Below are positions 1 through 34,571 of a stretch of DNA of 34,571 nt, in pieces. The translations under genes were made by a program, and so were the position numbers. Under the pieces are notes generated by a model. The model saw nothing but the letters and a program-made list of their open reading frames with translations, did not search any database and was not told the DNA's origin. Each line of letters begins with the position of its first letter. Position 1 is the stretch's first letter. The stretch comes from Clostridia bacterium (GTDB taxonomy: Bacteria > Bacillota > Clostridia > UBA1212 > UBA1255), in NCBI GenBank assembly GCA_017620915.1, contig JAFZSK010000071.1, forward strand, positions 1 through 34,571. Reading direction: 5' to 3'.

Positions 1-1
1 C

Positions 2-1105
2 GGCGACATTATGTTCCACATGGCCCAGGTCAAAGGCGCATATAACGATTCTACCGGCACATACGATTTTTGGCCGACATATCAGTATGTGGCGCCGTAT
101 ATTCAGGCCGCGGATCTGGCCGTGGTCAAGTTCGAGACCACGCTGCACGACACCGATTACTCCGGTTATCCCGGCTTCAACTCGCCGGTTTCGTCGCTGC
201 AGGCAATAAAGAACGCCGGTTTTGACGTGCTGCTGTACGCCAACAACCACTGCTTTGACCGCGGTGCGGAAGGCCTGAAAAACACGCTTGCGCATTTTCG
301 TGAATATGGTTTTCAGTATGTCGGCGCCACAGATGATCCGGACGGGCATCCGGACAAGACGCTGATCGTCGAGGTCAACGGCATCAAGATCGGCATGATC
401 AATTATTCGGATTCAGTCACGGATATGATCGGCTCCCAGTACACGCTGAACGACAATCCGGTCAGCAATAAAGACTGGCGCAAGTTAAATATTTATGTCA
501 CAGGCCGCGAGAGCGAATTCCTGTATGACAGAGTGGCAGATGACATCAGTCATCTGCGGGCACAAGGCGCAGACATTATTATTGCTTACATGCACTGGGG
601 CCTGGAGTACCAGCTGCAGCCGAATTCTTCTCAAAAGAAATGCGCGCAGAAACTGTGCGATCTGGGCGTTGACTGCATTATCGGCGGTCATCCGCACGTG
701 GTGCAGCCGATGGACGTATTGACCTCGTCGGACGGCACGCGCAAAATGGTGTGTTTCTATTCGCTGGGCAACTATGTCTCCAATCAGAACCGCAAGACTC
801 TCAAGAGTTACGACGTGCGCGAATACACCGAAAACGGCCTGATGGTCAAATTGATCATCCGCAAATACAACAACGGGTATACCGAAGTCGCGAGGCTGGA
901 ATATGTGCCCACCTGGGTCCACAGATACCTCAGGGAAGGGGACAAGTACTCTCACGAAATCATTCCGCTGCCGGTGCCTGAGTCCGAATATGAAGCGTAC
1001 GGCCTTACAAAGTCATCATTCGGAATCGCTGACAGCAAAGAGTCCTTCCAGCGCACGGACAACTTGTTCCGTGACCGCATCGCAGCGTTCAACAACGGCG
1101 GCTGA
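2..1105 (+). CDS. CapA family phosphoesterase/poly-gamma-glutamate synthesis-type protein (5' truncated)
   Basis: This is a calcineurin-like metallophosphoesterase fold of the CapA/PgsA type. Relatives are usually surface lipoproteins linked to capsule or poly-gamma-glutamate production, and many are of unknown substrate. The reading frame is open to the window edge, and the first residues are GDIMFH, the metal-binding block that normally lies tens of residues into CapA proteins. The true start and any signal peptide are therefore outside the window, and the ATG at 11 is internal. Further family blocks are visible in order: VKFETTL, YANNHCFDRG, MHWGLEY, GGHPHVVQPMD and SLGNYVSNQ. These supply the Asp, Asn and His metal ligands. 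The C-terminus looks complete, with a TGA stop. It is followed by a long AT-rich gap and has no co-directional neighbour, so its partners cannot be inferred. The family call is firm; the exact role is not. Confidence 0.9.
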   Translation, partial: GDIMFHMAQVKGAYNDSTGTYDFWPTYQYVAPYIQAADLAVVKFETTLHDTDYSGYPGFNSPVSSLQAIKNAGFDVLLYANNHCFDRGAEGLKNTLAHFREYGFQYVGATDDPDGHPDKTLIVEVNGIKIGMINYSDSVTDMIGSQYTLNDNPVSNKDWRKLNIYVTGRESEFLYDRVADDISHLRAQGADIIIAYMHWGLEYQLQPNSSQKKCAQKLCDLGVDCIIGGHPHVVQPMDVLTSSDGTRKMVCFYSLGNYVSNQNRKTLKSYDVREYTENGLMVKLIIRKYNNGYTEVARLEYVPTWVHRYLREGDKYSHEIIPLPVPESEYEAYGLTKSSFGIADSKESFQRTDNLFRDRIAAFNNGG

Positions 1106-1226
1106 GTTAAAAAAACGAAAAATAGCCTTGTAAAGTGATGCAGTTTAATATTTATTAAAATTATTAACAATATTTGCGAAATCATTTTTGATTTTGTTCA
1201 ATTAGACCATTTTTAATAAAATGTAA

Positions 1227-1396
1227 GACAAGTTAGCTCAAACTGGCTATTTTGTCATACATTCTTGCTCATTTTGACAGATTATAAAGAAATTAATAAG
1301 ACAAACTTTATCAAACAGGATAAACTGTCTTATTTAAAACGCTCTGGGCCACCAAAAAGTAAGACAAAATCTGCTCATAATAACAGAATTGTCTTA
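1227..1396. repeat. Three tandem hairpins with a shared outer stem
   Basis: Three successive inverted repeats share the outer-stem core GACA/TGTC. Hairpin 1 pairs GACAA 1227-1231 with TTGTC 1252-1256 and TAGC 1234-1237 with GCTA 1246-1249. Hairpin 2 pairs 1295-1303 with 1326-1334 (9 bp, AATAAGACA) and TTTATC 1307-1312 with GATAAA 1319-1324. Hairpin 3 pairs TAAGACAA 1360-1367 with TTGTCTTA 1389-1396 and TCTG 1370-1373 with CAGA 1384-1387. Each has an outer stem, a small interior loop, an inner stem and a 6-10 nt loop. The inner stems differ in sequence yet remain paired. This could be a structured RNA, tandem protein-binding sites or a repeat element. Confidence 0.6.
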
Positions 1397-1549
1397 TAAT
1401 CGTCAGTTTACCGAACACTCAGATGGTGCCAACTGAAAATAATCCGTTAATAGAAAAGTACTATATAAGGAAAATGAACTGACGGAACAATTAATCAGGA
1501 TAAATAAATATAGATGATATCGAACGCAGATTTTTTAATTCTTATGGAC

Positions 1550-1699
1550 GATGAAATATATGTCGAAAGAAAATAAAAAAGTTAAGAGAAAAAGAATGAT
1601 ACAAGAAAAGTGCAATTAAAAAATAATCAGCCGGTTAGAATGATAATTATCTGAATTCAAACAAATGATGAAATATATGTAAGAGAAAAACAAAAAAGT
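1550..1699. repeat. Imperfect direct duplication of about 33 nt
   Basis: The 14-mer GATGAAATATATGT occurs at 1550-1563 and again at 1667-1680. Each copy is followed by an A-rich stretch ending in AAAAAAGT (to 1582 and to 1699). The copies are 117 bp apart. In the plus-strand frame through each copy one reads DEIYV followed by charged residues, and both are soon closed by stops. This fits a degraded tandem coding repeat or simple AT-rich duplication. Confidence 0.5.
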
Positions 1700-1771
1700 A
1701 TTCAGATTGACGAATAAATATAAAACTAACGAAGAAAATCACGGGATCATCTAGAAACACAGTTTTGGAGC

Positions 1772-1824
1772 AAAAGGGCCGGTCAAGCAGGCTGAAGGCT
1801 CAGGAAGTGCCAAAACCGGCTTTT
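1772..1824. terminator. Possible bidirectional terminator-like inverted repeat
   Basis: AAAA-GG-GCCGGT (1772-1783) can pair with ACCGGC-TTTT (1815-1824), giving a 6-bp GC stem flanked by A and T runs on either side. The apical region is long (31 nt) with only weak internal pairing. On the minus strand it sits about 75 nt past the stop of the SGNH gene at 1898. On the plus strand it is about 670 nt past capA. The large loop lowers confidence. Confidence 0.4.
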
Positions 1825-1897
1825 ATATGCCATCTAATTGAACAAAATTTTTATTTTGTCCAATGATATCAAATAATAGCCGTATATACTAACCCCT

Positions 1898-2476
1898 TCA
1901 GATTTCGGCTCCCCCGTCAGTTTTGTTTGAAGAATTGAGATGATCTGCAATCGTTTTCCAGATGATCTTCGCGGCAAATTCGCTGCCTGCCATTGACGCG
2001 TGCCGTCCGTCATCCCAGTAAAGATCGACCGACGGATCGCGGTCCAGTTCAGGCCACCACAATTGACCCACGTTCGCAAGCAGCGCATCATTTTCGCCGG
2101 CGATCTGCCGGTTGACCGAATCCATATGGGCCTGATTTGCTCTGTTGTCTTTTTCCGACCAGGTCGCATAAATGACCGGAATGCCGCCGGCCTGATGGAT
2201 CATTGTACAGAGCGTTTTGGCCGCCGCGAAATAATCCTCCGTTCGGTCAAACGGATGCGAATGCTCCTGCAGCACCACATAATCGTAGCCGCCGAATTTG
2301 ATATTGAACTTTGTTTCGATCTCTTTTTCATGCTGACAGAGATACCAGCCGCCGCGGAAGAGCGCAGTCACATCCGTAGAGACCCCTTCCCTTTCGGCGT
2401 TCTGTTTTACGATATACGGCATATTGTTGAAATATGTGTGGCTGTTGCCAATGAATAGAATCCGAATATGTTTCAT
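1898..2476 (-). CDS. SGNH/GDSL-type hydrolase (DUF4886-like), 192 aa
   Basis: A small single-domain hydrolase of the SGNH superfamily, likely an esterase or acetyl-esterase acting on a carbohydrate or acylated small molecule. Block I reads FIGNSHTYFNN (residues 7-17), with serine as the expected nucleophile. A block III-like segment is VVLQEHSHPFD, and block V is DDGRHASMAGSEFAA, with the Asp and His of the triad. No signal peptide is present, so it is probably cytoplasmic. The ATG has a good ribosome site (AGGAG with 7-nt spacing). It follows the GH99-like lipoprotein gene by 42 bp, a gap filled by the 24-bp ATTTGCC-type repeat, with no obvious promoter between them. It is thus probably co-transcribed with the glycan gene upstream. 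The substrate is unknown. Confidence 0.85.
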   Translation of the reverse strand: MKHIRILFIGNSHTYFNNMPYIVKQNAEREGVSTDVTALFRGGWYLCQHEKEIETKFNIKFGGYDYVVLQEHSHPFDRTEDYFAAAKTLCTMIHQAGGIPVIYATWSEKDNRANQAHMDSVNRQIAGENDALLANVGQLWWPELDRDPSVDLYWDDGRHASMAGSEFAAKIIWKTIADHLNSSNKTDGGAEI

Positions 2477-2494
2477 ATTAACGCTCCTTTAAAA

Positions 2495-2518
2495 TTGCCA
2501 TTTGCCATTTGCAATTTG
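2495..2518. repeat. Dispersed ATTTGCC-type repeat, copy 1
   Basis: A 24-nt run built from TTGCCATTTGCC and TTGCAATTTG, identical to 15097-15120. It directly abuts the TGA stop of the GH99-like lipoprotein gene (2519-2521, minus strand) and fills most of the 42-bp gap before the SGNH ribosome site. Confidence 0.75.
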
Positions 2519-4915
2519 TCATTTATAAAAGTACGAGTATTCCCCTCCGCCTATCTCCAACTCCAGTTTTGGATTGCCTTCGCGCACTTCGGCATATTCG
2601 ACTCGTATCTGGTGATATCCCGCAGCCAGGCGCAGCGAGGCTTCGGCGGTAACGGTCGCCTCCGCGTCGCGATTGGAGTCAAGCGGACATTCCGCGATCG
2701 TACGGCCGTCAATATACAGTTTCGCGCAATCGTCGCAAGTGAGCTTGAAAGTGTATCTGCCGTCCGCGTCCAACTTCACAAAACCCTCGAGCGCCACGGC
2801 GAAGTTCTTCGATACTCCGTTTATGAAATCCGGGCAAACTGTTTTGGCGATTCCTTTGCGTGCGGACTTTATGCCCTCTATCAGACCGAATTCCGGCAGT
2901 TTGCCGTAGTTCTCGGTGAGTTTGTACGCTTTGCCGAAGAGGCCTTCGTTCAGCGCGTCAAGCTCATCCGCGGTCAATTCCAGCGCTGGCATATAAGCAA
3001 TTGCCGTTCTCCCCTGCGGCGTTTCGCAGATTGTCTCATCGGCGGCGCGGTACGGTATCGACAGGGTCAGCGTGTAATTGTTGCGGCGTTCCGGCGCGCT
3101 GTCGCCGGTGGTGAACCAGGATTCCAGCGAGTAAATGTCCGTTACGTTGTCCAGCCAGTGGAAGTTCAGTGTGAACTTGTCGCCGGTCAGTCCCAGCAGC
3201 GAGCGCGGGATCGAAAGCATCAGTTCGTTGCTTTCCGCACGGTAGCGCACGGCCCCGATCTCCTGCCAGATATCATCTTTGTATGCGCACAGCGTGGTGA
3301 GCGCATTGTCGATGACCTGATAGTTGACCACGTAATCGTACCCTTCCCAGCCGGTGGATTTATCGTTGTCCGCGTCAATAAACAGCAGCATCCAGTTGCG
3401 GCCATCCGCGGGCGATGTGAGCGGCGCGGCGGTGCGGGCGTAAGCGTAGATCATTCCGCCCGACGCGGTCAGCCGGCTTTCCACGATGTCGTTGCGCCCG
3501 GTCTTGTTAATGTATTTGATCTTGCCGGTGGTATCGGTGGAATCACGCTCCGAAGTGTCGCCTTCAAAATCTGTGAACACAGGGGTAATACTCTCCCACT
3601 GACTGAACGCGCCGTCAATATCCACCGTCTGCTTCCCGCTGTTTCCGTCGGGCGGCAATACGCCCTTAAACTTGCGTATTATCGAGCACATCTGGTAGAA
3701 ATAATTGTCCGTGAAACCGCCCTTCATGGGTTCGATATCCCGCGAAAATTCGCGGTTAAACTGATCCACATATCCGGTGCTGGTGGGTTTCGGATCATCT
3801 TGCGTGAAGTTCTGTGCGATCCACTCGTTCCAACGCGTGATAAGCAGCACATCCACGTCCGGCACGGTCTCCATCGCGTCATTGAACGTGCGCTCCAGCA
3901 TTATGCCTTCGCCCATGGTCTGGGTCTCCCAGAACTGGTCGAGATTGCGCTTGACGGATTTATTGGCGCTGCGCCCCGAACCGTAATTGGCAAATCCCGC
4001 CACGCCGATGCCTACACACTCCGCTTTACCGGGATCCTCGGACCAGCCGTAACTCAGGCCGTACAGCATGCTGCCGTCGACCCACCAGTTCTCCCCGTCT
4101 CCGACCCAGGACTTTTTAAAGGTCAGTTTATCTTTATAATTCGGATCATCGTAGATCGGGAACTCGCCGTCGTCCGTGGGCTTGATCAGCGCCAGCGGCT
4201 TGCCGTCCCAGTAAAACCACAGGTCAGAATACTTTTCATCAGTCATAAATATATCGTAGAACTTGCCGGTATCGCCATGGGAAGCCTTAAGATCAGTGCC
4301 GAAGCACCAGGGCACCACATACGGCGTCATCTGACCGGCGGCGCGCAGCTCCAGGCAGGTGTCCAGGAAAACATGCATTGCGTCTTCGTACAGATAGCCG
4401 TTGGTCATATCAATATACAGAAAGTCCACGCCTGCCATCGCAAAGTAGTACATATCCCGTTTGATCTGCCATACATCATCCGCTTTGTGGTAACCGGTCT
4501 CCGGCTCTGACCAGAAGCAAAAGCCCCATTTCGGACCGAAATTCGGATCTTGCGGATCCTGTGCCAGCGCTTTCGTTACGTCTGTCGGCGCGGAAATACT
4601 GGCGGTCCAGAGCGAATAAAACAGACCAACGTACTTCCCTTCTTTGGGCAATCCGGTCTCTTCCGAAGTCGGCAGCGTCCGGCCCAGTGCGTCCGTGGCG
4701 GTCTCGTTGTAGTTAGTGATCAATATCTGCGGCGATTTGCCGTCTTTGGTGAGCACTTGCTTATCCGGGGCGGCGGGCGTAAACGTCATCAGATCCCGGC
4801 TGTTGGTCACGTTACCGCTCTTTTTTTTATTGGCACAGCCCGGCGCGGTCAACATGATCAGTCCGGGAACGATCGCCAGAGCCGCCAGCAGCAATCTTCT
4901 GAATATCGGTCTCAT
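2519..4915 (-). CDS. GH99-like (WbsX-type) lipoprotein with sugar-binding-like and PA14-like C-terminus, 798 aa
   Basis: A predicted exported lipoprotein acting on a glycan at the cell surface. The N-terminus has two basic stretches, a hydrophobic segment and a lipobox-like LTAPGC with Cys27. The first half has a GH99/WbsX-like TIM barrel: YVGLFYSLW, FWSEPETGY, AGVDFLYIDMTN and TRWNEW are shared with the paralogue at 9249. The middle, around the run YDYVVN, resembles a CBM9/DOMON-like beta-sandwich. The last 150 residues (KLDADGRYTFKLTCDD, KLYIDG, GYHQIRVEY) look like a PA14 domain. I chose the ATG at 4913-4915. It is preceded by AGAGG on the minus strand, whereas a TTG 15 nt upstream would overlap that ribosome site. 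A sigma-A-type promoter lies just upstream. Glycosidase activity is inferred from family resemblance, and the catalytic residues were not assigned. Confidence 0.8.
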   Translation of the reverse strand: MRPIFRRLLLAALAIVPGLIMLTAPGCANKKKSGNVTNSRDLMTFTPAAPDKQVLTKDGKSPQILITNYNETATDALGRTLPTSEETGLPKEGKYVGLFYSLWTASISAPTDVTKALAQDPQDPNFGPKWGFCFWSEPETGYHKADDVWQIKRDMYYFAMAGVDFLYIDMTNGYLYEDAMHVFLDTCLELRAAGQMTPYVVPWCFGTDLKASHGDTGKFYDIFMTDEKYSDLWFYWDGKPLALIKPTDDGEFPIYDDPNYKDKLTFKKSWVGDGENWWVDGSMLYGLSYGWSEDPGKAECVGIGVAGFANYGSGRSANKSVKRNLDQFWETQTMGEGIMLERTFNDAMETVPDVDVLLITRWNEWIAQNFTQDDPKPTSTGYVDQFNREFSRDIEPMKGGFTDNYFYQMCSIIRKFKGVLPPDGNSGKQTVDIDGAFSQWESITPVFTDFEGDTSERDSTDTTGKIKYINKTGRNDIVESRLTASGGMIYAYARTAAPLTSPADGRNWMLLFIDADNDKSTGWEGYDYVVNYQVIDNALTTLCAYKDDIWQEIGAVRYRAESNELMLSIPRSLLGLTGDKFTLNFHWLDNVTDIYSLESWFTTGDSAPERRNNYTLTLSIPYRAADETICETPQGRTAIAYMPALELTADELDALNEGLFGKAYKLTENYGKLPEFGLIEGIKSARKGIAKTVCPDFINGVSKNFAVALEGFVKLDADGRYTFKLTCDDCAKLYIDGRTIAECPLDSNRDAEATVTAEASLRLAAGYHQIRVEYAEVREGNPKLELEIGGGEYSYFYK

Positions 4916-4947
4916 AATACTACCTCTCAAATGTACTTTGCGGTACG

Positions 4948-4976
4948 ATTATACATTGACCGGAGCTGATTATCAA
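4948..4976 (-). promoter_or_regulatory. Sigma-A promoter for the GH99-like lipoprotein gene
   Basis: On the minus strand TTGATA (4971-4976), a 17-nt spacer and TATAAT (4948-4953) form a near-consensus housekeeping promoter 33 nt before the chosen start. The TGA stop codon of the upstream gene (4973-4975) lies inside the -35 hexamer. Confidence 0.75.
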
Positions 4977-6556
4977 CTTTCAATTTGCCATTTCTCCTGC
5001 TCAAAATCATATTTCGCAGGAGCTTCTTTTATTTCTCTGCCTTCTTCGTCAAAAAAGCACGCGGTACCGGTGTGATTACTTTCATAGAAAACGTAATAAC
5101 ATGATCGTCTGCTTTTACTGTTAGAGTAATACGTGTTGGTTTCAATATAATATGAAGTGTAATATGCTGTTCGGTTGATCAGATCAATATCGGAACTGTT
5201 CGAAACGGCGTAAGTATGACCGTCGATCCAGTTATCATCATATGTTATCTCAAGTATCGTAAGTTTATCGTTTGATTCGGTCCGGCAATAATAATATTTT
5301 CTACGTCCTTCTGCGTCCAGAATGATATTCGTGTTTTTTGTATCGGAATCTGTTTCTATTTCGGCAATATAAACCGTTTCTCCTTCGGAATTGATTTCCG
5401 TACGATATGATGCGATGTATTCCTGCTTTGCGGTACCCTTACCCCGGGTTCCGTTGATTTTTGCAAGCATCCCTTCCCGGTCCAACATCAAATAACCGTA
5501 TGTTGAACTTATCACTTCCGGTGTTATTATATTGTCTTTGTTGTATGAAACGGTCAGACTTATCCCGCTTTTGTGGATCTCAGTCAAATACAATATGTTG
5601 TTGGCGGTTTCTTGAACAGCATCAGTATTTTTGCTCTGATCAAGCACAAATGAGCCGGAATAATCAGCAAAAAGCAACTCCAGATCGTTATAAACCCTTA
5701 CTCTTTCACTTATCCGGGTGAGCATCCAGTTTTTAAATTCTTCGAATGTCATGTTTTTTGCAATCGATGGGTAATATAATTCGGAATTTTCACAAATACG
5801 TAAGTAATGTTTGTATTCTACTTCCCAATAATCTACAACTGTCGATGTTACGTCATCGGGCTTATTAACGGAATAGAATAATGTGCCACCGATCTGATAA
5901 TATGGCCGCTGATCTTCACAATTAATACTGTGAACACTAAAAAGAAATTCGCCGCTGTCCAGAGGAGTTATACTGAAAGTGAGCTCGACATCCAGCTGAA
6001 TTATGCTGCCTCTTGATATAGTCCTAAGTTCCGGCAGCGGACTATCTATTGTTACAGAAATAGTCACTTTCGCGGTATTATTTTTGTAAATATGAAGTTC
6101 ATCGGGTACATGTTTTAAATAGCTTGCGAGACCCGTTAAGACCGGACTGAGTTCATTACGGTATTCGGCATATATATTCCCACTGAATTGATTTGCATTC
6201 CAGCGCCGCAGCAGTTCCGGCACGAAAAGTTTTACAGTAGTCATTATCTGATTATCTTCAGTTACTGTCGACGGTGTACTGTTTATCGATTCAGGAGCAG
6301 TATTGAGCGGAGTACCATTTAATGATCTTTTGTTATGGTTTATTATGAGGGCCGCAAGTATGCCGAGCGCACAGAACAGAATTACAGAAAAAACAGCAAT
6401 TGCCGCTGTACGTGAACCGCCTGTTTTTTTTACATTGTCAACGTAATATGACGAAGTTTTACCTCCCTGTTTCGTATTTGGACCAAACTCTGCGCATTCG
6501 GCAATAATATCATCGGAGATGTTGTACATATACTTTTTCAGTTTATTGTTTTTCAT
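4973..6556 (-). CDS. Single-pass membrane protein, candidate anti-sigma factor, 527 aa
   Basis: I do not recognise a family. The protein has a cytoplasmic N-terminus of about 50 residues (MKNNKLKKYM, then YNISDDIIAECAEF), one membrane span at about residues 50-72, and a long C-terminal region expected outside the cell. That region is rich in Tyr, Ser, Thr and Asn. The start overlaps the stop of the ECF sigma gene by 4 bp (ATGA), so the two are translationally coupled. This arrangement and topology are typical of membrane-anchored anti-sigma factors, but no zinc-binding HxxxCxxC motif is seen, so the role is inferred from context. The gene is noticeably more AT-rich than its neighbours, with many AAT, ATA and TAT codons, suggesting relaxed selection or separate acquisition. 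Its last codons (EKWQIES) coincide with a short ATTTGCC-like sequence related to the dispersed repeat. Confidence 0.7.
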   Translation of the reverse strand: MKNNKLKKYMYNISDDIIAECAEFGPNTKQGGKTSSYYVDNVKKTGGSRTAAIAVFSVILFCALGILAALIINHNKRSLNGTPLNTAPESINSTPSTVTEDNQIMTTVKLFVPELLRRWNANQFSGNIYAEYRNELSPVLTGLASYLKHVPDELHIYKNNTAKVTISVTIDSPLPELRTISRGSIIQLDVELTFSITPLDSGEFLFSVHSINCEDQRPYYQIGGTLFYSVNKPDDVTSTVVDYWEVEYKHYLRICENSELYYPSIAKNMTFEEFKNWMLTRISERVRVYNDLELLFADYSGSFVLDQSKNTDAVQETANNILYLTEIHKSGISLTVSYNKDNIITPEVISSTYGYLMLDREGMLAKINGTRGKGTAKQEYIASYRTEINSEGETVYIAEIETDSDTKNTNIILDAEGRRKYYYCRTESNDKLTILEITYDDNWIDGHTYAVSNSSDIDLINRTAYYTSYYIETNTYYSNSKSRRSCYYVFYESNHTGTACFFDEEGREIKEAPAKYDFEQEKWQIES

Positions 6557-7113
6557 ACCTCTATCCCCTCTTTCAAAAGTCGCGCTTTGAGTGCTTTGCG
6601 CATTCGGAAAAGGTCAGACATGACAGTTCCGGCGGAGGTACCAAGCTTAGCGGAGATCTCTTTGATGCTGGCGCCGTAATAGTAGCGGGCAACAAAAATC
6701 TTGCGGCGTTCCGGCGTCAATCCGTGAAGAAATTCGTTGATCACCGCCCCTGCCAGGAGCGCTTCGGCTTCTGCCTGCGGATCACACTGCGCTGACACGA
6801 GAACTTCTTCAGAGTCAAGCGGCACTGAATCATCCGGCGAGAGCCGTTTTTGACGCCGGAGTTCCTTGTAGCGGTTGATCGCTGTATTGCGTACGATCGT
6901 CGAAAGATATTCTCTCAACTTTTCCGGCTCATATTCCAGCGCAGCGTTCCAGAAACGTAAAAGAGCATCGTTTACGCACTCTTCCGCTTCTTCGGCATCA
7001 CCCAGCACGTTGAAGGCAACAGTTCGACAGTATGTGCCATATTTGACTGCCAGTTCGTTCAGTGCGTTTTCATCGTGTGCCCGTATCTTCGACAGGATCT
7101 CATCATCGGACAA
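6553..7113 (-). CDS. RNA polymerase sigma factor, sigma-70 family, ECF type, 186 aa
   Basis: An extracytoplasmic-function sigma factor expected to direct RNA polymerase to a small set of promoters. Region 2 spans about residues 8-80 (LGDAEEAEECVNDALLRFWN, then LREYLSTIVRNTAINRYKELRR). Region 4 spans about 125-180, with LTPERRKIFVARYYYGASIKEIS and the helix-turn-helix LGTSAGTVMSDLFRMRKAL. The length is normal for ECF factors. The start is TTG at 7111-7113. An in-frame TGA lies two codons upstream, a strong GGGAGG sits 7 nt before it, and no ATG lies nearby downstream. It is first in a two-gene unit with the membrane protein at 4973, which it overlaps by 4 bp. A promoter with TATAAT lies upstream. 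Confidence 0.95.
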   Translation of the reverse strand: MSDDEILSKIRAHDENALNELAVKYGTYCRTVAFNVLGDAEEAEECVNDALLRFWNAALEYEPEKLREYLSTIVRNTAINRYKELRRQKRLSPDDSVPLDSEEVLVSAQCDPQAEAEALLAGAVINEFLHGLTPERRKIFVARYYYGASIKEISAKLGTSAGTVMSDLFRMRKALKARLLKEGIEV

Positions 7114-7120
7114 CTGTCAC

Positions 7121-7126
7121 CCTCCC
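7121..7126 (-). promoter_or_regulatory. Ribosome-binding site fixing a TTG start for the ECF sigma gene
   Basis: GGGAGG on the minus strand, 7 nt before TTG 7111-7113. The in-frame TGA at 7117-7119 rules out any upstream start. Confidence 0.8.
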
Positions 7127-7169
7127 TTCAACAGTATGGACAACAAAACAAATAATTGTATTGCACAAA

Positions 7170-7198
7170 ATTATACTTTCAATCGCGAACAATTGCAA
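7170..7198 (-). promoter_or_regulatory. Sigma-A promoter for the ECF sigma operon
   Basis: Minus-strand TTGCAA (7193-7198), a 17-nt spacer and TATAAT (7170-7175). The -35 hexamer is self-complementary and lies in the 10-bp palindrome AATTGCAATT (7191-7200). It is also the -35 of the plus-strand promoter facing the DUF2264 gene. Confidence 0.7.
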
Positions 7199-7221
7199 TT
7201 TGAACTGATGTGAGTTATTAT
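7193..7221 (+). promoter_or_regulatory. Probable promoter for the DUF2264 gene
   Basis: Plus-strand TTGCAA (7193-7198), a 17-nt spacer (7199-7215) and TATTAT (7216-7221), 29 nt before the ATG at 7251. It shares its -35 hexamer with the divergent ECF promoter. Confidence 0.6.
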
Positions 7222-7250
7222 TTAATCAATATAGACCCGGAGGGATCAGC

Positions 7251-8441
7251 ATGAATACCGGCCTTGAAGAACGTAAATACTGGGTGGATACCCTGATAAA
7301 GATCATCTCCCCCGTGCTCACCTGCGGCGCGGCGCGCGAATTAAGGCAGCGCATGCCTAAATATAACGCGGCGCTGTGGGACCGGGCGCTGAAAGATAAA
7401 TACGCGTACCTGGAAGCCGTAGGACGCACGCTGTGCGGTGCTTCGCCGTGGCTGGAAACGCCGCAGCTTGACCCTGAAGAAGAGGCCAAGCGCCGGATTT
7501 ATGCGGAAATGGCGCGAAAGACCATTGACGCCATCACCGATCCCGCATCACCGGATAAAGCCGAGTTCTATGTTTCCGTTGCCGACAACGGCGGCAATCC
7601 CTACAGCCAGGCGCTGGTGGATGCCGCGTTTCTGGCGCATGCCATTGTCCGCGCCAAGACCGAGCTGTTTGATAAACTGGAGCCCCGCGTCAAACGCAAT
7701 CTGATAACCTGCCTTAAGGAAACCCGCGGCATCCGGCCCGCGCACAACAACTGGATGCTGTTCTCCGGCATGGTGGAAGCGGCGCTGTATCTGCTGGGCG
7801 AAACGCCGGATCTGCTGCGCGTGGACGCGTGTCTGTTCCAGCATGAGCAGTGGTATAAGGGCGACGGCGTCTATGGCGACGGAGCGGCATTTCACTGGGA
7901 TTATTACAACAGCTACGTGATCCAGCCGATGTTTGTGGACATCTGCCGCGTGTTCGCAGATGAGTTTCCGGAGGGCGGTTACGGACAAAAGCGCTTAAAT
8001 ACTGCTCTTGCCCGCGCGGCTCGCTACGCTGTACAGCAGGAGCGGCTGATCGCCCCGGACGGCTCGTTCCCGGTGATCGGACGGTCAATAACCTACCGTA
8101 CAGGCGCTTTCCAGCTGCTTGCGCAGTCAGTGCTGCAAGGATTCGTACCGGACAGCATAAATAAAGGCGGTATCCGCACCGCACTTACAAAAGTAATACA
8201 TCGCTGTTTTGATTCTGCGGCCAATTTCGATACCGACGGCTGGCTCAAGATCGGACTGTGCGGCGATCAGCCGTCCTTAGGCGAGCTGTATATCTGCACA
8301 GGCAGTCTGTATCTTTGCACGGCCGGATTTCTGCCGCTGGGCCTCCCCGCGGACAACGACTTCTGGACCTGTCCCCCCGCGCCCCACACTTCGGTGCGCG
8401 TCTGGGCGGGAGAGGATCTTCCGGCGGACCACTCGATCTGA
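7251..8441 (+). CDS. DUF2264 domain-containing protein, 396 aa
   Basis: A DUF2264 family protein, a group with a predicted (alpha/alpha) barrel found in carbohydrate-degrading loci of Bacillota and Bacteroidota. The biochemical role is not established. Family-like segments include YWVDTLIKIISPVL near the N-terminus, RPAHNNWMLFSGMVEAALYLLGE, DGVYGDGAAFHWDYYNSYVIQPM, and the C-terminal WTCPPAPHTSVRVWAGEDLPADH. The N-terminal start at ATG 7251 has a strong GGAGGG site 6 nt away. It is cytoplasmic, with no signal peptide. It is the only plus-strand gene in the interior of the window, reads away from the ECF sigma gene, and ends 13 bp from the convergent PHP gene. Its place beside GH99-like genes suggests a shared glycan-related role. 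Confidence 0.85.
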   Translation: MNTGLEERKYWVDTLIKIISPVLTCGAARELRQRMPKYNAALWDRALKDKYAYLEAVGRTLCGASPWLETPQLDPEEEAKRRIYAEMARKTIDAITDPASPDKAEFYVSVADNGGNPYSQALVDAAFLAHAIVRAKTELFDKLEPRVKRNLITCLKETRGIRPAHNNWMLFSGMVEAALYLLGETPDLLRVDACLFQHEQWYKGDGVYGDGAAFHWDYYNSYVIQPMFVDICRVFADEFPEGGYGQKRLNTALARAARYAVQQERLIAPDGSFPVIGRSITYRTGAFQLLAQSVLQGFVPDSINKGGIRTALTKVIHRCFDSAANFDTDGWLKIGLCGDQPSLGELYICTGSLYLCTAGFLPLGLPADNDFWTCPPAPHTSVRVWAGEDLPADHSI

Positions 8442-8454
8442 GAATAAAAATGAT

Positions 8455-9252
8455 TCAGACGATCTTCTCGTAAATAGGCTGCATATTGCGGTAGTGCGCG
8501 ATATAGTCGAAACCGCAGTCTTTTATGACATTTTTAAAGAAATCGAACCGTTTGCCGATCCGTTCGTAGCGGTGTGCGTCCGAGCCCAGGACAACGGTCT
8601 CGCCGCCGCGGGCTTTGTATTGACGCAGCACCTCCGCGTCCATGGTCGTCTTGTCGTAGGAGCGCGTATTGACTTCGAACGCCAGTCCGTACGTTATCAT
8701 CAGTTCCAGCAGCGTATCGAATTCATCCTGAAACTCCCGGTAGTACATGGCGTTGTCTTCGTAATCCGCGTACCGGATCAGATAGTCGAAATGCCCTACC
8801 GAGTTATAGTCGTGGTAGAGTTCGATGTTGCGTATCATCTCCCGGAGATAGCGGCGGTACGCGCTGTGCTTTTCGGGCTCGATCCGGAAATATGTGCGGT
8901 CGTACGGGTCGTAGCGGCTGACCAGATGGGTGGAACCGATCTTGTAATCGAACTTGTATCCGGAAAGACGCCGGATGTTCTCCTCTACTACATGGGGCTG
9001 CAATCCCACTTCCACGGCGCTGACGATATCCAGCCTGCCGGCGTATTTATCCCGCACTTCTTCGAACCGGTAAAGATAATCGCCGAAATCGTAATACACG
9101 TCGCTGCCGTCGGAATTGTAGTTCACGTCCAGGTGATCGGTGAACGCGATGCCGGAAAGGCCGAGCGCGAGCGCGCGGTCCGCGGCGCCTTCCATCTCCA
9201 TCGAACTGTCGAAGGAAAAGCGCGAATGGGTATGCATGTCGTACAGGATCAT
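8455..9252 (-). CDS. PHP-domain phosphatase, histidinol-phosphatase (HisJ)-like, 265 aa
   Basis: A metal-dependent phosphoesterase of the PHP superfamily, closest in layout to HisJ-type histidinol-phosphatases, which dephosphorylate L-histidinol phosphate. Metal-binding motifs are visible: DMHTHSRFSFDSS (residues 5-17), AFTDHLD (about 37-43), an acidic site in SAVEVGL, GSTHL, SVGHFDYL and GSDAHRYE. The length matches HisJ. No other histidine biosynthesis gene lies nearby, so a different phosphate ester substrate is possible. The ATG overlaps the stop of the upstream GH99-like gene by 4 bp (ATGA), showing translational coupling and suggesting a linked role. It is the last gene of the tyrS-led unit and converges on the DUF2264 gene. 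Confidence 0.85.
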   Translation of the reverse strand: MILYDMHTHSRFSFDSSMEMEGAADRALALGLSGIAFTDHLDVNYNSDGSDVYYDFGDYLYRFEEVRDKYAGRLDIVSAVEVGLQPHVVEENIRRLSGYKFDYKIGSTHLVSRYDPYDRTYFRIEPEKHSAYRRYLREMIRNIELYHDYNSVGHFDYLIRYADYEDNAMYYREFQDEFDTLLELMITYGLAFEVNTRSYDKTTMDAEVLRQYKARGGETVVLGSDAHRYERIGKRFDFFKNVIKDCGFDYIAHYRNMQPIYEKIV

Positions 9253-11054
9253 TTGTTGTCCTCGCTAAGAATGCAGCGGTAGCAGAAGCGGCCGTCGGGC
9301 GCGGTGTCGCCCCGGTCGTAGAATTTCATGATGTCGCCGTCGTCAACGGAATTGTCTGCCCACTTGAAATCGAACGTGTTCTTCACACGCACGAGCGCGC
9401 GGGGCACTTTAAGTTCCAGAATATTGTCCGTCACCCGGAGCACGGCCTCGCCGATCTGTTCGAAGCGCCATTCGTTGTCCACCGGCACTTCGATGGACGC
9501 GTTGCCGCCGCTCTGATGACGGTTGATTATGTAGTCGAACCCGTACCAGCCGTTGCGCAGATTGCAGTCGGAGTTGATGAAGAGGTTCATCCAGTTGTCG
9601 CCGGATGGTGCGGTGATCGTATCGCGGCAGCGGCAGTAAAAATACAGATACTGACGGTCCGCGCAGACTTTCATGGCGACCAGGTCGTTGCGGCCGGAAC
9701 TGTTTACGTAGCGCAGATTCCCGCCGGAACCGGGCCAGTCGCGTTTGTATGTATCGAACGGCGCGTCGCGGTATTCCGGACCTACGCAGTCCCATTCCGA
9801 GGGATCGCCGTCGTCAATCTGCATCTTCACACAGCCGTACACCGGCGTTCCGCGTTCCGCGCCTTTGTAGCGGCGGACAACGTCCACCAGCTGGCAGTAA
9901 TAATTGTCGTTGAACAGTCCTTTGACCGGTTCCAGATCGCGGCTGAATTCGCCGTTGAAGTTGTCAACAAAATAACAGTCGTTATACCCGTCCCCGGGCA
10001 CTACTTTGTAGCTGTTGGCAATAGTCTGGCCATTTGCGGGATTTGATCCGTTCTTCCAGCTGCCCCAGCGCCCCGCGGTCCATTCGTTCCAGCCGGTGAT
10101 CAGCATGAGCGGCGGATCGCATTCCAGCGCGCGCTCGGCCTGTTCTTTAAACGCGCGGCCGTCTCCGGCGCTCGTTTCAGAAATGCCGAAGCCCAGGTCG
10201 CCGGGCGTTTCGTTGTCCGGCTGCCGGCCGCCGGAATAACTGCGTCCGGCGTTGGTGCCGTAGCTGCCGTTGACCCAGAAACCGCACATCACGATCATCT
10301 GCTCGATATTGCCCGCGCCGTCGCGCCCCGGCTCCTGCGGATACATATCCGCCCAGGGCCAGCAGTTTTTGCCGCCGGCGTGAGTGTACCACTCCCCCGC
10401 CGGACCTTTGGTATATGCCCAGCTGTAGCGGATCGTGAAGAAATCGCGCACGTGGTCCGGCAGTTTCGGCACATCTGCTTCGGGCATCAGAATGAGCGGC
10501 TTGCCGTCGTGATATACCCACATATCCGAATAACGCCCGGGCCCGTACAGATCGTCGTACAGTTTCATAACGGTCTCCGCGGCCTGAGTGTTGGTGATGA
10601 ACATCACGTCCGGCGTGGGACTGCCTTCGGCGCGCATCTCGCTCCAGACGCGGAAGATCATGTTGTAGGTCTCGGGGTACGTGAGCGTGTTGGTGACATC
10701 CAGAAAAATAAAGTCGATGCCGGCTTCAGTCAGCATCGCGGCGTGCTTCCGCAATACCCACGGATCGTCTGAGCGGTAATAGCCGAAGTACGGTTCCGCC
10801 CAGTACTGCAGATACCCCATGGGCACCGTGAGCGAATCCGCCTTTACTTTTTCGATGCCGCCTTCATAGTATGAGCGCGTATGGTCGATCACCGGCTGCT
10901 CCGGCCGGTGGTCGTGCCATATGAAATAGAAAATACCGACCTTACGGTCGCGCGTTCCGGGGTATTTTGTAGGGTCAATGATCCGGCCCAGCCCGTCGGT
11001 ACACACCCATGAAGAACTGCCGAGGTCAATATACTCGCGCTTATCCTCGTTCAT
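9249..11054 (-). CDS. GH99-like (WbsX-type) protein without signal peptide, 601 aa
   Basis: A paralogue of the lipoprotein at 2519-4915. Matching segments are TDGLGR, KVGIFYFIWH, YWAEPYFGYYRSDDPW, AGIDFIFLDVTN, YSDMWVYHDGKPLIL, TGWNEW and FNGEFSRDLEPVKG. The last 200 residues match the same CBM9/DOMON-like module (RYVNSSGRNDL, YFYCRC, WMNLFINSD, GFDYIIN). It lacks both the lipoprotein signal and the PA14-like tail. I chose the ATG at 11052-11054, because GGAGGAG lies 8 nt before it. A GTG 9 nt upstream would be too close to that site. It follows tyrS by 38 bp and overlaps the PHP gene. Without an export signal it should be intracellular, which is odd for a polysaccharide-type module. It may act on imported oligosaccharides. 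Activity is not proven. Confidence 0.8.
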   Translation of the reverse strand: MNEDKREYIDLGSSSWVCTDGLGRIIDPTKYPGTRDRKVGIFYFIWHDHRPEQPVIDHTRSYYEGGIEKVKADSLTVPMGYLQYWAEPYFGYYRSDDPWVLRKHAAMLTEAGIDFIFLDVTNTLTYPETYNMIFRVWSEMRAEGSPTPDVMFITNTQAAETVMKLYDDLYGPGRYSDMWVYHDGKPLILMPEADVPKLPDHVRDFFTIRYSWAYTKGPAGEWYTHAGGKNCWPWADMYPQEPGRDGAGNIEQMIVMCGFWVNGSYGTNAGRSYSGGRQPDNETPGDLGFGISETSAGDGRAFKEQAERALECDPPLMLITGWNEWTAGRWGSWKNGSNPANGQTIANSYKVVPGDGYNDCYFVDNFNGEFSRDLEPVKGLFNDNYYCQLVDVVRRYKGAERGTPVYGCVKMQIDDGDPSEWDCVGPEYRDAPFDTYKRDWPGSGGNLRYVNSSGRNDLVAMKVCADRQYLYFYCRCRDTITAPSGDNWMNLFINSDCNLRNGWYGFDYIINRHQSGGNASIEVPVDNEWRFEQIGEAVLRVTDNILELKVPRALVRVKNTFDFKWADNSVDDGDIMKFYDRGDTAPDGRFCYRCILSEDNK

Positions 11055-11092
11055 ACTACACACTCCTCCGGCGGCCGCGGCGGGACGCAGAT

Positions 11093-12319
11093 CTATTTAG
11101 TGAATTTGTGGAATGTCTTTTTACCCTTGCGCACTACCGCGCCGTTCTCCAGCGCCGCAAGCGGGATATTCGCGTTGAAGTCTGTGATCTTTTCGTTGTC
11201 CAGGAACACGCCGCCCTGCTGAATAAGTCTGCGGCCTTCGCCTTTTGACGGGATGATCTTGGCCAGCAGCATGGCTTCCAGCAGATTGACGCCGTCCGCT
11301 GTAATAAGTTCCGCCGGGATCTGCGTGGTGTTCATGTGCTCCGAATCCGCGGCGCCGCTGAACAGCGCTTCCGCGGTAGCTTTCGCTTTGTCCGCCGCCT
11401 CGACCCCGTGAATCATTTTAGTAACTTCGTACGCGAGCCGCACTTTGGCGTCGTTCAGTTTGCTGCCTTCCCATTTTTCCATCTCGCGGATCTCCTCGAT
11501 GGGTACGAACGTGAGCAGTTTGAGGCATTTGATGACGTCGGCGTCGGCAACGTTGCGCAGGTACTGATACAGCTCGTACGGCGGCGTTTTATTTTCGTCC
11601 AGCCATACGGCGCCTTTAACGGTCTTACCCATTTTGATACCTTCGGAAGTGGTGAGCAGCGAGAACGTGAGGCCGAAAACTTCCTCCCCTTCTTTGCGCC
11701 GCACCAGCTCGACTCCGCCGATGATATTGGACCACTGGTCGTCGCCGCCGAATTCGATCTTGCAGTTGTAGTCTTTGTACAGGCGGTAAAAGTCGTAGCT
11801 CTGCATCAGCATGTAGTTGAACTCGATGAAGTTGAGCCCGCGCTCCAGACGCTGTTTGAAGCATTCTGCGGCCAGCATGCGGTTGACCGAGAAATGCACG
11901 CCTATATCCCGCAGAAAGTCAACGTAATTGAGGTTCAGCAGCCAGTCGCCGTTGTTGACCATGATGGCGGTGGTATCGAAATCCAGGAAGCGGCTAAGCT
12001 GTGCCTTAAGACCGGCTACGTTGTGCGCCAGATCCTCGTCGGTAAGCATTTTGCGCATATCGGTCTTGCCGGAGGGATCGCCGACTTTACCGGTGCCGCC
12101 GCCTACCAGCGCTATGGGACGGTGCCCCGCGCGCTGCATGTGCGCCATGACCATGATCTGCACGAAATGGCCGATGTGCAGCGAATCCGCCGTGGGATCG
12201 AAGCCTACGTAAAATGTCACCGGCTCGCTGTCCAGCAGTTCTTTCACTTTATCCGCGTTGGTGCACTGGGCAATTATCCCGCGCTCTACCAGTTCGTCGT
12301 ACACACCTTTTTTGATCAT
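11093..12319 (-). CDS. tyrS: Tyrosyl-tRNA synthetase, 408 aa
   Basis: Class I aminoacyl-tRNA synthetase that charges tRNA-Tyr with tyrosine in the cytoplasm. The Rossmann catalytic domain carries [14 protein letters not shown], with the HIGH signature at residues 48-51, and a KMSKS-type loop KMGKT at 229-233. The tyrosine and tRNA-binding region includes GGDDQWSNI. An S4-like RNA-binding domain fills the C-terminus ([19 protein letters not shown]). The length is normal. The leader to the upstream rarA gene is only 86 bp, too short for a T-box, so the usual uncharged-tRNA control seen for many clostridial synthetase genes is not evident. A weak sigma-A-like promoter is present there. The GH99-like gene follows by 38 bp. 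Confidence 0.97.
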
Positions 12320-12369
12320 CAGTCTAACCTCATTTCATTTAAGATACAATGTGTAATTGTATGCGATGC

Positions 12370-12398
12370 AATATACCACACCGCGCTTAAAGCTTCAA
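12370..12398 (-). promoter_or_regulatory. Possible sigma-A promoter for tyrS
   Basis: Minus-strand TTGAAG (12393-12398), a 17-nt spacer and TATATT (12370-12375), 51 nt before the tyrS ATG. Both hexamers deviate from consensus, and a small imperfect inverted repeat overlaps the -35. Confidence 0.45.
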
Positions 12399-12405
12399 GC
12401 GGTAA

Positions 12406-13752
12406 TTACTCCCCTCGCTGCTCCTGCTTCAGTTTTTCCGCCCACTTAAGATACTCGATGATCTTCTGTTCGGCGCCGTTGCCGCAGGGCACGTAGTATT
12501 TCGTGCCTTTCATTTCCGGCGGCAGAAACTCCAGATCCGCCACGTGGCCCGGAAAATCATGAGCGTATTTGTAGCCCTGGCCGTATTCGAATTCTTTCAG
12601 GCCGTCGGTGACCGGATTGCGCAGCCAGGGCGGCACTTCGCCGGTATCCCGGGACTGCACGTCCGCCAGTGCGGTGTCAATGGCCATATACGCCGCGTTG
12701 GATTTGGGAGAGGTGGCAACGGTGATCGCCGCGTGCGCCAGCAGTATGCGCGCTTCGGGCATGCCGATCATGCGTATTGCCTCCGCCGCGGCCTGGGCGA
12801 CCAGCAGCGCAGTAGGGTTCGCGGTGCCTACGTCTTCGCTGGCGCAGATCACGATGCGGCGGGCAATAAAGTTGATATCTTCTCCCCCGGCTATTGCCCG
12901 CGCCAGGTAGAACGCCGTGGCGTCCGGATCGCTGCCGCGCATGGACTTTATGAACGCGCTGATATTGTCGTAATGGGAATCGCCTTTTTTGTCGAAGCGT
13001 ATCGATTTTTGCTGTACGCATTCCGCGGCGATCTCCCGCGTGATGTGGATACGGCTGCCCAGATCGTCGGAAGTGGTCAGGAAAGCCAGTTCCAGCGCGT
13101 TCAGCGCGGTGCGCGCGTCGCCTGAGGACACGTCCGCCAGAAATTCCAGTGCGTCATCATCACAAACAATGTCAAAACTGCCCAGTCCGCGTTCTTTGTC
13201 CGTCAATGCCATATGCAGTATATCGAGGATATCATCGCGGGTGAGCGGCAGCAGCTGGAACACGGTAGAACGGGAGATAAGCGCTTTGTTGACCTCGAAA
13301 AACGGATTCTCGGTGGTGGCGCCGATCAGTATGATCGTGCCGTCTTCCACATACGGCAGCAACGCGTCCTGCTGCGCTTTGTTGAACCGGTGTATTTCGT
13401 CGATAAACAGCACAGTGCGGCCCGAGGGATTCAGCAGCAGATCCTGCGTTTCGGCCACGATCTGCTTGATCTCGGCGATGCCGGACGCGACCGCGTTGAT
13501 GCGTTTGAATTCGATCTTCGTGCTGGCGGCGATCAACCGGGCCAGCGATGTTTTGCCTGTGCCCGGCGGGCCCCAGAATATTACGGAAGACAGCCGGTCG
13601 GCTTTGATCATGCGGTACAGCAGTTTGCCTTCGGCCAGTATATGTTTCTGGCCGGCAAACTCCTCCAGCGTCCGCGGGCACATGCGGTATGCCAGCGGTT
13701 CGCCGCGCTGTTCATCTTCCGGGCGGTTCCTTTTCGGCGGTGCTTTGTACAT
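12406..13752 (-). CDS. rarA: Replication-associated recombination protein A (AAA+ ATPase), 448 aa
   Basis: RarA/MgsA is a clamp-loader-like AAA+ ATPase that works at stalled replication forks. Walker A is GPPGTGKTS at residues 61-69, Walker B FIDEIH at about 116-121, and sensor region IGATTENPFFEVN follows. The C-terminal tetramerisation region typical of the family is present (AAECVQQKSIRFDKKGDSHYD, YLARAIAGGEDINFIARR, LPPEMKG). Length matches the family. It lies 15 bp downstream of glyA, so both are probably expressed from the glyA promoter. The N-terminus is basic and proline-rich (MYKAPPKRNRPEDEQRGEPL). Confidence 0.97.
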   Translation of the reverse strand: MYKAPPKRNRPEDEQRGEPLAYRMCPRTLEEFAGQKHILAEGKLLYRMIKADRLSSVIFWGPPGTGKTSLARLIAASTKIEFKRINAVASGIAEIKQIVAETQDLLLNPSGRTVLFIDEIHRFNKAQQDALLPYVEDGTIILIGATTENPFFEVNKALISRSTVFQLLPLTRDDILDILHMALTDKERGLGSFDIVCDDDALEFLADVSSGDARTALNALELAFLTTSDDLGSRIHITREIAAECVQQKSIRFDKKGDSHYDNISAFIKSMRGSDPDATAFYLARAIAGGEDINFIARRIVICASEDVGTANPTALLVAQAAAEAIRMIGMPEARILLAHAAITVATSPKSNAAYMAIDTALADVQSRDTGEVPPWLRNPVTDGLKEFEYGQGYKYAHDFPGHVADLEFLPPEMKGTKYYVPCGNGAEQKIIEYLKWAEKLKQEQRGE

Positions 13753-13767
13753 GGATAATCAGGCAGA

Positions 13768-15006
13768 TCATTCGTACAGCGGGAAGCGGTCCAGCAGTGC
13801 TTTGACTTCTGCTCTGACCTGCGCTTTGCTGTTGTCGTAATCTGTAAGTGTTCTGTAGATGAAACCGGCGATCTCGTCCATTTCCGCGGTGCCCATGCCG
13901 CGCGTGGTGACCGCCGCGGTGCCCAGCCGGATTCCGCTGGTGATCGAAGGCTTTTCGGGATCGAACGGAATGCCGTTTTTATTGCAGGTGATATTGACGT
14001 CGTCCAGCAGGTTCTGCGCCAGTTTGCCGGTAATGTTAAGGCTGCGCAGATCTACCAGCATCAGGTGGTTGTCCGTGCCGCCGCTGACCAGATCCACGCC
14101 GCGCCTCAGCAGACCGTCGGCCAGCGCTTTACAGTTCTTGATGATCCTGAGCTGATATTCTTTGAACTCCGGGGAGAGCGCCTCTTTGAAGCATACAGCT
14201 TTGCCCGCGATCACGTGCATGAGCGGACCGCCTTGAGTGCCCGGAAATACAGCTTTATCGATGGCTTTGGCGTATTGCTCTTTGCACAGGATCAGACCGC
14301 CGCGGGGGCCGCGCAGCGTTTTGTGGGTCGTGGTGGTGACAAAATCGGCATACGGCACCGGGCTGGGATGCAGGCCGGCGGCAACGAGGCCGGCAATGTG
14401 TGCCATATCTACCATCAGCATTGCTCCCACGCTGTCGGCGATCTCGCGGAAGCGTTTGAAGTCAATGATGCGCGGATACGCGCTGGCGCCGGCAATGATC
14501 AGTTTGGGCCGGTATTCCAGCGCCATTGCCGCAAGTTTGTCGTAGTCGATGCGCTGAGTGAACTCATCCACCTCGTACGGGACGATGTTGAACCATTTGC
14601 CGGACATGTTGACCGGACTGCCGTGCGTCAGATGACCGCCGTGCGCCAGGCTCATGCCCATAACGGTATCCCCCGGTTCCAGCGCCGCGAAAAACACCGC
14701 CATATTGGCCTGCGCGCCGGCGTGCGGCTGCACGTTCGCGTGCTCGGCGCCGAACAGTTCTTTCGCGCGGTCGATGGCCAGCTGTTCTACTATGTCAACG
14801 TACTCGCATCCTCCGTAATATCGCTTGCCGGGATACCCTTCGGCGTATTTGTTGGTGAGCGGGCTGCCAACAGCCTGCAGCACTGCTTCGGACACAAAGT
14901 TTTCCGAGGCAATGAGTTCGATCTTGGTGCGCTGACGGTTTACTTCCAGGTCAACGGCGGCAGCCAGTTCGGGGTCAACTTTACGGATGATTTCTGAATC
15001 GTACAT
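13768..15006 (-). CDS. glyA: Serine hydroxymethyltransferase, 412 aa
   Basis: PLP-dependent enzyme that interconverts serine and glycine with tetrahydrofolate, supplying one-carbon units. Key features are [18 protein letters not shown] near residue 54-71, the PLP-site [12 protein letters not shown], and [14 protein letters not shown] with the Schiff-base lysine at about 229. The length is typical. It has its own near-consensus promoter (15039-15067) and an AAGGAGG ribosome site. It is followed by rarA after 15 bp. The promoter sits in an unusual repeat-rich 122-bp gap behind mutS2. Confidence 0.98.
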
Positions 15007-15038
15007 TAGACATACCTCCTTGGAACAGGTACCCGACT

Positions 15039-15067
15039 ATTATACCTTTTGAAGTGATAAGTTACAA
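15039..15067 (-). promoter_or_regulatory. Sigma-A promoter for glyA-rarA
   Basis: Minus-strand TTGTAA (15062-15067), a 17-nt spacer and a perfect TATAAT (15039-15044), 32 nt before the glyA ATG. The sequence upstream of the -35 on the minus strand is a tandem AAAACTT array that could act as an AT-rich UP-like element. Confidence 0.8.
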
Positions 15068-15092
15068 GTTTTAAGTTTTAAGTTTTAAGTTA
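15066..15092. repeat. Tandem 7-bp repeat (AAGTTTT), about 3.5 copies
   Basis: AAGTTTT repeats head to tail three times, then a partial copy AAGTTA. It overlaps the -35 hexamer of the glyA promoter by 2 bp and leads directly into the 24-bp dispersed repeat at 15097-15120. Confidence 0.75.
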
Positions 15093-15096
15093 TAAT

Positions 15097-15127
15097 TTGC
15101 CATTTGCCATTTGCAATTTGCCATTTG
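15097..15127. repeat. Dispersed ATTTGCC-type repeat, copy 2
   Basis: The first 24 nt (15097-15120) are identical to 2495-2518. A further CCATTTG (15121-15127) brings it to 1 nt from the TAG stop of mutS2 (15129-15131). Both copies have the same orientation and the same position just past a minus-strand stop codon. Confidence 0.75.
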
Positions 15128-15128
15128 A

Positions 15129-17567
15129 CTAATGTTTTACTTTCGCCACCGTCACGCCCAGGTCCCCTTCACCGAACGAACCGTCGCGGAATTCTTTTAT
15201 ATGCTTGTGGCCGCGCAGGAACGACTGCACGCCGCGCCGCAGCGCACCGGTGCCTTTGCCGTGAATGATCCGGAACGATTCCTGCCCGGACAGCAGCGCG
15301 TCATTGATCTGACGCTCGATCAGTTCGGTCGCTTCGTCCACCGTCATGCCGCGCACGTCGAGTTCGGGTTTGACGTTGGCCGCGGAAGTGACCAGTTTGT
15401 CGCCGGAGCGGCGGATGCCGCGGTTCTTTTGCGCATTGTCCGCGCGCTGTTCGGATTCGCTCCGGCCGGGGGCAATATCCGATGCCTGCGCATACAGCTT
15501 CACCACGCCCGCCTGCACGTACACGGTGCCGTCCGGTTTTGCCGGCGCCAGTACAGTCGCGTCGCAGTTTAGGCTGATCAGCCGCACGCTGTCTCCGGGT
15601 TTCAGAGACTTGATATCCAGTTTGCCGGCGTCAACTGTCTCCGGCGCCGGACCGTACGCGGCGATATCCGCTTCCAGCTCCGCGGCGGTCTTTTCGAATT
15701 CGCGTTTGGCGGCTTCCGCAGCTTTGACTGCGTCGTTACCGCCCAGCAGCGCGGCGCGACGGATATCGGTCAGCATCTTTTCAGCGGCAATGCGGGCTTT
15801 GTTGTCCGCTTCCCGCGCCCGCACCGATGCCCGGTACTTGAGTTCCGCGGATTCCTGCAGGAGCGCGTCGCGTTGACGCCGCGCCTCTTCGGCCAGTTCC
15901 TGCGCTTCCCGTTTAAGGCGGGCGGTCTCTTCCATTGCCGCCTCCGTCTCGGCGCGGCTTTGTTCGATGCCTTTGAGCATATCCTCAAACCGCAGATCTT
16001 CCGCGGTGATGAATTCTTTCGCCTGGGCGACGATCTCCGGCGCGAGGCCCAGCTTTTCGGAGATGGCAAACGCGTTGCTCTTGCCCGGTACGCCGATCAG
16101 CAGCCGGTACGTGGGCGCGAGGGTGTCAACGTCGAACTCGCAGCAGGCGTTGACGAACCCCGGCGTCGTGGACGCAAATACTTTAAGTTCGCTGTAGTGC
16201 GTCGTGGCCAGCACCGAAGCGCCGCGTTCGTATACGGTCTCGAGAATAGACATCGCCAGTGCCGCGCCTTCGGTGGGATCGGTACCGGCGCCGAGTTCGT
16301 CGAACAGCACCAGGGACTGCGCGTCTGCGGCGTTCAGAATGCCGATTATGTTGCGCATGTGCGCTGAAAACGTACTCAGGTTCTGAGAAATGCTCTGCTC
16401 GTCGCCAATGTCCGCAAAAACCGCGCTAAACGCGCAAATAAGGCTGTTTTCCGCCGCGGGGATAAGGAGACCGCTCTGCGCCATAAGATGCAAAAGACCC
16501 ACCGTTTTGAGCGTTACAGTCTTGCCGCCGGTGTTGGGGCCGGTGATCAGCATCGCCGTAGCCGGTATTGCTCCCGGAGCGGCGGGAATGCCCAGCGTTA
16601 CGGTGATGGGAACAGCCTTGCGGCGGTCCAGCAGCGGATGGCGCGCCTTCTTGAGATCGATGCGGCCGTCGGTGTTGACGGCGGGTCTTACCGCGTTAAG
16701 TCCAAGCGCGTACGCGGCTTTGGCAAACGTAAAATCCAGGTAAGAGATAAGGCGCAGGTCTTCCCTCAGCACCGCGGAATGTTCTGCCACCTGTTCGCTC
16801 AGCGCCTTGAGGATACGCTGGATCTCTTCCTGCTCCTGCACTTTGAGCTCACGGATCTTGTTGTTGGATTCCACCACGAACGCGGGCTCAACGAACAGCG
16901 TCTGGCCGGACGCGGAGGTATCGTGGACGATACCGGGTATATCCGCCCGGTTCTCGATCTTTACCGGGACGCAGTAGCGGTCGCCGCGCACGGTGACGAT
17001 ATTGTCCTGCAGCACTTTCGAATATTTAGAGGAGTGCGTCAGTTCATTGAGTTTGTCCTTGATCGAATTCTGCAGCTGGAATATTTTGCGCCGGGTATCC
17101 GCAAGCGCGGGACTGGCATCATCTGCGATCTCTTCTTCGGACAATATGCACCGGATTATCTCCTGCTCCAGATTCTGAAGCGGCACGAGCCGGCTTATCA
17201 TGTCCTCGGTGGTGGTCAATACCTCCCCTTCCTCACGCTCGCCCAGCGCGCCGTAAGAGATCATGCGCCGCACTGACGTGAGCAGCGAAGAAACGCCCAA
17301 CAGATCCGCGTTGTTCAATACCGCTTCGGTCTCGGCCCGGCGGATAACTCCGCCCAGATCCCGCACGCCGGAGCCGGGGGCGCTGCCGCGTTTCAGTACG
17401 CAGTTGACCGCGTCTTCCGTTTCGGTAAGCAGCCGCTGGATCTCATCCACGTCATCGGTGGGCGCCAGTTCCCGCGCCAGCCGTTTGGACAGTTCGCAGC
17501 TGCAGTGGGCTTCCACCGCCTGAGTGATCTTATCAAATTCCAGTATTTTTAAAACTTTATCGTTCAT
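15129..17567 (-). CDS. mutS2: Endonuclease MutS2 with Smr domain, 812 aa
   Basis: MutS2 is a MutS-like ATPase with nuclease activity. It is linked in bacteria to control of recombination and, in Bacillus, to rescue of collided ribosomes. Core helical domain first, then Walker A GPNTGGKTV (about residues 343-351), Walker B LVLFDELGAGTDPTEGAALA, and a long Glu/Arg/Ala-rich coiled coil at about 510-640. The C-terminal Smr domain has ELDVRG and IIHGKGTGALRRGV. The chosen start is ATG 17565-17567, with AGAGG 8 nt away. A TTG two codons upstream would sit too close to that site. It follows the dnaJ-like gene by 42 bp and is the last gene before the glyA promoter. Confidence 0.95.
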   Translation of the reverse strand: MNDKVLKILEFDKITQAVEAHCSCELSKRLARELAPTDDVDEIQRLLTETEDAVNCVLKRGSAPGSGVRDLGGVIRRAETEAVLNNADLLGVSSLLTSVRRMISYGALGEREEGEVLTTTEDMISRLVPLQNLEQEIIRCILSEEEIADDASPALADTRRKIFQLQNSIKDKLNELTHSSKYSKVLQDNIVTVRGDRYCVPVKIENRADIPGIVHDTSASGQTLFVEPAFVVESNNKIRELKVQEQEEIQRILKALSEQVAEHSAVLREDLRLISYLDFTFAKAAYALGLNAVRPAVNTDGRIDLKKARHPLLDRRKAVPITVTLGIPAAPGAIPATAMLITGPNTGGKTVTLKTVGLLHLMAQSGLLIPAAENSLICAFSAVFADIGDEQSISQNLSTFSAHMRNIIGILNAADAQSLVLFDELGAGTDPTEGAALAMSILETVYERGASVLATTHYSELKVFASTTPGFVNACCEFDVDTLAPTYRLLIGVPGKSNAFAISEKLGLAPEIVAQAKEFITAEDLRFEDMLKGIEQSRAETEAAMEETARLKREAQELAEEARRQRDALLQESAELKYRASVRAREADNKARIAAEKMLTDIRRAALLGGNDAVKAAEAAKREFEKTAAELEADIAAYGPAPETVDAGKLDIKSLKPGDSVRLISLNCDATVLAPAKPDGTVYVQAGVVKLYAQASDIAPGRSESEQRADNAQKNRGIRRSGDKLVTSAANVKPELDVRGMTVDEATELIERQINDALLSGQESFRIIHGKGTGALRRGVQSFLRGHKHIKEFRDGSFGEGDLGVTVAKVKH

Positions 17568-17609
17568 GATCAATACCTCTACTGAGTGTCAAATATCGCG
17601 CACGCTGCG

Positions 17610-18293
17610 TCAGCAGCAGATCACCGGTCCGAACGGTCCCATGCAGAACGAGGAGCAGAAGCAGCAGTCGCGCAGCGAGACACAGTAATCCTGTTCGGAA
17701 GTGCTTTCGCGCGCTCTGCGGTCGTATTCCTCCGCGGCGCGGCGGTAGTATTCGGCTTTGGAACGGAAGGTCTCGTTGGAGGGATCCATTGCCGCCGCGG
17801 TAGTGTAGCAGTTGTACGCACCGGAGTAGCGGCCGAGGCTCTCGTTGACCACGCCCATAAGATAGTACCAGACCGCGTCCCGCTGCGCTTCCGGTATGTT
17901 GTTAAGAGCGATATACGCCTGGAAAATGTAGCCGCTGCGGATCATGCGCACGATCTCGGCGTAGCGCTGATCGTTGGCGAAGCCGTCCTCGCCGGCGGTC
18001 GAACTGCCGGACTGTCCGGAACTGTATTGACCGTACGGCCCGTAATAGCTGCCGTAGCCGCGGCCGGCCGACGCACCGGAACTGTAAGAAGCCTCGCTCT
18101 CTTTGCCCGAACGGATCGCCTGTATCTTATCGTACGCGGCGTTGATCTCGCGGATCTTTTCTTCCGCGACGGGCGCCATCGGGTCGTCGCGATAGCGGTC
18201 GGGATGATATTTCTTGACCAGTTCGCGGTACGCTTTTTTAATTTCCTCGTCGGAGGCTGACGGCGACACGCCCAGAACTTTATACGGATCCAT
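17610..18293 (-). CDS. DnaJ-domain protein with cysteine-rich C-terminal tail, 227 aa
   Basis: A J-domain co-chaperone that would stimulate a DnaK ATPase. The J domain fills residues 1-65: [20 protein letters not shown], then KYHPDRY with the HPD motif. A Gly/Ser/Tyr-rich linker follows (about 75-100), then TPR-like helices, and a short tail with seven cysteines in the last 25 residues (ending GPVICC). It lacks the zinc-finger and substrate domains of a full DnaJ, so it is not the general chaperone. Its start lies within the end of the DUF5685 gene (14-bp overlap) with a GGGAGGG ribosome site. DUF5685 and this type of J protein are often adjacent in Clostridia, suggesting a joint function that is not yet defined. 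Confidence 0.85.
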
Positions 18294-19167
18294 GCGTATT
18301 GCCCTCCCGGCAGTGCGCGGTCACGCTACGGTCAATAAAAGAAAGCCCTTCGCCGAACAGATTGTCCATGAATCCGTCCGTATCCGGATCCGGTTTGCCT
18401 TCGTGCAGCTGTTTGAGCGCCTGCCAGCACCTTTCCGCGTCCATGATGCAATGGGTGCGCACCAGCGCGTCTGCCTCCGTTTCCGGCGCGTCGCCGAGGC
18501 GCTCGTTGTAAATATTGAAGTTGTTGCGTTTGCGGTCTTTTTCCCGGTCGTCTGCGGCGTCCGCCAGCATGATCCAGCGGCCCAGCGAGGCGCCCAGCGT
18601 GTACAGCGCGTCGCTGTATCTGCTGGCGATCATTCCGTCAACTGTAAACACTCTGCCGAGGATCTCCGCGAACGGCGCGGTGAAATCGTCAATATCCTGC
18701 GTCCGCGCTTTTTCCAGTCCGGCGAGTTCATCCAGTTTTGCCCGGATAAAGTCATACAGTTCGGGATACGCTTTTCTGGCGCGTTTGACACCTTTGCGCC
18801 AGGCGGCTTTGGCGGCGCGGCCTTTAAGCTTCAGGCCGCGGCCGTCGGCAATATTGTCCTCCGCGGCGCAGGCAGCCAGAATGATATTGACCCGCGCGGC
18901 GTACGAGATACCGGGAGTGTCCTTAAAATACGGATGCGGATGGCCGGGATGCAGCGCGCATCGGCCTTTGACCACGCTGAGTTCGCTGTCCGGCGCGCAG
19001 TAGTCGATGAGCATTGCCAGCACCGCCGCCTCATATGTGAGCGACAGCCGCGAGAACTGCCCGAGCAGTTTCCCCATCGCTTTGCATACGCCGCAATAAT
19101 ATGCCTTGTATTTATCATATTCCCTGATTCTCAGGTTCGGGACGAACGCCCGCGTGTAACCGAAAAT
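18280..19167 (-). CDS. DUF5685 family protein, 295 aa, probable ATT start
   Basis: A DUF5685 family protein of unknown function, common in Clostridia. The first standard start codon (ATG at 19077) falls well inside the domain. The frame stays open upstream and encodes the conserved N-terminus [17 protein letters not shown] and then YYCGVCKAM, including the CxxC. Upstream of that there is no ATG, GTG or TTG before the in-frame TGA that lies inside pfkA. The best start is ATT at 19165-19167, which gives M-FGY as in relatives, with AAGGGG 6 nt away. Further family-like segments are [24 protein letters not shown] and a helical C-terminus. The ribosome site begins right after the pfkA stop, and the 3' end overlaps dnaJ by 14 bp. 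The family call is good; the exact start is inferred. Confidence 0.8.
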
Positions 19168-19180
19168 ATGTATCCCCTTC

Positions 19181-20179
19181 TTACAGTGACAGCATCTTGC
19201 TGGCTTCGATCATATCCGGATCCAGCGTTTTGGTCATATTGAGCGCTTCCTCGATATCGATCGCGATGTACTTCTCGTTCTTTTCCGCTATGATCTTGTT
19301 GCGCTCGCCGTTAGCCAGGACTTCGGTGGCTTTCATTGCCATCAGGCTGGCCGCGACCCGGTCTTTTACCGTGGGACTGCCGCCGCGCTGCTGATAGCCC
19401 AGAATAGTGGCGTTGGTGGAGATGCCGGTGATCTCTTCGATCTGCTTGGCGATCTCGATGGTGCCGCCTACGCCTTCGGCGATGATCACAATGTAGTGAT
19501 GTTTGCCGCGGTTCCGGCAGCCGATAATAGGCTTGATGATATCGGTGTTGATGTCGAAATGCTGTTCGGGCAAAATGCACGCTTCGGCACCGTCGGCAAT
19601 AGCGCAGCTGAGCGCAATGTACCCGGCGCCCCGGCCCATGACTTCCACTACGCTGCAGCGCTCATGGGAATACGCGGTGTCCTTGATCTTATCGATCGCG
19701 TCTTTGACCGTGTTGAGTGCGGTGTCAAAACCGATCGTGTAATCGGTGGAGGCAATATCATTGTCGATGGTCGCAGGAATACCGATCACGTTCATGCCTA
19801 TGCGGGCCAGATCCCGCGCGCCGCGGAACGAGCCATCGCCGCCGATGATGACAATGGCGTCCAGTTTGAACACCTGCGCCATGCGGTAACCCCTCATTAC
19901 GCCTTCGGGCGTCACGAATTCCGCGCTGCGCGCCGTCTGCAGGATCGTACCGCCGCGGCTCATGATGTCAGACACCGAGCGGAGATTCATTTCGTACATA
20001 TCGCCGGACAGCAGGCCCTCGTATCCTTTACGGATTCCGTATACTTCAAAGCCTCTGTATATACCGGAGCGGACCACCGCGCGAAGCGCCGCATTCATGC
20101 CCGGGGCGTCGCCGCCGGATGTAAGCACGCCGATGCGTTTGGGTCTGTTTACAACGTTTTCGTTCTGTTCTGCGCTCAT
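19181..20179 (-). CDS. pfkA: 6-phosphofructokinase, ATP-type, 332 aa
   Basis: Phosphorylates fructose 6-phosphate to fructose 1,6-bisphosphate, the committing step of glycolysis. The N-terminal nucleotide-binding region is GVLTSGGDAPGMNA (residues 17-30). GGDGS at 113-117 has Gly rather than Asp at the position that marks pyrophosphate-dependent enzymes, pointing to ATP use. The catalytic PATIDNDI is at about 135-142, and VVEVMGRGAGYIAL follows. The length is normal for the bacterial ATP enzyme. The start codon overlaps the stop of the upstream FAD oxidoreductase gene (ATGA), with GAGGAGG inside that gene. The DUF5685 gene starts 13 nt after its stop. Confidence 0.97.
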   Translation of the reverse strand: MSAEQNENVVNRPKRIGVLTSGGDAPGMNAALRAVVRSGIYRGFEVYGIRKGYEGLLSGDMYEMNLRSVSDIMSRGGTILQTARSAEFVTPEGVMRGYRMAQVFKLDAIVIIGGDGSFRGARDLARIGMNVIGIPATIDNDIASTDYTIGFDTALNTVKDAIDKIKDTAYSHERCSVVEVMGRGAGYIALSCAIADGAEACILPEQHFDINTDIIKPIIGCRNRGKHHYIVIIAEGVGGTIEIAKQIEEITGISTNATILGYQQRGGSPTVKDRVAASLMAMKATEVLANGERNKIIAEKNEKYIAIDIEEALNMTKTLDPDMIEASKMLSL

Positions 20180-21573
20180 AATGTATTCCTCCTCTGCGCT
20201 ATGCAGCGCGCCACGTGTACGCCGGATGCTCCGGCCTGGGACAATCCGCGGGTTATTCCCGCGCCGTCGCCGCAGGCAAACATATTCGGTATTTCAGTCT
20301 CCAGTTCGCCGGAAAGCGTCAGGCGCGCACTGTAGAATTTGACCTCGACGCCGTACAGTAAAGTGTCGTAGTTGGCCGTGCCCGGGGCGAGTTTATCCAA
20401 CGCGTATATCATTTCGATTATATTGTCCAGATGACGCTTGGGCAGCACCAGCGAAAGGTCACCCGGTGTGGCGTGCAGCGTAGGTTTCGTAAAGCTCTTG
20501 GAGAGCCGGTGGTCGTTGGTGCGCACGCCTTTGACCAGATCGCCGAAACGCTGTACCAGTACGCCGCCGCCCAGCATATTGGAGAGGGAGGCAATGCGTT
20601 TGCCGTACTGATACGGTTCGTTGAAGGGCTCGGTAAAGCGGTTGCTGACCAGCAGCGCGAAATTTGTGTTGGTGCTGCGGAGTTCTTTGGCGGAATAGCT
20701 GTGGCCGTTGACCGTGATGCAGCCGTCAACATTCTCTGTGACCACATGGCCGTACGGGTTCATGCAGAAGGTGCGCACGTTGTCGCCGTACTGCTTGGTG
20801 CGGTACACCAGTTTGGCTTCGTACACTGTGTCGGTGATGCGCTCGAACACCTGCGCGGGCAATTCGACGCGCACGCCCAGATCCACCTGATTGTTGATCA
20901 GTTTTATGCCTAGATTTTTGCACTGCGACGCGAACCATTCTGCACCGGAGCGGCCGGGTGCGCAGATCAGATAATCGCAGGTCAATGCGCCGCGTTTATC
21001 GGTGCTGACTTCAAAACCGCCCTGCCTTTCGTTGACTGTGATATCGGTCACGGTAGTGCCGCAGAATATATCGGTGTAAGTTGACAGATCGGTGAATATA
21101 TTGCCCAGGATCTCCAGATTGCGCTCCGTGCCGAGATGTTTTACCTGCGCCTTAAGCAGATGCAGGTCGTATTTCAGCGCTTCTTTCTCCAGTTCCAGCG
21201 CGGCGGGAGAGGCCGTGGAAAACCGCTCGGTCGTGGCGCCGAACGCGACGTTCACGCTGTCCACATACTCGATCAGATCCATCACTTTGCTGTCCGGAAT
21301 ATAGTCCCGGAGCCAGCCGCCGAACTCAGTGGTAAAATTGAATTTGCCGTCGGAAAACGCGCCTGCGCCGCCGAATCCGTTCATGATGGAACACGGACGG
21401 CAGTTGATGCAGTGATCGGTCTTGCCGGCAATAATCGGACAGACGCGCTTTGCGAGCGGATTGCCCTGTTCAATGAGCGCGATACGGAGTTTCGGCGCGG
21501 TGCGGTGAAGTTCATACGCGGCAAATATGCCCGCGGTGCCTCCGCCGATTATTACAACGTCATAGTCTTTCAT
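20176..21573 (-). CDS. FAD-dependent oxidoreductase (COG2509-like), 465 aa
   Basis: A flavoprotein dehydrogenase of the COG2509 type, for which the substrate is not known. The N-terminal Rossmann motif is VVIIGGGTAGIFAAYEL (residues 6-22). It is followed by a cysteine-rich loop with CPIIAGKTDHCINCRPC and then GFGGAGAFSDGKFN, a family hallmark. A FAD-binding C-terminal block is FACGDGAGITRGLSQAGASG. The length is normal for the family. The cysteines could bind a metal or form disulfides, but a four-cysteine cluster with classic iron-sulfur spacing is not clear. The ATG has a GGAG site 8 nt upstream. It overlaps pfkA by 4 bp, so the two are coupled. Confidence 0.88.
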   Translation of the reverse strand: MKDYDVVIIGGGTAGIFAAYELHRTAPKLRIALIEQGNPLAKRVCPIIAGKTDHCINCRPCSIMNGFGGAGAFSDGKFNFTTEFGGWLRDYIPDSKVMDLIEYVDSVNVAFGATTERFSTASPAALELEKEALKYDLHLLKAQVKHLGTERNLEILGNIFTDLSTYTDIFCGTTVTDITVNERQGGFEVSTDKRGALTCDYLICAPGRSGAEWFASQCKNLGIKLINNQVDLGVRVELPAQVFERITDTVYEAKLVYRTKQYGDNVRTFCMNPYGHVVTENVDGCITVNGHSYSAKELRSTNTNFALLVSNRFTEPFNEPYQYGKRIASLSNMLGGGVLVQRFGDLVKGVRTNDHRLSKSFTKPTLHATPGDLSLVLPKRHLDNIIEMIYALDKLAPGTANYDTLLYGVEVKFYSARLTLSGELETEIPNMFACGDGAGITRGLSQAGASGVHVARCIAQRRNTL

Positions 21574-21624
21574 TAGATCAGCTCCGGAAACAGTAACCAG
21601 AAAATAATAAATGTTGTTGAGCTT

Positions 21625-22875
21625 TTACAGTCCTGCGCTCACGGTCTCACCGGGTACGTAGAACATGGCTTTGGTGATATCTTCGGTGGCTTCAGCCTCG
21701 TGCCGGATCAGCCGGAGCGTAGCATCATGCAGATTGGAAAACTCAGGATTGCGCTGCGCCTCGCAGATGAACTTCTGGCGCGGAGAGTTGATATCTTCGC
21801 CGCTGATCTGGAACAGACCGTACAGGTCGCACATGGAACGCACGCGGCGCAGCTGCTCCATCGTGTTGCGGGACGGCATGTACGTTACTGCGTTGAAGCC
21901 GAGGCCTTTAATGGTATCGAACAGCAGCCCGATATACGAATCTTCGAATTTCTGCGCTTTTTTATCTCCGGTTACCGAGTCGCCGACATCACCCAGATAT
22001 GCGTAAGCGGAGATCGCGCCGATCCTGCGGCCCAGCGCCAGTACTTCGCGCACCGGCGGACATTCGGCATCGGCGTCAATATAGAACTTCTCCACCATAT
22101 TGCTCTTGAGCGCGCCGAGCAGGTCGTATTCGTAAACGGCGTTGTCCTCGTCCAGCAAAAAGCCTTTGACCTTGTTCGAAATACTGATCTTCAGATCGTT
22201 CTCAAGGAAGTCCACTACCGCAGCGCCTTTACCAAAGCGGGCGGTGATCTTCTTGGCCAAAGCGAACAGCAGATGGCGCTCGGTCACGCTGCCGCCCAGG
22301 AAAGAGTTGGACAGCGGCACAACGTCGCGGTCAAAATCCAGCACGATGCCCACATGTTCGGTGAGCGCGTTGATGTTGTCGATCATCTTGCGGTTGCGTT
22401 CGTTGCGCGCGGCGCTGTAGGGCTTGAAGAAATCGATCACGAGGTCAATATTCTGATGCGGCACGCCGTGCAGCGCCATGTACGCCACACCGTTCTGGTC
22501 GGGATTGTTGATGCGGCGGTCAAACAGCGGCGTATCCTTCATGGAAGCGCGGCATTCGACCCCGATAGTGGACAATATTCCGACGATCTTCGCGGCTTCG
22601 ATGAACTCCCGCGCGCCGGACAGCGAATCGTGGTCCATTATGCCCGCGGTCTTCAGTCCGGCAGTGTACGCCATCCAGACGGCTTTCGTGGGTGAATACG
22701 GCGAGAAAGAATATGTGGTGTGGATGTGGTTGTTCACGTCCTCACCGGAGACCGGCGCCGGTATCTCCCCCGCGTCGATCATTTGCTTAAGGCCGCGCAG
22801 CGCGTCCAGACGCACCAGCACGTCTTTATTGTTGAGCCGTTCGATCAGATACTCTTTTTTCTCAGATACAGTCAT
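21625..22875 (-). CDS. PHP-domain protein, 416 aa
   Basis: A metal-dependent phosphoesterase of the PHP superfamily with an unknown substrate. The N-terminal helical segment (about residues 1-45) is followed by the PHP motif NNHIHTTYSFSPYS, then TAGIMDHDSLSGAREF and a further metal-site region TIGVECRAS. The rest is a long barrel-like domain (VPLSNSFLGGSVTERHL, AISAYAYLGDVGDS). Longer than HisJ and unlike DNA polymerase PHP domains. The ATG follows the parC-like gene stop by 16 bp and has a GGAGG site, so it is part of the topoisomerase operon. FAD oxidoreductase starts 51 bp downstream. Confidence 0.85.
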   Translation of the reverse strand: MTVSEKKEYLIERLNNKDVLVRLDALRGLKQMIDAGEIPAPVSGEDVNNHIHTTYSFSPYSPTKAVWMAYTAGLKTAGIMDHDSLSGAREFIEAAKIVGILSTIGVECRASMKDTPLFDRRINNPDQNGVAYMALHGVPHQNIDLVIDFFKPYSAARNERNRKMIDNINALTEHVGIVLDFDRDVVPLSNSFLGGSVTERHLLFALAKKITARFGKGAAVVDFLENDLKISISNKVKGFLLDEDNAVYEYDLLGALKSNMVEKFYIDADAECPPVREVLALGRRIGAISAYAYLGDVGDSVTGDKKAQKFEDSYIGLLFDTIKGLGFNAVTYMPSRNTMEQLRRVRSMCDLYGLFQISGEDINSPRQKFICEAQRNPEFSNLHDATLRLIRHEAEATEDITKAMFYVPGETVSAGL

Positions 22876-22891
22876 GATATTGTCCTCCGTT

Positions 22892-25156
22892 TTATTCCAG
22901 CAGGCTCAGCTGCTGATTCTTTTGATCGTCTTTCTTCAAAAAGCTGCCCGGCGAGGGTATTGCCCGGATCCGGTACGCGTTGGGATCGGTGAGTTCAGTA
23001 CACATATCCGCGCGTCTCATATATTTCAGTTTATAATCCTTTTTCGGTTTCAGTACCTGCACGCCCTGGGTGGTCTTGGTGGTCTTGAGCGGAACCAGCT
23101 CCGAACTCAGCGTGATCAGCCGGTTGTTGGTAGTGGCGCAGACGATGTCTGTGGGCACCGATATGTGCAGTATGCCGGCCACGGGGACAACGCCGCTGTA
23201 CGCGTTGATCAGCTTGCGCCGGTTGTTTTTCGTAGCGTAGCTGTCCAGGGGCACGCGGGCAATTTTGCCGTTCTCGAACGCGAACAGCACGTCGCCGGAG
23301 TAGTTGTCCGTAGCGCACATGTAGATTATACGCTCATCCGCCGAAAGTTCAAGCGTATTGGACAGGTAGTCCCCCAGCGCCCCCGCTTTGCAGTCCGGCA
23401 GTTCGTGGATCTTAAGCTTGTAGACCGACTGTTCATCCGAGAAGAACAGCACTTCAGATTTGTTGTGCCACTCGATCTCCTGCGCGAACACGTCCCCTTC
23501 TTTGAGTTTCTGCTCGGGATTGTTGCGCAGCGCGATCATCGGGATCTTCTTGAAGTAGCCGTCGCGGGTCAGGAACAGTTTCAAATTGTAGTCCTCGATC
23601 AGTTCTTCATTGGTGATGGTGACCACGTCGTCCTCGTGAATGATATCCGTGAGGCGGTCCTTGCCGTACTTCTTTTCCACGTCCCGCAGCTGGCGTTTGA
23701 TCAGCGTACGGATACGGTTTTCTTTGTCCAGCATATCATTTAGATCGTTGATCTCTTCGATCAGTCGCTCAATATCTCCGGTCTTTTCCAGAATGTATTC
23801 TTTGTTCAGGTTGCGCAGTTTGATGTCGGCAACGAAATTTGCCTGTATCTCATCGATGCCGAAGCCCCACATCAGATTCGGGATGACCAGGTCGTCTTTC
23901 TCGGTCTCGCGAACTATCTTGATGGCTTTGTCAATATCCAGCAGGATCTTTTCAAGTCCTTTTAACAGATGCAGCTTGTCGCTCTTGGTCTTGATATCGA
24001 AGCGGATCTCGCGTTTGACGCACTCGATGCGGAAGCGCAGCCATTCCGCCAGCAGCCCGCGCACGCCCAGCACCTGCGGCCGGCCGTCGATCAGCACGTT
24101 GAAGTTGCATGCGAAGTTTTCCTGCAGCGAGGTCATCTTGTACAGCTTGTTCATCAGCGCGTCGGGGTCAATATTCTTCCGCACGTCCAGCGTGATCTTC
24201 AGACCGCCCAGGTCCGTTTCGTCGCGGACGTCCACGATCTCTTTGATCTTGCCGTCTTTCACCAGCTTCACCACGTCGTCCATGATCGCTTCACAGACGG
24301 TGGTGTACGGGATCTCGTATATCTCTATACAGTTGTTCTTTTTGTCGAAGCGGTATTTGGCGCGGATCTTAACGCTGCCCCTGCCCTCTTCCAGGATCTG
24401 CCGCATCACGTTCTGGGAATAGATCACCGTGCCGCCGGTGGAGAAATCCGGGGCCTGGATGTACTGGGACAGGTCGCAGTCTTTATTGTCGATATACGCG
24501 CACGCGGCTTCGCAGACTTCTCTTAAATTGAAGCTGCAGATATTGGTGGCCATGCCTACCGCCAGGCCCTGCGTGGAGTTGACCAGGATCGTCGGGAACG
24601 TCACCGGGAACAGCGTGGGTTCCTTCATAGTGCCGTCGTAGTTGTCCACAAAATCCACCGCGTCCCGGTCCATATCCGCAAACAGTTCCTCGCAGATCCT
24701 GTCCAGTTTGACTTCGGTGTAACGCGGCGCGGCGCACTGCATATCCCGTGAGTACTGCTTGCCGAAGTTGCCCTTGGAGTCAACGAACGGATGCAGCAGC
24801 GCCTGATTGCCCCGGGTCATTCGCACCATGGTGTCGTAAATCGCCTGATCGCCGTGGGGGTTCAGTTTCATCGTCTCGCCCACTACGTTGGCGGATTTGG
24901 TGCGCGGCCCTTTGAGCAGGCCTTTTTTGTACATCGTGTACAGCAGTTTGCGGTGGGAGGGCTTGAAGCCGTCGATCTCGGGGATCGCGCGGGAAACGAT
25001 CACGCTCATGGCGTACGGCATGTAGTTCTCTTCCAGCGTGGCGGTGATGGTAGATTCCCGGAAAAGCGGCTTATCCGTCACCATTACAGTATTTTCCGTT
25101 GTCCCGGCGCCGTGCTTTTTATCTGTATTCTTTGTAGATGATTTCTTTTCGGCCAT
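22892..25156 (-). CDS. Type IIA topoisomerase subunit A (ParC/GyrA-like), 754 aa
   Basis: DNA-cleaving subunit of a type IIA topoisomerase, paired with the ATPase subunit just upstream. The cleavage domain carries the active-site tyrosine at about 146 in CAAPRYTEVKL. The region matching the quinolone pocket reads KLNPHGDQAIYDTMVRM, with Gln104 where E. coli GyrA has Ser83. The C-terminal region has blade-like repeats but no QRRGGKG-type GyrA box, so a decatenase-like role fits better than supercoiling. It starts with a basic, low-complexity stretch of about 25 residues that is probably disordered. The gap from the ATPase subunit gene is 13 bp. It resembles the second topoisomerase pair of Clostridia rather than gyrase. 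Whether it is called ParC or GyrA-like depends on the rest of the genome. Confidence 0.9.
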   Translation of the reverse strand: MAEKKSSTKNTDKKHGAGTTENTVMVTDKPLFRESTITATLEENYMPYAMSVIVSRAIPEIDGFKPSHRKLLYTMYKKGLLKGPRTKSANVVGETMKLNPHGDQAIYDTMVRMTRGNQALLHPFVDSKGNFGKQYSRDMQCAAPRYTEVKLDRICEELFADMDRDAVDFVDNYDGTMKEPTLFPVTFPTILVNSTQGLAVGMATNICSFNLREVCEAACAYIDNKDCDLSQYIQAPDFSTGGTVIYSQNVMRQILEEGRGSVKIRAKYRFDKKNNCIEIYEIPYTTVCEAIMDDVVKLVKDGKIKEIVDVRDETDLGGLKITLDVRKNIDPDALMNKLYKMTSLQENFACNFNVLIDGRPQVLGVRGLLAEWLRFRIECVKREIRFDIKTKSDKLHLLKGLEKILLDIDKAIKIVRETEKDDLVIPNLMWGFGIDEIQANFVADIKLRNLNKEYILEKTGDIERLIEEINDLNDMLDKENRIRTLIKRQLRDVEKKYGKDRLTDIIHEDDVVTITNEELIEDYNLKLFLTRDGYFKKIPMIALRNNPEQKLKEGDVFAQEIEWHNKSEVLFFSDEQSVYKLKIHELPDCKAGALGDYLSNTLELSADERIIYMCATDNYSGDVLFAFENGKIARVPLDSYATKNNRRKLINAYSGVVPVAGILHISVPTDIVCATTNNRLITLSSELVPLKTTKTTQGVQVLKPKKDYKLKYMRRADMCTELTDPNAYRIRAIPSPGSFLKKDDQKNQQLSLLE

Positions 25157-25169
25157 TATTCAGAACCTC

Positions 25170-27137
25170 TCATTCCAGATCCAGTTCGTCCAGATACAGG
25201 TGCCCCTTCTCCGCAATGATCGCCTTGCGGGCTTCCAGATCGTCGCCCAGCAGCGTCTCAAAATATTCGGCAGTCTTCTGAGCTTCATCGGTGGTTATGC
25301 GGATCAGGCGGCGCGTGGCGGGATTCATCGTGGTCTGCCACATCATTTCGGGCTCGTTCTCGCCGAGACCTTTGGAGCGCTGGATCGAAGCTTTGCCGTC
25401 CAGACCGGACAATATCTTTGCCTTTTCTTTTTCGTCGTAGGCAAAGTATGTTTTGCCCTTGTGCGTGATCTCGAACAGCGGCGATTCGGCAATATACACT
25501 TTCCCTTCCGTGATCAGCGTGGGGGTCAACCGGTACAGCATCGCCAGGATCAGCGTACGGATCTGGAAGCCGTCAACATCCGCATCGGTGCAGATTATGA
25601 TCTTGTTCCAGCGCAGGTTGCCCAGATCGAACAGCGACAGGTCTTTGGCGTGCTTGTTCTGGATCTCTACGCCGCAGCCCAGTACTCGGATCAGGTTGGT
25701 GATGATCTCGCTCTCAAAGATGCGGTTGTAGTCGGCTTTCATGCAGTTCAGGATCTTGCCCCGCACCGGCATTATCGCCTGGAATTCACTGTCGCGGCCC
25801 AGTTTGACCGAGCCCAGCGCGGAATCACCTTCCACGATGTACAGTTCGCGTTTTTCCACATCTTTGGTGCGGCAGTCAACGAACTTCTTTACGCGGTTGT
25901 TGATGTCAATGTTGCCGGACAGCTTTTTCTTCATGGACGTGCGCTGTTTTTCGGCAGATTCGCGGCTGCGCTTGTTGATCAGCACCTGCTCGAGGATCTT
26001 GTCCGCATCCATCTTGTTTTCAATGAAATATATCTCCAGGCGCTTGCGGATGAAATCCGTCATCGCTTCCTGAATGAACTTATTGGTGATGGCTTTCTTG
26101 GTCTGGTTCTCGTAACTCGTCATTGTGGAGAACGAGTTGGTGATGACCATCAGTGAATCCTGCACGTCGGTGAACGTGATCTTGCTCTCGTCTTTAGTGT
26201 ATTTGCCCTGAGCGCGGATGTATTTGTCGATCTCGCTCACGAACGCTGAGCGCACGGCTTTGTCAGGAGAACCGCCGTTGACCAGGTAGCTGGAGTTGTG
26301 GTAGTAATCCAGCATATTGACGTAGTTGTTGAAGCAGAACGCCAGCTGCATCTTAAGCTTGTACTCGGGCAGGTCTTCCCGGTCGCGGCCGCGGGTCTCG
26401 GTCTCGTAGAACTGCACCGGCGTGAATTCTTTCTCCTGCGCCTGTTCCTTCATGTAGTCCACGATGCCGTTTTTATACATGTACTCGAAACGCTGGCCGG
26501 AGGGTTCGTCGTATAGTTTGAACGTGAGGCCGGCGTTGACCACGGCCTGCTTGTTCAGCATATCAGTAAAGAACTCCAGCGGGATGTCAATATCCGTAAA
26601 CACTTCCAGATCCGGCTTCCAGCGCTGGATCGTGCCGGTGCCTTTCTGTGTGGCAGGTTCCTTTTTGAGTCCGCCGATATTGTAGCCTTTTTCAAAATGC
26701 AGGTCGTAGCGGAAACCGTCTTTGAAAACAGTTACATCCATGTACTCCGAAGAATACTGCGTGGCGCAGCTGCCCAGCCCGTTGAGCCCCAGACTGTACT
26801 CGTAGTTCTCCCCTTCATTGTTGTTGTATTTGCCGCCGGCGTACAGCTCGCAATACACGAGTTCCCAGTTGTACCGGCCTTCTTTTTCATTGTAATCCAG
26901 CGGACAGCCGCGGCCGTAGTCGCGCACCTGGATCGAATGATCCTTAAAGCGCGTAACTTCGATCACTTTGCCGTAGCCTTCGCGGGCTTCGTCGATGGAG
27001 TTCGCCAGTATCTCTACAAACGTGTGCTGACAGCCTTCCAGACTGTCAGAGCCCAGTATCGACGCGGGTCTCAGACGCACGCGGTCGGGACCTTTTAACT
27101 GGGTGATGCTTTCGTTATCGTATGACTTTTTTGCCAT
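25170..27137 (-). CDS. Type IIA topoisomerase subunit B (ParE/GyrB-like), 655 aa
   Basis: ATPase subunit of the type IIA topoisomerase encoded with the gene at 22892. The GHKL ATPase site has NSIDEA (residues 46-51), RDYGRGCPL (about 72-80) and GLNGLGSCATQYSS. The transducer domain follows, and the TOPRIM domain carries LYIVEGDSALGS and DADVDGFQIRT, with the acidic metal ligands. Length fits ParE/GyrB. The N-terminus SITQLKGPDRVRLRPASILGS is typical of the second clostridial topoisomerase. The AAAGGAG ribosome site lies only a few nt past an intrinsic terminator, and no promoter fits in between, so expression may depend on read-through. It is followed closely by the subunit A gene. Confidence 0.92.
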   Translation of the reverse strand: MAKKSYDNESITQLKGPDRVRLRPASILGSDSLEGCQHTFVEILANSIDEAREGYGKVIEVTRFKDHSIQVRDYGRGCPLDYNEKEGRYNWELVYCELYAGGKYNNNEGENYEYSLGLNGLGSCATQYSSEYMDVTVFKDGFRYDLHFEKGYNIGGLKKEPATQKGTGTIQRWKPDLEVFTDIDIPLEFFTDMLNKQAVVNAGLTFKLYDEPSGQRFEYMYKNGIVDYMKEQAQEKEFTPVQFYETETRGRDREDLPEYKLKMQLAFCFNNYVNMLDYYHNSSYLVNGGSPDKAVRSAFVSEIDKYIRAQGKYTKDESKITFTDVQDSLMVITNSFSTMTSYENQTKKAITNKFIQEAMTDFIRKRLEIYFIENKMDADKILEQVLINKRSRESAEKQRTSMKKKLSGNIDINNRVKKFVDCRTKDVEKRELYIVEGDSALGSVKLGRDSEFQAIMPVRGKILNCMKADYNRIFESEIITNLIRVLGCGVEIQNKHAKDLSLFDLGNLRWNKIIICTDADVDGFQIRTLILAMLYRLTPTLITEGKVYIAESPLFEITHKGKTYFAYDEKEKAKILSGLDGKASIQRSKGLGENEPEMMWQTTMNPATRRLIRITTDEAQKTAEYFETLLGDDLEARKAIIAEKGHLYLDELDLE

Positions 27138-27152
27138 ATTTTCTCCTTTAGT

Positions 27153-27196
27153 AAAAAGCGGTAAAATGCCGTATTTTGTTCGGGCATCTTACCGCT
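27153..27196 (-). terminator. Strong intrinsic terminator before parE-like gene
   Basis: On the minus strand AGCGGTAA-G-ATGCC pairs with GGCAT-T-TTACCGCT (27183-27196 with 27157-27170, one mismatch). The loop is 12 nt (27171-27182) and a five-T run follows. It ends about 70-110 nt past the stop of the aldolase gene and 4 nt before the parE-like ribosome site. Confidence 0.85.
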
Positions 27197-27266
27197 GTGA
27201 TTTCTTTTGTACAAATACAGCCGGGCGATTACCCTGCGCGATCGTCCGAAGCAGGATCGGTTATTA

Positions 27267-29240
27267 TCAGTTGAGCATCTCCTGACCGCCGGTAACGGGG
27301 ATCGCCTGGCCGGTCTCGTACTTCTGTTCTACGATGTAGAATATCGCGCGGGCGACATCGATGATCTCGCAGCCGCGGTGCATCGGCACTTTTTCTTCGT
27401 AGTAGCGGCGTACGTCTTCGACGCTCTTGGCGCCGGGCACTTTGCCCGCTTTGAAATACTGCACGAACAGGCCTTTGACCGGATCGGACCACAGCGGACC
27501 GTTGAGCAGGTTGCCGGGGCAGATGGAGTTGACCTTGATGTTGAACGGTACCAGTTCCAGCGCGAAGCTCTGGGTAAGGCCGATGCCGCCGAACTTACTG
27601 CCTGCGTACGCGAAGTTCTTGTTGGAACCGGACAGACCGGATTTGGAGTTGATCTGGATGATATCCATGTAGTACTCCGGATCAAATCTGTGCTGGATCT
27701 TCATGATGCGGGAAGCGAGTTTGGCGCACAGATAGTACGCGGTGTAATTGATCTTGGTCACCAGTTCAAAGCGCTGCTGGGTCATTTCCTCCAGGGAGCC
27801 CGCAATGGCGATGCCGGCGTTGTTAACGAAGATGTCCAGACCGCCGTATTCGAGCACCGTGGTATATACCATATCGGTAACGAATTCTTCGTTGCCTACG
27901 TCCGCTTTGCATGCGATCGTACGGTTCTTGCCGAACTTGGCGTTCATGTTGTCGCTGTTGGTCTTGGCCAGGTCGTAGTTGAGGTCGGCAATGACCACGT
28001 TGGCCCCTTCCTCCAGCATGTATTCCGCGATGCCCTGGCCGAAGCCCTGCGCACTGCCGGTTACAATGGAGATCTTCTCCGCGAGCCGTTTGGCGCTGCC
28101 GCCGCCCAGCGATACTTTGGAGCGGTAGGATTCAACTTCCCAGTTGCAGATGAAATCGATCATGTACTGCGTCATGAACAGCGGGCCGCCGAAGTTCTGG
28201 CTGTACACGCCGATCTTGCAGGCGTCTGTGAAAACGTCGGCGCAGATGTCCGCGTTCTTTTTGCTGGAACCCGCGGCGTAGAAGCCGAGACCCTGGATCG
28301 CGATTATGCGCGGCAGGAAGCCGTATTTTGCTTTATAGTCTTCGATACCGGCTTTGATCAGCGCGTACTGGTCATCCAGTTCCGCTGCGGCTTTCACGAA
28401 CAGCGGATACGGTTTGCAGTATACGATGTGATCCGGCGAGAACGCGGAGGATACAGGATAGAAGCTCTCCTCGTCTTTTACGAAGTCAAGTACCTGCTTA
28501 TTGGTGCGGAACGTAACTATCGATTTATTTTCGCCCGCGGACAGCAGCATGCGGATGGCGGGGGCAATAAGCGCCGCGCGCTCTTTATCGAATTCGACAG
28601 CACTGAAGTCCGGCGTCTTGCGCAGTTTGGCGCGCAGCGTTTCGAAGATCTGTTTGGTCTTGAGCTCGATTTCCTTTTTGGTATTGGCGGCAATGAAGAT
28701 GCCGTGATTCTGCAGTATTATGAAGTCGGCGTCTTTGCCCTTCTCCGCCTTATAGCGGTCCATTTTCTTTTTAAGTTCTGTGGCCAGCACATATCCGGGC
28801 TCGCACAGATCCACCCATACGAATTCATCACCGAACAGGCGTTTGGCGGCGCGCTTGCCCGCTTTGCCGCAGGTAAGACCGTTAAATTCGGCGGGATGGG
28901 TGTGGACAACGTAAGTGTAATTGATCAGATTATGAAGCAGTGTCTCGACACTGGGGCGTTTGGCGGATTCGGATCTTTCGCGTGCGTCCATCATGTCTTC
29001 CAGCACCAGCGCTTCGCGGCGGGTCTGGTCTTTCGGATAACGTTTATCAAACATGGCCGCGAGTTTGGCGCGGTTCATCTTGACGAAGCCCTCGGCAGTG
29101 ATGGTGGCCAGGGTGGTTCCGGAACCTTTAACGTACAGGAACTCGTTCGTCTTGAAGGAAGTGTTGCCGCCGCCCGCCAGTACGAACGCCGGATCAGCTC
29201 CGTATTCATGTGAGATGGAAACAATTGTTGAAAGTGACAT
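27267..29240 (-). CDS. Bifunctional class II aldolase / short-chain dehydrogenase (RhaD-like fusion), 657 aa
   Basis: A fused enzyme of the rhamnulose-1-phosphate aldolase/lactaldehyde dehydrogenase type. The N-terminal class II aldolase domain (about residues 1-235) carries LAGGGNTSFK, PSVETLLHNL, the zinc site HTHPAEFN (113-120) and LQNHGIF. The C-terminal SDR domain (about 388-657) has TGSAQGFGQG (394-403), VNNAGIAIAG, and the YxxxK pair Y545/K549 in YAGSKFGG. The two halves are complete, so the fusion is not a frameshift artefact. Family members split a phosphorylated deoxyketose to DHAP and lactaldehyde and then process the aldehyde. No other rhamnose gene is nearby, so the substrate is unsure. 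It has its own consensus promoter and GGAGG site. Confidence 0.9.
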   Translation of the reverse strand: MSLSTIVSISHEYGADPAFVLAGGGNTSFKTNEFLYVKGSGTTLATITAEGFVKMNRAKLAAMFDKRYPKDQTRREALVLEDMMDARERSESAKRPSVETLLHNLINYTYVVHTHPAEFNGLTCGKAGKRAAKRLFGDEFVWVDLCEPGYVLATELKKKMDRYKAEKGKDADFIILQNHGIFIAANTKKEIELKTKQIFETLRAKLRKTPDFSAVEFDKERAALIAPAIRMLLSAGENKSIVTFRTNKQVLDFVKDEESFYPVSSAFSPDHIVYCKPYPLFVKAAAELDDQYALIKAGIEDYKAKYGFLPRIIAIQGLGFYAAGSSKKNADICADVFTDACKIGVYSQNFGGPLFMTQYMIDFICNWEVESYRSKVSLGGGSAKRLAEKISIVTGSAQGFGQGIAEYMLEEGANVVIADLNYDLAKTNSDNMNAKFGKNRTIACKADVGNEEFVTDMVYTTVLEYGGLDIFVNNAGIAIAGSLEEMTQQRFELVTKINYTAYYLCAKLASRIMKIQHRFDPEYYMDIIQINSKSGLSGSNKNFAYAGSKFGGIGLTQSFALELVPFNIKVNSICPGNLLNGPLWSDPVKGLFVQYFKAGKVPGAKSVEDVRRYYEEKVPMHRGCEIIDVARAIFYIVEQKYETGQAIPVTGGQEMLN

Positions 29241-29275
29241 ATCGAACTAACCTCCGATGTAAGAATTGTAGTTGA

Positions 29276-29304
29276 ATCATATATCTTATGACTTAAAATG
29301 TCAA
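29276..29304 (-). promoter_or_regulatory. Sigma-A promoter for the aldolase/dehydrogenase gene
   Basis: Minus-strand TTGACA (29299-29304), a 17-nt spacer and TATGAT (29276-29281), 35 nt before the ATG. The consensus -35 contains the TGA stop codon of the RNase gene upstream (29301-29303). Confidence 0.8.
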
Positions 29305-30395
29305 GATATTACACTTCTTTTTCGTGAAATTTCCAGCAGCCCGAGCTTTGTGAACCCGAAAACTTCCGGTTTTGCAGGATCTTGCTCAAAAAGCGTACGG
29401 ATTTTTTGCAAAACTGTATTTTTGTCAGTATCATCGTCCATGTTGATCAGGTCGCAGACCGTGATTCCGGTGATTTTTCGGAGCCGCAGCTGACGCGCGA
29501 TCTCTTCTACGGCCTCCAGATTTGTGTTCAGGATCAGTTCCCGGCGGGAATGCGCGGAGGCGGCGTCGGTGTTGACGTCGATCACGGTCATGGCCGCCGT
29601 GCGGTCAATAATTATATTGCCCCCTGAAGGCAAATATACTTTCCGGCCGGACAATTTGGCATACTCACGGTCGATTCCTTCCCGCTCGAACAGTCCATCG
29701 TTCCCGCGCTTGACCACTGCGTCCGGATACTCATTTGTCAGGCGTTCTTCCGCCGGTTGAACGTAGATCAGTCCTTCACCGCCGTTTTGCGCCAATTCAG
29801 AATAATACCGGTTGATAGTGTCAAGTACGCTTTTGAGTGCGCAGGCATCTGTCAGGATCGCATCGTTGTCCGCGTTCTCGCATGCCGTTCGCATTATAAG
29901 ACCGCCGGCAAAAAAGCCGGGTTCGATATCCTCTGTCCGGTACCAGGCAAACAAGCTGCTCAACAGTTTGTCACCTAATTCGGCCAGTTCTGCGCGTTTG
30001 TCCGGATCTACTATACGATTGGACAGTTTTACCTGCTGCCCTTTCGTCTGCTCGCCCAGGAGCAGTACACAGTATTTGCCGCTGAGTCTGATCTTATCGG
30101 TCAGCCGGGCCGGTTTGTCCCCTTCTGCCGGAGCTATTATCTGCACAGGGAGTCTGTCCCCCGGTTTAACAGTCGATGTTTTTAAATAGCCGCGAATCGT
30201 CTCTTTGGCGGTAATTTTAAGAATAATAAATGCAGCTTCCTGGGCCCTGACACAGTCGCCGGCCCGGCCGCAATAAATTGCCCCCGGCGCAGTCTCAAGC
30301 TTTGCCGCGGAACTGTATTCGATCAGTTTGCCGTCGGCTTTGACCGCATATTTTTCAAGGACGTCGCCGGAATACTGCAGAAACAGCTCATTCAT
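29301..30395 (-). CDS. RNase E/G family protein, short form, 364 aa
   Basis: An endoribonuclease of the RNase E/G family, or a degenerate relative, that would cleave single-stranded RNA. The catalytic core region is recognised by GGNIIIDRTAAMTVIDVNTD (residues 258-277) with Asp273, and by VCDLINMDDD with Asp315. The C-terminal FTKLGLLEISRKR (348-360) matches the family. The protein ends four residues after this, so the zinc-link CPxC segment that joins dimers in RNase E/G is missing. The N-terminal S1-like region is present but divergent. It overlaps the SGNH gene by 4 bp and its stop codon lies in the next promoter. Without the zinc-link, its oligomeric state and activity may differ from RNase G. 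Confidence 0.85.
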   Translation of the reverse strand: MNELFLQYSGDVLEKYAVKADGKLIEYSSAAKLETAPGAIYCGRAGDCVRAQEAAFIILKITAKETIRGYLKTSTVKPGDRLPVQIIAPAEGDKPARLTDKIRLSGKYCVLLLGEQTKGQQVKLSNRIVDPDKRAELAELGDKLLSSLFAWYRTEDIEPGFFAGGLIMRTACENADNDAILTDACALKSVLDTINRYYSELAQNGGEGLIYVQPAEERLTNEYPDAVVKRGNDGLFEREGIDREYAKLSGRKVYLPSGGNIIIDRTAAMTVIDVNTDAASAHSRRELILNTNLEAVEEIARQLRLRKITGITVCDLINMDDDTDKNTVLQKIRTLFEQDPAKPEVFGFTKLGLLEISRKRSVIS

Positions 30396-31114
30396 TCAAA
30401 CATTGTCTCCGTCAAAGCGAACGCGAACAGCCAGTTCATATCCCGGTCCGGATGATTGATCTTGTTGGCCAGCAGTTCCGTGGTGTCCACACCGCATTCG
30501 TTCATGCGTTTCCATTTGGCGTAGCAATCGCAGATGCGTACGCCGCAATTGTGCGCGGTCTCGATCGCTGCCGCAATGTACCTGTCCAGAATACCCGCGT
30601 TTTGCAGACCGGCGATCTCCGCTGCCACGTTCCGGAACAGATCACGGTCAACGGTATGACTTACTTTCGTGCACATCATATTCGGCGTCATAAAGATCAC
30701 TTCGCTGCCCGCCGCGGTCAATTTCCGGAATATTTCCGTCAAAGAGGCAATATAACCCGGCAGCCCGGCTTCCCCGCCGCCGCAGTCGTTCAAACCGAAA
30801 CACACAACGGTGAGGTCCGGCGAACGGCTTATTACATCGCGTTCCAGACGCGTGAGGGCGTGAGTGGCATTGTCGCCGCTGATTCCGGCGTTTATGATAT
30901 TGACCGGTACCGTGGGAAACAGCACCGCAAAAATACGCGCGATATATGTATGGTACGCCGCGTTTTTGTCGTAGATCGCCTCTATCTCCCCCGGTCGGAT
31001 CTCGCAGATCTCGAAGCAGCCCTGCGTAACGCTGTCGCCCAGAAACGCGATCGTGACGCCGGGGCAGTCCATGTTGTTGCGGGCTTTCTGCGCCATTTTA
31101 TATATGATCTTCAT
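30392..31114 (-). CDS. SGNH/GDSL hydrolase, 240 aa
   Basis: A single-domain esterase-like protein. Block I is FLGDSVTQG (residues 24-32), with serine as nucleophile. Block II is INAGISGDNATHAL, block III is CFGLNDCGGGE, and the C-terminal block is NKINHPDRDMNW, with the His of the triad but no clear Asp at the usual place. No signal peptide is present, so the protein is probably cytoplasmic. The substrate is unknown; relatives deacetylate sugars or cleave acyl esters. It is located 20 bp after the Thr/Pro-rich lipoprotein gene and overlaps the RNase E/G gene by 4 bp (ATGA). Confidence 0.85.
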   Translation of the reverse strand: MKIIYKMAQKARNNMDCPGVTIAFLGDSVTQGCFEICEIRPGEIEAIYDKNAAYHTYIARIFAVLFPTVPVNIINAGISGDNATHALTRLERDVISRSPDLTVVCFGLNDCGGGEAGLPGYIASLTEIFRKLTAAGSEVIFMTPNMMCTKVSHTVDRDLFRNVAAEIAGLQNAGILDRYIAAAIETAHNCGVRICDCYAKWKRMNECGVDTTELLANKINHPDRDMNWLFAFALTETMFE

Positions 31115-31134
31115 GTTGACCTTACCTCGTTTAT

Positions 31135-32289
31135 TTAAAAATAATCATCCGGCAGTTCGATCGGGCCGGTCTGATCCGTTGCCTCCGGTTCGCCGTTCGT
31201 CGTTTCGGGTTCTGCCGTAGTTTGCGCTTCGGGGGTCGTTGCTTCGGTCGATGGAGCATCGGTAGCAGGTACTTCAGTCGCGGGAACTTCGGTAGGTTTC
31301 GGCTCGAGCGCCTTATATCTGATCTCATATTCGGTGCTGAGATACTTGTTGTACGTCAATTTAAGTACCGATGCGTCAGTAACGGTTCCGACGCTGTCCG
31401 GCATAAAGCCGATACTGGCCTTGCACTTTCCGGTAAAATTGAGCGCACTGATAAAATCGCCGGCATCTGTGGCCTCCGGAATATAAACGATCTTATTTGA
31501 GTGATCGATCTCGTACAGATCGGAATCAAAAGCAAAACCTTTCATATATACCTCCGCCAGCTGTACCCATTTGTTCAGCATGCTGTTGTCAAAAAACGTG
31601 TACCGCACGGCGACTACAGGACCGGTGTTCAGATTGTCCTGCGTCTCATCGGAAGACGTATTATTACTGCGATCGAGCACCGTTACGAATTCATCGCTGC
31701 CCGCGTATTTGACCGCCAGTTCGTAATAATAAATTTTGTTGAGCGTGTACCACCAGTTGTCGAACATCGCGATATACACCGGCGTGGAAAACTCCAGCGT
31801 CAACTGTACATCGAGCGTAGTGTTCTGATACGACCAGTAGGAGCGCTCATCGTTGTCGAACAGATTGGCGAGCACATGATCCCGGTATCCTTCCGGCGAA
31901 TCCGCGGAAATGCTGCAGAGCGTACGGATATTGCCTTTATCCTGGTCTATATAATCCTTGAATTTAAGTGTCTCAGTATCGGGACGTTCCGTAGGCTCCG
32001 CAGTGGGTTCGGGCGTCGCGGTAGGTTCGGGCGTAGGCGTTGACGTCGGTTCGGCGGTGGGGGCCTGTGCATCGGTCGCTTCGGTTGCGGGCGCCGCGGT
32101 ATCGGCTGCGGGATCGGTATTGACCGCTCCGGTGGGAGTATCAGTCGACGCCGGTAGCGTAGCATTGTTGAAAGTCGGATCCGGTTCCGTGCCTACGTTA
32201 CAGCCGGTAAATAAGCACGATATGCACAGTAGTAGTGCTGCCGCCGTGCACAGCAATTTTATATATTTAGTGGAAATCGGTTTCTGCAT
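31135..32289 (-). CDS. Thr/Pro-rich lipoprotein with discoidin-like domain, 384 aa
   Basis: An exported lipoprotein with no clear family name. The signal peptide ends in the lipobox LFTGC (Cys30). A Thr/Pro/Ala/Glu-rich linker runs from about 35 to 105 (PTSTPTPEPTATPEPT). Next is a beta-sandwich-like region of about 130 residues that resembles an F5/8-type (discoidin) carbohydrate-binding fold: NLFDNDERSYWSY, LTLEFSTPVYIAMFDNWW, KWVQLAEVYMKG. A second small domain follows (about 260-335), and a second Thr/Pro/Glu-rich tail ends the protein. A surface or cell-wall binding role is inferred. It has a GGAGG ribosome site, lies 39 bp past the PHP gene and 20 bp before the SGNH gene. Confidence 0.7.
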   Translation of the reverse strand: MQKPISTKYIKLLCTAAALLLCISCLFTGCNVGTEPDPTFNNATLPASTDTPTGAVNTDPAADTAAPATEATDAQAPTAEPTSTPTPEPTATPEPTAEPTERPDTETLKFKDYIDQDKGNIRTLCSISADSPEGYRDHVLANLFDNDERSYWSYQNTTLDVQLTLEFSTPVYIAMFDNWWYTLNKIYYYELAVKYAGSDEFVTVLDRSNNTSSDETQDNLNTGPVVAVRYTFFDNSMLNKWVQLAEVYMKGFAFDSDLYEIDHSNKIVYIPEATDAGDFISALNFTGKCKASIGFMPDSVGTVTDASVLKLTYNKYLSTEYEIRYKALEPKPTEVPATEVPATDAPSTEATTPEAQTTAEPETTNGEPEATDQTGPIELPDDYF

Positions 32290-32328
32290 TGATCATTCCT
32301 CCGATCTGTATCAGCATAGTGCTGACGC

Positions 32329-33069
32329 TCACAATATCAGCCCCGGCGGCAATTCCCGCAGCGCCTTTATTATCCCCTCCGGCGACACTTCGTCCACTTC
32401 CAGTTCGGCGCCGGGATCTGCTATAAACTGCGGATAATGTGCGTCCGAAGCATGGATCAGCGTATATTCCCGCATGAACGGATACTGCGCATACAGCGCG
32501 TCGATATCGCACTCATACGAGATCTCGGCAAATTGCAGCGGGTAACCGTACGGCATCGCGCCCAGCACCGACAGCGTGCTGTATGAATCGCGGTCAACGT
32601 GCGCGGGATACGCCACTCCGCCCATTTCCAGCACTTTCGGGATCGCGTCGTCAATACTGATTCCCGTGGGCGCCAGCAGCAGCCACGGATATTCTCCGGT
32701 CTGCTCATCTTCCGCGTTCATGATCCGCTGCTCGCCGAATATCTCCGGCCGGTTCGGGATCTGAATATAAGAGGAAACGACAAACTGCCGGAATTCCTCC
32801 AGCAGTTCTAATGTCGGGAACAGGCATACAACGTGGATCTCTTCGGATGTTTCCAGTTCCATGCCGGGCACAACGGTAACGCCGTACGCTCTGCCGGCTT
32901 CGATGGCCGCCGGAACGTTCAGCGAGATGTTGTGGTCGGTAAGGGCAATGGCATCGAGACCGTTAAGCGCGGACAATCCCACCAGGTTCACCGGCGTCAT
33001 CTCATTGTCGCCGCACGGTGAGAGGCAGGAATGCATATGCAGATCTACGTGAATGCGCTGTTTGCTCAT
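32329..33069 (-). CDS. PHP-domain phosphoesterase (hydrogenase-sensor cluster type), 246 aa
   Basis: A PHP superfamily metal-dependent phosphoesterase with unknown substrate. Motifs in order: DLHMHSCLSPCGDNEMTP (residues 9-26), IALTDHNI, VVPGMELET, YPAHVDRDSYS and HASDAHYP. The cysteine-bearing SPCGDNEMTP segment is characteristic of PHP proteins found next to hydrogenase-like genes in Clostridia. It sits 36 bp after the DRTGG gene and is followed by the lipoprotein gene. Its ribosome site is weak, which may lower its translation relative to neighbours. Confidence 0.85.
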   Translation of the reverse strand: MSKQRIHVDLHMHSCLSPCGDNEMTPVNLVGLSALNGLDAIALTDHNISLNVPAAIEAGRAYGVTVVPGMELETSEEIHVVCLFPTLELLEEFRQFVVSSYIQIPNRPEIFGEQRIMNAEDEQTGEYPWLLLAPTGISIDDAIPKVLEMGGVAYPAHVDRDSYSTLSVLGAMPYGYPLQFAEISYECDIDALYAQYPFMREYTLIHASDAHYPQFIADPGAELEVDEVSPEGIIKALRELPPGLIL

Positions 33070-33105
33070 ATTGACCGGTCGCGTCCTTGATCGATAGAAC
33101 GGCGG

Positions 33106-33441
33106 TCACGCGATACCGCGCACCGTGTCGGATGCTTTGATAATGATATCAGCGGCGGAAAGGTCTGTAGCCAGAATGGTGATGCCCTTCTCGTTGGCGC
33201 GCTGTGCCAGGTTCTCGTATATTTCGACGCCTTCGGGAATCACGATGCACGCCACGTCCACCAGCGACGCTACCGCAAGGATATTGATATTGTTCATCAC
33301 GGTGACCCACATGTCTCCGGGGCCCGCGTGGGAGATCACCCAGCTGAGCAGGTCGCAGGAATAAAAACCTTTGATCTCTTTTTCACCGCTTCCGGTAAGG
33401 ATCTTAAGACCGAGTTTGTCGGCAACTTCTTTAACTGTCAT
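33106..33441 (-). CDS. DRTGG-domain-like small protein, 111 aa
   Basis: A small cytoplasmic protein resembling the stand-alone DRTGG domain (related to HPr kinase and phosphotransacetylase N-termini), which is thought to be regulatory. It reads VKEVADKLGLKILTG at the start, then GFYSCDLLSWVISHAGPGDMWVT, and ends with a Rossmann-like part (ACIVIPEGVEI, ITILATDLSAADI). The DRTGG residues themselves are not present, so this is a family-level call based on layout and context. It begins 5 bp after the hydrogenase-like gene stop and precedes the PHP gene, an order commonly seen in clostridial hydrogenase clusters. Confidence 0.75.
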   Translation of the reverse strand: MTVKEVADKLGLKILTGSGEKEIKGFYSCDLLSWVISHAGPGDMWVTVMNNINILAVASLVDVACIVIPEGVEIYENLAQRANEKGITILATDLSAADIIIKASDTVRGIA

Positions 33442-33446
33442 AATTA

Positions 33447-34571
33447 TTATCCCTTTCTGTTCTCTAAAGTAGGAGGCAGCAGTTCCTCCAGTTCCATCAT
33501 TTCTTTTGCGAGATTGCGCACGCGTTCCTTAAGCACGAACACGCAGTCAGTGATCTTGGCGTTGCCGCGGACGATATCTTCGGAAAGCGCCCGGCACGTA
33601 GGCGCGCCGCACGCCCCGCAGTCCAGCGCGGGGAGTTCCGAATAGATCTCTTCCATACGCCTGAGTTTCTGCATGGCGACGGTCATATCGCTGTCCAGCG
33701 TGGTGACGTCGAGATGTTCGGGCATCCGTTCGAAATCGGAGTTATGCAGTTCAACTTCTTCCACGTCGGAAAGCAGTTTCGGCAGCGTGGATTTGAGTTT
33801 GAAACTGCGCGCCCGGGCAACATACATATTCTCCACGGTCAGCGGGCCGCCCAGGCAGCCGCCGGGGCACGCCGCGGCTTCGATGAAGTCAACATCTTTC
33901 AGTTTGTCGTCTTCGAGCTGTTCGAAGATCTTGATCACGTTCTGAACTCCGTCGACATAGAGAATGTAGTCGGAATTAATGCCCTTGGCTTCCCCGCCGA
34001 TGGCGGACCAGCGCACGCCGCTGTAGCCGGCCTGCAGGATGTCTTCGGGCTCCTGGATCTTGCCCATCTGTTTGAGCAGCTTGAAAAATACGCTTTTGAT
34101 GGAGAAAACGCCGTTGACGCCTGACTTCTCCACCTCGATGGGATTGCGGACGCTGGTAAGCTTGGCGGCGCAGGGAGAAATGAAGAACACGCCCACGTCT
34201 TCCGGATCGATGCCGGCGTTCTTTTCGCAGAACTCACGGCGCGCGTTGGCGGCGGATACTTCCATGGGAGATTTGACCGGCATGATCTGATCGATCAGGC
34301 TGGGAAAACGCACCTGGATAAGCCGGACGATCGCCGGGCACGCGGATGAGATCATCGGCCGCGTTTCGGTATGCTTCTGCAGATACCGGTTGCTGGCTTC
34401 GGTAACGATCTCCGCGCCGCGGGCAACTTCGTATACATAGTCGAAGCCGATCTTTTTCAGCGCGGTCATGATGCGGTCGCGGCCGAATTTGGCGACGTCG
34501 TACTGCAGGTACAGCGTGGGCGCCGGCAGCGCTATAGTATATTTATAATCCGCCATGATCTCCAGCGGATC
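33447..34571 (-). CDS. [FeFe]-hydrogenase large-subunit C-terminal-like protein (5' truncated)
   Basis: A protein with an H-cluster-like domain of [FeFe] hydrogenases, probably a sensor rather than a bulk H2 enzyme. Cysteine blocks are ISSACPAIVRLIQVRFP, FISPCAAKLTSVRN and EAAACPGGCLGG. The first has one Cys where catalytic enzymes have two (CC), so the usual proton-relay cysteine is replaced by alanine. A C-terminal Fes-type [4Fe-4S] motif, DCGACGAPTC, is present at about residue 310, with a later Cys (ITDC). The frame continues upstream of the ATG at 34554-34556 to the window edge (DPLEI before it), so the ferredoxin-like N-terminus is missing. First known gene of the operon with the DRTGG and PHP genes. 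Confidence 0.88.
   Translation of the reverse strand, partial: DPLEIMADYKYTIALPAPTLYLQYDVAKFGRDRIMTALKKIGFDYVYEVARGAEIVTEASNRYLQKHTETRPMISSACPAIVRLIQVRFPSLIDQIMPVKSPMEVSAANARREFCEKNAGIDPEDVGVFFISPCAAKLTSVRNPIEVEKSGVNGVFSIKSVFFKLLKQMGKIQEPEDILQAGYSGVRWSAIGGEAKGINSDYILYVDGVQNVIKIFEQLEDDKLKDVDFIEAAACPGGCLGGPLTVENMYVARARSFKLKSTLPKLLSDVEEVELHNSDFERMPEHLDVTTLDSDMTVAMQKLRRMEEIYSELPALDCGACGAPTCRALSEDIVRGNAKITDCVFVLKERVRNLAKEMMELEELLPPTLENRKG

Follow-up and report, generated by a model that had tools for sequence, protein, structure and literature searches.

A candidate tandem promoter of an ECF sigma factor operon, and a palindromic -35 hexamer that may also serve a divergent DUF2264 gene, in a Clostridia bacterium

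Bidirectional promoters in Escherichia coli and other prokaryotes use a pseudo-symmetric core element in both directions, and RNA polymerase occupies it in one orientation at a time. The common element there is the -10 and the divergent starts are typically 10, 18 or 23 bp apart (PMC12825309). The same study reports that the basal activity of all five tested bidirectional promoters of E. coli was too low for polymerases to compete, and that promoters sharing a -10 compete only once one side has been strongly activated (PMC12825309). The ECF sigma factors form a second relevant group, and their classical signature comprises a -35 with AA(C), a -10 with CGT, autoregulation and a co-transcribed anti-sigma factor (PMC8103513). 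Divergent promoters that overlap physically are also described for the plasmid pLS20, where a known regulator and DNA looping operate (PMC4207663). A literature search for a common or palindromic -35 returned overlapping divergent promoters only, and none of the kind sought.

The locus described here lies in a window of 34,571 nucleotides (the whole stretch of DNA that was analysed), which is contig 94 of a genome of 2.57 Mb in 121 contigs. Its features are as follows.

4973-6556, minus strand: putative anti-sigma gene, 527 aa, one TM segment near residue 53
6553-7113, minus strand: ECF sigma factor gene, 186 aa, TTG start, Pfam Sigma70_r2 and Sigma70_r4_2, sigma70-ECF TIGR02937
7144-7125, minus strand: candidate ECF-type -10 and start region, GTTGTCCATACTGTTGAAGG, with GTC at 7141-7139
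7165-7161, minus strand: candidate ECF-type -35, TGCAA, at offset -21 from the -10 block, exactly as in the ECF paralogues
7175-7170, minus strand: TATAAT, sigma-A-like -10 for the ECF operon, spacer 17
7191-7200: AATTGCAATT, a perfect 10-bp palindrome enclosing TTGCAA
7193-7198, both strands: TTGCAA, palindromic -35 hexamer at the centre of AATTGCAATT
7216-7221, plus strand: TATTAT, sigma-A-like -10 for the DUF2264 gene, spacer 17
7251-8441, plus strand: DUF2264 gene, 396 aa, Pfam PF10022, E 2.5e-104

The preliminary description of this DNA was accurate about the sequence itself: TTGCAA at 7193-7198 is self-complementary, with TATAAT on the minus and TATTAT on the plus strand 17 nt to either side, so that hexamers at the 16-18 nt spacing are present in both directions. 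Its naming of the neighbours, an ECF sigma gene (minus) and a DUF2264 gene (plus), was borne out by Pfam. Like the bidirectional promoters of E. coli, the locus has a symmetric core element that could be used both ways, one orientation at a time; in contrast to those, its common element is the -35, and the predicted starts, at about 7163 (minus) and about 7228 (plus, with a leader of about 23 nt for DUF2264), would be some 65 bp apart (PMC12825309). A distance of 40 bp separates the two -10 elements (7175 to 7216), which places the locus outside the definition given there, namely divergent starts flanking or inside a common -10 (PMC12825309). With pLS20 it has in common the physical overlap of divergent promoters and differs in that no regulator or DNA looping was identified in the window (PMC4207663). 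The likeness to autoregulated ECF operons includes a sigma2/sigma4 gene, a co-oriented overlapping one-TM gene and, in front, an ECF-type promoter with AA in the -35 and GTC in the -10 (PMC8103513). The group to which the window belongs departs from those operons in having TG[GC]AA(c/t), not plain AAC, as its -35 and a conserved block that extends through GTGAAGG (PMC8103513).

The best-supported object at this locus is the tandem promoter of the ECF and putative anti-sigma operon, a member of a large local family. Its downstream half is an ECF-type promoter that follows the sigma-A-like one and precedes the ECF gene, and the preliminary description missed it. Matches to the ECF protein number 16 in this genome and occur in 52 of 58 relatives, and 72 ECF upstream regions, 67 of them non-redundant, were compared. 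After expectation-maximisation their common block had the consensus gtcGTCTATATaaGTGAAgG, from a seed picked by eye after viewing a list of upstream regions that included the window; it was present at p<0.01 against shuffles, which preserve base composition only, in 41 of the 67 regions (the window's own among them) and absent at that level from the other 26. Held out of training, the window's own -10 block has p 0.0096 when taken alone and shows several departures from the consensus. The -35 block TG[GC]AA, which had played no part in finding the motif, stood at offset -21 with at least 4 of 5 bases in 23 of 48 upstream regions, against 0-3 at 15 other offsets (49 regions scored at least 9.5, and 48 of these were long enough). 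In a two-block model trained on 37 regions with the window held out, the window's site reached 18.5 bits and ranked first of 69,056 window positions, the next scoring 13.7. Across 382 kb of this genome, with 763,626 positions, only 3 scored as high, all of them upstream of ECF paralogues that were themselves in the training set. The strength of the window's ECF-type site comes from the addition of the -35 to the -10 block. In front of the ECF gene this promoter takes the form of a lineage variant, TGCAA / TTGTC, with a predicted start at about 7131 (minus) and a leader of about 18 nt. It is sequence statistics that establish the motifs, their enrichment and, as set out below, the poor conservation of the divergent layout.

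The conserved ECF block continues past the -10 into GTGAAGG, the expected first transcribed bases, with T at position 14 in 95% and G at position 15 in 87% of the sites (n=38). ECF promoters do not usually have a conserved start region of this sort beyond the -10.

A regulon search with the motif, allowing at most 3 mismatches, gave 11 places against 5 for the reversed control. Most of the top sites outside ECF upstream regions in the 382-kb sample were not in promoter-like places, so no regulon is claimed. On the plus strand before DUF2264 the best score of the two-block model was below zero; DUF2264 is accordingly not an obvious target of the ECF factor.

The upstream half of the tandem is of the housekeeping type, and its -35 belongs to the usage of this lineage. 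The pattern TTGCAA-N16-18-TATNNT has 37 occurrences genome-wide (17 on one strand and 20 on the other), the reversed pattern 11, and TTGCAA is paired with a -10 in 6.7% of cases per orientation against 1.2% in the reversed control. Among hexamers 16-18 nt before TATAAT in a 417-kb genome sample, TTGACA comes first with 9 and TTGCAA second with 7, the reversed sequence giving 0 for both; TTGCAA is not over-represented by itself in that sample (142 against 168 reversed). At gapA, which was found in 6 of the 7 genus genomes (G003 had no match), TTGCAAT, 17 nt and TATAAT are kept in all five readable upstream regions with spacer sequences that differ between most of them; the sixth region (L184) was missed by the search pattern. 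Judged by sequence, this Clostridia-like lineage uses TTGCAA as a genuine housekeeping -35, and the data support the view that both promoter halves of the window look like real sigma-A promoters of the lineage.

The close spacing of the two promoter types is not confined to the window. Relative to the ECF block, sigma-A-like -10 elements are commonest at -33 to -26, with 29 per 1000 positions against 1-15 in other bins, a peak that rests on 11 places in few genes. Paralogue C70 in the same genome has TTGCAA-17-TATAAT at offset -32, and the window has it at -31. For 30 ECF genes the downstream DNA was long enough to examine; each of the 30 is followed by a one-TM gene, and in 27 the two genes overlap by 4 nt, as they do in the window. 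The ECF protein consists of sigma2 and sigma4 domains only. The 527-aa protein had no Pfam or NCBIfam family match, and its position together with its one TM segment would make it a putative anti-sigma factor. The one-TM proteins encoded after the ECF paralogues share a related N-terminus and, in the stretches read, differ greatly in length (151-923 aa).

Taken together, the locus is probably an ECF/anti-sigma operon under autoregulation that also has a basal sigma-A promoter, and the -35 of this promoter may serve DUF2264 as well. In this model the minus strand would carry the promoter region of the operon, with two promoters in tight tandem. The upstream housekeeping promoter, TTGCAA-17-TATAAT (7198-7170), would give basal transcription, and the ECF-type promoter just downstream (TGCAA at 7165-7161, GTC at 7141-7139) would allow the released sigma factor to amplify its own operon. 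The predicted basal start (about 7163) falls inside the ECF -35, and sigma-A and ECF polymerases would therefore compete there. Polymerases usually cover about -55 to +20. With such footprints, overlap between the ECF complex and the sigma-A complex on the plus strand would be limited to their upstream ends; the tighter competition would be that of the sigma-A and ECF polymerases for one operon. On the plus strand, DUF2264 would have a sigma-A-like promoter whose -35 may be the same TTGCAA. We consider the more useful object to be the ECF/one-TM operons, an expanded family in gut-type Clostridia relatives, with their readable common autoregulatory promoter, which, if confirmed, would make it possible to predict the targets of a group of sigma factors without experimental work here.

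The alternative that survives best takes only one of the two sigma-A directions as real. It holds that TTGCAA-17-TATAAT serves the ECF operon, that TATTAT on the plus strand is a chance match and that DUF2264 has its transcription start elsewhere or is barely transcribed, and we regard it as rather unlikely, though of all the alternatives it deserves the most weight. The plus-strand site matches 5 of 6 positions in the -10 and 4 of 6 in the -35 (9 of 12 in all), and 28 sites of at least that score occur in 18 kb against 14.7 in shuffled sequence. The gene is also foreign to most of the family. DUF2264 matches were found in 4 of 58 genomes, the window's own counted; in one (G005) the relative sits within another same-strand gene run, the match in another (G055) is distant (28%), and in G002 only fragments containing stops match. 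The closest relatives, with 64-69% identity, come from MAGs of Clostridia and Ruminococcus, and one relative (L141) has its own TTGACA-type promoter. Against a chance match, no other promoter-like site on the plus strand of the gap combines a score as high as that of the TATTAT site, a direction away from the ECF gene and a suitable distance to the start of DUF2264. The fragments in G002 (G002:C107:66849-67177; L043, L045 and L046) are on a contig that also carries ECF genes at 57688-58224 and 63386-63931, and they suggest gene loss in the sister species.

The wider comparison bears on the layout as a whole. Among 38 DUF2264 loci from other species, around each of which DNA was fetched (several with little upstream), none had a match to the ECF protein nearby. 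The intergenic DNA of the window had no counterpart in the other genus genomes (7 compared, own included), the best other matches being the coding part of the ECF gene. The arrangement of ECF and DUF2264 genes as such is not conserved, and within the collections searched the two are neighbours only in this species. The preliminary description had proposed looking for the layout in relatives and would have given up its reading if the palindrome were not kept there; as far as this can be tested, since the intergenic region is missing from relatives, the comparison goes against it, with DUF2264 mostly absent and never elsewhere beside an ECF gene.

What had been proposed for the shared -35 was a built-in directional switch, in which the palindrome would force sigma-A polymerase to serve either the ECF operon or DUF2264, this reciprocity being the regulatory point. 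The idea that polymerase would bind here in one direction at a time is sterically sound, as two polymerases should not be able to sit on one -35, nor two sigma region 4 domains to occupy it simultaneously. The geometry is exact, at 17 nt both ways, and at E. coli bidirectional promoters one direction, when strongly activated, can repress the opposite one (PMC12825309). The frequency of the layout speaks against a special role. This genome has 275 TTGCAA sites and 37 one-sided matches, which predicts 1.24 two-sided sites where 1 is observed; these expected numbers assume that the two sides of each TTGCAA are independent, and since promoter-like sites cluster in intergenic DNA, the expectation would be still higher. 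In 31 genomes of the order, 31 two-sided sites were observed against 27.4 expected (P 0.27), 3 of the 31 with exact TATAAT on both sides and 8, the window's included, in gaps between divergent open frames as called by a crude gene picker. The 7 genus genomes lean towards an excess (10 against 5.5 expected, P 0.055), which gives the switch some support. The shared two-sided layout is thus not above chance in this genome and in the order, with a mild excess in the genus. Because TTGCAA is an ordinary -35 in the lineage and is palindromic, chance should produce about one such site in each genome, and the lineage's own -35 usage, once known, turns a striking symmetric layout into an expected coincidence. 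Moreover, the ECF operon has its own ECF-type promoter (7165-7125) downstream, with a -35 that lies 28 nt from TTGCAA, and its induced transcription need not use the common -35. The E. coli bidirectional promoters tested were at basal level too weak to compete (PMC12825309). An either/or switch is improbable on account of the chance frequency, the lack of conservation in relatives and the second, better-supported ECF promoter, and the claim of a built-in switch between ECF operon and DUF2264 is left with little behind it.

The perfect 10-bp palindrome AATTGCAATT (7191-7200) could instead bind a dimeric repressor or activator as its operator, in which case the match to two -35 positions would be a by-product. 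We find this reading as doubtful as the switch. Beyond the palindrome itself, it is favoured by the recurrence of the 15 nt TTGCAATTGTTCGCG in the promoter of gapA in this genome; across the genus, however, gapA keeps only TTGCAAT and TATAAT and not the rest of the 15-mer, the 15-mer with 2 mismatches is no commoner than its reversed control (47 against 60), and a -35 role accounts for the general excess of TTGCAA 16-18 nt from TATAAT. An operator role for the 15-mer common to the window and gapA was rejected, as the 15-mer is not kept across the genus. Least probable of all, and in our view very improbable, is that, with a palindrome as the commonest alternative -35 of the order, back-to-back promoters sharing it form a class used for regulation, here as a three-way contest of sigma-A, the opposite sigma-A and an ECF polymerase whose -35 overlaps the basal start, such that ECF activation would relieve DUF2264 from basal competition. 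The 31 two-sided sites, the 8 in divergent gaps, the 3 with TATAAT on either side and the mild excess in the genus are compatible with it.

Two minor observations concern the surroundings. The 15-mer TTGCAATTGTTCGCG occurs exactly twice in the genome, in the window at 7184-7198 (minus) and at the gapA promoter (L003, G000:C12:18572-18586). The proteins of 2519-4930 (minus) and 9249-11063 (minus), which flank the ECF/DUF2264 pair, are alike over long stretches by eye, and that of 2519-4930 (minus) carries a PA14 domain.

Follow-up and report, generated by a model that had tools for sequence, protein, structure and literature searches.

The gene infC is known for its AUU, AUA or AUC start codon and for its autocontrol by IF3. 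Few conserved AUU or AUA starts outside infC are known in bacteria, and tools that accept only ATG, GTG or TTG cannot place such starts. In Escherichia coli, pcnB has an inefficient AUU start that limits its translation (Binns and Masters, 2002, as reported in PMC13009471). In Staphylococcus aureus, initiation at the AUU of cvfC1 and the AUA of ccpN was established by ribosome profiling and reporters, and reporter constructs with AUU or AUA sites gave about 10% of the expression obtained with AUG (PMC13009471). IF3 destabilizes initiation complexes on such codons, and it represses Streptomyces sigR, which has a non-canonical start (GTC) outside infC (PMC5472188).

The window (the whole 34 571-nucleotide stretch of DNA analysed here, from a genome assembled in 121 contigs, G000) carries on its minus strand a DUF5685 gene for which a sequence-only reading had proposed an ATT start (Table 1). 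When the frame was re-read, the coordinates of the gene, the position of the AAGGGG element and the absence of ATG, GTG and TTG from the in-frame stop inside pfkA down to codon 31 (19077) all proved correct; 14 open codons precede the ATT and the 15th is the stop. The TAA of pfkA (19183–19181) is followed by GAAGGGGATACAT and then by ATT TTC GGT TAC (19167–19156), the three codons after ATT specifying FGY, and the spacer between AAGGGG and ATT is ATACAT. The sole other near-cognate codon upstream is an ATA at −2, immediately next to the Shine–Dalgarno sequence. Read from ATT, the protein aligns with PF18937 from the first profile position (196.6 bits against a gathering cut-off of 26.7; residues 1–255 on profile positions 1–250). 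It had also been pointed out that conserved residues lie upstream of the first ATG, and indeed C25 and C28 are encoded before it, and F2, G3, Y4, Y24, C25 and C28 do not vary among 32 DUF5685 homologues.

Table 1. Positions of the DUF5685 gene, its start site and its neighbours in the window.
Feature	Position	Strand	Remarks
DUF5685 gene	18280..19167	-	295 codons plus stop (18282-18280), start ATT; PF18937 match, frame open
ATT start codon	19165..19167	-	ATT/ATA at the same codon in 13/15 lineage orthologues; codon-position bias begins here
Shine-Dalgarno AAGGGG	19174..19179	-	6 nt before ATT; anti-SD duplex -9.1 kcal/mol
Nearest upstream in-frame stop (TGA) of DUF5685 frame	19210..19212	-	inside pfkA
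First canonical start in DUF5685 frame (ATG, codon 31)	19075..19077	-	not conserved as start
CGVC (C25-C28) within conserved YCxxC of DUF5685	19084..19095	-	32-homologue comparison
pfkA	19181..20179	-	PF00365, 340 bits; upstream neighbour in 15/15 lineage loci
J-domain/TPR gene (dnaJ)	17610..18293	-	PF00226; ATG overlaps the DUF5685 end by 14 nt; canonical start

Inspection of the same codon in orthologues, which had been suggested as a check, found ATT or ATA at exactly this position in other species. The pfkA-linked orthologues of the lineage (n = 15; families f1, f3 and f4 of one order) have ATT in nine cases, ATA in four and ATG in two. Within the genus of the window, G005 and G006, whose proteins are 84% and 58% identical, have ATT, and the sister genomes G003 and G004 have ATG; the rest of family f1 has ATT in five genomes and ATA in three, and families f3 and f4 have ATA and ATT. 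The ATT/ATA start is therefore retained down to 58% protein identity in the genus and to about 30% beyond it. What had been claimed for one genome is thus conserved across a lineage, a stronger finding than the one originally stated. The same counts bear on the suggestion that an ATG had been misread as ATT in sequencing or assembly. The two codons differ by a single base and the window genome is fragmented, but ATT or ATA stands at the orthologous codon in assemblies of 12 further species, and as these were assembled separately a base error is excluded, its probability being negligible.

The pattern of divergence places the beginning of the coding sequence at this codon. Among lineage orthologues, the mean difference over codons 2–30 is 0.23, 0.19 and 0.57 at codon positions 1, 2 and 3, and for the 12 triplets upstream of the ATT or ATA it is 0.63, 0.69 and 0.67, i.e. 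about equal. Conservation at the protein level begins at the ATT codon, which means that truncation to 19077 is wrong. A truncated protein made from the ATG at codon 31 is what the mechanical ORF list reports (18280–19077), but codons 2–30 evolve as coding sequence and encode the six invariant residues, and the next canonical codon occupies different, non-homologous places among the orthologues (codon 5, 6, 8, 22, 31 or 43 in those with ATT or ATA); the coding conservation rules this internal start out, and we regard it as very improbable. Hardly more credible is initiation at a non-AUG codon further upstream or a frameshift fusion with pfkA. The window frame is open for the 14 codons upstream, with the ATA at −2 among them, but across the ATT/ATA loci the frame is closed by a stop 3 to 34 codons before the start, in most of them with no canonical start codon on the way, and the region gives no coding signal. 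In locus L018 an in-frame TGA stands three codons before the ATT and after the stop of pfkA itself, so nothing upstream can feed the DUF5685 frame there, and this, with the lack of an upstream coding signal, rules out the fusion. The ATA at −2, which abuts the Shine–Dalgarno sequence and is absent in G006, was rejected as a start; a TTG is found at −3 in L013 and L014, but it almost touches the Shine–Dalgarno sequence. The comparison shows that DUF5685 is translated from AUU or AUA behind a normal Shine–Dalgarno sequence in the window genome and in its lineage, in agreement with the start first proposed.

Beyond the lineage, 105 distinct loci of the class were read, giving ATG in 69, TTG in 14, GTG in seven, CTG in two, ATT in nine and ATA in four, and all 13 ATT/ATA loci fall in families f1, f3 and f4. 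Where the gene occurs in the remaining families of the order (f2 and f5), it starts with TTG and ATG. For an unbiased count the same 391 genomes of the class were searched with a single pattern (start codon, FGY, fixed spacing, YCxxC), once with NTG and once with ATH as the start, and it matched in 163 genomes with NTG and in ten with ATH, all ten from f1, f3 and f4; ATH was thus present in 10/11 lineage genomes against 0/162 others of the class (Fisher exact p ~2e-15, relatedness ignored). A draw of 398 genomes from the phylum gave no further ATH start for DUF5685. The gene is widespread in Clostridia, and on these counts the ATH start is a trait of the lineage, with ATG, UUG, GUG and rarely CUG used elsewhere in the class. 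The two CTG loci outside the lineage, L030 (G288) and L086 (G112), have strong Shine–Dalgarno sequences (mean −14.15 kcal/mol).

In a maximum-likelihood tree all ATH genes, together with the ATG genes of G003 and G004, fall in one supported clade and two changes are needed, so that the most economical history would be a single gain of ATH and a single return to AUG in G003/G004. The reversal indicates that the weak codon is not indispensable. Third-base changes on the tree are few (about three T-to-A and one T-to-G), and selection for AUU or AUA over mere tolerance is for that reason not proven. In all 15 members of the clade, every ATH locus among them, DUF5685 follows pfkA; in f3 and f4 an additional ORF separates the two. 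At the 33 other loci tested, the 1.5 kb preceding DUF5685 gave no pfkA. By this comparison pfkA linkage and the start-codon switch belong to the same clade. The extra ORF in f3 and f4, seen in L026 (G018) and L027 (G020), is membrane-protein-like. On the other side of the gene, pairing of DUF5685 with dnaJ is found in most loci of the class, even where pfkA is not adjacent, and the J-domain/TPR protein of the window (17610–18293) has a cysteine-rich C-terminal tail.

The strength of the Shine–Dalgarno sequence was compared between start-codon types. The median anti-SD duplex energy is −11.0 kcal/mol at the 13 ATH sites vs −9.2 at the 69 ATG sites, and within the genus the ATG sisters G003 and G004 have weaker duplexes (−8.3 and −6.9) than the ATT sisters (−9.1, −12.0 and −12.2). 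These energies fit a trade-off between Shine–Dalgarno strength and start codon but, with two revertants, are only suggestive; any compensation is modest and the window site is among the weaker ones.

The best explanation of these observations, which taken as a whole we consider probable, is that the lineage has acquired, behind a Shine–Dalgarno sequence, a weak AUU/AUA start that limits translation of DUF5685 within the pfkA operon and against which IF3 probably discriminates. The spacing of the two genes points to a common pfkA–DUF5685 transcript. The third base of AUU or AUA would pair badly with initiator tRNA, whose anticodon is CAU, making initiation weak, so that a glycolytic operon that is presumably well transcribed would yield little DUF5685, with the fairly strong Shine–Dalgarno sequence and the nearby upstream stop perhaps compensating in part. 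As IF3 rejects AUU and AUA, a shortage of IF3 should raise DUF5685 synthesis alongside that of infC, and the first residue should be formyl-Met, giving MFGY as in orthologues. Low and IF3-sensitive synthesis from the pfkA transcript would be the likeliest effect, both properties being extrapolated from E. coli, Streptomyces and S. aureus.

The main rival is a relaxed start, at which ribosomes finishing the upstream gene reinitiate, so that the identity of the start codon is of little consequence and ATT and ATA are tolerated rather than selected. The stop of pfkA (in f3 and f4 that of the inserted ORF) is about 13–34 nt away in most ATH loci, and pfkA linkage and the ATH start mark the same clade, both in favour of this account. 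Yet G005 has ATT although the stop is 70 nt away, and dnaJ, adjoining or overlapping the end of DUF5685, has kept canonical starts. Free drift, moreover, predicts ATC, which makes up 53–71% of Ile codons in the ATT-bearing members of the genus; it was expected in 3.8 of the 13 sites and seen in none (p 0.005 on the assumption, which does not hold, of independent loci). Selection against ATC at this start is suggested by the figure, which ignores shared ancestry, and we judge the reinitiation account unlikely. Returning to an IF3-discriminated start, one may ask whether DUF5685 and infC together form a small IF3-sensed set in which IF3 keeps DUF5685 synthesis down and a shortage of IF3 or of free 30S subunits lifts the restraint; we put this forward tentatively and hold it to be doubtful. 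If true, it would link the state of the ribosomes to an isoprenoid-synthase-like protein encoded in the pfkA operon.

Other genes were examined for similar starts. The infC gene has ATT in the window genome (L006, G000:C47), and ATT or ATA behind GGAGGTG in all 13 matched loci of the order (L006, L119, L126, L130, L131, L133, L135, L137–L139 and L142–L144). The earlier remark that ATT starts are known mainly from infC needs qualifying for the precedents of pcnB and cvfC1 (AUU), ccpN (AUA) and sigR (GTC). In infC of the order, the GTG inside the Shine–Dalgarno sequence is usually in frame and may draw gene callers to a wrong start. Canonical starts are available for pfkA and dnaJ across the lineage orthologues. 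A codon-usage screen of 585 kb of the window genome (~23%), comprising 417 ORFs with a closed 5′ end and blind to genes like infC in which an in-frame GTG overlaps the Shine–Dalgarno sequence, found no other convincing gene with a long coding sequence before the first canonical codon; a genome-wide relaxation of start selection was rejected, DUF5685 being the only convincing case in that screen. In one ORF of peptidase-like sequence (L193, 15195–15800 of G000:C38, minus strand), coding signal is present ahead of the first ATG; the gene may be frameshifted or broken.

The literature searched mentions DUF5685 by name only, an NCBIfam search gave no match, and solved structures searched by sequence yielded no more than short, weak matches to helical proteins. 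An AlphaFold2 model of the protein (18283–19167; pLDDT 90.2) resembles isoprenyl diphosphate synthases (VIA Z 17.5, rmsd 4.0, 251 residues, 13% identity), its PDB matches being nearly all of the all-helical isoprenoid synthase fold among the matches listed; Foldseek gave a probability of 1.0 but an E-value of only 3e-3. The predicted fold thus resembles that of an isoprenyl diphosphate synthase over most of its length. The two canonical DDxxD motifs are not present as such, for which reason DUF5685 was not filed as a trans-isoprenyl diphosphate synthase; in their place the 32 homologues share invariant Asp residues in the arrangement D104xxxD108 and D203xxxD207xxxD211. C70 is also invariant and H73 nearly so, and C25, C28, C70 and H73 could form a putative metal site. 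In the model, residues 1–30 hold most of the first helix (14–35) with the CxxC, all of which would be lost on truncation, and this N-terminus is likely to be missing from automatic predictions in the lineage.

Compared with the described systems, DUF5685 shows no canonical start before a conserved N-terminus, a properly spaced Shine–Dalgarno sequence and a conserved start codon, and by this comparison it is an addition to the small known set of conserved AUU/AUA starts outside infC. It resembles infC in having AUU or AUA behind a Shine–Dalgarno sequence, and in the same genomes, but that of infC is much stronger and nearly invariant (about −14.5 to −15.2 vs −9.1 to −13.7 kcal/mol), and whereas infC encodes IF3 itself, the basis of its autocontrol, DUF5685 is without a known link to translation and therefore has no built-in feedback loop. 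Like DUF5685, pcnB is a chromosomal gene other than infC with an AUU start; it encodes poly(A) polymerase, an unrelated protein, and limitation by the start, experimental for pcnB in the account of it in PMC13009471, is inferred for DUF5685. The S. aureus genes cvfC1 and ccpN share with it conserved AUU or AUA starts in Firmicutes with a good Shine–Dalgarno sequence, and ccpN regulates central carbon flow as DUF5685 is linked to pfkA, but they are other genes and their starts were demonstrated in cells, that of DUF5685 by comparison. With sigR it has in common a lineage-conserved non-canonical start in one gene that is canonical in relatives of other genera; sigR differs in using GTC rather than AUU or AUA, in serving sigma/antisigma balance and in that its IF3 sensitivity was observed. 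Gained once and lost once, linked to pfkA in the same clade and set against canonical starts in the other relatives sampled, the start of DUF5685 offers a well-defined case in which the question of why a weak start is adopted can be tested.
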